Of a stretch of DNA of 64,000 nt, positions 1-64,000 are shown one piece after another. The DNA lies in the NCBI RefSeq assembly GCF_009295515.1, contig NZ_RQVV01000022.1, positions 62,001 through 126,000 on the forward strand. Reading direction: 5' to 3'. The notes under the pieces are model-generated. The model saw nothing but the letters and a program-made list of their open reading frames with translations, was not told where the DNA came from and made no database searches. The position numbers and the translations under genes are program-made. Source of the stretch: Erwinia endophytica. Its GTDB lineage: Bacteria > Pseudomonadota > Gammaproteobacteria > Enterobacterales > Enterobacteriaceae. Numbering within the stretch: the first letter of the stretch is position 1; each line of letters opens with the position of its first letter.

Positions 1-1059
1 CAGGGCTACATGAGCAATGGCAACAGCCGTTCACTGCAATACACCATCAAAGATTATGACAAGGTAAAAGCGGTGTTGCTGGCCGACCCCACCATCGCCG
101 CACAGACGAAAACGATCACCGGACAGCTGGAATTTTCAGGAATCATCTCGCAATACGACAAAGGGGTTTCGACCTTTTTTTCCGGTGTGGGGATCGAACC
201 GGAAACATCGCTGCTGTTGGGTGCGCTGGACACCATTATTTCCGGTAGCGACCTGTCAGCGGTAAAACCCCTGGATATCACCCTGGGCAGCGGCGTCTCC
301 AGCATGCTATCCGCAGGCTATGACAGTTGGACTGATCTGCTGGTGGTGAATCCGGAAGGCGGTCAAAACGCCATGTCCGCCAAAGTGCGCGGCGTCTTTC
401 GCTCCGGGATAAAAGAGTATGACGATACGGCAGTAAAAATTCCGCTGACCACCGCGCAGCATCTGCTACAGACAGAAGATGTCAGCAAAATCATTCTGTT
501 GCTGCAAGATACCAGCCAAACCCAGGCGGTCATGGCGCGTGTAAAAGAAATAGTGGCGCAACATCATCTGCCACTGGAGGTACATGCCTGGGACGAACTG
601 GCGATCTTTTATCATCAGGTCGTCAATCTTTTCGAGGGGATCTTCTTCTTTATCAAAGCGATCGTCAGCATCATCGTGGTGTTCATGATCGGTAATACCC
701 TGATGATGAATGTTATCGAGCGCACGAGAGAAATCGCCACCCTACGCGCGCTCGGCCTGAGTAAAAGTTATATCGGCCGCCTGTTTATTCTTGAGGGGAT
801 CATCATCGGGTTAATTGGCGCCTTACTCAGCGTCGGATTTGGGCTGCTCATCGCTGCCCTGATCAATATCAATGGTGTTCCGATGCCGCCCTCGCCTGGC
901 TATACCAAAGGTTATTTGGCGTTTGTGATGTGGGATCAGGATATACATCTGTTCTGGTTCTCCTGCGCCCTGCCGCTGGTGACCGCGCTGATTGCCTCCA
1001 TCATTCCTTCGCGTCGTGCCGCTAATCTGGTCATCGCCGAAGCTTTCCGTTTTGTTTAA
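1..1059 (+). CDS. ABC transporter permease, FtsX/MacB type (5' end outside window)
   Basis: The reading frame is open from base 1, and the codons before the first ATG at base 10 (Gln-Gly-Tyr) continue it, so the gene starts upstream. What remains is about 349 residues: an extracytoplasmic MacB-like domain (about residues 1-200), then a C-terminal FtsX domain with membrane segments near 210-235, 255-285 and 315-335. The segment REIATLRALGLS just after the first of these is the coupling motif of LolCE/MacB-type permeases. Members of this family extract or move lipids and lipoproteins rather than import solutes. The next genes are a reductase, a LolA-like protein and a beta-barrel, so export of a lipid-like product to the outer membrane is a reasonable inference. 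The ATPase partner is probably upstream. Confidence 0.85.
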   Translation, partial: QGYMSNGNSRSLQYTIKDYDKVKAVLLADPTIAAQTKTITGQLEFSGIISQYDKGVSTFFSGVGIEPETSLLLGALDTIISGSDLSAVKPLDITLGSGVSSMLSAGYDSWTDLLVVNPEGGQNAMSAKVRGVFRSGIKEYDDTAVKIPLTTAQHLLQTEDVSKIILLLQDTSQTQAVMARVKEIVAQHHLPLEVHAWDELAIFYHQVVNLFEGIFFFIKAIVSIIVVFMIGNTLMMNVIERTREIATLRALGLSKSYIGRLFILEGIIIGLIGALLSVGFGLLIAALININGVPMPPSPGYTKGYLAFVMWDQDIHLFWFSCALPLVTALIASIIPSRRAANLVIAEAFRFV

Positions 1060-1096
1060 GTCAGGATAAAAGCGTTTTTATTAAGGGAATAAGCAA

Positions 1097-1858
1097 ATGA
1101 TTAAGAAAGAAAAAACTGTTTTTATTACCGGCGCAGGTCGCGGTGTTGGCATGGCGATGGCGAAGCACTTTGCCTCACTTGGCTACGATTTAATTTTGAA
1201 TTATCGCAAGGATCAGGGGAAAAGCGCCGCAGGATTGCAGCAGTTTCTCACCTCACCAGAAGCCAGCCAGGTTTCGGTCAGGCTGGCGAAAGCGGATATC
1301 AGCGAGCCGCGCGACATTGCCGACATGATGAAAAAGCTGAAACAAGATGGCGTCGATCGTATCGATCACTTGATCCTGAATGCCGCCAGCGCGCCTTTTA
1401 AGCCGTTCAGCGAAATGACCCGGAGCGACTGGAAACTCCTGCTGAACTGCAACCTGGTGGGGAATAACTGCTGCGTGAATGAAATCTCGCCGATGATGCC
1501 GCCGGGGGGATCGATCTGCATCCTCTCCAGCATGGGCAGTCGCCGTGTTTTACCCAATTATCCGTTAGGCGTTATCAAATCAGCGCTGGAATCGTTGGTC
1601 AGTTACCTGGAAGTGGAACTCCACCCGCAGGATATCCGGGTCAACGGGATCTGTGCCGGTATGGTCAATACCGATATGGCATCGTACCTGCAAAAAATGT
1701 GGACCGACCTTTACCAACGCTATGAAAACAGCCCACGTCGCTGGCTGATTGAGCCTGAAGAAGTGGCCAACATCGCCGCTTTTTTGATTTCGCCTCAGGC
1801 AAGCGCCCTGCGTGGTACCACGCTGGTTGCCGATCTCGGCGTTTCCCTGACCGCCTGA
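1097..1858 (+). CDS. Short-chain dehydrogenase/reductase, FabL-like
   Basis: A protein of 253 residues with a Rossmann fold. TGAGRGVG (residues 11-18) is the NAD(P)-binding loop, NAAS (95-98) replaces the usual NNAG, and SSMGS (144-148) carries the catalytic serine. The stretch after it, LPNYPLGVIKSALESL, resembles the enoyl-ACP reductases FabI/FabL more than ketoreductases, because Tyr155 is not at the YxxxK spacing. Tyr155 and Lys161 are five residues apart, where FabI and FabL have six. It may reduce an enoyl or ketoacyl thioester in the pathway that the acyltransferase further down also serves. The position of Tyr leaves the exact reaction open. The start ATG has an AAGGGAA ribosome site. 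Confidence 0.8.
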   Translation: MIKKEKTVFITGAGRGVGMAMAKHFASLGYDLILNYRKDQGKSAAGLQQFLTSPEASQVSVRLAKADISEPRDIADMMKKLKQDGVDRIDHLILNAASAPFKPFSEMTRSDWKLLLNCNLVGNNCCVNEISPMMPPGGSICILSSMGSRRVLPNYPLGVIKSALESLVSYLEVELHPQDIRVNGICAGMVNTDMASYLQKMWTDLYQRYENSPRRWLIEPEEVANIAAFLISPQASALRGTTLVADLGVSLTA

Positions 1859-1867
1859 GGATCAACC

Positions 1868-2698
1868 ATGCATCGACACCTCCTGCCGCTGTTGCTGAGC
1901 TGCGTCATTTTCCCTGCATGGGCGGCTGATAAGCCGCCCGAAATTACGCTGGATCGCCAACAACTGGAACAAATTACACAGGAAGATAGCCACGCCCGCG
2001 AGATTATCCGTCGCGCAGATCGGGTACGCGCGCCAGAACAACCTTTCCGCTATACGCTGACCCTCACCGAGCATAAAAACGGTCAGGACCAGCTAGATAA
2101 GCAGCAGGTACTGGATGTCTCGATGCGTTTTTATAAACCGGATGAGCAACGCGATAAAGGAGAAGCCAGAGCGCTGGTACGCTTTGTCTCACCGGTAAGG
2201 GACAAAGGCAAAGTGCTGCTCTCCGATCTCGACAAAATGTGGTACTACGCGCCTGAACTCCGTCGCCCTATCCCCATCTCCCGACAACAGCGCCTGCTGG
2301 GCCAGGTCTCCAATGGCGATGTCGTTGCCGCCGATTTTGACTACTCCTATGTTTCCACGCTGATAGGAACCGAAGCCTGCGGGGATAAGCAGTGCTATAA
2401 ACTCTCGCTAACCCGCCGCTGGCCCTCGGTGCCTTATCCCGCGATCCTTTACTGGGTAGAGGTGGGAACCTGGCATCCGCAACGTATTGATTTCCTGTCG
2501 ACCGAAGGCCGGCTGATCAAGCGTTCAAGATACAGTAATTACACCGAAGTGCTGGGGGTTCTGCGGCCAGCTACCATCGTCGTCGAAGACGCGCTGCGCA
2601 AAGATAACTGGACCACCATGACTTACAGCAATGTCGTCCTGGAGTCATTGCCAGAAAGCTATTTTCAGAAGGACTATCTGATCAGGAGAAGCCAGTAA
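1868..2698 (+). CDS. LolA-like outer-membrane lipoprotein-sorting protein
   Basis: A protein of 276 residues with a Sec signal peptide ending near PAWA-AD (residue 20). The rest resembles the LolA-like fold (PF17131 type): strands around VLDVSMRFYKPDEQRD, ALVRFVSPVRDKGKVLL, DKMWYYAPELRRPIPIS and the GDVVAADFDYSYV segment, which is typical of these proteins. They form a half-open barrel that carries hydrophobic ligands across the periplasm, often next to an ABC or RND exporter. It lies 9 bp after the reductase, and its stop overlaps the start of the barrel gene (TAATG). It is therefore a probable carrier between the ABC permease and the beta-barrel. Confidence 0.75.
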   Translation: MHRHLLPLLLSCVIFPAWAADKPPEITLDRQQLEQITQEDSHAREIIRRADRVRAPEQPFRYTLTLTEHKNGQDQLDKQQVLDVSMRFYKPDEQRDKGEARALVRFVSPVRDKGKVLLSDLDKMWYYAPELRRPIPISRQQRLLGQVSNGDVVAADFDYSYVSTLIGTEACGDKQCYKLSLTRRWPSVPYPAILYWVEVGTWHPQRIDFLSTEGRLIKRSRYSNYTEVLGVLRPATIVVEDALRKDNWTTMTYSNVVLESLPESYFQKDYLIRRSQ

Positions 2699-4095
2699 TG
2701 CAGCACAAACCTCTGCTATTGCTGGTGCTGCTGAGCTTCCCCGTCATCGTACTGGCTGACTCAGGCTGCGAACAGCCTCGCGGGTATCTGGGTGGCGAAG
2801 GTATTGGACTGAGCAGTGGCTCCTCCTCCTGGAATAACCACGATAGTGCGTTTCGTCAGAATACACTCCTCAACCTGTACACCTCGCTCTCCCTGAATTG
2901 TTGGATTGGCGAAACGCTGAAACTGAAAAGCGAAACGAACGGCGAATATTTACTGCAAAGCCATCAACCGGGCTCGTTACAGGATAGCCGGCACACGGGG
3001 AAGATGTTTTTTAATCAGCTCAGTCTGAGCTGGGCCGTCCGGGACAATGTTTTTATTGACGCCGGTAAGCTCCGTCCTCGCTATGGCTACCTGTATTCCG
3101 TATCACCACTGGACATGCTGCGCAATCCCCATGGCGCGTTCCGTAGCGTGCACGTTAACGCCACCGGGGATAACTGGGACTCATTTTATGATGAAGGATC
3201 CTGGGGCGTTTCCGCCACAACCTATACGTCCGCCGGCAGTTGGGATCTGGTCATACTGCCGCGCTTAGCCCTGAACGGTAGCGACATGAACACGAACCGC
3301 CACTGGTCATCGCTGGAGCGGACTAATTCACAGGATCGCTATTTGTTCAGCTATTCCACCACCGGATTGAGTGACGTGACAGCAACCGCATCATTACTGG
3401 CGGGCACACAGCAGCGGGTCGCCAGCGGGATAAGCTACACCCTCAACGACAACTGGATAATCAACCTGGAAGGTTCTCTGATGCAGGGAGAGAGCTGGCG
3501 TCATCTGCAGGCCGACGCCAGCAGCAAACTACACAACTATAGCATCACCACCAGCGACCATCCGTTTGCCCGGTCGAAGCATGGCATTAACGGCGATATC
3601 GGCGGTGGACTGCGCTACACCACCTCCGGACAGGTTGAAACCGGCATTGAATATTATGGCCAAAGCCAGGGCTATTCCCGTAGCGAATGGAAACGGCTGC
3701 TGCGCGATGTGGCTTTCACCAACGGCGGCTATGCGAATCCCTACATCCCGGTGACCTCCTCCAGTCAGGTCCGCGATGTCTTTCGCCTCTATGCGCACAT
3801 TATGGCTGATGAGATAGATAAAACCGGGCGCCAGGGCGCGCTCCAGGGGAAACACTATCTGATGCTTTTTAACAGCCGTAACCGCAGTGAAAACCGGGTT
3901 ATCAACTGGCGAGCCTCCGCCATTATCAATCTGATTGACGGGAGCACGCTCGCCAATCTTCAACTCAGTAGCCCGGTACGGGAAGATCTTGAAATTTATA
4001 CGGGTACCAGTTTTACCTTTGGCGGGACTGGCAGCGAATTCAGTTTGTTTGGGGAAAAAGGAACTTACTATGCAGGACTACGATATTACTGGTAA
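2698..4095 (+). CDS. Outer-membrane beta-barrel protein of an export operon
   Basis: A protein of 465 residues with a signal peptide (hydrophobic core at residues 5-18, cut near VLA-DS). It is followed by alternating polar and aromatic strands such as KMFFNQLSLSWAVRDNVFIDAGK and SWDLVILPRLAL, and it ends in an aromatic residue (YYAGLRYYW), as outer-membrane barrels do. I do not recognise a named family with certainty. The overall pattern resembles the barrel partners (DUF1302-like) that occur with LolA-like proteins and lipid exporters. Its start overlaps the previous stop, and its own end overlaps the acyltransferase gene by 26 bp, so it is tightly coupled in the operon. Confidence 0.65.
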   Translation: MQHKPLLLLVLLSFPVIVLADSGCEQPRGYLGGEGIGLSSGSSSWNNHDSAFRQNTLLNLYTSLSLNCWIGETLKLKSETNGEYLLQSHQPGSLQDSRHTGKMFFNQLSLSWAVRDNVFIDAGKLRPRYGYLYSVSPLDMLRNPHGAFRSVHVNATGDNWDSFYDEGSWGVSATTYTSAGSWDLVILPRLALNGSDMNTNRHWSSLERTNSQDRYLFSYSTTGLSDVTATASLLAGTQQRVASGISYTLNDNWIINLEGSLMQGESWRHLQADASSKLHNYSITTSDHPFARSKHGINGDIGGGLRYTTSGQVETGIEYYGQSQGYSRSEWKRLLRDVAFTNGGYANPYIPVTSSSQVRDVFRLYAHIMADEIDKTGRQGALQGKHYLMLFNSRNRSENRVINWRASAIINLIDGSTLANLQLSSPVREDLEIYTGTSFTFGGTGSEFSLFGEKGTYYAGLRYYW

Positions 4096-5020
4096 TACCC
4101 CGCCTCCATGTATGGTGCTTTTTGCCGGACAAGGCAGCGCCAGAGTCGGCATGGGCGCTAACGTTTTAGACCAGTCAGCGGCCACCCGGGAAGTCTGGCA
4201 ATGTGCCAGCGATATGGCGGGTATTGATGTCCGTAAATTGTGCCTTAAAGGGCCAATGACGCGCCTGACACAAACACGTTTCCAGCAGATTGCGGTGACC
4301 ACCGTCAATGTTGCCACCCTGACAGCCTTGAGGACGCAAACAGCCCTGACACCGGGAGGCAGCGCGGGCCATAGCGCTGGAGAGTATGCCGCGCTGTGGC
4401 TTGCCGGGGTGTTCACTCTGGAAACGCTGTTTCAAGCGGTCGTCACACGGGCTGCTATCATGCAACGCCTGGCGGAAAAGAACCGGGGAGCGATGTTCCA
4501 TCTTCAGGGACTCACCCATGCGGAACTTGCCGTACGTCTCACCGACAGTGAACACCATCACCACTTGAGCATTGCTTGCGATAACGCTCAGGATCAACTG
4601 GTCTTTGCGGGTGAGATTCAGGCGGCAAAATCGTTTGTTCAGACCCTGCTGGCTGCCGGCTATTCTCCTACCAAACTGGCGGTCAACGGTGCCTGGCACT
4701 GCGCGCAAATGGCGGAAGGTGTGGCTGAAATGCAGCAATTGCTGAAGACATTGCCGCTACGCTCCCCCACCCTCCCCGTCTATATGAACCGGACTGCCCG
4801 CCCTGAAACCAACGTGGAGAAGATAACGGAAAACCTCGCTTTCCACCTGACAGAGCCCGTCCGCTGGCGGGAAAGCATGTTTAACAGCCTGCAAGATGGA
4901 TTCCGCCACTATGTTGAGATCAGTCCGAAAAAATATTTGCTTTCACTGATTGATGAAAACAGCACGATGGTGACCCGACGCCACTGCCACGAATTGCTGT
5001 CAGTCGCAGATAATCAATGA
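4070..5020 (+). CDS. Acyltransferase of FabD (malonyl-CoA:ACP transacylase) type
   Basis: A protein of about 316 residues. FAGQGS (residues 18-23) forms the oxyanion loop, GHSAGE (100-105) holds the nucleophile Ser102, Arg127 matches the carboxylate-binding Arg of malonyl transferases, and His210 in GAWHC is the catalytic base. The segment that carries a conserved Gln in E. coli FabD (QLYNPVRW) reads HLTEPVRW here. The protein is distant from housekeeping FabD, so it probably serves the operon's own carrier protein. I chose the ATG at 4070 because it has AAGGAA eight bases upstream. It overlaps the barrel gene by 26 bp in another frame. Confidence 0.8.
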   Translation: MQDYDITGNTPPPCMVLFAGQGSARVGMGANVLDQSAATREVWQCASDMAGIDVRKLCLKGPMTRLTQTRFQQIAVTTVNVATLTALRTQTALTPGGSAGHSAGEYAALWLAGVFTLETLFQAVVTRAAIMQRLAEKNRGAMFHLQGLTHAELAVRLTDSEHHHHLSIACDNAQDQLVFAGEIQAAKSFVQTLLAAGYSPTKLAVNGAWHCAQMAEGVAEMQQLLKTLPLRSPTLPVYMNRTARPETNVEKITENLAFHLTEPVRWRESMFNSLQDGFRHYVEISPKKYLLSLIDENSTMVTRRHCHELLSVADNQ

Positions 5021-5030
5021 GATCCGATAA

Positions 5031-6059
5031 ATGATACCGTCCTACACCCACTTTTCCCGCCGCCATACCCTAATTTTTGCCGCAGGATGCTTTATTACGA
5101 CCGCCATTCTGACTTCATCGTTATTGCGAAATACACTGGTTATTACCCCACTGCGGCTGTTTATCGGACTGGCGGCCATTGGCGGATCGATTGCCTGGAA
5201 TACGGCCAGAGAGGGGCGGGGGTATTGGATATACACGATTGCCACCCTGCGTATGTATGAAAATGAAGTAACACTAAACGAAAAATCCGCTCTTCCGGAA
5301 AATAAATTTAATCGCTACCTGAGCATGCCATGGTGCAGTTTGCTGGTTACCCTGGCGCTGGCCCTGTTACTCAGTATCACTGGCGCATGGCTTCCCCCGC
5401 TGGCGCTACGCTACTGGGCGTTTCTCTGTGGCGTACTGATTCTTCCGTTCTCCCTGTGCTATATATATAATCACGCCTCTCAAGCGACGATCCGACAAAC
5501 AATATTACACATTAGCGGCATCAAACGGATCAAAGTAAAACAGCGAAGCCTGGCCCACTATCTGGCAGAAGATCTTTTCATTATGTTACTGGTGAATCTT
5601 GCCCTGGTGCTACCGATTGCGAAAAAAGCCGCATTCAGTCTCGCACATGGCAGTCATACACCAACGTTCATTATTGCGATGATCATACTAATGGAGATTG
5701 TCATGGGCTTTATTTTGCTGATTGCATTCCGCACCCGACGTTTTATTTTCTGTGGTGAACTCATACTTGATGCCGTGAAAATACCGACCAGATTATCTGA
5801 GAGGAGGCTTAAATATCGTCTGTTTTTCCGGATAATCGGTTGGTTGCTGGTCACCCTTTTCTGGACAGTTTTCATCTGCCTGTTTTTTTCCAGTCACGCG
5901 CCACATTTCACCCTGGTGTATTTAAGTGCGTTATCCGTCCCTTTACTCATTTTTATTCTGGAACGGTACAATACCCTCACCGTACATTATCATCAGGCTA
6001 ACCGAATTCTCTCCGAACTAAAAAAACTGGCACCAGAAGATAAAAAAACACCCTGGTAA
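5031..6059 (+). CDS. Polytopic membrane protein of unknown function
   Basis: A protein of 342 residues with about eight hydrophobic segments (near 14-30, 40-55, 100-120, 128-145, 180-198, 212-232, 268-290 and 295-310) separated by basic loops. I see no catalytic motif and do not recognise the family. It begins 10 bp after the acyltransferase and is the last gene before a strong terminator, so it is probably part of the same operon. It could be an integral-membrane enzyme or part of the export apparatus, and I assign no function. Confidence 0.65.
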   Translation: MIPSYTHFSRRHTLIFAAGCFITTAILTSSLLRNTLVITPLRLFIGLAAIGGSIAWNTAREGRGYWIYTIATLRMYENEVTLNEKSALPENKFNRYLSMPWCSLLVTLALALLLSITGAWLPPLALRYWAFLCGVLILPFSLCYIYNHASQATIRQTILHISGIKRIKVKQRSLAHYLAEDLFIMLLVNLALVLPIAKKAAFSLAHGSHTPTFIIAMIILMEIVMGFILLIAFRTRRFIFCGELILDAVKIPTRLSERRLKYRLFFRIIGWLLVTLFWTVFICLFFSSHAPHFTLVYLSALSVPLLIFILERYNTLTVHYHQANRILSELKKLAPEDKKTPW

Positions 6060-6107
6060 AAGTAAATAATCTACCATAGCCCAGGAAGGGAAGAAGGGCT
6101 GACAAAG

Positions 6108-6143
6108 AATATAAAACCACATCTTTCGACGTGGTTTTATATT
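6108..6143. terminator. Hairpin terminator between convergent genes
   Basis: A 13-bp perfect inverted repeat, AATATAAAACCAC with its complement GTGGTTTTATATT, around a 10-base loop. A/T-rich flanks on both sides suit a terminator that works in both directions, serving the biosynthetic operon on the plus strand and the peptide genes on the minus strand. Confidence 0.75.
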
Positions 6144-6148
6144 ATAAA

Positions 6149-6454
6149 TCAGGCAGAAGCAGTGTTATTGGCTTTTACCTGCTGACCAATTGAAATACCA
6201 TTATCAACCAGGGCCTCAATTCCCTGACTCATAAAGACCATCGTCATGACCGGGGACAGGCCAATTAATGCGCCAATACCCGCGCCTAAAGACTCACCCG
6301 CACCAGCATAGTCAGTATCAAAGCCAAAATTGGCCAGGACTTCATCGACAAGTTGGCCTACAGCCCAGCCAATCGCCGCACCAATTGGCGCAATTAAAAT
6401 GCCAAAAAGTCCGCCGCTGGTCTGCTGGATTTCATTATTTGTTAGCTCTCTCAT
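6149..6454 (-). CDS. Double-glycine leader peptide, class II microcin-like (peptide 1)
   Basis: Encodes 101 residues. The first 15, MRELTNNEIQQTSGG, have the form of a class II microcin leader (microcin V has MRTLTLNELDSVSGG), which a C39-peptidase ABC exporter cuts after GG. The predicted core of about 86 residues is hydrophobic and rich in Gly and Ala, with small-residue patterns such as GAAIGWAVG and GAGIGALIG that suit membrane-spanning helices, and it contains no cysteine. I chose the start at 6454 because it has an AAGGAAAG site just upstream; a longer in-frame extension would destroy the leader. It lies 73 bp downstream of a second such gene. No processing transporter or clear immunity gene is visible nearby. 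Confidence 0.75.
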   Translation of the reverse strand: MRELTNNEIQQTSGGLFGILIAPIGAAIGWAVGQLVDEVLANFGFDTDYAGAGESLGAGIGALIGLSPVMTMVFMSQGIEALVDNGISIGQQVKANNTASA

Positions 6455-6527
6455 TTCTTTCCTTAAAAATGGATGAATTATGATTACACATTGAAAAAGG
6501 TGACAAAATTCATCACCCAGCCATTTC

Positions 6528-6755
6528 TTACCAAAAAGCAAAAAAACCCACCACGTCGCAGAAAATCTGCGTCGCCAGAGTTAACGCTTTTGCACCTAAC
6601 TTCACACCCAGGGTAATGGTATCAGGTATAATATTCAACAACGTATTGACCGGCCCATCAATGATACCTGAAGCGATATCACCCACAATTTCGACGACAT
6701 CGCTGACATTCCCACCACTCACTGCATGAATTTCACGTTCGGTCAAATGACGCAT
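6528..6755 (-). CDS. Double-glycine leader peptide, class II microcin-like (peptide 2)
   Basis: Encodes 75 residues with the leader MRHLTEREIHAVSGG and a core of about 60 residues. The core starts acidic (VSDVVEIVGD) and becomes hydrophobic, ending in CDVVGFFAFW with one cysteine. A GGGAG site precedes the ATG, and a TATAAT-like box lies at 6788-6793 on the minus strand. This gene is transcribed first and peptide 1 second, so the pair may act together like two-peptide bacteriocins. An immunity role for one of them cannot be excluded, although both carry export leaders. Confidence 0.75.
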   Translation of the reverse strand: MRHLTEREIHAVSGGNVSDVVEIVGDIASGIIDGPVNTLLNIIPDTITLGVKLGAKALTLATQIFCDVVGFFAFW

Positions 6756-7276
6756 ACTGGCTCCCTGAACATTTAGAGAATACGTTAATTATAGGTCTAC
6801 TGAATCACTCATCGATATAAAATGAGGTAACTAACGTATAGCATAGCGATAATTAAATCATCAATCAGATTATTTATTACATCGTAATTTTCAGACCAGG
6901 CTTACATGGCTTACATGTAGACATCAAAGATTAATCACTTAACACCTAAAAACTAACGCCCATATCACACAAAAAAAATAAAATTATTACTATATAAATA
7001 ATTAGTTATAGTTGGCATCCTTCTGACTAAATCAAATTCAACCACAAAAAAAAATAGACAATAGTTTATTAATTAGCAAGCCCCATGAAAGACAAAGATA
7101 AAATCATTCCAGATTACAGAACAAAAACGCTAAAAACCGTTTTTTAATAACCGTCGGCATTGGTCCTTACGGGTAAGGTGGTCAGGCCGGATCAGGTGGA
7201 GATGGTGCAGCCAATACGCCTGCAATTTACAGTATGGCGGATATAGCAGGATAACCTATGTTAGAGAGAATAACAG
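6756..7276. other. AT-rich intergenic region between peptide genes and adhesin
   Basis: About 520 bases, strongly A/T-rich up to about 7150. It must hold the divergent promoters of the peptide genes and the adhesin. It contains a short direct repeat (CTTACATGGCTTACATG near 6900) and a decayed small reading frame described separately. The low GC compared with neighbouring core genes is typical of horizontally acquired, H-NS-silenced segments. Confidence 0.5.
7085..7254 (+). pseudogene. Remnant of a small Gly/Ala-rich reading frame
   Basis: A 20-codon frame starts at 7085 and stops at 7145. At a run of T the neighbouring frame takes over and reads LITVGIGPYG, a stop at 7174, then GGQAGSGGDGAANTPAIYSMADIAG up to the stop at 7252. 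The regular glycine-rich composition after the stop looks like former coding sequence. It lies between the microcin-like genes and the adhesin, so it may be the rest of another small secreted peptide, but I do not recognise it. Confidence 0.35.
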
Positions 7277-9499
7277 ATGAACCATTCACAAAAAAATAAA
7301 ACAATTTTTTGTAAATATACAACGCTCATGAGCGCTTTACTGCTCATGGGATATAGCAATCACACACTGGCTACCGTCACTGCTGATATGACTCAAACGC
7401 AGTCCCCGGTGATATCCAGCACCAGCGATGGCCAACAAGTTATCAATATTAACACGCCATCTGAAAGCGGACTTTCCCATAATATCTACACCAGTTTCGA
7501 CGTCAACAGCGAAGGGGTCGTACTGAATAACAGTCTGCAAACCACCCAAAGCGAGCTGGCAGGAGCGATACTGGCCAATCCCCAACTCACCGATAAAGCG
7601 GCCAGCATCATTCTCAATGAAGTGGTCAGCGGCAACGCCACAACATTGCAAGGCATGATTGAAGTTGCTGGTGAGAAAGCACAGGTGATTGTCGCCAACC
7701 CGGCAGGCATCACCTGTAGCGGCTGTGGTTTTATCAATACCGAACGTTCAACCCTAACCACCGGCACGCCTCAAATCACCGATGGCGTCCTCACCGGCTA
7801 TAACGTTGAAGGGGGAAAAGTGAAGATATCGGGCGATGGTATGGATGATAGCGCAACCAGCTATTCCGATATTATTGCCAACATGGTTACCGTCAGCGCT
7901 GCGCTAAAAGCGAATAACCTGCGTATTGTTACCGGAAAAAACAGTGTCGATAACGATACGCTGGCGGCAACTAAAACCGGGCAGGATACCTCCTGGTTCA
8001 GTTCGAAAGTCGCCGTGGATGTTACCGCTCTGGGTGGCATAACCGCAGGAAACATCATGATCGTCGCCACCGAAGATGGATTTGGCGTTAATAATGCAGG
8101 CAGTATCAGATCATCAGTAGACAATATCAGCATCACTGGTGCGGGCTATCTTAAAAACTCCGGCGAGATCAGTACCACAAACGCGCTGATAGCCGACATG
8201 ACAGGAACAGTGACTAATTCCGGCATCCTGACCAGCGGTACCGCGATGAACCTGAATAGCGAAGGCAACACCCTGAAGAACAGTGGCGAAATCAATGCGG
8301 GTACGACATTGACCATTAACAGCGGAAAACTGGCCAATAATGGCGGCATCTACAGCGCAGGCGATATGGTGCTGGATACCGGTGAAGCCGATCTCGAGAA
8401 CGCGGTGAGTCTTTTCGCGTCTGAAATCGTTAGCCAGGGTGGCCTGAGTATTAACAGTGCCAATCTCTATAATATCAATGGGATGATAACCGCCCAGGGC
8501 GACATAGCCATCACCACCCAGAATATCAATAACCAAAATGGCAAGATCCTCAGTTTCGGCGGCAATATGAACATCGACGCTGATTATCTGGGCAATTATG
8601 CGGGGGGACTGATGGCCGACCAGGACATGGTGTTAAACATCGACAATATTGTCATGAACTCCAGCGGCATCACGGTCGGTAACGATTTAACGATCAATGC
8701 CAGTCAGTTAGACAACCGCATGGGCGGCATACAAGTGGGCGGCAAAGCGACTATCGTAGCCAGTGAAAGTTATAAAAACAGTTCAGGTGTGTTAGTGGCA
8801 AATGAAGCCGATATAACCACGAAACAATTGAATAACTATGCCGGTCTCATCGTTACCAGCGGAGATTTAACCATCAACGCTGATTCGATCGATAACCGAT
8901 ACCAGTCGCTGTTCAGCCCTACTTTTGGGATCTGGATTGATGAGATAGGTACTGACGGCGGTATTATCAGCGGCGGCAACACCACCATCACCGCCACGAC
9001 ACTCAACAACAAGCAAAGCCGGATAATCAGTACCGGCGACCTGACACTGATTACAGAAGATATCGATAATGCGAGCGGCTTAATCTCGTCTGAATCACAG
9101 ACGGAAATAACCGCTAATGATCTCAATAATCGTTATGGCAACATTAAAACCGGCACCAATCTCATTCTGAATACTGCGGAGATCTCCGGAACCTCAGGCA
9201 ATATGGAAGCAGGAGACGATCTTGAACTGAACGTCAGCAAGGCTTTCTCAAACTACCACACCATCACCGCAGGCAATAATATCACCCTGAATATCGATGG
9301 TAATTTTATCAATATGGCGAGCGTAAAAGCAGGCAATAACCTTGAGATAAACGCCAACAGTCTGGTGAATGGCCTCTTCGATACCCTCTCTGCCGGACAA
9401 ACGCTGACCTTGAATACGCAGGGAATGATCGTGAACCTGGGAACACTGAGAGGAACGGAAATTATCAAGGATGACAGCCAAAGCTATTTCGGTTTTTAA
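7277..9499 (+). CDS. Two-partner secretion adhesin, filamentous haemagglutinin type, short
   Basis: A protein of 740 residues. It has a long signal peptide (about residues 1-33), then a TPS domain of about 220 residues with the hallmark NPAGITCSGCGFINTERSTL, followed by haemagglutinin repeats of about 20 residues (patterns like LTINADSIDNR and ITANDLNNR) that build a beta-helix to the end. Family members are usually well over 1000 residues and often carry a C-terminal toxin (CdiA type). This one stops after the repeats, with no toxin domain, no immunity gene and no TpsB transporter beside it. It is either a complete small adhesin served by a transporter elsewhere or a truncated gene. Confidence 0.8.
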   Translation: MNHSQKNKTIFCKYTTLMSALLLMGYSNHTLATVTADMTQTQSPVISSTSDGQQVININTPSESGLSHNIYTSFDVNSEGVVLNNSLQTTQSELAGAILANPQLTDKAASIILNEVVSGNATTLQGMIEVAGEKAQVIVANPAGITCSGCGFINTERSTLTTGTPQITDGVLTGYNVEGGKVKISGDGMDDSATSYSDIIANMVTVSAALKANNLRIVTGKNSVDNDTLAATKTGQDTSWFSSKVAVDVTALGGITAGNIMIVATEDGFGVNNAGSIRSSVDNISITGAGYLKNSGEISTTNALIADMTGTVTNSGILTSGTAMNLNSEGNTLKNSGEINAGTTLTINSGKLANNGGIYSAGDMVLDTGEADLENAVSLFASEIVSQGGLSINSANLYNINGMITAQGDIAITTQNINNQNGKILSFGGNMNIDADYLGNYAGGLMADQDMVLNIDNIVMNSSGITVGNDLTINASQLDNRMGGIQVGGKATIVASESYKNSSGVLVANEADITTKQLNNYAGLIVTSGDLTINADSIDNRYQSLFSPTFGIWIDEIGTDGGIISGGNTTITATTLNNKQSRIISTGDLTLITEDIDNASGLISSESQTEITANDLNNRYGNIKTGTNLILNTAEISGTSGNMEAGDDLELNVSKAFSNYHTITAGNNITLNIDGNFINMASVKAGNNLEINANSLVNGLFDTLSAGQTLTLNTQGMIVNLGTLRGTEIIKDDSQSYFGF

Positions 9500-9514
9500 T
9501 CCGTTTTGTGAGTT

Positions 9515-9625
9515 TATAGCCAAAATACTTTGGGTTGCCGCGTGATTGACGCGGCCCCCAAAGGGGGCGCGAGTTCAGCCAACGCCCCTGAAACTTGAAG
9601 TATGCAGGGTATAACAATGTAAAGA
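9515..9625. repeat. REP-like intergenic repeat
   Basis: A non-coding element containing the palindrome GCCCCCAAAGGGGGC (near 9552-9566) and the string GCCCCTGAAACTTGAAGTAT. It resembles the short dispersed intergenic repeats common in Serratia, Yersinia and Erwinia relatives. It occurs between the adhesin and ygiB, where islands often end. The identification comes from its appearance only; copy number in the genome would settle it. Confidence 0.5.
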
Positions 9626-9712
9626 TTAAACACCATTGCCGTACCCTCGCTTCATTTTTCACGGCTATTCCCCTATCCTGTGCTCTTATCTTTGGGTACA
9701 GGACAATCAATA

Positions 9713-10381
9713 ATGAAACGGACTAAAAAAATCAATTATGCCTCCTTTCGTAAAAACTGGAGCGCACGCCATTTAACACCGGTTGCCTTCGCGGTTACTG
9801 CGGTATTTATCCTTTCCGGTTGTGAAAAATCGGATGAAACCGTCTCGTTGTATCAGAACGCGGACGACTGCTCAAAAGCCAATCCAGGCAAAAGCGAGCA
9901 GTGTACGGCCGCGTATAACAATGCCAAAAAAGAAGCTGAAAAAACGGCGCCGAAATATGCCACCCGTGAAGACTGTGTGGCGGAATTCGGTGATGGGCAG
10001 TGCCAGCAGGCTCCGGCGCAGGCTGGCGTCGGCAGCACGAATGCGGAATCCCAACAGAGCGGCAGTATCTGGATGCCATTGATGGCCGGCTATATGATGG
10101 GACGTATGATGGGCGGCGGCGCAGGCTTTGCTCAGCAGCCGCTGTTCACCTCACGCGCTCCTGGCAGCCCGGCGAATGGCAAATTTGTCGATGCCAGCGG
10201 CAAGAGTTTTGGCACAGCCACCCCAGGCCGGACCATCACTGTACCGAAAACGTCGCTGGCACCTAAAGCTGCCACTACCTCTACCGTCACCCGCGGCGGC
10301 TTTGGTGAGAGCGTGGCAAAGCAATCCACTATGCAGCGTAGCAGCAGTGCTTCCAGCTCCCAGCGTTCTTTCGGAGGGTAA
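9713..10381 (+). CDS. ygiB: YgiB family lipoprotein (DUF1190)
   Basis: A protein of 222 residues, near the usual length. The N-terminus ([23 protein letters not shown]) matches E. coli YgiB closely, followed by a membrane segment and the lipobox ILSGC at residues 30-34. The segments [45 protein letters not shown] and [19 protein letters not shown] are conserved. The molecular role is unknown; in E. coli it is co-transcribed with tolC and ygiC. Here tolC is not directly upstream. The ATG at 9713 has AGGA upstream; a longer frame from 9680 would spoil the signal. Confidence 0.93.
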
Positions 10382-10387
10382 CCGCGC

Positions 10388-11548
10388 ATGAAGCGTCTTA
10401 CTATCGCTGAACGTCCCGACTGGCGTGAGAAAGCCCGCGAGTTTGGTTTCCGTTTTCACACCATGCACGGTGAACCTTACTGGTGTGAGGATGCTTACTA
10501 CCAGTTCACCCTACAGCAAGTTGAAAAGCTGGAGGATGTAACCAGCGAGCTACACCAAATGTGCCTGCAGGTGGTGGATAAAGTGGTGAACAGCGAAGCG
10601 CTGCTCGCCAAATTCCGTATTCCGAAGCACACCTGGGATTTTGTCCGTCGCGCATGGAAAACCAACCAGCCATCGCTCTATTCCCGACTGGATTTGGCGT
10701 GGGACGGGCAGACCGATGCCAAACTGCTGGAGAATAATGCGGATACGCCAACCTCGCTGTATGAAGCGGCATTTTTCCAGTGGCTGTGGCTGGAAGATCA
10801 ACTGAATGCCGGTAACCTGCCTGCTGGCAGCGATCAGTTCAACAGCCTGCAAGAGAAGCTGATCGATCGCTTCGCGACGCTACATCAACAACACGGTTTC
10901 AACTGGCTGCATTTCGCCTGCTGCCGCGATACCGATGAAGACCGCGGTACTGTGCAGTACCTACAGGATTGCGCCAGCGAGGCTGGACTGCCGAGTGAGT
11001 TTCTTTATATCGATGAAATTGGCCTCGGTGAAAAAGGGCAATTCACCGACCTGAACGATCAGGTCATCAGCAACCTGTTTAAGCTCTATCCGTGGGAGTT
11101 TATGCTCCGGGAGATGTTTTCCACCAAACTGGAAGATGCTGGCGTACGTTGGCTGGAGCCCGCATGGAAAAGCATTATCTCCAACAAAGCGCTACTGCCG
11201 ATGCTGTGGCAGATGTTCCCTAACCACCCCAATCTGCTGCCCGCGTATTTTGCGGAAGATAACGTCCCGGCGATGAATAAATATGTGGTTAAGCCGTTGT
11301 TTTCTCGCGAAGGCGCTAATATCCGCATTATTGAAAACGGTCAGGAAATTGCCCATGTCGACGGCCCTTATGGTGAAGAAGGCATGATCGTGCAACAATT
11401 CCATCCGCTGCCCAAATTTGGTGACAGCTATACGTTGATCGGCAGTTGGCTGATAGACGATCAACCCGCTGGGATCGGCCTGCGCGAAGATCATGCGCTG
11501 ATAACGCAGGATCTCTCGCGCTTTTATCCCCATTCATTTATCGAATGA
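10388..11548 (+). CDS. ygiC: Glutathionylspermidine synthase-like ATP-grasp ligase YgiC
   Basis: A protein of 386 residues, the same length as E. coli YgiC. It belongs to the glutathionylspermidine synthase family of ATP-grasp enzymes. Conserved segments include [45 protein letters not shown] and [11 protein letters not shown]. The true substrate is unknown, and the family's amidase half is absent. It starts 6 bp after ygiB and is co-transcribed with it. Confidence 0.93.
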
Positions 11549-11618
11549 CCGGAATAAAAACGAGAAACTGCCACAGTCGCCTTCGCGGCGACCTCAACGG
11601 GATAGCGGTTGTTGTTGC

Positions 11619-12404
11619 CTACCCCACCTGTACTGACAGCATGCTCAGCGAGGCCATGACCAGGCCATCTACCGGGATGGACACAGCCTCACCTGGCTGA
11701 CGTGCGCCCAAAACATAAAGCAACGGCAGATAGTGCTCCGGCGTTGGGCAGCTCAGTTCAGCCCCTTCATGCTGCATAAAATTCACCAACGGATGCTGCT
11801 CCACGGGGCCTTCCCAGGCGAGATTATTACGCACACAGTGATTGAACGACGACGCCCATGGATAAGGCTCAGGCTCGCCCTGCCACTGGACCATCCGCAG
11901 GTTATGCACCACGTTGCCGCTGGCAACAATCATGATGCCCTGCTTGCGCAATACCGCGAGTTTACGCCCAAGTTCAAAGTGATAGGCTGGCGGTTTCGTG
12001 CCATCAATACTTAACTGGACGACGGGAATATCGGCCTGTGGATACATTTTGATAAGCACCCCCCAGGAACCATGATCCAGTCCCCACTGTTGATCCAACT
12101 GCACGCTAACTGGCGCCAGTGCGTCAGCCACTTCACGAGCCAGAGAGGGCGAACCCGGTGCGGGATAGTGTGTATCAAACAGCGCCTGCGGAAAGCCGCC
12201 AAAATCATGGATCGTGCGCGGTTTTTCCATGGCGGTGACAGCCGTCCCTCGGGTATACCAGTGTGCGGATACCGCTACAATCGCGCGGGGTCGCGGCAGG
12301 TTGTCACCCAGTTCACGCCAGGTGGCGGTATAAACATTTTCTTCCAGCACATTCATCGGGCTACCGTGGCCGAGAAAAAGTACCGGCATATGTGTCTGAC
12401 TCAT
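11619..12404 (-). CDS. ygiD: Extradiol ring-cleavage dioxygenase YgiD (4,5-DOPA dioxygenase)
   Basis: A protein of 261 residues of the LigB superfamily, close to E. coli YgiD, which can open L-DOPA to betalamic-acid precursors. Metal-binding histidines are visible in GHGSPMN (near residue 13), VSAHWYTRG (near 47) and GNVVHNLR (near 168). LDHGSWGVLIKMYPQADIPVVQLSID is the conserved core. It is convergent with ygiC, as in E. coli. The physiological substrate is probably a catechol. Confidence 0.9.
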   Translation of the reverse strand: MSQTHMPVLFLGHGSPMNVLEENVYTATWRELGDNLPRPRAIVAVSAHWYTRGTAVTAMEKPRTIHDFGGFPQALFDTHYPAPGSPSLAREVADALAPVSVQLDQQWGLDHGSWGVLIKMYPQADIPVVQLSIDGTKPPAYHFELGRKLAVLRKQGIMIVASGNVVHNLRMVQWQGEPEPYPWASSFNHCVRNNLAWEGPVEQHPLVNFMQHEGAELSCPTPEHYLPLLYVLGARQPGEAVSIPVDGLVMASLSMLSVQVG

Positions 12405-12543
12405 GACAACTCTCCAGAATATATCAGCTTGATGGCGGCTACATTACGCTGATGTCTCTACCGATGAACCCGGATAAGCATGATGAAGATCTTCAGGAAA
12501 TTTGAACGTCGCGATGATTCGCTGGCGATGTGATGACGACAGC

Positions 12544-12588
12544 AAAAGAGAGCCAGTTTTATCAGCACGATACTGACTACCTGGCTCT
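12544..12588 (-). terminator. Rho-independent terminator of ribB
   Basis: On the minus strand AGAGCCAG pairs with CTGGCTCT and is followed by CTTTTGC. It lies just after the ribB stop, in the space where E. coli has zupT. Confidence 0.7.
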
Positions 12589-12617
12589 TATGCCGTGATT
12601 TTCAGCGAAATATTGCT

Positions 12618-13274
12618 CTAACTGGCCTGGCGCGTTTCGCGGCTACGACGATAAGTCACCAGGTCCGCAATGGTCACAACCGGCATCGCATGCTGCTTCG
12701 CAAACGCGATAACTTCCGGCGCACGAGCCATTGAGCCATCATCATTCGTCAACTCACACAATACGCCAAAAGGTTTAAAACCGGCCAGCGTCACCAAATC
12801 AATGGTGGCTTCAGTGTGGCCACCACGAGCCAACACGCCGCCATCACGCGCACGCAATGGAAACACATGGCCAGGACGATTTAAATCACTGGGTTTGGCG
12901 TTATCAGCAATAGCGGCGCGAATAGTGGTCACACGGTCTTGTGCCGATACGCCCGTCGTCACACCTTCTGCCGCTTCGATAGTCACAGTAAAACCCGTAC
13001 CATAAGCACTGGTGTTGTTGTCAACCATCATGGGCAGTTCAAGCTGCTGACGACGCTCTTCGGTCAGGCACAAGCAAACAATCCCGCTGCCATGGCGGAT
13101 GGTCAGCGCCATCTGCGCAACAGTGATGGTCTCTGCGGCGAAGATCATATCACCTTCGTTTTCACGATCTTCATCGTCCAGCACCATCACGCCCCGCCCC
13201 TCACGCAAAGCGGCGAGGGCCTGTTCCACACGTTGTTCCGGCGAGCCAAATTCAGAAAGTAGCGACTGATTCAT
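12618..13274 (-). CDS. ribB: 3,4-dihydroxy-2-butanone-4-phosphate synthase
   Basis: A protein of 218 residues, about the E. coli length. It converts ribulose 5-phosphate to 3,4-dihydroxy-2-butanone 4-phosphate plus formate, the four-carbon unit of riboflavin. [16 protein letters not shown] (about 30-45) is the metal and substrate loop. [28 protein letters not shown] (about 132-159) is the second conserved block. It is a single-domain enzyme without the RibA half. It stands alone behind an FMN riboswitch. Confidence 0.96.
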
Positions 13275-13389
13275 GGTAAATAGACCTTATTAAATAGATG
13301 GGTTACCAGAATCAGGGCGATCTTAGGAGTGTCATGCAGTGACCAAGAAATAACGGCAAGGCGGACAGAAGCCCGACAAGAAACGTTAC

Positions 13390-13533
13390 CCTCTCCCATC
13401 CGGACTTTAACCGTCGGCCCCGGAATCACACCGGATCTGCTGACCTTCAAACCGGGAGGTCTGAAGCGCTCGCGGGCTTTCAGCTATCGCTGATTTACCG
13501 CCGGTGGGGAATTTCGCCCCGCCCTGAGAATAA
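13390..13533 (-). promoter_or_regulatory. FMN riboswitch (RFN element) controlling ribB
   Basis: Read on the minus strand, the region shows the RFN signature: CAGGGCGGGGCGAAATTCCC, CACCGGCGGTAAAT, AGCCCGCGAGCG, then GGTCAGCAGATCCGGTGTGA, TTCCGGGGCCGACGG and a closing helix ending GGATGGGAGAGG. It lies about 115 bases before the ribB start. FMN binding to this leader is known to reduce ribB expression in enterobacteria. Confidence 0.93.
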
Positions 13534-13541
13534 GCCTGCTT

Positions 13542-13570
13542 ACTATAGCGCCGAAAAAATAACAGAGCAA
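13542..13570 (-). promoter_or_regulatory. Promoter of the ribB leader
   Basis: On the minus strand TTGCTC, a 17-base spacer and TATAGT lie just before the riboswitch, so transcription would start at its first helix. Confidence 0.55.
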
Positions 13571-13682
13571 CGAACAAAATACGCAAATAGATCTCCATTT
13601 TTCATCTTTAGCGTTTTCGGGTTTATCCTTTCCACTTATGGCATTACACTTAGATAAACTTTGCCGTTACCAGGAAGCCGCC

Positions 13683-13970
13683 ATGATTGATCCGAAAAAA
13701 ATTGAACAAATTGCTCGTCAGGTTCATGACGCTATGCCAAAAGGGATCCGCGAGTTTGGCGATGACGTTGAAAAGAAAATTCGCCAGACTCTACAGTCAC
13801 AACTGACGCGCCTGGATTTGGTAAGTCGCGAAGAGTTTGACGTGCAGACTCAGGTATTGCTGCGCACCCGTGAGAAGCTGAGCGCACTTGAGCAGCGAAT
13901 TGCCGAACTGGAGAGCCGTGGCGTGGATAGCGCGCCCAAAGAAGTCCTCAAGACCGAAGACCCGCAGTGA
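13683..13970 (+). CDS. ubiK: Ubiquinone biosynthesis accessory factor UbiK (YqiC)
   Basis: A protein of 95 residues matching E. coli UbiK ([21 protein letters not shown] at the start, then [20 protein letters not shown]). It is an alpha-helical protein whose C-terminal coiled coil forms trimers and which binds UbiJ to support ubiquinone synthesis. The ATG at 13683 has AGGAAG upstream; an earlier in-frame ATG would add 15 non-conserved residues. Confidence 0.93.
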
Positions 13971-13993
13971 CCTGATGGTGGCGCTATGACAAG

Positions 13994-14017
13994 GGGCGAT
14001 ATTGCATCGCCCTTTTT
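13994..14017 (+). terminator. Rho-independent terminator after ubiK
   Basis: GGGCGAT, a five-base loop (ATTGC), ATCGCCC and then TTTTT. It separates ubiK from the convergent hldE. Confidence 0.88.
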
Positions 14018-14035
14018 ATGATACCGCCCACGCGA

Positions 14036-15463
14036 TCAGCTTTTCGACTGAATAGCCTTGATGATATTGCTGGTAGAGATGCCGTCTTCAAAATTCAATA
14101 CCCGCACTTCTCCGCCATTGGCCCAGACCTCTTTACTGCCAGCGATGTCTTGTGGTTGGTAATCGCCGCCTTTAACCAACAAATCCGGCAGAATCTCGGC
14201 GATCAAGCGCTGTGGCGTATCCTCTTCGAACGGCACCACCCAGTCCACCGCTTCCAGCGCCCCCAGCACAATCATCCGGTTGACCAGTGGATTGATCGGG
14301 CGACTGTCTCCTTTCAGACGCTGAGTGGAAGCATCGCTGTTAACCGCAACAATCAGGCGGTCCCCCAGCTTACGCGCATTCGCGAGGTAGGAAACGTGGC
14401 CAGCATGCAGAATATCGAAGCAACCGTTGGTCATCACCACCTTCTCGCCGCGACGGCGGGCCTGCGCTACCGCTTCCTTCAATTGTGTTTCATTCATTAC
14501 GCCGAAACCAGATTCCGGACGGGCGCGAATGGCATTTTCCAGCTCAACAGGCGAAACCGTGGAGGTGCCCAGTTTGCCCACCACCACACCCGCGGCGGCA
14601 TTCGCCAGGAAACAGCATTCTTCCAACGTATTGCCCGCGGCCAGCGCAGCGGCCAGAACGCCAATCACCGTGTCACCCGCCCCCGTCACATCGTAAACTT
14701 CCTGCGCCTGAGTCGGCAGATGGAAAGGCGCTTTATCCGGCTGCAACAACGTCATACCGTTTTCAGAACGGGTCACCAGCAGCGCCGACAATTCAAACTG
14801 CTGCATCAACGCCATCCCACGCGCCACGATCTCCGCTTCGTCCTTACATTTCCCGACCACCGCTTCGAACTCGGAAAGATTTGGCGTCAACAGGGTCGCA
14901 CCACGATAGCGTTCAAAATCGCTCCCCTTCGGATCAACCAGTACCGGCACCCTGGCCTCGCGGGCGATGCGGATCATGGTGTCCACACTGGTCAGCGCGC
15001 CTTTGGCATAATCGGACAAGACCAGCGCGCCGACCTGCGGTAAGGCCTGACGGATGCGCTGATGCAGGGGTTCAACGTCTTCCCCCTCAAATCCTTCCTC
15101 AAAATCCAGACGGATCAACTGTTGATTACGCGACAGTACGCGCAGTTTAGTAATGGTGGGATGAGTGGCAACTGAAACGAAATCACACTGCACATTAACG
15201 CCGCTGAGCGTCTCGTTCAGCACACGGGCCGCATCATCCATCCCGGTCAGCCCGACCAGCCGCGATGCCGCGCCCAATGCAGCAATGTTCATCGCCACGT
15301 TAGCCGCACCGCCGGGACGCTCTTCAACGTTATCAACCTTCACCACCGGCACCGGGGCTTCAGGAGAAATACGGCTGGTAGGGCCGTACCAGTAGCGATC
15401 CAGCATCACGTCGCCAACGACGAGAACCCCCGCGTGGTTAAAATTGGGCAGCGTAATTTTCAT
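14036..15463 (-). CDS. hldE: Bifunctional heptose 7-phosphate kinase / heptose 1-phosphate adenylyltransferase
   Basis: A protein of 475 residues, the length of the fused enzyme. The N-terminal PfkB-type kinase domain (about 1-320) has [14 protein letters not shown] near 50 and the active-site [13 protein letters not shown] near 260. The C-terminal nucleotidyltransferase domain starts near 340 with [16 protein letters not shown] (the HxGH motif). It makes ADP-heptose for the inner core of lipopolysaccharide. It lies upstream of nothing else on its strand within the next 60 bases; glnE and ygiF precede it on the same strand. Confidence 0.96.
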
Positions 15464-15589
15464 TCCAGAGACTCCTGGCCAGTGTCAAAAAATAATGCGC
15501 GCGATGATAACATAAGCAGGCTAACTCGCACATTTCCCCATCATTATGCAGCCGTAATGCGGGAGCCCGGAACGAGAACCCCCGGCTTT

Positions 15590-18421
15590 TCAGCCAACAA
15601 ACCAGTGCTGCCAGCTGGTGTTCACGATCGATTTTTCACGACTGAACGCCCCGGCAGAGGCCTGTCCCGCCAACTCTTGCAGCGCCAGATGATGCAACGC
15701 ATCACGCAGGGTGATATAAGCCTGAGTCAGTGCCTGAGCCTCCGCTTCCACCATCCTGCCATTTTCGGCCATCAGCTCAAGAATACGCACGTTATCAGAC
15801 CAGCGTGTCAGTGTTGGATCCTCGTGCGCGTAGCGTAAAACCAGATATTGAGTGATGAATTCAATATCAGTAATACCACCGCGATCCGCTTTGATATCCC
15901 AGCTCCCCTTCTGCTTGCTGCCAAGATGCGCATACATTTTTTCACGCATCTCGCGCACCGCGGTTTTCAGCGTTTCCGCTTCACGCGGCAGGCACAGGAT
16001 ACCACGACGAATTTCATCAAATCGCTGCCTCAGCGCCGCCTCGCCAAAGACGATACGCGCCCGCACCAGCGCCTGATGTTCCCAGGTCCAGGCATCAACA
16101 CGCTGATATTCCTCAAAGGCCTCAAACGTGCTGACCAGCATACCGGCCGCGCCAGAAGGACGCAGACGGGCATCCACCTCGTACAGGATGCCGGAGGACG
16201 TGCGGGTGCTGAACAGATGCATCACGCGCTGAGCCAACCGCAGATAGAATTGTCGACCATCAATGCTACGTTCACCGTCCGTGATAGCCTCCGCCGGGCA
16301 ATCGTGCAGGAACACCAGATCGAGATCAGAACTGTATCCCAGTTCCCAACCGCCCAGCTTGCCGTAGCCAATCACCGCAAAGCCTCGCTGCTGATCATCT
16401 TTAAGATGTGAAGGACGACCATAACGCTGCACCATCATCTGCCACGCCTGTTGCACCACCTGCTCGATTATCGCTTCGGCCAACCAGGTGAGGTGATCGC
16501 TCACTTTCATCACCGGCAGTGTTTCTGCGATATCCGCCGCCGCAATGCGCAGAAGCTGCGCCTGCTTAAACTGACGCAATGCCTCCAGTTGCTGCTCTTC
16601 ATCCTCTTCTGGAATACGTAGCAAGTACTGTCGCAACTCGTCGCGATAAGCATCGGTCGCGGTCGGCTGGTACAAGGTGGCGGGGTCGAGTAACTCATCC
16701 AGCAGCAGCGGATAACGCGCCAGTTGGCTGGCGACCATGGGGGAAGCCGAACACAAGCGGATCAGATGCTTCAGCGCACCGTGATATTCGGTCAGCAACT
16801 CCAGATAAGTGGTACGGGTGACAATCCCCAGCAGTAACGGTGTCAGGCGATTCAGGGTAGCCTCTGCATCTTCACGCGGGCACACCTCAGACAACAGGCG
16901 CGGCATCAGTTGATCCAGCGCCTGACGGCCTCGTGGCCCAATGGTGCGTTTATCGACATCCTGATGAAAGGCGGTAATCACCTGCAACAGACGTTGCCGC
17001 ACCTCAGCACTCAGGTGCGGCACCAGCGGAGTCAGCTCAGTCTCTTCCAGCCGCTCCTGCCATAACACGCCATACTCCGACTCGTTGTTTTCACCCATCT
17101 CCGGGGCGTCATCGCCGATCAACTCATCAAAAATGGCACGAACAGCGGTCATATGCTGTTGTAACTGCTGATACAACTCAGCCCATGACGATCGGCCCAT
17201 CGCCCAGGACAATCGCTCACGATTCAGGTCGTCAGTAGGCAACGTCTGGGTCTGTTCATCATTAAGGCTTTGCAACAGATTTTCCAGACGACGCAGAAAA
17301 AGATAAGCCTGTTTCAGCTCGGCTACTTGTTCCGCAGGCAGTTGGTTAAGTTCACCAAGCGCCTGTAACGTGGCCAGCCAGGAACGAAGTTGCAGCGACC
17401 GTTCACGTCCGCCGCGGATCAGTTGAAAAACCTGCACAATGAATTCCATTTCACGGATACCGCCCGCACCTAACTTAATATTGTCGGTCAGGCCACGCCG
17501 TCGCACTTCCCGCGCGATCATGTTTTTCATGTTACGCAATGACTGGATAACACTGAAGTCAATGTAGCGACGATAGATGAACGGGCGCAGCAGTTGTTGC
17601 AGTTCCTGGCTCCAGCGATCCTCCGCACCGCCCATTAGCCGCGCTTTAACCATCGCATAACGCTCCCAGTCCCGTCCCTGTTCCTGGTAGTAATCTTCCA
17701 ACGCGGCAAAACTCAGCACTAACGGACCGCTGTCGCCAAAAGGACGCAGACGCATATCGACGCGATAAACGAATCCCTCCACTGTCGGCTGAGAGAGGAC
17801 TTTAATCAACCGCTGCCCCAGACGGGTAAAGAACTGGGCGTTATCCAGCTCACGACGACCACCAGTAGTGGCGCCATTTTCCGGCCAGGTAAAAATCAGA
17901 TCGATATCGGACGAAAAATTCAGTTCACCGCCGCCCAGCTTGCCCATGCCGAGGATCAGTAAAGGCTGAGCTTCTCCCTTGGCATTCACCGGCGTACCGA
18001 ATTCACGGCAGCAAGCCTGCCACAACCAGTCACGCGCGGCGACAATCAGCGTCTCCGCCAAGACACTGAGTTGCTGTAGCGAGGTCTCAGTACGGCTGAG
18101 AGCCAGCGTCTGCATCCAGACAATGCGGGTCAACATGTGGCAACGAAACAGCCGCAGTTCGCGCATCAGACTGTTTTCATCCGTGACTACGGCCAGTTTT
18201 TCCTGCAGCCAGGGCGCGTAATGCTGCCATTCCTCCGGCTCTGGCGGCCTTTGCCGCAATTGAGCAAACCATTCAGGGTGGCGGGACAGGTTGTCACGAA
18301 AAAACTCACTGAAGGCCAGTACCGCCTGCTCAGCAGCATTCAGCGGCCCCCATTCATCAGCAAAACGCTGCACCTGTTCCACCATGAGCGGGGGTAGCGA
18401 TAATGAGGGTGATGGCAACAT
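15590..18421 (-). CDS. glnE: Bifunctional glutamine synthetase adenylyltransferase/removase
   Basis: A protein of 943 residues (E. coli about 946). It adenylylates and deadenylylates glutamine synthetase in response to PII and glutamine. Two nucleotidyltransferase domains show the motif twice: [20 protein letters not shown] near 155 and [20 protein letters not shown] near 680. [22 protein letters not shown] and [19 protein letters not shown] are also conserved. It follows ygiF by 49 bp and is probably co-transcribed with it. Confidence 0.96.
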
Positions 18422-18470
18422 AAAAACTCCCCGGGTACTTTATTTCAATGAGCCGCAGGCACCGACGAAT

Positions 18471-19775
18471 TCACACGCTGCCGTTTTTCCAAAAGGCCGG
18501 ATATTTCAGCGCACAGCGGCAGTCGTTATCCAGCAAGGCTTCCTGCCGGGTCTCAATAGCATGGGCCAGTCGCTGCCACTCTTCCAGCCAGGCGGCAACG
18601 ACCATTGGATCATAGGCGCCCGCCAGGAGATGCACGGCGAGCAGCTGACGATGCAGCCGGGTCAATTTGTCCTGGTACTCATTCAAGTGACGCACTAATC
18701 TAAACGTCTCTTTCAGATCAGCAGAGATACGCCCCAACATAATGTCGCAGAAACGCTTAAAGGAGCCCTGCAATTTGGCCTCTGTTTTGGCATCGACAAA
18801 TTCACGCCAGCGCTCGGTGACAATCCAGTTAGTGAGTGCTAACTGGGTCTGCAAATAAAGTGGACTAAAACACAACGCTTCAGCCTGCAGATCATCCTCA
18901 AGTAACGCCTCTTCCAGCAAAGTCAGAGACTGACGCAGCCCACTGCTGGCCTTACGTGGAACCAGCGGCCCAAACAGGGAAAATGCCTGACGCAGTATCT
19001 CCAGCGCCTGATGGATTTCGTGCAGCGCCCCGCTGTCGCCGCGCAGCCACAGCTCTTCGTGGTACTGCCACTGGCTCAACGCCAGCATAAAGGCTGCCCG
19101 CATCCCTTCTTCAACCGGCGCTTTCGGCCGTACTTTCAATACGGGCACCGGTCGCAGATCACGAGGAGGATTGCCCTGCGCCAACGCATAGCCACGGGCA
19201 GCCTTGCTCAGGCTCCCCAGGCGTAATCCCCCCATCTTCGCCAGTTCGTCGGCAAAAGCCAGCAAGTCATTACGCTCACCGCTTTTCAGTTCCAGTTCAA
19301 TTTCATTCAGCGGTTCGCTCAATTCGCCAGACGTGACTTCGCCCTGGTCAAACGCGACTTCAATCTCGCTATTCTGGTAAGTCAGTACCCACTTTTCACG
19401 GACAAAATGGGTGCTGAACAGCGGCTGAAGCTGTTGTTGCAGCGTCGCCACATCACACCCCTCAGGCCAGATTTCGCCAGGCAACTTGCTGATATCCAAC
19501 ACCGGTTCAGTCAGGGGAACATTATATTCCGGCCGCTGATGAAGACCGCCAACCGTCTGCCCTGCAGTTTTCAGCGTCATTTCGAAATGATCGCCAAAAC
19601 CGCGAATACGCAACCCCATATCCCAACGGCGTAGCTGGCTATCCGCCGTTTCAAAATAAATATTAGTCAGCTTCTGTCCTGCGGTGTGCTGCGGCTTCCA
19701 GCCAGCCAACTGCACAGGCAGTTTTTTAGCCCCTTCAGGGGTGGCAATGAACTTTAATTCGATTTCGATGGTCAT
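18471..19775 (-). CDS. ygiF: Inorganic triphosphatase (CYTH and CHAD domains)
   Basis: A protein of 434 residues. The N-terminal CYTH domain starts with EIELKFIATPEGA (the ExExK motif at residues 3-7) and includes RIRGFGDHFEMTLK and EIELELKSG. From about 220 the CHAD domain follows, with conserved histidines and basic helices (ALHEIHQALEILRQAFSLFGPL, VRHLNEYQDKLTRLHRQL). The E. coli protein hydrolyses tripolyphosphate. It is the first gene of the ygiF-glnE unit. Confidence 0.94.
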   Translation of the reverse strand: MTIEIELKFIATPEGAKKLPVQLAGWKPQHTAGQKLTNIYFETADSQLRRWDMGLRIRGFGDHFEMTLKTAGQTVGGLHQRPEYNVPLTEPVLDISKLPGEIWPEGCDVATLQQQLQPLFSTHFVREKWVLTYQNSEIEVAFDQGEVTSGELSEPLNEIELELKSGERNDLLAFADELAKMGGLRLGSLSKAARGYALAQGNPPRDLRPVPVLKVRPKAPVEEGMRAAFMLALSQWQYHEELWLRGDSGALHEIHQALEILRQAFSLFGPLVPRKASSGLRQSLTLLEEALLEDDLQAEALCFSPLYLQTQLALTNWIVTERWREFVDAKTEAKLQGSFKRFCDIMLGRISADLKETFRLVRHLNEYQDKLTRLHRQLLAVHLLAGAYDPMVVAAWLEEWQRLAHAIETRQEALLDNDCRCALKYPAFWKNGSV

Positions 19776-19985
19776 ATTCTCTTAATCAGTTGATTACCGG
19801 CACGGTAAATGACGTTCTTGCGTGAAGAGTAATGCAGAATCGCCGTGGCTGTCTCGGCTTTCTTACCGCTTTACGTGGTGTTTCGCACCAGACCGAGACC
19901 AGGAGTGTTCTCATTTAGCTTTGTGCGAGCTGGTTCCAGACTGTGCCATCACTTTTTTCCTGGACTCATGTAAAAAAGATATCGA

Positions 19986-20606
19986 ATGAAAAAAACTCAG
20001 CTTATTGCCTTTACTTTACTGACTTTTAGCGTAGCGTCCTTCGTTCATGCCGAAGAAACACGCTATATTTCCGATGAACTTTCCACCTGGGTACGCAGTG
20101 GTCCCGGCGACAATTATCGTCTGGTTGGCACCCTGAATGCCGGTGAAGAAGTGACCTTACTGCAAACTGACGCCAGTACACATTACGCTCAAATTCGCGA
20201 TTCGAATGGCCGTACAATATGGATCCCACAAGCGCAATTGAGTGAACAGCCAAGTCTGCGTACACGAGTTCCTCAACTGGAACAACAAGTTAAAGATCTG
20301 AGTGATAAACTGACCAACATCGACAGCAGTTGGAACCAACGTACGGCGGAAATGCAGAAAAAAGTGGCGAACAGCGATGGCGCGATTAACAGCCTGAAGG
20401 AAGAAAATCAAAAGCTGAAAAATGAGCTGATCGTCGCGCAGAAAAAAGTCAATGCCGCCAACGTTCAATTGGATGACAAGCAGCGCACCATCATTATGCA
20501 ATGGTTTATGTATGGTGGCGGCGTGGCGGGTGTTGGCCTGCTGCTGGGCTTGTTACTGCCCCATATGATCCCCAGTCGCAAAAAGAAAGATCGCTGGATG
20601 AACTGA
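19986..20606 (+). CDS. ygiM: SH3 domain membrane protein YgiM (TIGR04211 type)
   Basis: A protein of 206 residues. It has a signal peptide (cut near VHA-EE at 22), a bacterial SH3 domain (about 25-90, with VRSGPGDNYRLVGTLNAGEEVTLL), a coiled coil (about 95-165) and a C-terminal membrane helix (about 170-190) followed by the basic tail SRKKKDRW. It is anchored in the inner membrane with the SH3 domain in the periplasm. It is divergent from ygiF. Confidence 0.9.
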   Translation: MKKTQLIAFTLLTFSVASFVHAEETRYISDELSTWVRSGPGDNYRLVGTLNAGEEVTLLQTDASTHYAQIRDSNGRTIWIPQAQLSEQPSLRTRVPQLEQQVKDLSDKLTNIDSSWNQRTAEMQKKVANSDGAINSLKEENQKLKNELIVAQKKVNAANVQLDDKQRTIIMQWFMYGGGVAGVGLLLGLLLPHMIPSRKKKDRWMN

Positions 20607-20788
20607 CTCACTATGGTGTGGGCCACTGTGGCTAACACAGCCCCACGCGTTGAATTGTGTCGCTGTCTGAGGGCATCCATTGATGTCCCTTTTCCTGTAT
20701 CTGCGGAAAATGCCCTTCTTCCCGCAACGGTATGACCGCTTCCACACTTCACGTATGATGACCGTAATGAATCAAGGAGCACAATTTA

Positions 20789-22027
20789 GTGAAGACTTAC
20801 CTTGTCGGTGGCGCAGTACGCGATGCGCTGTTAAACCTGCCGGTCAAAGACAAAGATTGGGTGGTGGTGGGTGCCTCACCTGAAGAATTGCTTAATTTGG
20901 GTTATGAACAAGTGGGACGGGACTTCCCGGTGTTCCTGCACCCCGAATCGCATGAAGAATACGCGCTGGCACGTATTGAGAGAAAACATGGCCGCGGCTA
21001 TACCGGCTTCACATGTTATTCCGCGCCGGACGTTACCCTCGAACAGGATTTACAGCGCCGGGATCTGACTATCAACGCCATCGCACAAGATAAAGACGGT
21101 AACTATTACGATCCCTATGGCGGTCGCGCCGATATTGCACAACGCCTGCTGCGTCATGTTTCTCCCGCTTTTAATGAAGATCCACTGCGTGTGCTACGTG
21201 TGGCCCGTTTTGCTGCGCGTTTTGCCCACCTGGATTTCACCGTGGCAGATGAGACCCTGTCGCTGATACGCCTGATGGTCAAAAATGGAGAGCTGGAGAC
21301 GTTAACGCCGGAACGCGTATGGAAAGAGACGGAAAAAGCCCTGGAAACCCGTAATCCTCAAGTCTATTTTCAGATATTGCGGGACTGTGGCGCACTGGCG
21401 ATACTGTTCCCGGAGCTTGATAATCTTTACGGCGTTCCCGCTCCTGCCAGGTGGCACCCTGAAATCGACACCGGCGTACACACACTGATGACGCTGGCGA
21501 TCGCCGCCCAGCTCAGTGATCAGTTAGCCGTCCGCTTTGCCACGTTGTTTCATGATGTGGGCAAAGCCCTGACGCCGCCAGAAATGTGGCCCAGCCACCA
21601 CGGGCACGGCCCGGCTGGCGTACCGTTGGTTGAGAACATATGCCAACGCCTGCGCGTACCGAACGCACTGCGCGATCTGGCAGTACTGGTGACTGAATTC
21701 CACGATCTGGTGCATATCATTGAACGTCAGAGCGCCGCAATGCTGGTTGCGCTCTTTGATCGTCTTGATGCCTGGCGGAAACCCCAGCGAATTGAGCAAC
21801 TCGCGCTGAGCAGCGAAGCGGATGCCCGTGGGCGAGCTGGTTTTGAACACAACGCCTATCCGCAGGGAAAATATCTGCTGGCCGCTTTTGAGATTGCGCG
21901 TAGCGTGCCGACAACAGAGGTCATTGCGGCTGGCTTTAAGGGAAGCGAGGTGCGAGAAGAGTTAACCAGACGACGTATCACCGCGCTGGAAGACTGGAAG
22001 AAAACACACGATTCAGAAGAAGAATAA
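20789..22027 (+). CDS. cca: CCA tRNA nucleotidyltransferase (multifunctional)
   Basis: A protein of 412 residues, the E. coli length, starting with GTG behind AAGGAG. It adds and repairs the 3' CCA of tRNAs. [11 protein letters not shown] and KDKDWVVVG form the nucleotidyltransferase core, [11 protein letters not shown] and [10 protein letters not shown] follow, and the HD domain is seen at [14 protein letters not shown] (near 255), which gives the phosphohydrolase activities of gammaproteobacterial enzymes. It lies alone and is convergent with uppP. Confidence 0.96.
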
Positions 22028-22056
22028 AACCGGACGTTATACCGCCCGGCTTTATT
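22023..22056. terminator. Bidirectional terminator between cca and uppP
   Basis: AATAAAACCGG pairs with CCGGCTTTATT (one mismatch) between the convergent genes, with T-rich ends in both directions. Confidence 0.75.
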
Positions 22057-22063
22057 TAACAGA

Positions 22064-22882
22064 CTAGGCAAAGAGCATGTAGACTGCGATTGCCACAATA
22101 AAGCGATAAATAGCAAATGGGATAAAGGAGATGTTCTGAATCAACCTCAGGAACACTTTAATCGCGATCAACGCCACCACGAAGGCGGTCAGGAAACCCA
22201 CAGCAAACATCGGCAAGTCTGACATTGACAGGAAGGGCAGGCTCTTATACAAATCCAGCACTGTCGCGCCCATCATCATTGGCACTGCCAGAATGAATGA
22301 GAATTCTGAAGCGGCATAGCGACTCACGCCCATCAGCATACCGCCAGAGATGGTCGCGCCTGAACGGGAGAACCCCGGCCACAGCGCCAGACACTGAAAG
22401 CAACCAATCACCAGAGCCTGGCGATAGGTCATATCATCAATGCCCATAGCCTTTGGATTCTTCGGCTTCAGATACTCAGCGGCCAGCAGCAGCACCCCGC
22501 CCACCACCAACGCATACATCACGTTGATCGGGTTGAATAACTCTTTGATTTTATCATGTAAAATCAGCCCAATCACCACTGCCGGCACCATCCCCAGCAA
22601 GACATGGATCAAGGTCAGATGACCTTTACCCGTTCCTTCATGCGGGACATTACCGAAGTGGATCCCTATCAAACCAAACAGACGGCGCCAGAACATCACG
22701 ACGACAGCCAAAATAGAACCAAGCTGAATGACGACTTCAAAGGTGTCTGCCTTGTCCCCTTCAAATCCCAACAAATGACCTACAATAATCATGTGTCCGG
22801 TGGAAGAGACAGGCAGAAACTCTGTTAATCCTTCAACAATGCCAAGTATCATTGCCACCCATAGCTGATGTATATCTGCCAT
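22064..22882 (-). CDS. uppP: Undecaprenyl-diphosphate phosphatase UppP (BacA)
   Basis: A protein of 272 residues, about the E. coli length. It dephosphorylates undecaprenyl diphosphate to recycle the lipid carrier for peptidoglycan and confers bacitracin resistance when abundant. Conserved active-site segments are [17 protein letters not shown] (near 15-31) and [28 protein letters not shown] (near 160-190). It has about eight membrane helices. I chose the start MADIHQ at 22882 with AGGGG upstream, matching the family; a ten-residue longer frame exists. Confidence 0.95.
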
Positions 22883-23026
22883 CAAATCTACCCCTATCCG
22901 TTCAAAAAACATTAAAAAGGCGGTCGCTATACGCTACCGCCAAAATTGTGTCAGCCCTGGGTTAGGTCAACCTTAAGACAAACCATAATGTCGTTGGGTT
23001 TCACTGTGATGGCAATCACTCTCACG

Positions 23027-23386
23027 CTATTTCGGATTAGTCCCGCGTTCTATTAACACCCCCACCTGAGCCGCCTGGGCCACCGCGCCGGGTTTACTGA
23101 GCTTAATTCTCACCCACGGCGAGTTAAAACGAGTCAGCAACAAAGTGGCAACTTCTTCAGCGACGCGCTCCACCAGCGCGAATTTACCGCCCGCTACGTG
23201 GTTAATAATGGCGGCTGATACCTCGGCATAACTCAGACAGTCACGCACATCGTCACTGGCCGCCGCCTTGCGGTTGTCCCAGGCCATTTCGACATCGAAC
23301 ACCAGTTTCTGTTGGATGGTTTGTTCCCAGTCCCAGGCACCAATAGTGGTGATAACGGACAGTTGTTCTATAAATACAATATCCAT
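23027..23386 (-). CDS. folB: Dihydroneopterin aldolase / epimerase
   Basis: A protein of 119 residues, nearly identical in pattern to E. coli FolB ([22 protein letters not shown] at the start). It converts 7,8-dihydroneopterin to 6-hydroxymethyl-dihydropterin for folate synthesis. CLSYAEV and the catalytic Lys in [11 protein letters not shown] are present. The start at 23386 follows the family; the open frame extends further upstream without homology. It is divergent from plsY. Confidence 0.95.
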
Positions 23387-23492
23387 GATGACAATCTCTG
23401 TTTTGTGGTTGCCGGATACCACTTCCGGCGGTTTATGCGTATTATCCACGGATGATGAGAACAAAACGACCCTTACAAGACGGAACGATGTT

Positions 23493-24095
23493 ATGAGTGT
23501 ATTCGCGCTTGGTATGATTGTTTTCGCGTATCTGTGCGGCTCTATTTCCAGCGCGATTCTGGTATGCCGACTACTCAGATTACCCGATCCCCGACAGAAT
23601 GGTTCTGGCAATCCCGGAGCCACTAATGTGTTGCGTATCGGGGGGAAAATCCCGGCTTTTGCCGTGCTAATTTTTGATATTCTCAAAGGTATGTTGCCAG
23701 TATGGCTGGCTTATCATTATGGCCTCAGCCCGCTTTATCTTGGACTAACCGCTATTGCGGCCTGTCTGGGGCACATTTATCCGGTATTTTTCCACTTTAA
23801 AGGCGGCAAAGGCGTGGCGACGGCATTTGGCGCTATCGCCCCCATAGGCTGGGATTTGGCCGGGGTGATGAGCGGCACCTGGCTGCTGACCGTACTGCTG
23901 AGTGGTTACTCGTCTTTAGGTGCCATTATCAGTGCGCTGATTGCGCCGTTTTACGTGTGGTGGTTCAAGCCCCAGTTCACTTTTCCGGTCGCTATGCTGT
24001 CATGCCTGGTCCTGCTGCGTCATCACGACAATATTCTGCGCCTGTGGCGCGGGCATGAATCTAAGATCTGGAAAAAGAAAAAACCGCCGCAATAG
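23493..24095 (+). CDS. plsY: Glycerol-3-phosphate acyltransferase PlsY (YgiH)
   Basis: A protein of 200 residues with about five membrane helices. It transfers acyl groups from acyl phosphate to glycerol 3-phosphate. The three conserved loops are visible: [13 protein letters not shown], then [12 protein letters not shown] (near 37-48) and [12 protein letters not shown] (near 103-114). It ends with a basic tail ([11 protein letters not shown]). The start at 23493 matches the family. Confidence 0.94.
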
Positions 24096-24238
24096 AACAA
24101 AAGAAACTATTTCCGTCTGCGACTATTCAAAAAAAAACATTAGAATATAAAGAATTTCTTGATATTCTATCTGTGCCATACATGGCATACAATTTTCAAA
24201 AATATTATTATGTTATTACTAAATAAGGAGATTAAGTG

Positions 24239-24412
24239 ATGAAAGTATTATCGCAGCAAGAAATACAGCAGGTAAGCGGAGCCGGTGTTATTGAGGATAC
24301 CTTAAGTGACATCGGTACCTCACTCGGTTCGCTCATTGGTAGCAGCATTGAAAGTGTGATTGCCAATATCCCGCTGGTCGGTAGTTGGTTAAATAGCATG
24401 TTAGGTAACTAA
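24239..24412 (+). CDS. Small double-glycine-type leader peptide, class II microcin-like (peptide 3)
   Basis: An open frame of 57 codons behind an AAGGAG site nine bases from the ATG. The leader MKVLSQQEIQQVSGA has the same 15-residue layout as the peptides at 6.1-6.8 kb: Leu4, Glu8, Ile9, Ser13 and Gly14 are shared, and EIQQ is identical to peptide 1. The predicted core of 42 residues (GVIEDTLSDIG to NSMLGN) is an amphipathic, serine/glycine-rich helix with an IPLVGSWL segment and no cysteine. Cleavage after GA, as in microcins H47 and L, is possible. The flanks are A/T-rich and the gene stands alone between housekeeping genes. Confidence 0.7.
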   Translation: MKVLSQQEIQQVSGAGVIEDTLSDIGTSLGSLIGSSIESVIANIPLVGSWLNSMLGN

Positions 24413-24424
24413 CTATCACGTTTA

Positions 24425-24464
24425 ACGCCATTATGTACCATCATTAATATATGCATAATGGCGT
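24425..24464. terminator. Inverted repeat between peptide 3 and tsaD
   Basis: An 11-bp perfect inverted repeat (ACGCCATTATG and CATAATGGCGT) around an 18-base A/T-rich loop. It lies between convergent genes and lacks a clear T tail, so it is a possible terminator or insertion scar. Confidence 0.45.
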
Positions 24465-24471
24465 GTGGGTC

Positions 24472-25494
24472 TTAGTCACTTTGCAAGGGTGACAACTCAG
24501 ACAGTGGCCAGCGAGGCCGCACCGTTACGCTCAGATCTCCACGAGTTCCCGCCTTCAAACGCACCATCCCGGCATAAGCAATCATCGCGCCATTGTCAGT
24601 GCAAAATTCAGGACGGGCATAGAAAACGTCTCCCCCTCGCGTCTTCATTATATCCGCCATCTTAGCGCGTAGCGTGCGGTTAGCACTGACGCCGCCGGCA
24701 ATCACCAGACGTTTAAAACCAGTTTGTTCCAGCGCCCGCTTACATTTGATAGCCAGGGTATCCACCACCGCGTCCTCAAATGCCCGGGCGATATCCGCGC
24801 GGGTTTGCTCGTCATCATTATTTTCACGAATGGTATTGGCCGCGAAAGTCTTCAGCCCGGAGAAACTGAAGTCCAGTCCTGGACGGTCGGTCATGGGGCG
24901 TGGAAAAACAAAACGTCCTTCCTCCCCCCGCTGGGCCATTTTCGACAACATCGGACCGCCGGGATAATCCAGGCCAAGCAGCTTGGCCGTTTTATCAAAA
25001 GCCTCACCCGCCGCATCGTCAACCGATTCGCCGAGCAGAATATATTCGCCAATACCGGTCACACTAATCAGTTGAGTATGACCACCAGAGACCAACAGCG
25101 CGACAAACGGAAACGCGGGCGGATTATCTTCCAGCATCGGTGCCAGCAGATGCCCCTCCATGTGATGAACCGGGATCGCCGGGACATCCCAGGCGAAAGC
25201 CAGTGAACGGCCAATGGTGGCGCCGACCAGCAACGCCCCTACCAGGCCCGGTCCCGCCGTCCAGGCTACAGCGTCAATGTCCTGTGCCTTCAGGCCCGCT
25301 TCTTGCAACGCCGCCTGGATTAACGGCACCGTTTTACGCACGTGATCACGTGAAGCCAGTTCCGGCACCACACCGCCATAATCGGCATGCAGTTTGACCT
25401 GACTGTAAAGTTGGTTGGCCAGTAAGCCAGCCGCATCGTCGTAAATCGCGATACCGGTTTCATCACAGGACGTTTCTATTCCGAGCACTCGCAT
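24472..25494 (-). CDS. tsaD: tRNA N6-adenosine threonylcarbamoyltransferase
   Basis: A protein of 340 residues matching E. coli TsaD. It transfers the threonylcarbamoyl group to A37 of ANN-decoding tRNAs with TsaB and TsaE. The Fe-binding HMEGH (near 111-115) and ASKHA-fold blocks ([43 protein letters not shown]) are all present. It is divergent from rpsU, as in E. coli. Confidence 0.97.
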
Positions 25495-25604
25495 GATATT
25501 TCCACCTCATTTTTACGGCGCGCAGTGTAACATGAAGGCCACCTCTCGGCGGTACTTTTCCGCCAGTCCGCTGGACTCACTGAAGGATAAAGGAAAAATA
25601 TATT

Positions 25605-25634
25605 TTCGCAGGGCGGAGCCCGTTGATGTATAAT
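25605..25634 (+). promoter_or_regulatory. Promoter of the rpsU-dnaG-rpoD operon
   Basis: TTCGCA, an 18-base spacer and a perfect TATAAT about 160 bases before rpsU, the place where the macromolecular synthesis operon promoters lie in E. coli. Confidence 0.6.
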
Positions 25635-25757
25635 CCTCCGCCTGAAAAAACCGGCAGCGGCACAGGCGCATCTGTTGGTGACATTATGCTATGGTGCTTT
25701 ACAACGCGGCCTGTGTTGGAGTAAAATCTCGCACCATTTTGAAATAAGCTGACCTGA

Positions 25758-26012
<255 letters not shown>

Positions 26013-26060
26013 TCTTAAGGGGGACCGCCCTCTCGCTTCACAGACAAGTAAGTAGTTAAG

Positions 26061-26097
26061 AAGGCCGTGCTTTCCGAAAGGAATGCGCGGCTTGTTC
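26061..26097 (+). terminator. Attenuator between rpsU and dnaG
   Basis: AAGGCCGTGCTTTCC pairs imperfectly with GGAATGCGCGGCTT around GAAA, followed by GTTCTCGTTT. E. coli has a partial terminator at the same place, which keeps dnaG expression far below rpsU. Confidence 0.75.
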
Positions 26098-26125
26098 TCG
26101 TTTATGAACTGATAAACCGGGGCCT

Positions 26126-27883
26126 ATGGCTGGACGAATTCCACGCGTATTTATCAATGACTTGCTGGCGCGCACGGACATCGTGGATCTTATCGATGCT
26201 CGCGTAAAGCTAAAAAAACAAGGCAAGAACTATCACGCGTGCTGTCCATTCCATAACGAAAAAACCCCTTCTTTCACCGTCAACGGTGAAAAACAGTTTT
26301 ACCACTGCTTTGGCTGTGGCGCACATGGTAATGCCATTGATTTTCTGATGAATTATGATCGTCTGGAATTCGTGGAAAGCATAGAGGAACTGGCCACATT
26401 ATATGGACTGGAAGTGCCGTATGAGAGCGGTACCGGCCCCAGCCAGTTTGAGCGTCACCAGCGACAGAGCCTGTATCAACTGATGAGCGGCCTGAGTGAT
26501 TTTTATCAACAGGCGCTTTCCGAGACCCAGGCATCGGCCGCGCGCGACTATCTCAACAAGCGTGGCCTGAGCGATGATGTTATCCGGCATTTTTCCATTG
26601 GCTTCGCGCCAGCAGGCTGGGACCATGCCCTGAAGCGATTTGGTCGCAACCCGGATGATCGAAAGGCGCTTGCCGATGCCGGAATGCTGGTCACCAATGA
26701 GCAGGGCCGGAGTTATGACCGTTTTCGCGAACGGATAATGTTTCCGATCCACGATAAGCGAGGACGGGTGATTGGTTTTGGTGGACGCGTATTGGGTGAC
26801 GCTCTCCCCAAATACCTTAACTCGCCGGAAACCGATATTTTCCATAAAGGCCGCCAGTTGTACGGCCTGTATGAAGCACAAAAGAAGCAACCTGAACCCG
26901 CGAAACTGCTGGTCGTTGAAGGTTATATGGACGTGGTGGCGCTGGCGCAATTTGGCATTGATTACGCGGTGGCTTCGCTCGGGACGTCCACCACGGCTGA
27001 ACATATTCAGTTGCTGTTCCGGACTACCGCAAATGTTATTTGTTGCTACGACGGGGATCGGGCGGGACGCGAAGCCGCCTGGCGGGCACTGGAAACAGCA
27101 TTACCTTACATGAATGACGGTCGTCAGCTACGCTTTATGTTTCTGCCTGACGGCGAAGATCCGGATACACTGGTGCGTAAAGAAGGGAAAGAGGCGTTTG
27201 AAGCCCGGATCGAGCAAGCTATGCCGCTCTCCGCTTTCCTGTTTGATACACTAATGCCGCAGGTGGATTTGCGCTCCCCCGATGGCCGCGCGCAGCTGAG
27301 TACGCTGGCAATACCGTTAATTAGCCAGGTCCCCGGCGAGACGTTGCGAATTTATTTACGTCAGGAATTGGGCAACAAATTGGGGATCCTGGACGATAGC
27401 CAGTTAGAAAAGCTGCTGCCCAAACAGGGAGAGAGTGTGAAATCACCCCCCCAGCCGCAGCTAAAACGTACAACCATGCGTATACTGATTGGGTTACTGA
27501 TTCAGAACCCGGCGCTGGCGGCGCTGGTACCGTCACTGGATGGTCTGGAGCATTCAGATATGGCTGGCTTTCCACTGTTTGTCGAGTTAGTGGGCACCTG
27601 CCTTGCCCAGCCCGGCCTGACCACCGGACAGCTACTGGAATTATATCGCGGAACAAAATTTAGCCAGAGCCTTGAAACTCTGGCCACATGGAACCACATG
27701 ATTGTAGAAGATGAAATGGAAACCATGTTTAAAGACGCGCTGGCCAGCATGTACGACGCGGCACTGGAGCGCCGGCTTGAAGAGTTGATTGCGCGCGCAC
27801 GGACGCAGGGACTGACACCAGAAGAACGAAAAGAAGTCAGTTCACTCAACCAGGTATTAGAGAAAAACAGAAACGCAAAATAA
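26126..27883 (+). CDS. dnaG: DNA primase
   Basis: A protein of 585 residues (E. coli 581). It makes RNA primers at the replication fork. The N-terminal CHC2 zinc finger is seen at CCPFHNEKTPSF and FYHCFGCGAHG (near 39-66), the TOPRIM domain at VVEGYMDVVAL (near 263) and YDGDRAGREA (near 307), and the C-terminal DnaB-binding helical domain from about 435. A proline/basic linker is present near 430. Confidence 0.98.
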   Translation: MAGRIPRVFINDLLARTDIVDLIDARVKLKKQGKNYHACCPFHNEKTPSFTVNGEKQFYHCFGCGAHGNAIDFLMNYDRLEFVESIEELATLYGLEVPYESGTGPSQFERHQRQSLYQLMSGLSDFYQQALSETQASAARDYLNKRGLSDDVIRHFSIGFAPAGWDHALKRFGRNPDDRKALADAGMLVTNEQGRSYDRFRERIMFPIHDKRGRVIGFGGRVLGDALPKYLNSPETDIFHKGRQLYGLYEAQKKQPEPAKLLVVEGYMDVVALAQFGIDYAVASLGTSTTAEHIQLLFRTTANVICCYDGDRAGREAAWRALETALPYMNDGRQLRFMFLPDGEDPDTLVRKEGKEAFEARIEQAMPLSAFLFDTLMPQVDLRSPDGRAQLSTLAIPLISQVPGETLRIYLRQELGNKLGILDDSQLEKLLPKQGESVKSPPQPQLKRTTMRILIGLLIQNPALAALVPSLDGLEHSDMAGFPLFVELVGTCLAQPGLTTGQLLELYRGTKFSQSLETLATWNHMIVEDEMETMFKDALASMYDAALERRLEELIARARTQGLTPEERKEVSSLNQVLEKNRNAK

Positions 27884-28148
27884 GCTCATTTTACTGAACA
27901 GCATACCGAAACCAGAGGCGTTATTGGCGTCGTCAGTTTTTATGCGCACTGCGCAGATAAAAAATGGCAAGCAAGATAGCCTCGGTCAGAATACCAAGCG
28001 GCTTAAGTGCCGATTATCCGCCAGATTGAGTCTGGCAGCCGCCATGATGGGCAGCGGCAATAAACCAACGCCCTCACTGTTATTGTTGGCTGCTTAGGCT
28101 TAGCCGACCGACACTAATCTAATTTAACAGAAGTGTGGATACCGTCTT

Positions 28149-29987
28149 ATGGAGCAAAACCCGCAGTCACAGCTGAAGCTACTTGTCACCCGTGGTAAGG
28201 AGCAAGGCTATCTGACCTATGCCGAGGTCAATGACCATCTGCCGGAAGATATCGTCGACTCCGATCAGATCGAAGACATCATCCAGATGATCAACGACAT
28301 GGGTATACAGGTAGTGGAAGAAGCACCTGATGCCGATGATCTGATGTTGAACGAGAACACGAGCGACACCGATGAGGATGCTGCCGAAGCCGCCGCTCAA
28401 GTGTTATCCAGCGTTGAATCGGAAATCGGACGTACCACTGACCCGGTGCGCATGTATATGCGCGAAATGGGGACCGTTGAACTATTGACGCGTGAAGGCG
28501 AAATCGACATCGCTAAGCGGATCGAAGACGGTATCAACCAGGTCCAGTGTTCCGTTGCTGAATACCCTGAAGCCATCACCTATTTATTGGAACAATACGA
28601 TCGCGTTGAAGCGGGTGAAGTCCGCCTGTCCGACATGATCGCTGGTTTTGTCGATCCGAACGCGGAAGAAGATATTGCCCCGACCGCCACGCACGTCGGC
28701 TCTGAACTCACTGAAGAGGAACGTGACGACGACGACGATGAAGAGTCTGATGACAGCAGCGCTGAAGATGACAATAGCATCGATCCGGAACTGGCCCGGG
28801 AGAAGTTTAACGACCTGCGGATACAGTACGAAAAAACCCGTACGGTTATCAAAGCTAAAGGACGCAGTCACGCCGACGCCATTAGCGAGATCCAGAATCT
28901 GTCCGATGTCTTCAAACAGTTCCGCCTGGTACCGAAGCAGTTCGACTACCTGGTGAACAGCATGCGTACCATGATGGACCGCGTCCGTACCCAGGAACGC
29001 ACCATCATGAAGTTGTGTGTTGAAACCTGTAAGATGCCGAAAAAGAACTTCATCACCTTGTTCACCGGTAACGAGACTAACGAAACCTGGTTCAAAACCG
29101 CTCAGGCAATGAACAAACCCTGGTCTGAAAAGCTGAAAGACGTCGCTGAAGATGTGCAACGCAGCCTGATGAAACTGTCGCAGATTGAGGAAGAAACCGG
29201 TCTGACCATTGAGCAGGTTAAAGACATCAACCGCCGCATGTCTATCGGTGAGGCGAAAGCGCGCCGGGCGAAGAAAGAGATGGTTGAAGCTAACTTACGT
29301 CTGGTTATTTCTATCGCCAAGAAATATACCAACCGTGGTCTGCAGTTCCTCGACCTGATTCAGGAAGGCAACATCGGTCTGATGAAAGCCGTGGATAAGT
29401 TTGAATATCGCCGCGGTTATAAATTCTCTACTTATGCTACATGGTGGATCCGTCAGGCGATTACCCGCTCCATCGCTGATCAGGCGCGTACCATCCGTAT
29501 TCCGGTGCATATGATTGAGACAATCAACAAACTCAACCGTATCTCGCGCCAGATGCTGCAAGAAATGGGCCGCGAACCAACGCCGGAAGAGTTGGCCGAA
29601 CGGATGTTAATGCCAGAAGATAAAATCCGCAAGGTGCTGAAAATCGCCAAAGAACCGATCTCTATGGAGACGCCGATTGGTGATGATGAAGATTCACATT
29701 TGGGCGATTTCATCGAAGATACCACTCTGGAGCTACCGTTGGACTCAGCGACTTCCGAGAGTCTGCGTTCAGCTACCCATGACGTACTGGCCGGTCTGAC
29801 CGCCCGTGAAGCGAAAGTACTGCGGATGCGTTTCGGTATTGATATGAACACTGACCATACGCTGGAAGAAGTCGGCAAACAGTTTGACGTTACCCGTGAG
29901 CGTATTCGTCAGATTGAAGCGAAGGCGCTGCGTAAACTGCGTCATCCAAGCCGTTCTGAAGTACTGCGTAGCTTCCTGGACGATTAA
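28149..29987 (+). CDS. rpoD: RNA polymerase sigma-70 factor RpoD
   Basis: A protein of 612 residues (E. coli 613). Region 1.1 is at the start, an acidic non-conserved domain lies near 185-215 ([14 protein letters not shown]), region 2 includes [35 protein letters not shown] and [10 protein letters not shown], and region 4 ends with [24 protein letters not shown] (DNA-binding helix). It is the housekeeping sigma factor. The 265-base space after dnaG probably holds its own promoters. Confidence 0.99.
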
Positions 29988-30013
29988 TCCGTTCGCGTAA
30001 CAAGTAAAGTCAC

Positions 30014-30040
30014 AAGCCCTTGCATGCAAGGGCTTTTTTT
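30014..30040 (+). terminator. Rho-independent terminator of the rpsU-dnaG-rpoD operon
   Basis: AAGCCCTTGCATGCAAGGGCTT forms a perfect hairpin and is followed by a run of T. Confidence 0.92.
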
Positions 30041-30154
30041 ATGGCCTGCGGCATCAATGAATCTCACGCCCGCTCGCCATTGCACGTAGCCTGGCCCCGC
30101 CCCTACACCGCAACAAAATAATGTAATACTTCGCAACCACGCCCTACCAGGCGA

Positions 30155-30616
30155 TTACAAAACTTGCTGAATACCCCACATCGCCAGTGCATGATCTTCA
30201 TGAGAAGGCAGTCCGCTCACGGTGACCGCACCGATGATACCGCCGGAGACCAACAACAGCGGGAAACTGCCGCCGTGATCGGTATAGCGTTGTTGATCGA
30301 TAAAATTCATCGCTGCCATGCGTATTCCGGCAGCCTCATTACTCTCGCCAGTATAGAGCGAAGCGTGGCCGTTTCTCAGCACAGTATTACGCTTGCGGGC
30401 GATCCATTCCAGGTTCTCAGCGCTGGAACCGGGTAACGTAGATGTAAACAGGACCTGGCCAAAGGCATACACCTCAATAGCAATCGGGGCATTTTCCTGT
30501 ATTGCGCGCTGACGAATGGCGACACCAATCGTCCAGGCATCGGTAAAACTGAACCCGCTCAGGCGGACAAGTTTTTCTTGCTGCAACAGGGTTTCTGGGG
30601 TGGGAATAAGGGACAT
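30155..30616 (-). CDS. UPF0303 family protein (GlcG/HbpS-like fold)
   Basis: A protein of 153 residues. The arrangement HGGSFPLLLVSGGIIGAVTVSGLPSHEDHALAMWGI near the C-terminus is the signature of the UPF0303 group, related to DUF336 (GlcG/HbpS) proteins, some of which bind heme. The function in enterobacteria is not established. I chose the ATG at 30616 with GGAGAG upstream rather than one 33 bases earlier. It is convergent with rpoD and stands alone. Confidence 0.75.
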   Translation of the reverse strand: MSLIPTPETLLQQEKLVRLSGFSFTDAWTIGVAIRQRAIQENAPIAIEVYAFGQVLFTSTLPGSSAENLEWIARKRNTVLRNGHASLYTGESNEAAGIRMAAMNFIDQQRYTDHGGSFPLLLVSGGIIGAVTVSGLPSHEDHALAMWGIQQVL

Positions 30617-30899
30617 GCTGCTCTCCAAATGGGAATCATGGTGGAGCACTCAGCATAGTTAATTATTTTTTTCAAAAATGTAAATATGAAATTAAAATTT
30701 CATATTGAGAACGCGATCACCTTCTTAACCTTCTGCAAGGCCCGTCGCTGACAAAACGTGGGACCTGCACGCACTGACAGGGCAACGCGAACCGTCTCCC
30801 CGGAGGAAAAATGCATGACGCAACGATGAATCCAGTTTGCAACGAGGGAAAAGGAGAATAAATAATACGTCCCCCGCATCTGGCGGGGGACATAAAACA

Positions 30900-32051
30900 T
30901 TAGAAATCGTAGCGCAGGCGTACCAGGTTCATATCACCCAGGTTGTCAGTGCTGGAGGTGAAGACGTGCTCATAATCAACACGGAAGCCATAATCCAGTT
31001 TGAAAGACACCCCGACGCCGTTATCGATACGCTGGTAGTTGCGATCGTTAACATACTGCAGACGGTCGCCCATAAAGTAAGGCATCACGCTCTTAACCGC
31101 ATACTGACCAACCGGGATAGTGTAACCGGCAAAATATTCGATACCCCATGCATTACCCGCGAAGTAGTTATGCACATCAACTTTTTTGGTCGTCAGGAAG
31201 TTCTGGTAGTAGCCGCCACCAAAAGACAAGGTCCACTGGCCTGGCGTCCAGCTCAGAGCCGTACCGTAGATATTCTGGTTCCAGTTTTTGGAATCTTCTG
31301 TGCCAGGGTTACGCATATCCGCACGCGTGTAGTTCCATGCCGTACCCCAGGTCAGATCGTTCGTCAGGTGATAATCCACCCCCAGCGAGCCACCGCCCTT
31401 ACGCTTGTAGCGCAGGCCATTCCCCGGCAGGTATTCATTATCATCAAACAGGTAAGAGGCGTAGATATCCGCATCGCCGAAGGTGTTTTTGTATTTCAGC
31501 ATTTTACGAGAGCGATAGGATCCATCGTAGTCGCCGTTAATACCGTTGCCCGGTGCCTGAGCCACCATATCGTAATCCCAGGCGTCGGTTTTGACGCCAA
31601 CGACATCGTAGTAAACACTGTTCTGCTGACCAAAGGTCATTTTACCCCAGGTCTTGCTCTGGAAACCGGTATACAACATACGGCGGCTGGTGTTGTTTGC
31701 GCCTTGAGCATAGTGGTCATCCCAGTTAAACAGCGCCGGAATATTCACACCCAGTTCGTAGTAACCGACCCAGCTAATGTCATCAAACAGGTAATAATCA
31801 GCCGAGAAACGGAAACGGGTCCCCCCGTCGTAACCATTGCGTTTGTAAGAACCTTTATCACCATCCCCTGACATATCATTGAACTGTGGACGAATACTCC
31901 CCCCCACGGTGAAATTCAGGCGACTGAGTGGGTCACCCGGCTGAGGATCCGCCTTAAGTAACGTTATTTCAGCATGTGCAGCAAAAGACGCACTGCCCAC
32001 AGCCAGCCCCAGGCCAATGGCCTGAGATAAAACACGCATTTTTGTTAACAT
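30900..32051 (-). CDS. Outer-membrane porin
   Basis: A protein of 383 residues with a signal peptide (cut near AAHA-EI at 27), many amphipathic strands rich in Tyr, Trp and Gly (for example WVGYYELGV and YTGFQSKTWGKMTFGQQNSVYYDVVG) and a C-terminal Phe (LVRLRYDF), as needed for assembly by BAM. The GxxSxYYDVVG segment resembles general porins of the OmpC/OmpF superfamily, but I cannot place it in a named subgroup. The start at 32051 has AGGGAT upstream. The long upstream region suggests complex regulation. Confidence 0.8.
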   Translation of the reverse strand: MLTKMRVLSQAIGLGLAVGSASFAAHAEITLLKADPQPGDPLSRLNFTVGGSIRPQFNDMSGDGDKGSYKRNGYDGGTRFRFSADYYLFDDISWVGYYELGVNIPALFNWDDHYAQGANNTSRRMLYTGFQSKTWGKMTFGQQNSVYYDVVGVKTDAWDYDMVAQAPGNGINGDYDGSYRSRKMLKYKNTFGDADIYASYLFDDNEYLPGNGLRYKRKGGGSLGVDYHLTNDLTWGTAWNYTRADMRNPGTEDSKNWNQNIYGTALSWTPGQWTLSFGGGYYQNFLTTKKVDVHNYFAGNAWGIEYFAGYTIPVGQYAVKSVMPYFMGDRLQYVNDRNYQRIDNGVGVSFKLDYGFRVDYEHVFTSSTDNLGDMNLVRLRYDF

Positions 32052-32652
32052 TTTTGTATCCCTAGTGAAAAATTGCAACATAGTACCCTGCAAGATAATA
32101 TCCCGGGAGTTATGACAAAACGCGCATTTAAATGACCATTTAGTGCGACATTCCTAACGAAATGTTTAAGGAAATATTTCAAATGTAATTTTTAAACATG
32201 GTTATGAGCATTTAGTGCCTAATTTACGTGATGTCATACACAGAGTTATCTATCGCTTAACTCACCACCCTCGTTTAAATCTTATTTTTTTAACAAAAAA
32301 AATAAATGCAGTAGATTTCATGACATAGTCTGACAAAAGGTCTGCAAAGATTAGACACAAAAGAAGAACCTGCCGAGGTGAACACCATCCGAACAAATCC
32401 AGTTTTTCATGGTCTCCGTTGAAACAGCGGCCCTCATCCGATGGCGATCGCACCTTTGCGGTCAAGCAGCGTTAACATAAAACTCAACCGAACATAAACA
32501 GAATGCAATAAACCGGCCTGCCCACTCTCCCCGCCACTATCGCTGGATTGCCAGCGGTCATGCACTACGTTAAATTAATCCGCTTGCATCACGACTGTAA
32601 ACATCGCCAGCACCGGCCAGGGATTGTGCCACTTGAGGGTAAAAAAAAACCA
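32052..32652. other. Divergent intergenic region, porin and opgB
   Basis: About 600 bases without a supported gene. The half nearer the porin is A/T-rich and holds the CRP-like site listed separately. The rest, before opgB, shows no clear element. A short minus-strand frame at 32262-32465 has no coding character. Confidence 0.4.
32227..32242 (-). promoter_or_regulatory. Possible CRP site upstream of the porin
   Basis: On the minus strand TGTGTATGACATCACG matches eight of ten fixed bases of the CRP consensus (TGTGA, six bases, TCACA). It lies about 180 bases before the porin start, which suits carbon-regulated porins. Confidence 0.35.
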
Positions 32653-34947
32653 ATGAGTTCAGAATTGCTTTCACTAATTCTTTTTATCGCCTCGATAACG
32701 CTGTACACATGGAAGGCAGGCAAAAACAGACTGTGGTTTTCAGCCATATTACTGCTCCTCGTCGTTTATATTCTTTTGAATGCTTCAATGCTGGCGAGCA
32801 ATTATTTCACTGGCGACGGCATCAATGACGCGGTGATTTACACCATTACCAACAGCCTGAGCGGCGCGGGTGTCGGGAAATATATTCTGCCGGGTATCGG
32901 CCTTATTCTGGGGTTGGTTTTGCTGTTTGCTTTCCTCGCCTGGCTCCTGCGTCTGCGCAAAAACCATCATTACAGTATCCTGTACAGCATTCTGGCCCTG
33001 CTACTGGCTGTCTCCTCGATCAAAACCACCCCGGCTTATCGCCAGGTGACCAGCCTGATTAAATCGCAGACCGGGAAAGGCAATTCCGATTTTTACAGCT
33101 ATTATAAAACGCCGACCAAACAGATCAGCGGCAACAAACCGAATCTGGTTTACATCTATGCCGAGAGTCTGGAACGTACCTATTTCGATGAAAAAGCCTT
33201 CCCTGACCTCGCGCCTGAACTGAGTAAAATTAAAAACAACTCGCTGGACTTCAGCAATACTGAGCAATTGCCAGGCACCGAATATACCATCGCCGGAATG
33301 GTCGCCTCGCAATGTGGTATTCCTCTGTTTGCACCGTTTGACGGCAATGCTTCCAGCTCACTCTCGACGTTCTACCCGCAGGCTGTCTGCCTGGGGGACA
33401 TCCTGAAATCATCCGGCTACCAGAACTATTTCTATCAAGGGGCCAACCTGAGCTTTGCCGGTAAGGATCTGTTCCTCTCCTCGCACGGTTTCGACCATTT
33501 GTATGGCTTTAATGAGCTGAAAAGTGTGGTGAAAGACCCGAACTACCGCAATGACTGGGGTTGGTATGACGACACGCTGTTGGACCTGGTGTTTGATCAG
33601 TATCTGGAACTGGCTAAGCAAAACCGCCCTTTTGCACTGTTTGCACTAACGGTGGATACGCATCATCCTGACGGTTTTATTTCCCGTAGTTGTGATCGCA
33701 AAACGTACCCTTATGACGGTAAACCAAATAAGTCATTTGCAGCGGTGGCTTGTAGCCAGCAGCATATCGCCCGGCTTATCCAACGCATTCAGGCCACGCC
33801 TTACTTCAAAAACACCATTATTGTGGTCAGTTCCGATCATCTGGCCATGAACAATACCGCCTGGAAATACCTTAACCAGCATAATCGCCACGATCTGTTC
33901 TTCATGCTGCGTGGTGATGACGTCGCCAGCAAAGTGATCCCGGTGAAGCGCAGTACGCTGGACAACGGCGCCACGGTACTGGATGCGATGGGCGGTGATA
34001 ACTTTATCGGTCTGGGCCGCAGCAGTCTTTCCTCCACTTCGCTATCGACTACCTATATGAATATAAAAAAGAAAGTGAATGAGTGGAAACCGGATATCAT
34101 CAAGCTATGGAACTTCCCGAAAGCCATTTCTGACTACCAAATCGACACAGCGAAAAATACCTTCAGTTTCTCTGGCGTACATTTCAAGCTTCCGATGTTG
34201 TTGTCGGTCATGCCAAATAAAATTGAGCCCAAGTTTGATGTCTACCTGGCCTCACCGCTGAAGCAGCAGTTATCACACTTTGCCGCAGATGAAAAATTTG
34301 TCTGGATTGATCGCTGTTTCAAAATGGGTCATGTCTGGGACCCGAAGCTGGAACTGAATACTCATCTTTGCGTCGCCGACGGCACGCTCAACTCGCCGCC
34401 GACCATTGAACAAGTCAATCCCGGCGTCACACGGGGCCGTATCGCCTTTAAGAACACGGATCAACACAGTGACGCACAATATCAACGCACTGTCGCCCAG
34501 CTACGAATTGCCGATGATGACCTGAAATACACTTCAGACAGCATTCTGTTCGCTCTGCCAGGACTGCCGCAACAGGTGGCGAAAGTGACAGGGCTATCGT
34601 TTATTGAACCATGGGGTGGACGCTGGTCGGATGCCAATCTACAGCCAGAAGTCAGCCTTGAATATCAGCAGCCGCTCCCCGCTGAGTTTGAACTGGAGCT
34701 GACAGCCCGGGCCTTCGGCGCTAATAGCCAGCATCCGTTTACGATAAAAGTCGGCAACGTGACGCAGCAATTCAACCTGGACAAGACCGACAGCACGGTC
34801 AGGCTGCAATTCAGCAATCCGGAACAGGCGAGAACAATAGAGATCCGTCCTCCCACCCCGGAAGAAACATCTGAAGGAGCGATCGATGGCTTTGCGGCCC
34901 GCAAACTGGGGATCGGCCTTATCAGCCTGAAAGTATCCGCTAAATAA
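32653..34947 (+). CDS. opgB: Phosphoglycerol transferase I (OpgB/MdoB)
   Basis: A protein of about 764 residues, close to E. coli OpgB. Four N-terminal membrane helices are followed by a periplasmic sulfatase-fold domain with YIYAESLERTYFDEKAFPDL, QLPGTEYTIAGMVASQCGIPLFAPFDGN (the catalytic Thr region), TVDTHHPDGF and VSSDHLAMNNTAW. It transfers phosphoglycerol from phosphatidylglycerol to osmoregulated periplasmic glucans. The start MSSELLS at 32653 follows E. coli; an upstream in-frame ATG at 32548 would add 35 unrelated residues. GAGGG lies 13 bases before the chosen ATG. Confidence 0.93.
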   Translation: MSSELLSLILFIASITLYTWKAGKNRLWFSAILLLLVVYILLNASMLASNYFTGDGINDAVIYTITNSLSGAGVGKYILPGIGLILGLVLLFAFLAWLLRLRKNHHYSILYSILALLLAVSSIKTTPAYRQVTSLIKSQTGKGNSDFYSYYKTPTKQISGNKPNLVYIYAESLERTYFDEKAFPDLAPELSKIKNNSLDFSNTEQLPGTEYTIAGMVASQCGIPLFAPFDGNASSSLSTFYPQAVCLGDILKSSGYQNYFYQGANLSFAGKDLFLSSHGFDHLYGFNELKSVVKDPNYRNDWGWYDDTLLDLVFDQYLELAKQNRPFALFALTVDTHHPDGFISRSCDRKTYPYDGKPNKSFAAVACSQQHIARLIQRIQATPYFKNTIIVVSSDHLAMNNTAWKYLNQHNRHDLFFMLRGDDVASKVIPVKRSTLDNGATVLDAMGGDNFIGLGRSSLSSTSLSTTYMNIKKKVNEWKPDIIKLWNFPKAISDYQIDTAKNTFSFSGVHFKLPMLLSVMPNKIEPKFDVYLASPLKQQLSHFAADEKFVWIDRCFKMGHVWDPKLELNTHLCVADGTLNSPPTIEQVNPGVTRGRIAFKNTDQHSDAQYQRTVAQLRIADDDLKYTSDSILFALPGLPQQVAKVTGLSFIEPWGGRWSDANLQPEVSLEYQQPLPAEFELELTARAFGANSQHPFTIKVGNVTQQFNLDKTDSTVRLQFSNPEQARTIEIRPPTPEETSEGAIDGFAARKLGIGLISLKVSAK

Positions 34948-35067
34948 TTCTGGGCGGGACAACAGCGCCGGCGCATTGTCGAACCATGCTGGCGCCTGTT
35001 GCATTCCATGCTTTCACGCTAAAAAAGTCAGAAGACGTCTTTTTACTCCTGTTAAAAACAGATTACT

Positions 35068-36288
35068 ATGCGAGTACCTTTCTGCTCAATCTTGATGGAT
35101 ACCCATACGTTGAAATCCCTTGTTCACCGTCTGCTGACCCTGTTTGTTGTCGTCCTTCCGTTCTGTGAGATGAAGGCACAATCCGCCCCCGATCCACTGC
35201 TGGCCTCTCAAATTGTTGACCGCTACGCTCAGAGCATTTACGCCGATACCAAAGCCACGGGTATGGCAATGGTCGTCATTGACACCAACCAGCGCGTGTT
35301 TGCCAGCCAGGGATCGGTGAGTCCGGGCAGTCCCGTTCGTCCACATAAAGACTCGGTTATTCGTATTGCTTCCCTGACTAAACTAATGACCAGCGAATTG
35401 CTGGTCAAACTGGCGGAAAAAGGGGTGGTGCGTTTGGATGACCCATTGAGCAAATATGCGCCTCGTGGCTACAGCGTACCGAGCTATGCCGGGCAGACCA
35501 TCCGCCTGATCAACCTGGCAACCCATACCAGCGGCCTGCCGCGCGAGCAGCCTGGCGGCAAAGCACACCGCCCGGTGTTTGTCTGGCCGACCCATAACCA
35601 ACGCTGGAACTGGCTTAATAGTGCACATCTGAAAATTGAGCCCGGAACCGAGGCGTCCTATTCGAACCTTGGATTCGATCTGCTGGGTGATGCGCTGTCG
35701 CATGCTGCTGGCGTACCTTACCCAGCCCTGTTGCAACGCGAGATAACCCGTCCGCTGGGGATGAAGGACACCACTTTTACGCCTTCGCCCGAACAGTGTT
35801 CCCGGTTGATGGTGGCAGAAAAAGGCGCCAGCCCCTGTATCAACACGCTGGCGGCAATTGGTAGCGGCGGGCTCTACTCCACACCGGATGATATGGGCCG
35901 TTGGATGCAGCAGTTCCTCTCTTCGGATGTCCATGCCCGCTCATCGCAGGCAGACCGTATCCAGACCATGATTTATCAACGTAACCAACTGACTAAGATC
36001 AGCGGCATGGATGTGCCAGGTAAAGCTTCGGCACTGGGCATGGGCTGGGTCTATCTGGCTCCGCAAGACGGGCGGCCCGGCATTATCCAGAAAACCGGCG
36101 GCGGTGGCGGTTTTATCACCTATATCGCGATGGTTCCACAATACAGCGTGGGGGCATTTATCGTGGTGACGCGTTCCTCCCAGACCCATTTCAAAGCGAT
36201 GAGCGATGGGATTAACAATCTGCTCACCGAGCTGATTGGTAATACGCCGGGCAGTGCGCACCTGGCCGCCAGTATTATGTCAAATTAA
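35068..36288 (+). CDS. ampH: Penicillin-binding protein AmpH (D-alanyl-D-alanine carboxypeptidase/endopeptidase)
   Basis: A protein of up to 406 residues of the class C beta-lactamase family. The catalytic SLTK (SxxK) lies in RIASLTKLMTSELLVKL near residue 100, YSN in ASYSNLGFDLLGDAL near 195, and the KTG-like QKTGGGGG near 345. The segments HTSGLPREQPGGKAHRPVFVWPT and TTFTPSPEQCSRLMVAEKGASPC match E. coli AmpH closely. It acts in the periplasm on peptidoglycan. The signal peptide begins near the second ATG (35095), and neither start has a good ribosome site, so the exact start is uncertain. Confidence 0.9.
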   Translation: MRVPFCSILMDTHTLKSLVHRLLTLFVVVLPFCEMKAQSAPDPLLASQIVDRYAQSIYADTKATGMAMVVIDTNQRVFASQGSVSPGSPVRPHKDSVIRIASLTKLMTSELLVKLAEKGVVRLDDPLSKYAPRGYSVPSYAGQTIRLINLATHTSGLPREQPGGKAHRPVFVWPTHNQRWNWLNSAHLKIEPGTEASYSNLGFDLLGDALSHAAGVPYPALLQREITRPLGMKDTTFTPSPEQCSRLMVAEKGASPCINTLAAIGSGGLYSTPDDMGRWMQQFLSSDVHARSSQADRIQTMIYQRNQLTKISGMDVPGKASALGMGWVYLAPQDGRPGIIQKTGGGGGFITYIAMVPQYSVGAFIVVTRSSQTHFKAMSDGINNLLTELIGNTPGSAHLAASIMSN

Positions 36289-36740
36289 TGCCCTTCCCCG
36301 GTGATAAGCGTCAATGATTACCGGGTATATACCAATATGTAAATTTTGATTGTCTTGATGCGGTAATGGATCATTAAGGTGCATTCCGCACTGTAGACGA
36401 ACACATCATCATGTCTTGCGGTCCTTTTTCCAGCATAATGCACTATTCCCCAGCATTATCCTCTCTGCTCCACCACACTATTTTTGACAAAAAATTTCCA
36501 TACGTTTCGTTATTCACTCCAAATAATTCCAGTCAAGAAAAGGCAGCAATAAAGAACCTTCTCAGCAACAAGAATAAACACAATGAAGCAGGGAAATGGG
36601 GGCAGCCAACACACTGACAACCTGACGTATGTCGGCCCGTTTATTCTGGCACAAAATATGCTTTATCCCCTGTCTGCGCAACACAATATAAGAATGGTTT
36701 GTCCAATAAATCAGCCACGTTATCACAACATGAGGTTCTT
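36289..36740. other. Intergenic region before the APC transporter
   Basis: About 450 bases with no supported gene. CCCGGTGAT and ATTACCGGG just after ampH can form a small hairpin (36297-36325). Two short frames (36411-36617 and 36583-36771) lack ribosome sites and coding character. Confidence 0.4.
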
Positions 36741-38342
36741 ATGGCTAAGGGTGCATTTAAACAAAAATTAGGACTGGTTGATCTCAGTTTGCTGGGTATC
36801 GGATCCATGATCGGGTCCGGCTGGCTGTACGCGGCGCTGACCAGTTCAGGCTATGCCGGAGCGAAAACCGGCTGGGCATGGATCCTGGGGGCGATTATTG
36901 TGCTGCTGATAGGCCTGGTCTTTGCCGAACTGTCAGCCGCCATTCCCCGTGCTGGCGGTTTTGTTCGCTACCCTAACTTCTCACATGGCAATGTCGTCGG
37001 GTTTGTGATTGGCGTCAGCTCGCTGCTGGCTTATACCAGTACCGCAGGTGTGGAAGTGGAAGCGGTACGCCAGTATGCCCAGTTCTGGTGGCCCGCGGTC
37101 AGCAATGCTGACGGGAGCCCATCCACCCTCGGTTTTGCCGTACAAATCCTGTTATTAGTGCTCTTCTTCCTGTTGAATTACTGGAGCGTCAGTTTCTTCG
37201 GTCGGGTGAACACTATCGTTACCACCTTTAAATTCATCGTTCCGCTGCTGACCATTATCACGCTGTTCTGTTACTTCAATGGCGCGAATCTGGATGTCCC
37301 CCCTCCTCCACCCGGCGGCGCGCACGGCGTCTTCACTTCACTGACCGGCGCAGGTATCGTCTTTGCCTATCTGGGTTTCCGTCAGGCGGTCGACTTTGCC
37401 AGCGAGGCGAAAAACCCACAACGCAACGTACCACTGGCCATTTTAATCGCTATCGCCGTCAGTTTTGTTATCTACATCGCGCTGCAATATGCCTTTATGG
37501 GCGCCGTACCGTCGCAGATACTGTCCGCCAACGGTTGGGATGGTCTGAAGAAAGTCTTCCAGTCACCCTATGCCGACCTGGCGCGTAGCCTGGGGATCAC
37601 CTGGTTGATCAACCTGATTCTGGTGGATGCGGTTATCTCACCGGCCGGGACGGGCAACATCTATCTGGCCGGGGCCAGCCGTGTACTGTTCGCATGGGCG
37701 CGTAACGGTCACCTGTTCAAGATATTCGGTGAAGTCGATGCCAAATCCGGTGTGCCGCGCGGTGCGCTGTGGCTGTCACTGGTGTTGTCAATTGCCTGGA
37801 CGTTGCCTTCTGAATTCCAGGTCTGGGGCGGTCTGATTGGCGCCGTGACCTCGGCGACCGTCTTCACCTATATGCCGGGCCCCGTCAGTCTGGGCGCTTT
37901 CCGTCGCCATCTGCCTGGCATGGCGCGTCCTTTCCGTCTTCCGGTGGCCGCGATCCTCAGTCCCCTGGCATTTGTCGCCAGTACCTTGCTGATTTACTGG
38001 AGCGGCTGGTCGGTGAATATTATTCTGATCCCCATTCTGATCCTGGCATGGGTCGGCTATGCCTTATTTGGCAAGAAAAACGAAAACTCCAGCCGCGACC
38101 TGCAATGTGCCTGGTGGTTGCTGGCCTATTACGTGTTGGTGTTGATTATCTCTTATCTGGGGACATTTGGCGGTATCAACGCCATCAGTTCACCAACCGA
38201 TATGGTGCTGGTCGTCATCGCTTCGCTGGTCTGCTACTACTGGGGGATAATCACCAGTCTGTCAGTGCCGGAGATTACCGATGAGGATGAACTGGCCTCC
38301 GGGCAAAATGACCCGGCAACCGGTAAATACGCACACAATTAA
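36741..38342 (+). CDS. Amino-acid permease of the APC superfamily
   Basis: A protein of 533 residues with about 12-14 membrane helices. The first helix contains the substrate-binding motif GIGSMIGSGWLYA, and FAELSAAIPRAGGFVRYP follows, both typical of APC transporters; the pattern resembles aspartate:proton symporters (YveA type), but the substrate is not established. LGFRQAVDFASEAKNPQRNVP is the conserved loop near 235. I chose the ATG at 36741 because TGAGG lies nine bases upstream and it places the first helix correctly. The tail after 510 is acidic. Confidence 0.82.
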   Translation: MAKGAFKQKLGLVDLSLLGIGSMIGSGWLYAALTSSGYAGAKTGWAWILGAIIVLLIGLVFAELSAAIPRAGGFVRYPNFSHGNVVGFVIGVSSLLAYTSTAGVEVEAVRQYAQFWWPAVSNADGSPSTLGFAVQILLLVLFFLLNYWSVSFFGRVNTIVTTFKFIVPLLTIITLFCYFNGANLDVPPPPPGGAHGVFTSLTGAGIVFAYLGFRQAVDFASEAKNPQRNVPLAILIAIAVSFVIYIALQYAFMGAVPSQILSANGWDGLKKVFQSPYADLARSLGITWLINLILVDAVISPAGTGNIYLAGASRVLFAWARNGHLFKIFGEVDAKSGVPRGALWLSLVLSIAWTLPSEFQVWGGLIGAVTSATVFTYMPGPVSLGAFRRHLPGMARPFRLPVAAILSPLAFVASTLLIYWSGWSVNIILIPILILAWVGYALFGKKNENSSRDLQCAWWLLAYYVLVLIISYLGTFGGINAISSPTDMVLVVIASLVCYYWGIITSLSVPEITDEDELASGQNDPATGKYAHN

Positions 38343-38362
38343 GCGTTAAATCGATATCACGA

Positions 38363-38383
38363 CGGCCCGCAGCATGCGGGCCG
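38363..38383 (+). terminator. Hairpin after the APC transporter
   Basis: CGGCCCGC, a five-base loop (AGCAT) and GCGGGCCG 20 bases after the stop codon; there is no long T run. Confidence 0.5.
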
Positions 38384-38427
38384 CTCATCAGGCCGCCAAA
38401 CACCGTCCGGACTGCGGACATCATGCT

Positions 38428-38685
38428 TTATTTTACCCGCAGATATTTTCCCTCAGCCAACACCTTATAGCCAAATACACACTCTCCCGGCACCGCGGTT
38501 ATCAGGCGGTCCGCCGTAAAATCCACACTGACTTTATACTGCTTCCCCACTGGGGTGACGTCATCACGGTTCTACCTTCCCTATCCGGCATATCGCCACT
38601 GTTCTCCCGCAGGGGAAGAAGCCGTGGCAAAGCGACGCAGGGCAAATCCTTTTCTGGCCAGGTAGAAGAAATCAGGCGCTATCAT
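38428..38685 (-). pseudogene. Decayed gene fragment with two in-frame stops
   Basis: On the minus strand one frame reads MIAPDFFYLARKGFALRR, continues to EQWRYAG, then passes two stop codons three codons apart. It continues NRDDVTPVGKQYKVSVDF and ends TAVPGECVFGYKVLAEGKYLRVK before a final stop at 38428. The composition after the stops is clearly protein-like (alternating hydrophobic and charged residues, ending in a beta-hairpin pattern), which random DNA seldom gives. I do not recognise the family. A plus-strand frame in the same place is its shadow. Confidence 0.5.
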
Positions 38686-38797
38686 AGCGCGAAATGATCT
38701 TAATCAATACCAGCTGAGTCATTCATCCGCATATTTCCTTAAGAAAATAAAACGCTATTTCACTTTCAGTAAAATGGACACGCTAGCGGAGAACATA

Positions 38798-39949
38798 ATG
38801 CAACACAGAATGATACTCAATGAAACAGCCTGGTTTGGACCCGGATCCATCGCCCAGATTGTCAATGAAGTCGCCCAACGTAATTTAAAAAAAGCGCTAC
38901 TGGTCACTGATAAGACCTTAATCAAGGCCGGCGTTATTGAAAAAGTCACCGCGCTGCTGGATAAACATCAACTGCCCTATGTTATTTATGATGAAGTGGT
39001 GCCAAACCCAACCATCGCCGTAGTGAAAAATGGCGTGGAGATATTTAAAACGTCTCAGGCGGATTATCTGATAGCCATTGGCGGAGGCTCGCCGCAGGAC
39101 ACGGCAAAAGCGATTGGCATTATTATCAATAACCCGGAATTCTCAGACGTACGTAGCCTGGAAGGCGTCGCTAACACCCGTTACCCAAGCGTACCGATTA
39201 TCGCTATCCCGACCACCGCCGGCACCGCGGCTGAAGTCACTATCAACTATGTGATAACCGACGAGGAAAACCGTCGCAAGTTCGTGTGTGTCGACCCACA
39301 CGACATCCCCATTGTGGCAATTATCGATGCCGAAATGATGGCCAGTATGCCGCCATCGCTCAAGGCCGCTACCGGAATTGATGCGCTGACCCATGCCATC
39401 GAAGGTTACATCACTAAAGCCGCATGGGAACTCACCGATGCGCTGCACCTGAAAGCCATCCAGATTATCAGTCGTTCGCTACGTGCTTCCGTGGCGGGAG
39501 ATAAAAAAGGCGTGGAGGATATGGCGCTGGGTCAGTACGTCGCTGGCATGGGCTTCTCCAATGTGGGCCTCGGCCTAGTTCACGGTATGGCACACCCGCT
39601 GGGGGCGTTTTATAACGTGCCGCATGGCGTAGCCAATGCGATCATTCTGCCGCATGTCATGGCCTGGAACACGGATTATACCGGTGAAAAATACCGCGAT
39701 ATTGCCCGCGCGATGGGGGTTTCCGGAATATGCGGCAAAACGTTAAGCGAAGCGCGGATCGCCGCCGTTGAGGCAGTGAAAAAACTCTCTGACGATGTCG
39801 GCATTCCCACCAGATTACGTGATGTCGGGATGAAAGAGGAAGATATTCCGGCGCTGGCCCAGGCCGCTCTGGATGATGTCTGCACCGGTGGCAATCCACG
39901 CGACGCGACACTGGCCGATATTACCGCACTCTATCGCCAGATTTATTAA
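38798..39949 (+). CDS. fucO: Lactaldehyde reductase (iron-dependent 1,2-propanediol oxidoreductase)
   Basis: A protein of 383 residues, the exact length of E. coli FucO and similar throughout (RMILNETAWFGPGSIAQ at the start; IGGGSPQDTAKAIGII, IPTTAGTAAEVTINYVITDEE). Metal ligands are in GIDALTHAIEGYI, HGMAHPLGAFYN and PHGVANAIILPHVM. It reduces L-lactaldehyde, from fucose or rhamnose, to 1,2-propanediol. No other fuc or rha gene is in the window. The start at 38798 has GGAG upstream. Confidence 0.93.
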   Translation: MQHRMILNETAWFGPGSIAQIVNEVAQRNLKKALLVTDKTLIKAGVIEKVTALLDKHQLPYVIYDEVVPNPTIAVVKNGVEIFKTSQADYLIAIGGGSPQDTAKAIGIIINNPEFSDVRSLEGVANTRYPSVPIIAIPTTAGTAAEVTINYVITDEENRRKFVCVDPHDIPIVAIIDAEMMASMPPSLKAATGIDALTHAIEGYITKAAWELTDALHLKAIQIISRSLRASVAGDKKGVEDMALGQYVAGMGFSNVGLGLVHGMAHPLGAFYNVPHGVANAIILPHVMAWNTDYTGEKYRDIARAMGVSGICGKTLSEARIAAVEAVKKLSDDVGIPTRLRDVGMKEEDIPALAQAALDDVCTGGNPRDATLADITALYRQIY

Positions 39950-39957
39950 TCCTCAGC

Positions 39958-39986
39958 TTGCAGGCAGACTCTTTGTCTGCCTGCAA
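39958..39986. terminator. Hairpin between fucO and the LacI-type gene
   Basis: TTGCAGGCAGAC, five bases (TCTTT) and GTCTGCCTGCAA: a 12-bp perfect inverted repeat between convergent genes, probably working both ways. Confidence 0.65.
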
Positions 39987-40028
39987 AGACTTCCCCCGGA
40001 TAGCGTGGAGTCTCCCTGATGGTTAACG

Positions 40029-41111
40029 CTATTCCGCGCAGGTTGACGGCACCGCGGCAACCGATCCCCGGCGAATAAAATGGGTAGTGAAGTCGGGCTG
40101 GTCGCCTGCGCTATCGCCTCTGATCTGCGCGATCACACGGCGGGCCGCTTCCCGTCCCATTTCATATACCGGTTGTTCAATCACCGACAGCGGTGGCGAA
40201 ACGATTTCGGTCCACGGAAAATTGTCGTACATCACGAAGGAAAGATCCTGCGGGATCCGCAAACCACGCAGGATAAATTCCCGCAGCAGCGCCTGGGCTA
40301 TCAGACTGTCGGAGGCTATCACCGCGGTTGGCGGCAAACGCCCACTAAACAGATCGCTCACAATCCGCTTGATCGCGGTCGGATCACTGGCGCCCGTCTT
40401 GATCAGTTCAGGCTGAAAAGCAATACCCGCGTGTTGAAAAGCCCGTTCCATCCCAGCGACCCGCTGGACAACCGGCGTTAATCCCAGATCCGCAGGTCGA
40501 CGATACCCTTCCCTACAGTGCAAACTGGTCACATAAGCGATACGGCGATGGCCCAACTTCAGCAATTCCAGCGTCGTTTCCTGCGCCGTGGCGGTAAAAT
40601 CCACACTGATAACCTCTGCCGCCAGAGAGTCTACCGCCCGATCAAACAGGGTTAGCGCGCGGCCATCAGCCAGAACTTGCAACAAATGCTGATTATCTGC
40701 GGCAGCAGAGCTGCAAGGCGCGACGATAATGCCGTCGACACGCTTATCCAGCATCACCCGTACCGCTTCCTGTTCAATCGCCACCTGCTCATCACTGTTG
40801 CTGAGGATCACGTGATAGCCCGCCTGGCGAGCCACGTCGGAGATGCCGCGCAGAGCAAGGCCAAAGTGCGGGTTCTCGATATCGCCGACAATCACCCCAA
40901 GGGTGTTGGAACGTCCGGTGTTCATGCTACGCGCCAGCTCGTTCGGGCGATAACCCAGCTTAGCCGCAGCATGACTGACCCGGGTGGCAACTTCTTCGCT
41001 CACTGCGCCATAACCGCCTAAAGCCCGCGCGGCTTGCGCTTTCGAGACATGTGCCTCACGGGCCACATCAGCAACGGTGGGTGCCTTACCCCGGGGAAGG
41101 ATCGTGGTCAT
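40029..41111 (-). CDS. LacI/GalR family transcriptional regulator
   Basis: A protein of 360 residues. The N-terminal helix-turn-helix is TVADVAREAHVSKAQAARALGGYGAVSEEV (about 12-41), followed by the hinge NELARSMNTGRSNTLGVIV and a periplasmic-binding-protein-like effector domain (VDGIIVAPCSS, GHRRIAYVTS, PTAVIASDSLIAQALLREF). It is divergent from an amino-acid ABC importer, and three copies of one palindrome lie between them, so it very probably controls the importer and itself. The effector may be an amino-acid-like compound, unusual for LacI proteins. Confidence 0.9.
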   Translation of the reverse strand: MTTILPRGKAPTVADVAREAHVSKAQAARALGGYGAVSEEVATRVSHAAAKLGYRPNELARSMNTGRSNTLGVIVGDIENPHFGLALRGISDVARQAGYHVILSNSDEQVAIEQEAVRVMLDKRVDGIIVAPCSSAAADNQHLLQVLADGRALTLFDRAVDSLAAEVISVDFTATAQETTLELLKLGHRRIAYVTSLHCREGYRRPADLGLTPVVQRVAGMERAFQHAGIAFQPELIKTGASDPTAIKRIVSDLFSGRLPPTAVIASDSLIAQALLREFILRGLRIPQDLSFVMYDNFPWTEIVSPPLSVIEQPVYEMGREAARRVIAQIRGDSAGDQPDFTTHFIRRGSVAAVPSTCAE

Positions 41112-41189
41112 AATAAATTCGAATCACCGATTGAGTTGTCGAAGATTGACGGGTTCTGGCGACTGTGCCTACTATCACTATAGCTGATT

Positions 41190-41203
41190 TGAGACCGGTC
41201 TCA
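41190..41203. promoter_or_regulatory. Operator 1 for the LacI-type regulator
   Basis: TGAGACCGGTCTCA, a perfect 14-bp palindrome with the central CG step preferred by LacI-family proteins. Confidence 0.75.
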
Positions 41204-41235
41204 CAACCACCCTGTCACTTCTCAGCCACCTGCTT

Positions 41236-41249
41236 TGAGAACGGTCTCA
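41236..41249. promoter_or_regulatory. Operator 2 for the LacI-type regulator
   Basis: TGAGAACGGTCTCA, which differs from operator 1 by one base. Its start is 46 bp downstream of operator 1. Confidence 0.72.
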
Positions 41250-41258
41250 TACTAATAA

Positions 41259-41272
41259 TCACACCGTTCTCA
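41259..41272. promoter_or_regulatory. Operator 3 for the LacI-type regulator, half-degenerate
   Basis: TCACACCGTTCTCA matches 12 of 14 positions of the reverse form of operator 2. Its start is 23 bp downstream of operator 2. Confidence 0.55.
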
Positions 41273-41311
41273 ATAGTCGTTGATGTTACTGACAACAAAA
41301 ACGGACTCATT

Positions 41312-42142
41312 ATGAAATCGCAAACACTCCCGCACGCACTGGCCGCATTGCTCTTCGCCGCAGTCACCCTGTTTTCCGGCGCAGCCCCCGCCGCCAGCCA
41401 TGATAATCCCTACGGTTTAATCGAACCCGGCCACCTGCGAGTCGCCAGTGTCGGTGATGCCAAACCCTATACTTTTACCGATGCCAACGGCAAGTTCACC
41501 GGCTTCGACATCGAATTTTTCACTGATGTCGCACACCGGATGGGTATTCAGCAAGTGGACTTTATCGGCCTGGATTTTGCCGGGATATTACCGGCTGTCG
41601 CGAACGGCCAGTACGACGTGGGCGTGTCGGCGATAGGCATTACCCCTGAGCGAGAAAAAACCGTTGATTTCTCCTCTGGCTACCTGGCCGGTTACCTCAC
41701 CGTGCTGACCCGTAGCGACAGCGGGGTAAAAAATGTCGACAGCCTGGCGAAACACCGCCTGGCGGTAGTCCAGGGAACACTGCAAGATAACTATGCCGTG
41801 GCGCATTTCAAACAGACGGATATTGTACGCTTCCCGGATAACAACACGGCAATCGCGGCGCTGAACAACGACACCGTCGATGCGGTGTTCCTCGACTATG
41901 AATCAGCCAAAAGTTATGCCGACCGTTACAAACTGGTACATGCCGCGGATATCCCTTCTTTTGACGCCCCTGCCGGTTTTGCCATCGCCAAAGACAAACC
42001 CGCGTTCAAAGCCGCGCTGAATAAAGCCATCAAAGCGGCGATGGAAGACGGTACCTGGAAGCGTCTTTACATAAAATGGTTCCCCGGTTCCCCCATGCCG
42101 AAACAATATCTGCCAGCGGCTGCACAGACCAGCCAGTCCTGA
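41312..42142 (+). CDS. Amino-acid ABC transporter, substrate-binding protein
   Basis: A protein of 276 residues with a signal peptide (cut near APAAS, residue 29). It belongs to the family 3 solute-binding proteins (PF00497): [37 protein letters not shown] near the start, then [34 protein letters not shown], and a C-terminal [23 protein letters not shown]. It binds a polar amino acid or related compound in the periplasm. I start it at 41312; the frame extends upstream through the operators, which cannot be coding. Confidence 0.9.
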
Positions 42143-42199
42143 TCCTGTCAATCCGGCGGTACGCCCTGCCGTGCCGCCTGCAACAAGTGAGTGACCGCC

Positions 42200-43012
42200 A
42201 TGGATATTGTTTCAATCCTGACCCGGACCTTCTTCGACCTGCCATCGATGATACAAATATTGCCGGAGATGCTGGGGACCGGGCTGGTGAATACCCTGAT
42301 TATCTCTGTTGCCGCTACCGTATTGGGCACCACTATCGGGCTGTTGCTGGCGCTGATGGGGATTTCGCCCTCACGCTGGCTACGTGTACCTGCGCGAGTG
42401 TATACCGATCTGTTTCGCGGATTACCTTCTATTCTGACCATCCTGTTGATCGGCCAGGGGCTGGCGCGCTTCAGTTATCACCTCTTCGGCCCCAGCCCTT
42501 ATCCATTGGGCATCTTCGCGCTCAGCCTGATCGCCAGCGCTTATATGGGTGAGATTTTCCGCTCTGGTATTCAAAGCGTGGAGAAAGGCCAGTTGGAAGC
42601 CTGCCGGGCGCTGGGGATGAGCTATGCCCGCGCAATGCGCCTGATCATCATCCCACAAGGGATCCGCCGCGTACTGCCCGCAGTGGTTAATCAGTTTATC
42701 GCCATCATTAAAGATTCGTCGCTGGTCTATCTGCTGGGACTGATGGTCAATGAGCGCGAGTTATTTCGTGTTGGCCAGGATGCAGCGGTACTGAGCGGTA
42801 ATCTGTCGCCGTTAATGCTGGCGGGATTGTTCTACCTGATGATAACCGTGCCGATGACCCATCTGGTGAACTACGCTGATGTGCGTTTCCGTACCGGTCG
42901 CCGTAAACCGCCGGTCGCGCAGAGCGGGCTGAAAGAAGTGGATGAAGTCCAGCAACATCGTACGCTGGCCAGCCGCCACGCCTCTCCCCTGACGCCGGAA
43001 AGAGGACAATGA
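42200..43012 (+). CDS. Amino-acid ABC transporter, permease
   Basis: A protein of about 270 residues of the HisM/GlnP family with about five membrane helices. The EAA loop is seen at [51 protein letters not shown] (near 133-183). The C-terminal 35 residues are polar. An in-frame GTG at 42191 is an alternative start. It follows the binding protein and precedes the ATPase in one operon. Confidence 0.9.
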
Positions 43013-43013
43013 T

Positions 43014-43787
<774 letters not shown>

Positions 43788-43842
43788 AACGTGTGGACTC
43801 ACTGCGGATAACTTTTCCCCTAACTGACAAGGAACTTTCCCC

Positions 43843-44961
43843 ATGTCTGCAACCGCTTCAAGCAAGAAAATCGCCGTGATCGGCGCTGGCGTGATGGGTG
43901 TTTCCATCGCCACCCACCTACAGCGCCAGGGCGCGGAAGTGCGACTGATTACCGAGACCGAGCCTGCATCCGGCGCATCCAGCCATTCACTGGCGTGGCT
44001 TAACTCAGCCGGTGAGCGCTCACTGGCCTATCATGCCCTGCGGATGGCCGGTATCGATCGTTACCGGACCCTGTTCGCCCGCCATCCCGAGTGTGAATGG
44101 CTGCGTTTTGATGGCGGCCTGTACTGGGGTAAAGATGATGCGTCAGGTACCCTGGCTCGCCATACTTATGAAACCTCGCTCGGTTATGATTCCCACCTGA
44201 CCCACGCGGCGACGGTCGACAACTTCACCCCCAATATTGCTCACCAGGCGATCGCCGATAGCGCCATTTTTAATCCTGGCGAAGGCTGGGTGAGCCTGCC
44301 GCATCTGATTCGTTTTCTGTTGCAAGAATTTACCTCTGGTGGCGGCAAACTGGTGACCCAGGCAGGTAAAGCGCAGGTCATTACCGACGCGGCAGGTATC
44401 GCAACCGGGGTCTCAACCGCCAAAGCCGGCAATTTTAGCGCCGACAGCGTGGTGGTGGCCTGTGGCCCTTACACGCCGGAGGTAGTGGAGCCACTGGGCG
44501 TTACCCTGCCAAATGGTTCACCCGTGGCGATGCTGGTCACCACCGAACCGGTGGAACATGGCCTGAAAGCGGTGTTGAATACGCCACGGGCTGCGGTCCG
44601 GCCCAATCCAGGCAACAGTCTGGTGATGGATCACGACTGGTACGAATCGCAGTTCACTCAGGATGCGCAGGGCAATTACCAGATCCCACCCGCCGTGATC
44701 AGCGAGTTGCTGGCAGAGTCAGCCAAACTACTGGCCGGTCAGCCCACGCTGAAAGCCGCAGGTTACCGGGCAGGGCTGAAGCCAATCCCTGGCGATGGCG
44801 ATCCGGTACTGGGCGAACTGGCAAAAGTGCCAGGTTGCTTTGTCGCCTTCACGCATTCCGGCGCGACGCTGGCACTGATCGTTGGTGAACTGCTGGCCGG
44901 TGAAATCCTCAGCGGTGAAAAACACCCGATGCTTGCGGCGTTCCGCGCGGAGCGCTTTTAA
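43843..44961 (+). CDS. FAD-dependent oxidoreductase, D-amino-acid/glycine oxidase family
   Basis: A protein of 372 residues. The N-terminal dinucleotide-binding motif is IAVIGAGVMGVSIATHLQRQGAEVRLITE (about 7-35), and the C-terminal FAD block is AGYRAGLKPIPGDGDPVLGELAKVPGCFVAFTHSGATLALIVGELLAGEIL, as in DadA, ThiO and sarcosine oxidase relatives. It lies 55 bp after the ATPase and is probably co-transcribed, so it may oxidise the imported amine or imino acid. The substrate cannot be told from the sequence. Confidence 0.88.
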   Translation: MSATASSKKIAVIGAGVMGVSIATHLQRQGAEVRLITETEPASGASSHSLAWLNSAGERSLAYHALRMAGIDRYRTLFARHPECEWLRFDGGLYWGKDDASGTLARHTYETSLGYDSHLTHAATVDNFTPNIAHQAIADSAIFNPGEGWVSLPHLIRFLLQEFTSGGGKLVTQAGKAQVITDAAGIATGVSTAKAGNFSADSVVVACGPYTPEVVEPLGVTLPNGSPVAMLVTTEPVEHGLKAVLNTPRAAVRPNPGNSLVMDHDWYESQFTQDAQGNYQIPPAVISELLAESAKLLAGQPTLKAAGYRAGLKPIPGDGDPVLGELAKVPGCFVAFTHSGATLALIVGELLAGEILSGEKHPMLAAFRAERF

Positions 44962-44966
44962 ACCAT

Positions 44967-44992
44967 CACAGGCCACCGGGATGTGGCCTGTG
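44967..44992 (+). terminator. Hairpin ending the ABC importer/oxidoreductase operon
   Basis: CACAGGCCAC, six bases and GTGGCCTGTG directly after the stop codon; there is no T run. Confidence 0.55.
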
Positions 44993-45067
44993 AACAGTAA
45001 AAATTGCGCGCTGGCGCGCCGTTACCCCCGCAACACCCTGTCAGTCCGTTGGATCCGTCGACTGGCT

Positions 45068-45107
45068 TCGCACCTGAACATTACATGAATGTAATGTTCA
45101 GGTGCGA
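45068..45107. promoter_or_regulatory. Perfect 19-bp palindrome upstream of the RND efflux operon
   Basis: TCGCACCTGAACATTACAT, two bases (GA) and its exact complement. It lies about 145 bp before the first gene of the efflux operon. A TATAAT at 45129-45134 lacks a good -35 box, and the palindrome is centred about 53 bp before the start it predicts, where an OmpR-type activator would bind. It is a candidate site for the response regulator encoded in the same operon. It could also act as a hairpin in RNA, but no T run follows. Confidence 0.6.
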
Positions 45108-45252
45108 TAACTGCCATGACCTCCTCCTTATAATTGAAACCCATACGTTTTCTTACTATGAGTCGCCTGGCTCAGAAGCCAGGGCAAAGCCACATTTTGC
45201 AGACGTCAGCGCTCGTGGTGGCATCTGGTAGTGGACTGGAGACATTTTCGTC

Positions 45253-46704
45253 ATGCCCAATGGGTTACAACCACGCAATATTTTATTTTCTGTTCCCGGT
45301 AAAAGATGCGGCAACCTGCTGATCGCCTGCCTGTTGTTAAGCGGTTGTTCGCTGGTTCCCACCTGGCATCGCCCGACAGTGTCGATGGCCTCGCAGTGGT
45401 CCTCGTCACTGCCCAACGGGGAGAAAACGGTGCCCGCTGGGGGCGCATGGTGGCAAAATTTCGGCAGTGATGAGCTTGATGAGATCATGGCTCGCGGACT
45501 GAGCAAAAACTTCAATTTACAGGCGGCGATGAGCCGGGTTGAAGAGGCCCAGGGCGTGGCGGAAGTCAACGGCGCGGCGCGCTATCCTGCGCTTTCTCTG
45601 ACCGGCCTTTATACCCGACAGAATAACTACTCCACGACAGCGAAAGCAGGCGTTTACGGCCAGGCCAGCTACGAGGTGGATTTCTGGGGTAAAAACCAGG
45701 CCCGCTTCCATTCCGCCGACGCGCTGGCCAAAGCGTCGTTTTTCGACGCGCAAACCGTGCGCATGACCCTGACGGCCACCATTGCCGATACCTATTTTCA
45801 GGTACTCTCGCTGAATGAGCGCATCGCCCTGGCACAAAGGATAGCCGCTGACGAACAGCGGATTTTAGGTCTGATCCAAACCCAGGCACGGCTCGGTGTC
45901 GCATCCAGTCTGGAAGTGGAACAACAGCTTAATGTCATGCAAACCTATCTGGCTACGGTAAAGACCCTGCAACAGCAAAGCGACCAGGCCCGTTTCATGC
46001 TGGCGGTGCTGGCGGGGGAAAATCCGGAATCGTTGCATATCCAGACCAACGATCTGACCCATATCACCGCACCGATACCCCAGACGAGTTTCCCGGCAGC
46101 TTTACTGCGCCGCCGTCCTGATATCCAGGCGGCGGAAGCGCGCCTGATCTCAGCCAACGATGATATCGGCGCGGCCCGTGCGGCTTTTCTTCCCGATATC
46201 ACCATCACCCCTCAGGCGGGGATCGATACCCTCACTGGCGGTACGTTGTGGAGCCTGATCAGCAACCTGACCCAACCTGTTTTCGCTGGCGGGGCGCTGC
46301 GCGGCCAGTTGAAAGTGGATAACGCCCATGCCAGGGAACTGGCGGCCAGTTATAAAGAAACCTTGCTGGAAGCCTTTCAGGATGTAGAGACCCAACTCAG
46401 TGCGGTGAATCAATTTAGCCAGGCGGATGCATTCAATGCCGCCGCCGTGGCATCAGCCCGCGAGGCCGATCGCCTGGCACAAATCCGCTTCAAATTAGGC
46501 AGTATCGATTATCAAACCTTGCTGACGGTTGAGCGTACGCTTTATCAGAGCGAGGACCAGCGTTTACAAATGAAACTCCTGCGTTTGCAAGCCACCGTAG
46601 GGCTTTTCCGGGCGCTGGGCGGCGATTTTAGCACCACCGCTCAGCAGCCAGCCTCTGGCAAAACTGCACATATTTCAGGTGGGATAACCCGTGACCAATC
46701 GTAA
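45253..46704 (+). CDS. RND efflux outer-membrane factor, NodT/OprM family lipoprotein
   Basis: A protein of 483 residues with a lipoprotein signal peptide (LLSGC, Cys32). Two repeated halves form the trimeric channel: WWQNFGSDELDEIMARGLSKNFNLQAAMSRVEEAQG near 56-100 and PAALLRRRPDIQAAEARLISANDDIGAARAAFLPDITIT near 275-315. It is the first gene of a five-gene unit and gives the exit channel for the pump encoded two genes later. Confidence 0.9.
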   Translation: MPNGLQPRNILFSVPGKRCGNLLIACLLLSGCSLVPTWHRPTVSMASQWSSSLPNGEKTVPAGGAWWQNFGSDELDEIMARGLSKNFNLQAAMSRVEEAQGVAEVNGAARYPALSLTGLYTRQNNYSTTAKAGVYGQASYEVDFWGKNQARFHSADALAKASFFDAQTVRMTLTATIADTYFQVLSLNERIALAQRIAADEQRILGLIQTQARLGVASSLEVEQQLNVMQTYLATVKTLQQQSDQARFMLAVLAGENPESLHIQTNDLTHITAPIPQTSFPAALLRRRPDIQAAEARLISANDDIGAARAAFLPDITITPQAGIDTLTGGTLWSLISNLTQPVFAGGALRGQLKVDNAHARELAASYKETLLEAFQDVETQLSAVNQFSQADAFNAAAVASAREADRLAQIRFKLGSIDYQTLLTVERTLYQSEDQRLQMKLLRLQATVGLFRALGGDFSTTAQQPASGKTAHISGGITRDQS

Positions 46705-47860
46705 TACATCACCTTCACGCGCCCGACGCCCAATGGTTGCCGGGATAGTCTGCCTGGCGATCGCGATTCCAGCTTACCGTTACCTCGGCGCCGCACCGAA
46801 AAAAAACGTGGCGGCACCTGCGATACCGGTGGTAGTACAAACCGCTGAACGGCGCGACTTGCCGGTGACTCTGGATGCTATCGGTAACGTTCAGGCGCAA
46901 AACGCGGTCAATGTAAAAGTCCGGGTCGACGGCCAGTTGCAACAAGTCTATTTCCGGGAGGGGCAGTTGGTCCATGCCGGTGACCTGCTGGGGCTGGTAG
47001 ACCCGCGCACCTACCAGGCACAGGCGTTACAGGCCAAAGCGACGCTGGATAAAGACCAGGCCCAGTTGACCAGCAGCCTGGTAGACTATACCCGGGCGCA
47101 AAAACTGGCGGCAGCGGGTGCAGGACCGACCCAGACCGTCGATACGTTGCGCGCCCAGGTCGCCGCGTTGCGGGCCGCCATCGAAGGCGATCAGGCTAAT
47201 CTGGATATTGCAAAATTACAGCTGAGCTTTACCCGTATTACCTCGCCAATAACCGGGCGGACTGGCCAACGGTTGATTGATGCCGGTGCCATTGTGCACG
47301 GTGCGGATACCAGTGGCCTGGTGACCATCACGCAACTGGACCCGATTTCCATCCAGTTCTCCGTTTCACAAGATGAATTGCCCGCCATCATGGCGGCGAA
47401 CAGTAAAGCGCCGTTAACTGTAGTGGCCCTGACGCGGGACAATAACCAGCAACTTGCCAGCGGTAAGTTGGCTTTTATTGACAGCCAGGTAAACAGCGGC
47501 AGCGGGCAAATTCAACTCAAGGCCGATTTTGCCAATGCTAACGGCATGTTATGGCCGGGAGAACTGGTGAGCGTGCGTTTGTTGGAAGGCACAATTAACG
47601 GCGCGACTGTCGTGCCGGCGACAGCGGTACAACAAGGACAACAGGGCAGTTTTATTTATCTCGTTAATGCCAATAACACCGCCTCACCTCGTCAGGTCCG
47701 GGTCGGTGAAGTCGTCGATGGTATGCAGCAAATCATCAGCGGTATCGAGCCGGGACAAAACGTCGTGACGGCAGGCCAGTTCCGCCTGACGGACGGAACG
47801 AAAGTTTCTCCCGTACAGCCAGCCCCTGCTGCTGCCACACTGACAGGAGACGGACAATGA
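46691..47860 (+). CDS. RND efflux periplasmic adaptor (membrane fusion protein)
   Basis: A protein of 389 residues starting with GTG inside the end of the previous gene (14-bp overlap). An N-terminal membrane anchor (about 13-30) is followed by the lipoyl and hairpin domains (VKVRVDGQLQQVYFREGQLVHAGDLLGLVDPRTYQAQ near 75-112) and the beta-barrel block SFTRITSPITGRTGQRLIDAGAIVH. The pattern matches MdtA-type adaptors. Confidence 0.92.
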   Translation: MTNRNTSPSRARRPMVAGIVCLAIAIPAYRYLGAAPKKNVAAPAIPVVVQTAERRDLPVTLDAIGNVQAQNAVNVKVRVDGQLQQVYFREGQLVHAGDLLGLVDPRTYQAQALQAKATLDKDQAQLTSSLVDYTRAQKLAAAGAGPTQTVDTLRAQVAALRAAIEGDQANLDIAKLQLSFTRITSPITGRTGQRLIDAGAIVHGADTSGLVTITQLDPISIQFSVSQDELPAIMAANSKAPLTVVALTRDNNQQLASGKLAFIDSQVNSGSGQIQLKADFANANGMLWPGELVSVRLLEGTINGATVVPATAVQQGQQGSFIYLVNANNTASPRQVRVGEVVDGMQQIISGIEPGQNVVTAGQFRLTDGTKVSPVQPAPAAATLTGDGQ

Positions 47861-50800
47861 GCCTGTTCGAACCCTTTATCCGCCGCCATATCGGCACCAG
47901 TCTGGTTGCCCTCGGCGTGATGCTGATCGGCGCCGTGGCCTATTTTTTGTTACCGGTGGCACCATTACCTCAGGTGGATTTCCCCACGATTCAGATTTCC
48001 GCCAGCCTGCCGGGGGCCAGCGCCGAGACCATGGCGACCTCGGTGGCGACTCCGTTAGAAAAAGCGTTATCCGCCGTGCCGGAGGTCACCTCGATGACCT
48101 CTGCCAGTTCCCTTGGCGTCACCAGCATCGCGATGCAGTTCGATTTATCACGTGATATCAACGCAGCTGCACAGGACGTGCAAACCGCACTGACCTCGGC
48201 CAACGGCCAGTTGCCGAAAGAAATGCCCAACCCGCCGACGTTCCACAAGGTCAATCCGGCCGAGGCGACCATTATTTCCCTGGCGCTGACCTCTAAAACG
48301 CGTCCATTGCCTGAGCTGGATGAATATGCCGAACACTATCTGGGACAACAGCTTTCCCAAATGCCAGGCGTCGGACTGGTGGATTTCCACGGACAGCAGC
48401 ATCCTGCGGTGCGGATCCAGATTGACCCCGACGCGCTGGCGACACGTGGGCTCACCCTTGAGGACCTGCGTAGTGTGGTAGGTCTCAGTACGCTGGATGC
48501 GCCCAAAGGCAATCTCAGCAACACCGAGCGTACTGTCACCCTCAACAGCACCGATCAATTGCTCCATGCCGGACAATTTGAAAAGCTGGTGGTGGCGTAT
48601 AAAAACGGCACCCCCATTCATCTGGGTGACCTGGGGAAAGTGATTGATGCGGCAGAAGATAATAAAGAGACCGCCCGTTTACAGGGGCAACAAACGGTGA
48701 TCGCCGATGTCCATAAACAGGCTGGTTTTAACGTTATTGATACCGTTAACGCCATCAAGGCCCGCCTGCCCCAGCTTCGCGCGTCGCTGCCGGCAGATGT
48801 ACAGGTGACCATCGTAGGGGATCGAACCCAGACTATCGAAGCCTCAATCCATGATGTCCAGTTTACCTTGCTGCTGTCAGTCGCTCTGGTGGTGGCGGTG
48901 ATATTTGTCTTCCTGCGCAACTTTTCAGCAACGCTGATCCCCACGGTGACCATTCCCCTGTCGCTGCTGGCCACCTTCGGCGTGATGTATTTGTTGGGAT
49001 ACAGCCTCGACAACCTGTCGGTCATGGCGCTGTCGATTGCGGTGGGGTTTGTCGTGGATGATGCCGTGGTGGTGATGGAGAATATCGTACGCCATACGGA
49101 GATGGGCAAAAATGTGCGACAGGCAGCCCTGGATGGGGTCTCCGAAGTGGGGTCCACCATCGTATCCATGACCTTGTCGTTGATCACCGTGTTTGTCCCC
49201 ATCCTGCTGATGGGCGGCATTATTGGCCGTTTATTTCGTGAGTTTGCCGTCACCATCAGTATAGCGGTGCTGATGTCCGGTATTGTGGCGCTGACGGTGA
49301 CGCCGATGCTGAGTGCGCGAATTCTTAAAAGCCACAGCACCGAAAAACATGGCCGTCTGTATCTGTTTATTGAAAATCTGTTCGAACAGATGCTGGCGGG
49401 TTATCGTCGCAGTCTCGATTGGGTGCTCAGTCACCAACGTCTGACATTAAGCGTCACGGTACTGACTCTGGTACTGACGGTATTGCTTTACATCTGGATC
49501 CCGAAAGGTTTTTTCCCGGCCCAGGACACTGGGCAAATAACCGGAGTGGTGGAAGCGTCCCCCGATATCAGTTTTGATAACATGCGCGGCCAGGTGGCGC
49601 AAATATCACGGATTGTCCAGGCGGATCCGGCGGTAGACACCGTGCGCTATTGGATTGGCGCCAACCCCACCATCAGCCAGGCGCATATGATTATCAGTCT
49701 GAAGCCGTTCTCTCAGCGACGGGACAGCGCGACAACGGTGATCGCGCGATTGCGTCAGCAAACACACAATATCCCCGGCGTGGCACTGTATATGCAGGCG
49801 CAACAGGATATCCAGATTGGCGCCCGCGCCAGCAAAACCCAATATCAATATACACTTGAGGCAGCGGACAGTACCGCACTGAGCCACTGGTCCGGGGTCT
49901 TACTGGCACAACTCAAAAAACTGCCGCAACTTACCGATGTCACCTCAGATCAGCAAGCGCTGGCCACCCAGATGACGCTGGTTATCGACCGGGAGGTGGC
50001 ATCCCGACTCGGCGTCTCCGTGTCGGATATCGACAATGTGCTGTATGATGCCTTCGGTCAGCGCCAGGTGGCGACCCTGTATACTCAGCTCGATCAAAAC
50101 CACGTTATTCTGGAATTGAATCCGCACTGGCAGATGAACAGCGATAACCTGCAACATCTCTACGTACGCTCCAGTATCAACAACAACCTGGTGCCGCTGA
50201 GCATACTGGGACATTTACGTCCAGGTCTGGCGCCCGTAACGGTCAACCACCAGGGGCCGTTCCCGGCAGTAACATTGTCATTTAACCTGGCCGCCGGTCA
50301 GTCGCTGGGAAACGCCGTGACCGCCATCCAACATGCCGCGTTGCAAGCCGGATTGCCGGACAGCATTTCCGCCACCTTCCAGGGTACTGCGCAATCCTTC
50401 CAAAGTTCGCTGAAATCTCAACCCTGGCTTATCCTGTCAGCCATCATTGCGGTATATATTCTGCTGGGGGTGTTGTATGAAAGCGCTATTCATCCGTTGA
50501 CCATCATTTCTACCTTACCTTCCGCCGGTATCGGCGCGCTGGCGGCCCTGATCCTGTGTGGGCAGGATTTATCAATTATGGGCATGATTGGTATTCTATT
50601 ATTAGTGGGGATCGTTAAGAAGAATGCCATCATGATGGTGGATTTCGCCCTTTCTGCCGAGCGTAATGAAGGGCTCAATCCACATCAGGCCATACGCCAG
50701 GGGTGCCTGTTGCGTTTCCGGCCAATTATGATGACCACCATGGCGGCGTTGCTCGGTGCGATACCGCTGGCGCTGGGGGTTGGTGCGGGTTCGGAATTAC

Positions 50801-50961
50801 GCCAGCCGCTGGGTATCGCTATCATCGGAGGATTATTGCTTTCCCAGGCCTTGACGCTCTATACCACGCCAGTGGTCTATCTTTGGTTCAGCCGTTGGAC
50901 AAATAAACCCGCACGGGCGCAAAAGACCGTCGATCCGGCGCCAGCAAAGGAATATTCATGA
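47857..50961 (+). CDS. RND multidrug efflux permease, MdtC-like
   Basis: A protein of 1034 residues of the HAE1 (drug) family, overlapping the adaptor by 4 bp (ATGA). The N-terminus ([38 protein letters not shown]) is close to MdtC of the MdtABC system. The proton-relay motif [18 protein letters not shown] lies near 400 in helix 4, and [17 protein letters not shown] near 915 mirrors it. The heavy-metal pump signature of CusA is not seen. It probably works as a single-permease pump, since only one RND gene is present where MdtB/MdtC are a pair. Confidence 0.95.
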
Positions 50962-51647
50962 GATTGTTGTTGGTAGAAGATCAAAAAATGGCCGCTGAAT
51001 ATATCGCTAAGGGGCTGACGGAAAATGATTTCGTCGTTGACGTAGCCGGTAACGGTATTGATGGACTGCATTTTTTGCTGAGCAATGATTATGATCTGGC
51101 CATTCTGGATGTCATGTTGCCCGGTATTGACGGCTGGAAGATCATTGAAATGGCACGCCAGGCGGGTAAACAGACACCAATTATGTTCCTGACCGCCCGG
51201 GATGATGTTGAGGACCGGGTACACGGACTGGAGTTGGGCGCGGAAGATTACCTGATAAAACCCTTTTCTTTCAGCGAATTACTCGCCAGAACCCGGGTCA
51301 TTTTACGTCGTCAGACGGCCCAGTCCCCCGCGGCTGAAGAGCACCTGTTGCAAGTCAGCGACCTGACTCTCGACTTGCGTAAACATAAAGTCTTTCGTTC
51401 AGGCGAGCGTATCGAACTGACGCAAAAAGAGTTCCTGTTGCTCAGCCTGTTAATGCGCCGCTCCGGTGAAGTCCTGTCACGCACCGTATTAGCGGAACAG
51501 GTTTGGGATATGAATTTTGATCCTGAAACCAATGTTATCGATGTCGCCATCCGCCGCCTGCGCAGTAAAATCGATGACAACTTTGAAGACAAACTGCTGC
51601 ATACGCTGCGGGGCGCCGGTTATGTCCTGGAATTACGTAAATCATGA
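50958..51647 (+). CDS. Two-component response regulator, OmpR/CusR type
   Basis: A protein of 229 residues overlapping the pump gene by 4 bp. The receiver domain has Asp51 ([13 protein letters not shown]) as phosphorylation site, Glu7/Asp8 and Lys101 in the acidic pocket. The winged-helix domain (about 130-225) has [30 protein letters not shown] and [13 protein letters not shown]-like DNA-binding residues. Its likely target is the palindrome in front of the operon. Confidence 0.93.
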
Positions 51648-53053
51648 AATCATTGCGTAACCTGTCGATAACCGTTCGCCTGACCTTATATTTCTCCATC
51701 ACCATGGCGATTGTATTATACAGTGTCTCTGGTTTGCTGTACGCCAACATGCGGGTCAAGCTTAATAAGAAAGATGAGCAAGAATTATATCATTCAATGC
51801 GTTTTCAACAGGAAATGGTCACCGCCATCAGTGAAAAACCCAGTATGACTGAGCAGTGGCAGAAAGATGTGTTTGAATTTATCGCCCAGCAGGAAAGATT
51901 ATCTCTACGCATTATCAACCCGGATGGAAAAGTTTATATCCAGTCAGAAAACATGCGCGTTCCACCGGCTGATTTCCTACCCGCGACAGCAACATTCCGT
52001 TATCAACCATGGCATTATCACGCTGGAAAATATAAAGAAAAATATTTAATCAGCGCCACCGTTTTCACCTTAAAAAATAACCAACACTGGGTGGTTCAGG
52101 CCGCATTGAATGTATCAAAAAATGATGAAATCATTGAAAACTATTATCAGAAAATGCTGTTAATCGCCGCGCTGGCGATTATCCTTTTTTCTGCTTTAGG
52201 TTTCTGGCTGGCCCGTCGCGGTTTATCGCCTCTGCGGACTATTAGTGCTGAAATGGAAAAAATTCATGCCGATGATCTGCATACCCGCCTTTCCCCCCAA
52301 AGCTGGCCGACAGAACTCAACGCCCTGGCGGCTTCATTCGACCAAATGATGATGCGCCTGGAAGCCTCCTTTAAAAAATTGAATCGATTTTCCTCTGACA
52401 TCTCCCACGAACTCCGCGCGCCGATCAATAACCTGATTTCAGCCGCCAGCGTGACCCAGTCAAAAGACCGCAGCCACGAAGAATACCAGGAAACACTGGC
52501 CGCCATTGTCGAAGAAGGCGAACGTTTATCCCGCATGGTCTCGTCAATGCTGTTCCTGGCCAGGGCCGATAACAGTCGCGAACCGCTGACGAAAGAGTGG
52601 TTGAACAGCCGCCATGAATTTGAAAAATTAATTGATTTTTACGATGTGCTGGCGGAGGAGAAAAATATAACGCTGCTGAGCCAGGGAGATGTCGCATTAT
52701 TGGCTGATCCACAGTTATTACAACGGGCATTATCAAACTTACTGTCCAATGCCATCCGCCATACGGATAAAAACGGGGAGATTATTCTCAACGCCGCCAG
52801 TAATGAGACCCTGACCTGGATCAGTATCGAAGACAATGGGGAAGGGATTGCCGCTGAGCATTTACCGCTGATTTTTGACCGTTTTTATCGTATTGAAGCG
52901 GCCCGCAGCATGACTGAAAACACCGGTTTAGGTTTGGCTATCGTTAAAACCATTGCCGAAATCCACGGCGGGAAGATAGTCGTAGAAAGCGAACCCGGCA
53001 AAGGCAGCAAATTTATCCTGATATTGCCTAAACCCCAACGTGCCATGCCATAG
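51644..53053 (+). CDS. Two-component sensor histidine kinase, CusS type
   Basis: A protein of 469 residues with membrane helices at about 13-33 and 170-190, a periplasmic sensor domain of about 135 residues between them, a HAMP linker, His255 in [15 protein letters not shown], and an HATPase domain ([25 protein letters not shown]). It resembles heavy-metal sensors such as CusS, yet the sensor domain has no His/Met-rich metal loop like that of CusS. The signal is therefore unknown. It overlaps the regulator by 4 bp. Confidence 0.92.
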
Positions 53054-53128
53054 TGGCGGAACGTTAGCCAGCCAGCGGGTAACACCATCCCTGTCCGCCG
53101 GCTGGTTGATATACTATCAGTCCGGTCG

Positions 53129-54025
53129 TTATTTAGCCTCCATCGCATCATTGACCGTATTCAGCACCTGACGCAATGAGCTGGCATCGATCTGGCCTGG
53201 CGCGGACGCCTCGCCGCTCATGCCAAAGGTCAGATCAGAACCAAACACCTGACCAGACAAGCGCGTGACCGCACCCAATCCCCCCATCGACATGGTTAAC
53301 AACGGTTTTCGGGAATAGTGATCGCGCACCTGTGCGGTGGCATCCAATAGCTTCAACACATCCGCCACATTATGCGGCATCACCGCTATTTTCAGGATAT
53401 CCGCGCCCATCGCATCCTGCCTGCGTAAACGGGCCACCAGCTCGGCGGTTTCCGGCGTTTTATTGAAGTCGTGGCTGGACAACACCACTTTGATCCCGGC
53501 TTGATGTGCCGCTGCCAACACCTGATGCACCATGGCAGGCTGACGAAACATCTCCAGATCGAGAATATCGATAAAGTGAGCCTTAATCAGCGCCAGATAT
53601 AACTGACCATACGCTTTATCACTGATTTCCCGTGCACCGCCTTCTGCTTTAGTGCGGAAGGTCAGGATCAGCGGCTTACCATGAACCAACGCCACAATCT
53701 GTTGACCTAACGCCGCTACCTGAGCGGCATCAACCGCGAAATCCAGGTAATCGATACGGAATTCAATCAGGTCCGCATCCGGATTTTCGCCAATAGCCCT
53801 GGCCTGCATCAGCACTTGCTCCGCCGTACTGCCGGTGGTGGGAATAATAATTTTCGGCACACCTTCGCCAATAACGGTATTTCTTATTTTTATCGCTATC
53901 GCGTGCCGCTGCGTCACTACTGCGGCGGGCGCACTGGTTGCTGCCCATACGGGTGAAGATAGCAGCGCACAACCCGTGCCCCCCAGCAATAACGCTATTG
54001 CAATAATCGATTTAGATATATTCAC
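53129..54025 (-). CDS. Type I 3-dehydroquinate dehydratase with signal peptide
   Basis: A protein of 298 residues, about 45 longer than E. coli AroD because of an N-terminal signal peptide (hydrophobic 7-22, cut near VWA-AT at 28). The catalytic residues of type I enzymes are all present: Glu88 (IEFRIDYL), His185 (LSSHDF) and the Schiff-base Lys212 (ILKIAVMP). The C-terminus GQVFGSDLTFGMSGEASAPGQID closes the active site. It should convert 3-dehydroquinate to 3-dehydroshikimate in the periplasm, a catabolic (quinate-type) setting rather than the cytosolic shikimate pathway. It has no quinate dehydrogenase neighbour. Confidence 0.88.
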   Translation of the reverse strand: MNISKSIIAIALLLGGTGCALLSSPVWAATSAPAAVVTQRHAIAIKIRNTVIGEGVPKIIIPTTGSTAEQVLMQARAIGENPDADLIEFRIDYLDFAVDAAQVAALGQQIVALVHGKPLILTFRTKAEGGAREISDKAYGQLYLALIKAHFIDILDLEMFRQPAMVHQVLAAAHQAGIKVVLSSHDFNKTPETAELVARLRRQDAMGADILKIAVMPHNVADVLKLLDATAQVRDHYSRKPLLTMSMGGLGAVTRLSGQVFGSDLTFGMSGEASAPGQIDASSLRQVLNTVNDAMEAK

Positions 54026-54144
54026 AATTTAACTCTCCATAGAGTTCGCATCAAATAATGGTACGGGTATCATTAAGCCGCGTCATGACGACGAATTAAA
54101 ATTTATATTTTAATTAAAAATCGAATGCGGATGATATCCATTAA

Positions 54145-55680
54145 TTATCTGACAACCGTGGGTTTACTCAGTGTTGAGGTCGCACCATCTTCAGTGGTAG
54201 CGGTTGAGGTCACATTGGCAATAGTTAAACCTGCCGGTAATGATAGCGAATAAGTAAACGTCGCCTGACCATCCGCTTTAACAGGCACCATTTCATCACC
54301 CAGATAGTTCTCTGCCTCATTCATATCTGCTTTACTGTTAGAGAAAAATTCCAGACGATATATTGTATTGGCCTCACCTTTAATACTGCCACTGATGGTC
54401 AATTGATCTGCCTTACGTACCACTTTCGATAGCATGGGTGGGTGCTGATCTTTATTCGGCGTTTTTTCACAACCGACGATATTACCGTCGATGGCGCAAA
54501 TTTTCTCGAGTTTTTCCGGATCATTACTGACCCCACCACCGCGATTACCAATAAACGCGGCATGTTCCAGGCCTGGAACATTAAAAACAATCGCGCCAGC
54601 ATAGCCGGGTAAACAACTGCCACCGGCAAAGCAACGTTTAATATCGTCACCGTTATCGAACATGATATTTTCTGTGATGCGATTAATCGCCGGACCAGTA
54701 ATGCGGTTAATGCCGAAACGGCCATTTTTACCCGCTTCACCCTGTGGCCGGACAGAGACCGCCACGCGGTTATGCACCATACGGTTGCCCGCGACGATAT
54801 TACCCGTGCCGCTAAGGGTCACCGCGGAAGACAGGTGATCAAAGGTATTGGCGGCGATATAATTACGATTGCCCCAGTTCAGTTGCACCCCATCCGAGTA
54901 GTTCTGGAAGTGATTGTGAATCACCTCGTTATCATTGCCCCATAGCATTTCCAGTCCCTGTGATGGTTCCGGGTTACTGGCATCGGTGGTAATCAGATTA
55001 TCAGCAATCAAGTTGAAAGAGGCCCCTCGCGTCGCTTCCATACCGTCGCCGTTGTTAATAAACTGATTACGAATAATTTTATTACGCTCAGTAGTGGTTG
55101 CTGTAGAGTTGCCCTGTCCGTCATCCCCGGTCATCATCAGTCCCGCCCCACCGTGATTGGCAACGATACGGTTATCCTCAATCACGTTATTACTGGCACG
55201 GTTAATCAGGATACCGACACAAAAATTGCGAATTTCAACACCTTGCAAGGTCACATCATGAGTATCTTTCAGTACCAGCCCAGGTAACGAGGTGGTACGA
55301 ACATTGGCACCATATTGCCCTGGCACCGCGCCCGGACAGCTACGGGGATCGAGCTGCTTAATATAAGCTGAGCCGTCAATAGCCACATAATGGCCATCCC
55401 GTAACCAGTTCATATTGATAATATCAACCGGTCCCTGCACGGGCGGCAACGGTCTCCCTGGTTTAATCACCATGGGAGAATTGTCTGGTAAATCTATTTC
55501 GATACGGTATTTCCCTGGCTTAAGATTATTTCTATCCAGCGCCCACCTTAATGTCCCCAAACCGCCATTGTCTGCGACCGAAACGACTTTTAACACCTCA
55601 GTTAAATCGCCATTTTCCGCTGCGAAGCTGGCAAAAGGCAATATTAAAGTCAGCAGAAGTGTTATTTTATTCTTAGACAT
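54145..55680 (-). CDS. Exported right-handed parallel beta-helix protein
   Basis: A protein of 511 residues with a signal peptide (cut near FAA-EN at 21). From about 35 it has the GGLGTLRWALDRNN start common to beta-helix adhesins and lyases, then coils rich in Asn and Val such as NNVIEDNRIVANHGGAGLMM, NLIADNLITTD, NEVIHNHFQNYSDGVQLNWG and NYIAANTFDHLS (NosD/pectate-lyase-like fold). A C-terminal beta domain follows near 410. No catalytic residues are evident, so it could be a polysaccharide lyase or a binding protein. It lies upstream of the dehydroquinase on the same strand. Confidence 0.75.
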   Translation of the reverse strand: MSKNKITLLLTLILPFASFAAENGDLTEVLKVVSVADNGGLGTLRWALDRNNLKPGKYRIEIDLPDNSPMVIKPGRPLPPVQGPVDIINMNWLRDGHYVAIDGSAYIKQLDPRSCPGAVPGQYGANVRTTSLPGLVLKDTHDVTLQGVEIRNFCVGILINRASNNVIEDNRIVANHGGAGLMMTGDDGQGNSTATTTERNKIIRNQFINNGDGMEATRGASFNLIADNLITTDASNPEPSQGLEMLWGNDNEVIHNHFQNYSDGVQLNWGNRNYIAANTFDHLSSAVTLSGTGNIVAGNRMVHNRVAVSVRPQGEAGKNGRFGINRITGPAINRITENIMFDNGDDIKRCFAGGSCLPGYAGAIVFNVPGLEHAAFIGNRGGGVSNDPEKLEKICAIDGNIVGCEKTPNKDQHPPMLSKVVRKADQLTISGSIKGEANTIYRLEFFSNSKADMNEAENYLGDEMVPVKADGQATFTYSLSLPAGLTIANVTSTATTEDGATSTLSKPTVVR

Positions 55681-55989
55681 ATCTCACCTGAAATTGAAAT
55701 AATAATCAACAAGCGCGATAGCGCTACCTGGTCTTTGCTATCCACATAAAATTATTAAGACCTCAATAAAGAATACGCCTGAGAAAAATTTAACACATGA
55801 TCGAAATCAATTTATTGGCAACATCTGTAATCGACGACAAATAATATTAACTATAAAAAAGCCCATTTCAATAAATAAAAATGAGCTCCCCATGGAAAAC
55901 AGAGCCTGTAAATAAACAAATCAACTAAAGGTAAAATAATATCGTTTTTAAACGTGTCATTAATAATGGATTTTCTACTGATACTTCTC
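55681..55989. other. Intergenic region before the beta-helix gene
   Basis: About 310 A/T-rich bases that hold the terminator of the decarboxylase operon (listed separately) and presumably the promoter of the beta-helix gene. No gene is seen. Confidence 0.45.
55854..55887 (-). terminator. Rho-independent terminator of the UbiD/UbiX/DUF554 operon
   Basis: On the minus strand AGCTCATTT, ten bases, AAATGGGCT and then TTTTTA, about 105 bases after the DUF554 stop. Confidence 0.75.
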
Positions 55990-56709
55990 TCAAAAAAAGT
56001 GTGTCCAGATGGAAGATACTGGCATCGCTAAAATTAATGCCGGGATCATATTCGCCACCGGGAATAATTTAATTCCGCAGATCCTGAAACCAGTGGCAAA
56101 CATCAATACCCCGCCGACGGCAGAAAAATCCGCCTGCATCGCCGGCGTGGTCAACGGCAAAATATGTACCGCCCCATATGCCAGTAGCAATTGGATAATC
56201 AACTGTGGCACCGCAATGATCGCCACCGCAAACCCCAACGACGTCGCGAAGATCGCCGCAGTAAAAATATCGAGGAATGACTTGGCGATCAGTACGCTGG
56301 TGTCACCGGTCATGCCTTCATGCATCGAACCAAAGATCCCGGTACCACTGGCGCAAAACAACACAATAATCGACACGTAATTTTGTAAATATGTCGCCTG
56401 CGATGCCGCATCCCCAACAGCTGGCTTCACCAGCAGTTCCACCAGCCCTTTTGCCTTACCGCCTAACTTCCCGATGCCTTTTTCGAGATACACCAACTCA
56501 CCGAGCAGCGCGCCTAAAATCACCGATAATACCATTACCGGCATATGCGCTACTTTCATCACCAACACTATCCCCATACACATTGAGGCCGCACCAAAGA
56601 TGAGTGGCATACTCAGACGCACACGCTCTGGTAAGCGGGTGCTGACTAATGCACCGGCAATCCCTCCCAGAAAAACGGCGGAACCGTTAATATAAGGTCC
56701 AATGATCAT
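55990..56709 (-). CDS. DUF554 family membrane protein (YqgA-like)
   Basis: A protein of 239 residues with six to seven membrane helices. PYINGSAVFLGGIAGALVSTRLPERVR at the start, GALLGELVYLEKGIGKLG near 85 and FDIFTAAIFATSLGFAVA-like segments are typical of DUF554. Its function is unknown; in E. coli a homologue stands alone. Here its start overlaps the UbiX stop (TAATG), so it is translated with the decarboxylase genes and may transport the aromatic acid or its product. Confidence 0.85.
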   Translation of the reverse strand: MIIGPYINGSAVFLGGIAGALVSTRLPERVRLSMPLIFGAASMCMGIVLVMKVAHMPVMVLSVILGALLGELVYLEKGIGKLGGKAKGLVELLVKPAVGDAASQATYLQNYVSIIVLFCASGTGIFGSMHEGMTGDTSVLIAKSFLDIFTAAIFATSLGFAVAIIAVPQLIIQLLLAYGAVHILPLTTPAMQADFSAVGGVLMFATGFRICGIKLFPVANMIPALILAMPVSSIWTHFF

Positions 56710-57323
56710 TAGATTATGCTCCCGTTAACTGACTCAATTGATTCTCCCCAGCGCGGGAGTGCCGCACAGTCGAGATCCAGTAATCCCAAAGCACGCGCCG
56801 CACTGTGAGCGACTATCTCTGCAACACTCTGAGGACGTGCATACAATGCGGGGACTGGCGGAAAAACAATTCCCCCCATTTCTGTCACCCATTGCATATT
56901 GCGTAAATGTCCGGCATGTAACGGCGTTTCCCGGGCCATTAATACCAGCCGCCGACGCTCTTTCAACACCACGTCGGCGGCGCGGGTCAATAGATTGTCG
57001 GTCAGGCCATTGGCGATGGCTGCCAGGGTATGCATTGAACAGGGAGCCACAATCATGCCATCGGTACGAAATGATCCGCTGGCTATCGCCGCCCCTACGG
57101 CGCGGAAGGGATAAACCACATCCGCCAGCCCAGTGACATCCTCCTCGCTCAGGCTGGTCTCGTGTTCACGATTAAGATGTGCCGCTGGAGAAATAACCAC
57201 ATGGCTTTCCACATTTAGCTGACGCAGGTAGTGCAGTACCTGCACGCCATAGGAAAATCCCGAGGCGCCGCTGATGCCGACGATCACCCGCTTGTTAACA
57301 ATATTGTTTGCATCCCCTGACAT
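56709..57323 (-). CDS. Flavin prenyltransferase UbiX-like (aromatic decarboxylase subunit B)
   Basis: A protein of about 204 residues. It makes prenylated FMN, the cofactor of UbiD enzymes. VIVGISGASGFSYGVQVLHYL (FMN site), then AAIASGSFRTDGMIVAPCSMHTLAAIANGLTDNLLTRAADV and LMARETPLHAGHLRNM are conserved. Two GTG codons precede the ATG at 57323; the AAGGAG site fits that ATG best. It follows the UbiD gene by 9 bp and matches the separate UbiX paralogues (VdcB/LpdB type) that serve catabolic decarboxylases. Confidence 0.92.
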   Translation of the reverse strand: MSGDANNIVNKRVIVGISGASGFSYGVQVLHYLRQLNVESHVVISPAAHLNREHETSLSEEDVTGLADVVYPFRAVGAAIASGSFRTDGMIVAPCSMHTLAAIANGLTDNLLTRAADVVLKERRRLVLMARETPLHAGHLRNMQWVTEMGGIVFPPVPALYARPQSVAEIVAHSAARALGLLDLDCAALPRWGESIESVNGSII

Positions 57324-57332
57324 CACCACTCC

Positions 57333-58820
57333 TTATTTTTTATTAAACCCAGGAATAAAGCGGTTCACATCCACTGCCATAAACGCACAACGTTTGAAGT
57401 TATGCTTCAGGCTATATGGCACGGTGCAGTCGAAAATAGTTTTGCAGGCAATACCGTGACCACGAATGGATGGGCTGAATGCCGGATCAGATGACGGGTC
57501 GAGCGGATGGCAACGCACGCCGGGAATAAAGACCGTACTGACATCCCCCTGATAGCGGGTGGTCATCGCCCACATCACATCGTTCATATCAAACACATCG
57601 ACATCTTCATCCACCAGCATCACATGCTTCAGTTCGGAGAACGCAGAGAACGCCAGCAAGGCGGCCTGACGCTGACGACCTTCATCGTTCGCGTTGCGTT
57701 TTTTCACCTGCAACACGGCCAGATATTTGCCGGTACCTGGCGATGGACAATGCACGTTCTGCACAAAACCAGGTAGCGCGCGTTCCACCATCTGCAAAAT
57801 ACTGGCCTCAGTCGGAATACCCGCCATATTGGTGTGTTCATCGCTTGGGCCAATGCAGGTTTGCAGAATGGGGTGCTTACGGTGGGTAATAGCTTTCACT
57901 TTAATAACCGGTACCGCCGCCTGGGCATCGCCGGTATAACCGGGGAATTCAGGCATCGCTTTGCCGGTATTGGTATTCTGATCTTCCCGCACCCGCACAT
58001 TGGGCAGCAGTTCACCTTCAATCACCACTTCCGCATTGGCGATGGCGCGGGCGTTAATCGATACGCAGTCGGTCAGCTCGACGGGCTGGTTACGCAGGCT
58101 GCCCGCGATGGAGAGTTCATCAAAACCCAGCGGGGTGGTTGGCGGCTCAAAACAGGCGCCAATTTCAATCGCCGGATCGACGCCGATGCTGATAGAAACA
58201 GGCAGCGCTTTACCCTGTGCTTCGGCTTTTTGCCGGAAGACATCAAGGTGACGGCCTGGCACAAAATACATGGAGATTTCATCTTTGCTCTGCACGCAAA
58301 GTCGGTGAATAGTCACATCATGCTCACCCGTTTCCGGGTCTGCGGCGTAACACATCCCGAGAGTGAAATAAGGACCAGCATCTTCCGGTGTATTGGTTGG
58401 CGCCGGTAGAATTTTCAGGATATCGAAACCCGGATCAGTGGCCAGATGCACAACTTCCTGGCAGACTGCTTTTTCCCGAGGGATAACAATCGGCGCGATC
58501 GGATGCTGGACCGAGTCCTTCAGCATAAAGGCCAAATTTTCCTGACTGGTGCCAAACAGGCGGGCAACGCGTTTACGCGAAGACAACAGCCCAATCAGCA
58601 CCCGCATGTCGTTATAACCTTTAATTTTGTTAAAGATCATTGCCGGGCCAATTTGAGTTGGACGCTGGACCGTGCCATTTGCCCCGACGTAACGGTACAC
58701 GCCGGACAGCTCGGCAATAGGGTCTACCGGTTCATCCGTGTAAATCAGCTCATCCTCGTACTCACTGAGCAGTGCAATCGCGCTGCGTAAATCCGTTACT
58801 TTTTTCTGATTCTCAGACAT
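57333..58820 (-). CDS. UbiD-family hydroxybenzoate decarboxylase (gallate/protocatechuate type)
   Basis: A protein of about 495 residues. The segments AELSGVYRYVGANGTVQRPTQIGPAMIFN, APTNTPEDAGPYFTLGM, DVTIHRLCVQ (metal and prFMN site, near 175), ACFEPPTTPLGFDELSIAGSLRNQPVEL, EFPGYTGDAQ (the Glu-Arg-Glu network region) and LVDEDVDVFDMNDVMWAMTTR are very like gallate decarboxylase LpdC and protocatechuate decarboxylase AroY. It removes CO2 from gallate, protocatechuate or a similar acid. The start at 58820 has GAGAGGA upstream; the longer frame lacks support. Confidence 0.9.
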   Translation of the reverse strand: MSENQKKVTDLRSAIALLSEYEDELIYTDEPVDPIAELSGVYRYVGANGTVQRPTQIGPAMIFNKIKGYNDMRVLIGLLSSRKRVARLFGTSQENLAFMLKDSVQHPIAPIVIPREKAVCQEVVHLATDPGFDILKILPAPTNTPEDAGPYFTLGMCYAADPETGEHDVTIHRLCVQSKDEISMYFVPGRHLDVFRQKAEAQGKALPVSISIGVDPAIEIGACFEPPTTPLGFDELSIAGSLRNQPVELTDCVSINARAIANAEVVIEGELLPNVRVREDQNTNTGKAMPEFPGYTGDAQAAVPVIKVKAITHRKHPILQTCIGPSDEHTNMAGIPTEASILQMVERALPGFVQNVHCPSPGTGKYLAVLQVKKRNANDEGRQRQAALLAFSAFSELKHVMLVDEDVDVFDMNDVMWAMTTRYQGDVSTVFIPGVRCHPLDPSSDPAFSPSIRGHGIACKTIFDCTVPYSLKHNFKRCAFMAVDVNRFIPGFNKK

Positions 58821-59007
58821 GTTAAATCCTCTCAAACTCTTGTCGTCAAGTCGTGGTGGGATCCGTTCCCCCGTCGTGCTTTTCATCATGCTGGCAGAGG
58901 GTTATGGTTTACTTCCCCTCCAGTTTTAGAATTTCAGTGATAACTGTCCAATAAGGTTTGCCGGCATTTAAATAAGCGGTGGTTATCAGTCAATGGGAGC
59001 GTTCAGC

Positions 59008-59904
59008 GTGGACTACAGGCACTTACAAGCGTTTATGGTGCTTTCCGAGGAACTGCATTTTGGCAACGCTGCACAACGACTTAATATCGCGCAACCCGCG
59101 TTAAGCCAGCAGCTAAAAGCTCTGGAACAGGAAGTAGGAATGGCGCTCTTTGTGCGCGACAAACGCAATGTCGCCCTGACCTGGGAAGGCGAACAACTGG
59201 TGGCGCAGGCCAGTATCGCGCTCAGCCATTTCGCCCGTTTCCGCGAACACGCCAGCATTCTGAAACAGGGTCTGCAGGGACATCTGACGTTAGGCTATGT
59301 CGGCAGCTCGATCCTTGAACCGAGCCTGGCACGGTTAATTAATGGTTACCGACAGGCTAACCCGACCATTGACATCACAATTGAAGAACATAATGTTGAC
59401 ACGCAGCTTACCAGACTGATGGATGACCGGCTGGATGTGGCCCTGATCCGCTCGCCAGTGCCAAAGTATGACCAACTGGATTACCTTGATCTCGTCACCC
59501 GGCCACTGACCGTGGTATTGCCCGCTCAGCATCCGCTGGTGGGCCAGGCGCGAATTTCGCTGAGCGCCCTGTCCAACGAAACATTTATGATTCAGGAAGA
59601 TCCACCGGGAATTGGACTGGGCTGGTCGGTACTTGCCGCCTGTCACCGCGCAGGTTTTATCCCGAGAAAGATTCAAACCACACGCGATGTCTCCGTGGCG
59701 ATGGGACTGGTGGCGATGGGCGCGGGCGTCACTGTGGTGCCGGAAACACAGCGCTCGGTACTGCTGCCGGAGGTCAGCTATTGCCAGCTCGACGATGCGC
59801 AGGCCACCACCACACTGACGCTGGCCTGGCAACGTCGCCGCTATCGTCACACGCTGAAGAACTTTATCAGTTATGCCCGCCAACTGACCGATAAGGTGAA
59901 TTAA
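59008..59904 (+). CDS. LysR family regulator of the decarboxylase operon
   Basis: A protein of about 298 residues with the N-terminal helix-turn-helix EELHFGNAAQRLNIAQPALSQQLKALEQEVG and a C-terminal effector domain. It is divergent from the UbiD gene, so it probably controls it in response to the aromatic acid. I favour the GTG at 59008 (VDYRHLQAF), which has GGGAG eight bases upstream and matches the usual N-terminus; the ATG at 58993 lacks a ribosome site. Confidence 0.9.
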   Translation: MDYRHLQAFMVLSEELHFGNAAQRLNIAQPALSQQLKALEQEVGMALFVRDKRNVALTWEGEQLVAQASIALSHFARFREHASILKQGLQGHLTLGYVGSSILEPSLARLINGYRQANPTIDITIEEHNVDTQLTRLMDDRLDVALIRSPVPKYDQLDYLDLVTRPLTVVLPAQHPLVGQARISLSALSNETFMIQEDPPGIGLGWSVLAACHRAGFIPRKIQTTRDVSVAMGLVAMGAGVTVVPETQRSVLLPEVSYCQLDDAQATTTLTLAWQRRRYRHTLKNFISYARQLTDKVN

Positions 59905-59955
59905 CCGCCGTCAGGAAAAGCACATTACCGGTAAGACGCCATGCCGCTGTCCTGA

Positions 59956-60660
59956 TCATTTGCGGCAAATGGCGTTCAGTGAGAGATACACCAGAACCAC
60001 GCCAATCACCATCAGGAACGTATAGCCCAGCAGATGAAACAGCCATATCCCTGCCACCCCCCCGAGTAAAAACGCCACTAAAGTATAAAAGTGCAGTCTG
60101 AGCCGACCAATATAGAGCGGCGCGTCTTTCGGGGATTCTTTACGCCGCAGAACATCAAACAGCATGGCAAGTTCAATACCGATATCGGTCGACGTTCCAG
60201 AAACATGGGTGGTTCTTACTCTGGCATTCGAAATACGGGTCACCACCGCATTTTGTAAGCCCATCAAAAAACTGAGACAAAAAATAAGTATCATCCCTGG
60301 CGAGGCAGGATGCAGCCAGCGTTCAGTCATACCTAACAGGATTAACGCCGCGCCTTCAATTAAAATATTAACGGCATAGATTGAACGGATACCATGGCGC
60401 CGACCCGCATTAATAATGAGGGTTGAGAAAACTGAACCGGCAATAAACAGGCCTATTATCGTCAGGAAGAAAATCCCTACTTTTAAATTGGCTTTGGCGA
60501 TGTTATCTGACAATGACGAAACATTCCCCGTCATGTTTGCCGAGAAAAAACCGACGATTTCAAAAGCAGCGGTGTTAAGCGCCCCGGCAATAGCGGCTAA
60601 AGTACAAGCCAAACGACTATCTGTGTTGATGGTTCTTGCTTCATCTGTTGTCACTAACAT
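59956..60660 (-). CDS. DUF1275 family membrane protein (YoaK-like)
   Basis: A protein of 234 residues with six membrane helices. LAAIAGALNTAAFEIVGFFSANMTGNVSSLSDNI and FLSFLMGLQNAVVTRISNARVRTTHVSGTSTDIGIEL are the DUF1275 signature. Function is unknown. It is convergent with the LysR gene and alone on its strand. Confidence 0.88.
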   Translation of the reverse strand: MLVTTDEARTINTDSRLACTLAAIAGALNTAAFEIVGFFSANMTGNVSSLSDNIAKANLKVGIFFLTIIGLFIAGSVFSTLIINAGRRHGIRSIYAVNILIEGAALILLGMTERWLHPASPGMILIFCLSFLMGLQNAVVTRISNARVRTTHVSGTSTDIGIELAMLFDVLRRKESPKDAPLYIGRLRLHFYTLVAFLLGGVAGIWLFHLLGYTFLMVIGVVLVYLSLNAICRK

Positions 60661-60785
60661 TTAGCAAACCCGGCGTCGTAACATAAAGTTTTATCCCCGT
60701 CATACTGCAAACCGCATGTCCGTTAGCCCCATTCAGTCAGCCGAATCACTTCCCCTCCTGCACTGGCTATCTTCTTGCACTGCTC

Positions 60786-60813
60786 TTATTCAGGGTTTAC
60801 ATAACCTGAATAA
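60786..60813. promoter_or_regulatory. Operator-like inverted repeat
   Basis: A 9-bp perfect inverted repeat (TTATTCAGG and CCTGAATAA) with a ten-base spacer in the region between the DUF1275 and FUSC genes. Possible regulator site or RNA hairpin. Confidence 0.4.
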
Positions 60814-60980
60814 TCTGATCATTTAGGCAATGACACAAGCGTCTCCATCACCACGCGGCATTCATCTTCCCGTTATCCCCTCCCCACCGGAAGAAGACTA
60901 ACCCGACCTTCCTGCCAGACCTTTTACGAATTTTTTTTATGGTGCCAGCCGCTTCCTTGCTCACAAAATGACATTTTCTT

Positions 60981-61001
60981 GATCTGTATCATTGACAGAT
61001 C
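60981..61001. promoter_or_regulatory. Second operator-like inverted repeat
   Basis: GATCTGT, seven bases and ACAGATC. A TTGACA lies inside it (60992-60997), so a bound repressor would cover a -35 box, though I see no matching -10. Confidence 0.35.
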
Positions 61002-61435
61002 TTATAAGTGAAATGTTACGCGTAACTCCACAAATATTGTTCCAGCGTAAAACCAGAAAATAGTGAATTTTATTAGAAAAAAACACCAGATATAATCAAA
61101 AAACAGACAGTCATGCTGAAAAAAATTGCGCCGCCCGACAACTCAGAACCCCCTCTGTTATTATCGATAAAAATAGAAGTTAATAATCAATCAATTGCAG
61201 CTGAATACTCTCCCAAAGGTTACCATGACTGACGCCCGGTGATCCTCCCAGGCTGAGCCCCCTGCCAGATCCACTTATTCCTTAAGAAGATCTACACAAT
61301 CAAAGGTGCTATTTATCACTAACCGGGAATATATTTTTTTATTGCGAAACAATTTGACGTAGTAAACCCCATGAATTAACTGTTTATTCTGGCAGGATGC
61401 TGCACTACACCGTGCCTTCTGGTAACAACTTTGTC

Positions 61436-63496
61436 ATGCAGTGGTTTTCAAAAAACGCCGTCCTTTTTTCACTTAAGACCTGTCTTGCCGCCTTTCTGGC
61501 CCTTTATATCGCTCTTGAACTTAACCTGGATAAACCGGCCTGGGCGTTGACCACGGTCTACGTCTCTTCCCAGCTTTACTCCGCCGCGACGATTTCCAAA
61601 TCAGTGTTTCGCCTGATGGGAACTTTGCTGGGGGGAATATTTATCTTCCTGATTTATCCCGAGACCGTGCAGTCGCCGATACTCTTCAGCCTGTGCGTTT
61701 CACTGTGGGTCAGCGTTTGTCTGTACCTGTCGTTGCTCGACAGAACACCGAAAAGCTATGTCTTTATGCTGGCGGGTTACAGCGCGGCAATCATGGGCTT
61801 TCCTGGCGTTACCATGCCATTGTCGATTACCGAAACGGTGATTTCGCGCATCGAAGAAATAACGCTTGGCGTCACCTGCAGCAGTGTCGTACACCGTTTG
61901 CTGCTGCCAGTGTCCATGCGCCGTCTGCTGGAGCAGAGCGTCAGCGTCTGGTATCAGAACGGACGCCAGCTGTGCAGCGATCTACTGACCGGCATTCCAC
62001 GGGATAAATCACCAGAGCGTGAAGAGATCCTGATCCGCATGGCGCAATATCCGCAGCAGGTCGAAACACTGATCACCCACTGTGTCTATGAGGGCGATGC
62101 GGCCCGTAGTCTGATCCGCCTGATCAGCGTGCAATACCGGCATCTGTCCTACCTGATCCCTACGCTGACCGCCATCGAGCGCCGTTTACAACAGTTGCAA
62201 CAACAACAGATCCACGTTCCTGAAAGCGTCGCCGTGGCATTTCAACAGTTCTTGTTATGGCTAAACGCCAGCGAAGGCGTTGGCGACACCAGCGACATCC
62301 AGTCCATGCTCACCGCCAGTCAAAACGCGCTAAAAAATGCCTGGCGGCAAGAGGGACTGCCCGTGGGCGACTGCCTGCTGTTGAGCGGACTGCTTGAGCG
62401 ACTGGCTGACTTTGTACGCATCGCCGGGGCATACCAAAGCGTCAGCGACCTGGTTAGCGATCTCTCTGGCGATACCCGCCTTGCCCGTAAAGAACGGGCG
62501 CGTCCTCATACTGATACCGGCTTGCTGTTGCTCTCCGCCACCACCTCTCTGCTGGCGACATTGGGTGCCTGCCTGTTATGGATAGGCAGCGGCTGGCTGC
62601 ATGGCGCCACCGCCCCAATGATGGCCGCGATCCTGAGTTCCTTTTTCGCTGGCGTGGACACACCAGGCAACTCAATGAAATTGTTCATTAAAGGGGTCGT
62701 GATTTCCATCATCATCAGCGTGATATATGTTGCAGTGTTGATCCCGCAGGCCATCACTTTTGAAGCGCTGATCATCTGCCTGACACCGGGACTTATCGCG
62801 CTGGGGTTAGTGATCGCCAATCCTGCCACCAACATGATTGGCCTGAGCGCAGCAGTACAACTCCCGGGCTTTATTGGGTTAAGCCACTATCTCACCCCTG
62901 ATCTTCCGGGGATGCTCAACACCGCTATCGCCTCAATGACGGGTGTATTGTTTGCGGTGGTCATCACCGCGCTGATCCGCAACAAACGCCCCTCCTGGAT
63001 CGCCCGCCGCGCGGTGCGTTCGGGATTGCGCGAGCTGCTACGCTTTGTGAAAGAAATGGAACGAAACGGCGCCTCTTTACTGAGACGTCAGCAATTTATC
63101 ACCGGTATGCTGGAGCGAGTGAACGTCATTCTGCCGCGTATGCGCCTTGATCCACATCCGGACCTGCTCGCGGCGGGCAACCTGGTCACTGAAGTGTGGC
63201 TGGGTGTGAACTGCTACGACTATTATGCCCGTCACCAGCAGATACTGAGCAATTACCGCATCGATAACGGGCAGATGTTCCACGAGTTGGCACGGTTTTT
63301 ACAACAACGGATGAAATCCCTGAAAACCATGCCGCATCCAGATCTGCTGGATGCGTTAGACCAGCTGTTAGTGATGTTGGAAAATCTGGCCACCGCGGAT
63401 GATCAGCTCTTCACACCGCTGTTCCATTTATACAGCCTGCGCCTGTCGTTGTTTCCTGATAACGGCTGGCCCCGCCTCAAAGAGCAGGAATATTGA
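61436..63496 (+). CDS. FUSC family efflux protein (AaeB-like)
   Basis: A protein of about 686 residues with two blocks of membrane helices (about 10-165 and 355-525), each followed by a cytoplasmic helical domain, as in AaeB, the p-hydroxybenzoic acid efflux protein. The N-terminal FSLKTCLAAFLALYIALELNLDKPAWALTTVYVSSQLYSAATISKSVFRLMGTLLGGI is characteristic. No AaeA-type adaptor is next to it. Substrate is unknown, though aromatic acids would fit the neighbourhood. I favour the ATG at 61436; one at 61397 has its AGG touching the start codon. Confidence 0.85.
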   Translation: MQWFSKNAVLFSLKTCLAAFLALYIALELNLDKPAWALTTVYVSSQLYSAATISKSVFRLMGTLLGGIFIFLIYPETVQSPILFSLCVSLWVSVCLYLSLLDRTPKSYVFMLAGYSAAIMGFPGVTMPLSITETVISRIEEITLGVTCSSVVHRLLLPVSMRRLLEQSVSVWYQNGRQLCSDLLTGIPRDKSPEREEILIRMAQYPQQVETLITHCVYEGDAARSLIRLISVQYRHLSYLIPTLTAIERRLQQLQQQQIHVPESVAVAFQQFLLWLNASEGVGDTSDIQSMLTASQNALKNAWRQEGLPVGDCLLLSGLLERLADFVRIAGAYQSVSDLVSDLSGDTRLARKERARPHTDTGLLLLSATTSLLATLGACLLWIGSGWLHGATAPMMAAILSSFFAGVDTPGNSMKLFIKGVVISIIISVIYVAVLIPQAITFEALIICLTPGLIALGLVIANPATNMIGLSAAVQLPGFIGLSHYLTPDLPGMLNTAIASMTGVLFAVVITALIRNKRPSWIARRAVRSGLRELLRFVKEMERNGASLLRRQQFITGMLERVNVILPRMRLDPHPDLLAAGNLVTEVWLGVNCYDYYARHQQILSNYRIDNGQMFHELARFLQQRMKSLKTMPHPDLLDALDQLLVMLENLATADDQLFTPLFHLYSLRLSLFPDNGWPRLKEQEY

Positions 63497-63893
63497 CCGG
63501 CGCGAGGATAACCTGGCGATGCTGTCGCATGAGGGGCCACAGAACAGTAAACACCGCATGACCTGTTTTTCAGGCCGCCAACAGACAAAACGGTCTACCG
63601 GGGACAGGCCCTCCCCGTCTGGGATAAGTCAATGCCCCGCCAGACATGCAGGCGATGCGCCAACAACGAGCAGAGAACATTCTGCTGCGCCAACGCGACA
63701 GTCGGCAGGATAGTGCCGACAAAATATTTTTTCGGCATCGTTGAATCAATCCAGTCAATTCTGAATCACCCGTCAACTCCCTGCTGTCGCATCGGCATTT
63801 ATCCCTGCCTTTATCTGAATCAGATGAATCAATACCAACCATTTCTGGCATATGCCTTGCATTTCTGATTGGGTCAATTCAGCAACGGGTGGC
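63497..63893. other. Intergenic region before the RpiR-type gene
   Basis: About 400 bases; I see no gene, promoter or repeat that I can support. Confidence 0.4.
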
Positions 63894-64000
63894 ATGATGA
63901 AGCAGGCAGACCTGATGGCGAAACTCAAAACTCTCTATGAACAACTCCCGCGTCAGGAGCGCCTCGCTGCAGGCTTTGTGCTGGATCATCCGCAGGAAGT
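63894..64000 (+). CDS. RpiR/MurR-type transcriptional regulator (3' end outside window)
   Basis: The first 35 codons read MMKQADLMAKLKTLYEQLPR followed by QERLAAGFVLDHPQEV, the start of the N-terminal helix-turn-helix of RpiR regulators (LPxxERxxAxFVLxHPxEV). The rest, including any sugar-isomerase domain, is beyond the window. Confidence 0.75.
   Translation, partial: MMKQADLMAKLKTLYEQLPRQERLAAGFVLDHPQE

Follow-up and report, generated by a model that had tools for sequence, protein, structure and literature searches.

The question raised by this locus is what a short open reading frame lying between plsY and tsaD encodes, and how its product could be secreted. The window, by which we mean the whole 64,000-nucleotide stretch analysed here, corresponds to positions 62001-126000 of contig C15 of the Erwinia endophytica genome (G000; 4.23 Mb in 61 contigs). 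A first-pass annotation of this DNA had described a 57-codon frame with a ribosome-binding site, placed in a core gene block with A/T-rich flanks, and the description held: the frame starts with ATG and runs for 57 codons plus a stop, both neighbours scored above the cut-offs of the PlsY and TsaD models, and the GC content of the plsY-tsaD interval is 36%. An alternative start, GTG at 24236, is present one codon upstream of the ATG. The features of the locus are as follows.

23493-24095, plus strand: plsY, the upstream neighbour (TIGR00023, 265.9 bits, cut-off 137.2)
24225-24230, plus strand: ribosome-binding site AAGGAG, 8 nt 5' of the ATG at 24239
24239-24412, plus strand: gene of the 57-residue peptide (leader 24239-24283, core 24284-24409, stop 24410-24412)
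24425-24464, no strand assigned: inverted repeat (13 bp) located where the peptide gene and tsaD converge, without a T run and so not scored as a terminator
24472-25494, minus strand: tsaD, the convergent downstream neighbour (TIGR03723, 447.1 bits, cut-off 296.1)

The leader of the window peptide is MKVLSQQEIQQVSGA, 15 residues in length. Our best reading is that of an orphan peptide, class II microcin/Cdz-like and exported in trans, in a one-unit variant that is either still working or decaying. That the frame is the gene of a small secreted glycine-zipper peptide of this type in a functional, trans-exported one-unit form was given a probability of about 0.55. If the gene is expressed, as we infer, the leader, which is of the double-glycine type, would be recognised by an ABC exporter of the peptidase-C39 type whose gene lies elsewhere, in either a TolC-like/HlyD/C39 operon on contig C7 or an HlyD/C39 pair on contig C30. 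Cleavage is predicted after Gly14-Ala15, and the acidic 42-residue core with its glycine zipper (mass about 4.2 kDa, net charge about -4) would be released or kept at the cell surface and would act on the membranes of competitors. The peptide is an orphan, with neither an exporter nor an obvious immunity gene alongside, and it descends from a two-unit peptide of 95-99 residues, as found in the same interval of six other Erwinia, having lost one unit in frame.

The plsY-tsaD interval was read in 37 Erwinia genomes, G000 included, and a peptide of the same family was found in seven of them. It has 57 residues in G000 and 95-99 residues in six of the 36 other genomes, namely G002, G010 (Erwinia mallotivora BT-MARDI), G013, G024 (Erwinia psidii IBSBF 435), G027 and G035. 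The interval of G019 holds a leader peptide with a core unrelated to the others at this locus and, farther downstream, an apparent remnant of the old C-terminus; a possible explanation is that the core was exchanged behind a retained leader. The G019 core that follows this same-type leader (L032) is repetitive. Broken remnants of the peptide gene were seen in G025 and G026, the latter adjoining an IS-like insertion, and the interval of the other 27 genomes showed no recognisable leader peptide. On a tree of plsY and tsaD, the presence of the peptide or its remnant requires at least five changes, and the gene has therefore been repeatedly gained or lost at this locus. The first-pass annotation would have been abandoned had the frame lacked conservation in relatives; this danger was averted across the genus, but not in G003, the nearest genome on the tree, where the interval holds unrelated sequence without the frame.

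To the E. mallotivora homologue, 41 of the 57 residues of the window peptide are identical once a 39-residue gap is allowed, and relative to this homologue the 39 residues are absent in frame from the window copy. In the longer homologues there are two glycine-zipper units that resemble each other (in the five tested, shuffles were as good in 0, 0, 2, 9 and 1 of 1000), and unit 2 gave the best fit to the window core in all five. Since the core fits unit 2 and the 39-residue gap is in frame, the window peptide is a one-unit form. It retains the leader and one whole unit; the start, ribosome site and stop are intact, and a glycine zipper GxxxGxxxG is formed by G26-G30-G34 (GxxxG motifs from residues 26 and 30). 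The earlier view of the peptide as a family member was upheld, while its shortening to one unit and the decay of the locus in relatives had gone unnoticed. Silent changes dominate between the window and E. mallotivora copies (pS 0.744, pN 0.218), and on the window branch 10.75 of 22 singleton changes are protein-altering, below the neutral proportion (p 0.0037). This bias is an argument for constraint in the past and perhaps still today, although it may be older than the deletion.

The following features precede the gene.

24163-24168, plus strand: candidate -10 element TATTCT with a weak -35, picked by eye; the hairpin begins 3 nt after it
24172-24189, plus strand: upstream hairpin, 7 bp including one G-U, 4-nt loop, -8.0 kcal/mol
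24174-24187, plus strand: core palindrome TGCCATACATGGCA, inside the hairpin
24182-24211, plus strand: alternative promoter-like site ATGGCA-18-TATTAT (one found against a shuffle mean of 1.7)

The TATTCT element is a candidate that, if used, puts the hairpin at the transcript start; use of the ATGGCA-18-TATTAT site would leave the hairpin untranscribed. Both promoter scans favoured TATTAT over the upstream TATTCT, and the folding z of the window gene was only -1.37 (nine of 100 shuffles as low), so that a 5'-terminal hairpin is ambiguous for the window gene itself. An Rfam scan of 24000-24600 returned nothing up to E 1.

Among the alternatives, the one that survives best is decay of the window copy: an in-frame deletion between the repeat units would have occurred by luck and left a shortened peptide without activity. 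We consider it rather unlikely, though it deserves real weight. It is in keeping with the broken locus in G025 and G026, the C-terminal remnant in G019, the length of 95-99 residues in all six homologues of the family at this locus and the ambiguous promoter, and a random deletion keeps the frame one third of the time. Against it stand the intact start, ribosome site, leader, whole unit and stop, and the dominance of silent changes on the window branch, even if these perhaps predate the deletion. A functional one-unit peptide is preferred.

The leader had earlier been likened to those of two other peptides in the window.

6149-6454, minus strand: 101-residue leader peptide of the pair, leader MRELTNNEIQQTSGG
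6528-6755, minus strand: 75-residue leader peptide of the pair, leader MRHLTEREIHAVSGG

This likeness was borne out in full: the three leaders have a common length of 15 residues and agree at L4, E8, I9, S13 and G14, the agreement in length being one of leaders only, as the peptides have 57, 101 and 75 residues overall. A strict scan for leader and ribosome site gave three matches in the window, exactly the 24239 frame and the 6.1-6.8 kb pair, against a total of 0 in 100 first-order-Markov random sequences of 64 kb. With a loose leader pattern, three were found in the window against a random mean of 0.16 (maximum 2). The 101-residue member shares 42% identity with the C19:29481 peptide of G000 and 64% with that of G027. 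Relatives of the 75-residue member were found in G002 and G035 (52%) and in G027 (41% over 59 residues), about 17-18 kb from plsY as in the window; the adjacent pair recurs in G027, and the 75-residue member in G002 and G035. A 740-residue TPS-domain protein of filamentous-haemagglutinin type (7277-9499, plus strand) adjoins the pair.

A leader profile was built from 25 leaders, and the window leader, itself one of its rows, matched it at E 6.6e-17. The profile matched 11 times in G000, the most in any genome; nine of these matches are convincing (E up to 2.9e-4) and two are doubtful, C53:83392 being a 26-residue frame and C58:143677 being weak (E 0.05). The leader family is therefore dispersed on the chromosome, as had been proposed. 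Other solitary copies in G000 lie between the core genes ampE and aroP (C53) and between cpdB and the gene of an fklB-type isomerase (C19). The ampE-aroP peptide (L064, 6479-6778, minus strand) has a long run of serines, with glycines, at its C-terminus and in this resembles the Ser/Gly tails that PMC13174018 links to siderophore-modified class IIb microcins. Matches at E up to 0.1 occur in 26 of the 37 Erwinia genomes. Among 247 Enterobacterales genomes drawn more widely, G000 included, only three others matched at E up to 1e-6, and a pattern scan of named genomes revealed relatives also in Pluralibacter, Limnobaculum and Pragia. The MccV model PF17508 gave 14.5 bits with the window peptide, below the cut-off of 27 and so no match by this model; a search for the MccV family in 394 Enterobacterales genomes gave six weak matches, none above the cut-off. 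None of the NCBIfam models fits the window peptide or two of its homologues.

The first-pass annotation had further suggested that the whole family is exported by one transporter, and it would have fallen if no further copies or exporter existed. Copies are plentiful, as the 11 profile matches attest, and G000 encodes two peptidase-C39 ABC proteins, on contigs C7 and C30, the window being on C15. The C7 exporter adjoins HlyD-type and TolC-like proteins, and the C30 exporter adjoins an HlyD-type protein and a 118-residue leader peptide; by eye, the Cys, His and Asp positions appear intact in both. The C7 exporter is separated from the peptide pair C7:63963-64370 by a chaperone-usher operon and the gene of a LuxR-type regulator. 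This stretch (L060 8977-18983, G000:C7) presents TolC-like/HlyD/C39 genes, the LuxR-type regulator gene and the fimbrial operon, with leader peptides past the fimbrial genes; fimbria genes near Cdz-like clusters are remarked on in PMC5380434.

Relatives of the C7 exporter at 61% identity or more were found in 15 of the 37 Erwinia genomes. At least three peptides, counting those beside exporters, were present in 13 of the 15 genomes with a C7-type exporter and in four of the 22 without (Fisher p 5e-5), and this exporter was present in seven of the eight genomes with a plsY-tsaD leader peptide and in eight of the 29 others (p 0.0038). Under tree control, all four informative pairs pointed in the same direction (p 0.125). 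Genus-wide, 90 strong leader matches (E up to 0.001) were obtained. A C39 gene was found at 20 kb or less from 14 of them, and 76 were farther than that from the C39 genes compared, or on a different contig; these 76 include matches on contigs that lack a C39 gene, and draft contigs may conceal some linkage. Export of all the peptides by one transporter is plausible, and shared export of co-occurring microcins has a precedent (PMC9746304). Since there are two exporters and the tree-controlled pairs reach only p 0.125, exporter sharing is suggested rather than established: the earlier claim was right as to the existence of C39 exporters.

Leaders of the double-glycine type are found on pheromones as well, and glycine zippers are drivers of assembly. 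The peptide could accordingly be a secreted signal or a surface-structure peptide rather than an antibacterial one, which we regard as improbable. The plsY-tsaD interval of the window contains no immunity-gene candidate, its sole other sizeable frame being one of 55 residues antisense over the peptide; the many similar peptides per genome are each solitary, and Cdz proteins are described as aggregating on the producer surface (PMC5380434), all of which would suit such a role. However, the leader and zipper match the criteria described for microcins and Cdz-like proteins, and the cores are strongly variable between copies, a pattern more in line with bacteriocins than with a signal. A further alternative, strongly disfavoured and very improbable, is that the frame arose by chance, or that its product is a small protein which is not secreted and whose start only resembles a leader. 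In spite of its shortness, its A/T-rich flanks and the want of a family model, the strict leader was never met in the random sequences and homologues reach E 5.6e-10 in other genomes, six lying within the plsY-tsaD interval. The secreted microcin/Cdz-like peptide is retained as the preferred reading.

A hairpin precedes many genes of this peptide class. It was noticed in a first set of upstream regions, and a second set was fetched afterwards, with the folding-energy stretch and the statistic identical in both; the sets were picked by leader pattern and ribosome site, and some profile matches were missed. The mean folding z was -1.09 in set 1 (56 genes), -1.28 in set 2 (38 genes) and -0.31 in the controls (61 genes). 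Removal of N-containing, short-upstream and near-duplicate sequences reduced the 94 regions to 90. A perfect hairpin, by a definition set after both sets had been seen (stem of at least 5, loop of 3-8, at least two G/C in a stem arm), was present at -75 to -20 in 37 of the 90 peptide genes, against 8.4 in shuffles (sd 2.4, maximum 16, 100 shuffles), and in 19 of 35 in set 2 alone, against 3.3. A/T-rich control genes gave 8 of 48 against 4.9, and control genes overall showed a mild excess (33 of 170 against 23.2, sd 3.8).

Promoters were then scored blind to the hairpins, with weights approximating the sigma-70 consensus. At a score of at least 5.5, the hairpin started 4-8 nt past the -10 in 17 of 57 peptides (shuffle mean 1.0, maximum 5) and, with the same anchoring, in one of 27 control genes (Fisher p 0.0043). 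At a score of at least 6.0, an anchored hairpin was found in 14 of 30 peptides (shuffle mean 0.4). The starts cluster 6-7 nt past the -10, where transcription usually begins. The hairpins are fixed in position and their stems are variable in sequence. As the peptides are mutually related, these numbers overstate independence; the stems nonetheless differ in sequence. A conserved DNA operator was considered for the palindrome and rejected, the palindromes agreeing in position and not in sequence. Outside Erwinia, a hairpin was present at -75 to -20 in four of 13 leader peptides (11 loci), and only one, from Pluralibacter gergoviae, started 6 nt after the best -10, so the hairpin does not clearly extend beyond Erwinia. 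Two adjacent leader peptides of P. gergoviae (L132, 5687 and 6001) each have an upstream hairpin. A 5'-terminal stem-loop impedes RppH and RNase E (PMC3997798), and we infer that the hairpins could prolong mRNA life.

A broader and more tentative picture, which we hold to be possible but on balance doubtful, is that of a dispersed Erwinia arsenal: many single immunity-less peptides between core genes would be served in trans by a few C39 exporters, each made from a promoter of its own whose transcript opens with a hairpin kept in position but not in sequence. The unlinked genes would then share a post-transcriptional design, most simply a long-lived mRNA, and would evolve as glycine-zipper units are gained, lost and exchanged. 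The hunt for microcins and Cdz-like systems often begins near exporters or immunity genes, and with 76 of the 90 strong leader matches not near an exporter, neighbourhood-based searches would miss much of this set. If export is in trans and dedicated immunity is lacking, the questions become how producers survive and whether the peptides act as a mixture. A 5'-terminal hairpin common to unlinked peptide genes would, if true, be a simple and transferable expression feature and could aid the discovery of such genes.

The kind of peptide is known. Class II microcins are established in Enterobacterales; further candidates have been predicted with cinful in Enterobacterales and Erwiniaceae, Erwinia included, and Serratia marcescens is reported to have several microcins per genome and microcins at separate locations (PMC9746304, PMC13174018, PMC13101503). 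Erwinia sp. is named among the carriers of Cdz-like clusters (PMC5380434). In the open-access literature, leaving aside the candidate tables of earlier surveys, no orphan, immunity-less, unit-built set and no shared 5' hairpin was found. The window peptide resembles class II microcins such as MccV and MccL in its small core and in its leader, which ends in GA (GG or GA in microcins) and for which recognition by an exporter is predicted. It also resembles them in the C39 exporter and membrane fusion protein encoded in the same genome, here as two ABC/HlyD-type sets, one of them also with a TolC-like protein. Unlike them, it stands alone between core genes, with no exporter next to it and no obvious immunity gene, a neighbour that is usual though perhaps not universal; it is also built of repeat units and scores below the MccV model cut-off.

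With the Cdz system (Caulobacter CdzC/CdzD, PMC5380434), the peptide shares a leader ending in G[G/A/S], a GxxxGxxxG zipper and, by prediction, type I export. The criteria for Cdz-like proteins given there are such a leader, one or two glycine zippers, 60-151 residues and a location within about 10 kb of secretion genes. The window peptide has the leader end (GA) and the zipper (residues 26 and 30); at 57 residues it is shorter than the stated range, within which its 95-99-residue homologues at the locus fall, and it has no type I secretion genes closer than about 10 kb, the C39 genes being on C7 and C30 and the window on C15. As for the hairpin, it resembles the ompA-type 5' stem-loops that stabilise mRNA (PMC3997798) in its position at, or close to, the predicted transcript start. 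Unlike these, a hairpin of variable sequence recurs here over many unlinked genes of one peptide class, with a putative role in mRNA stability.
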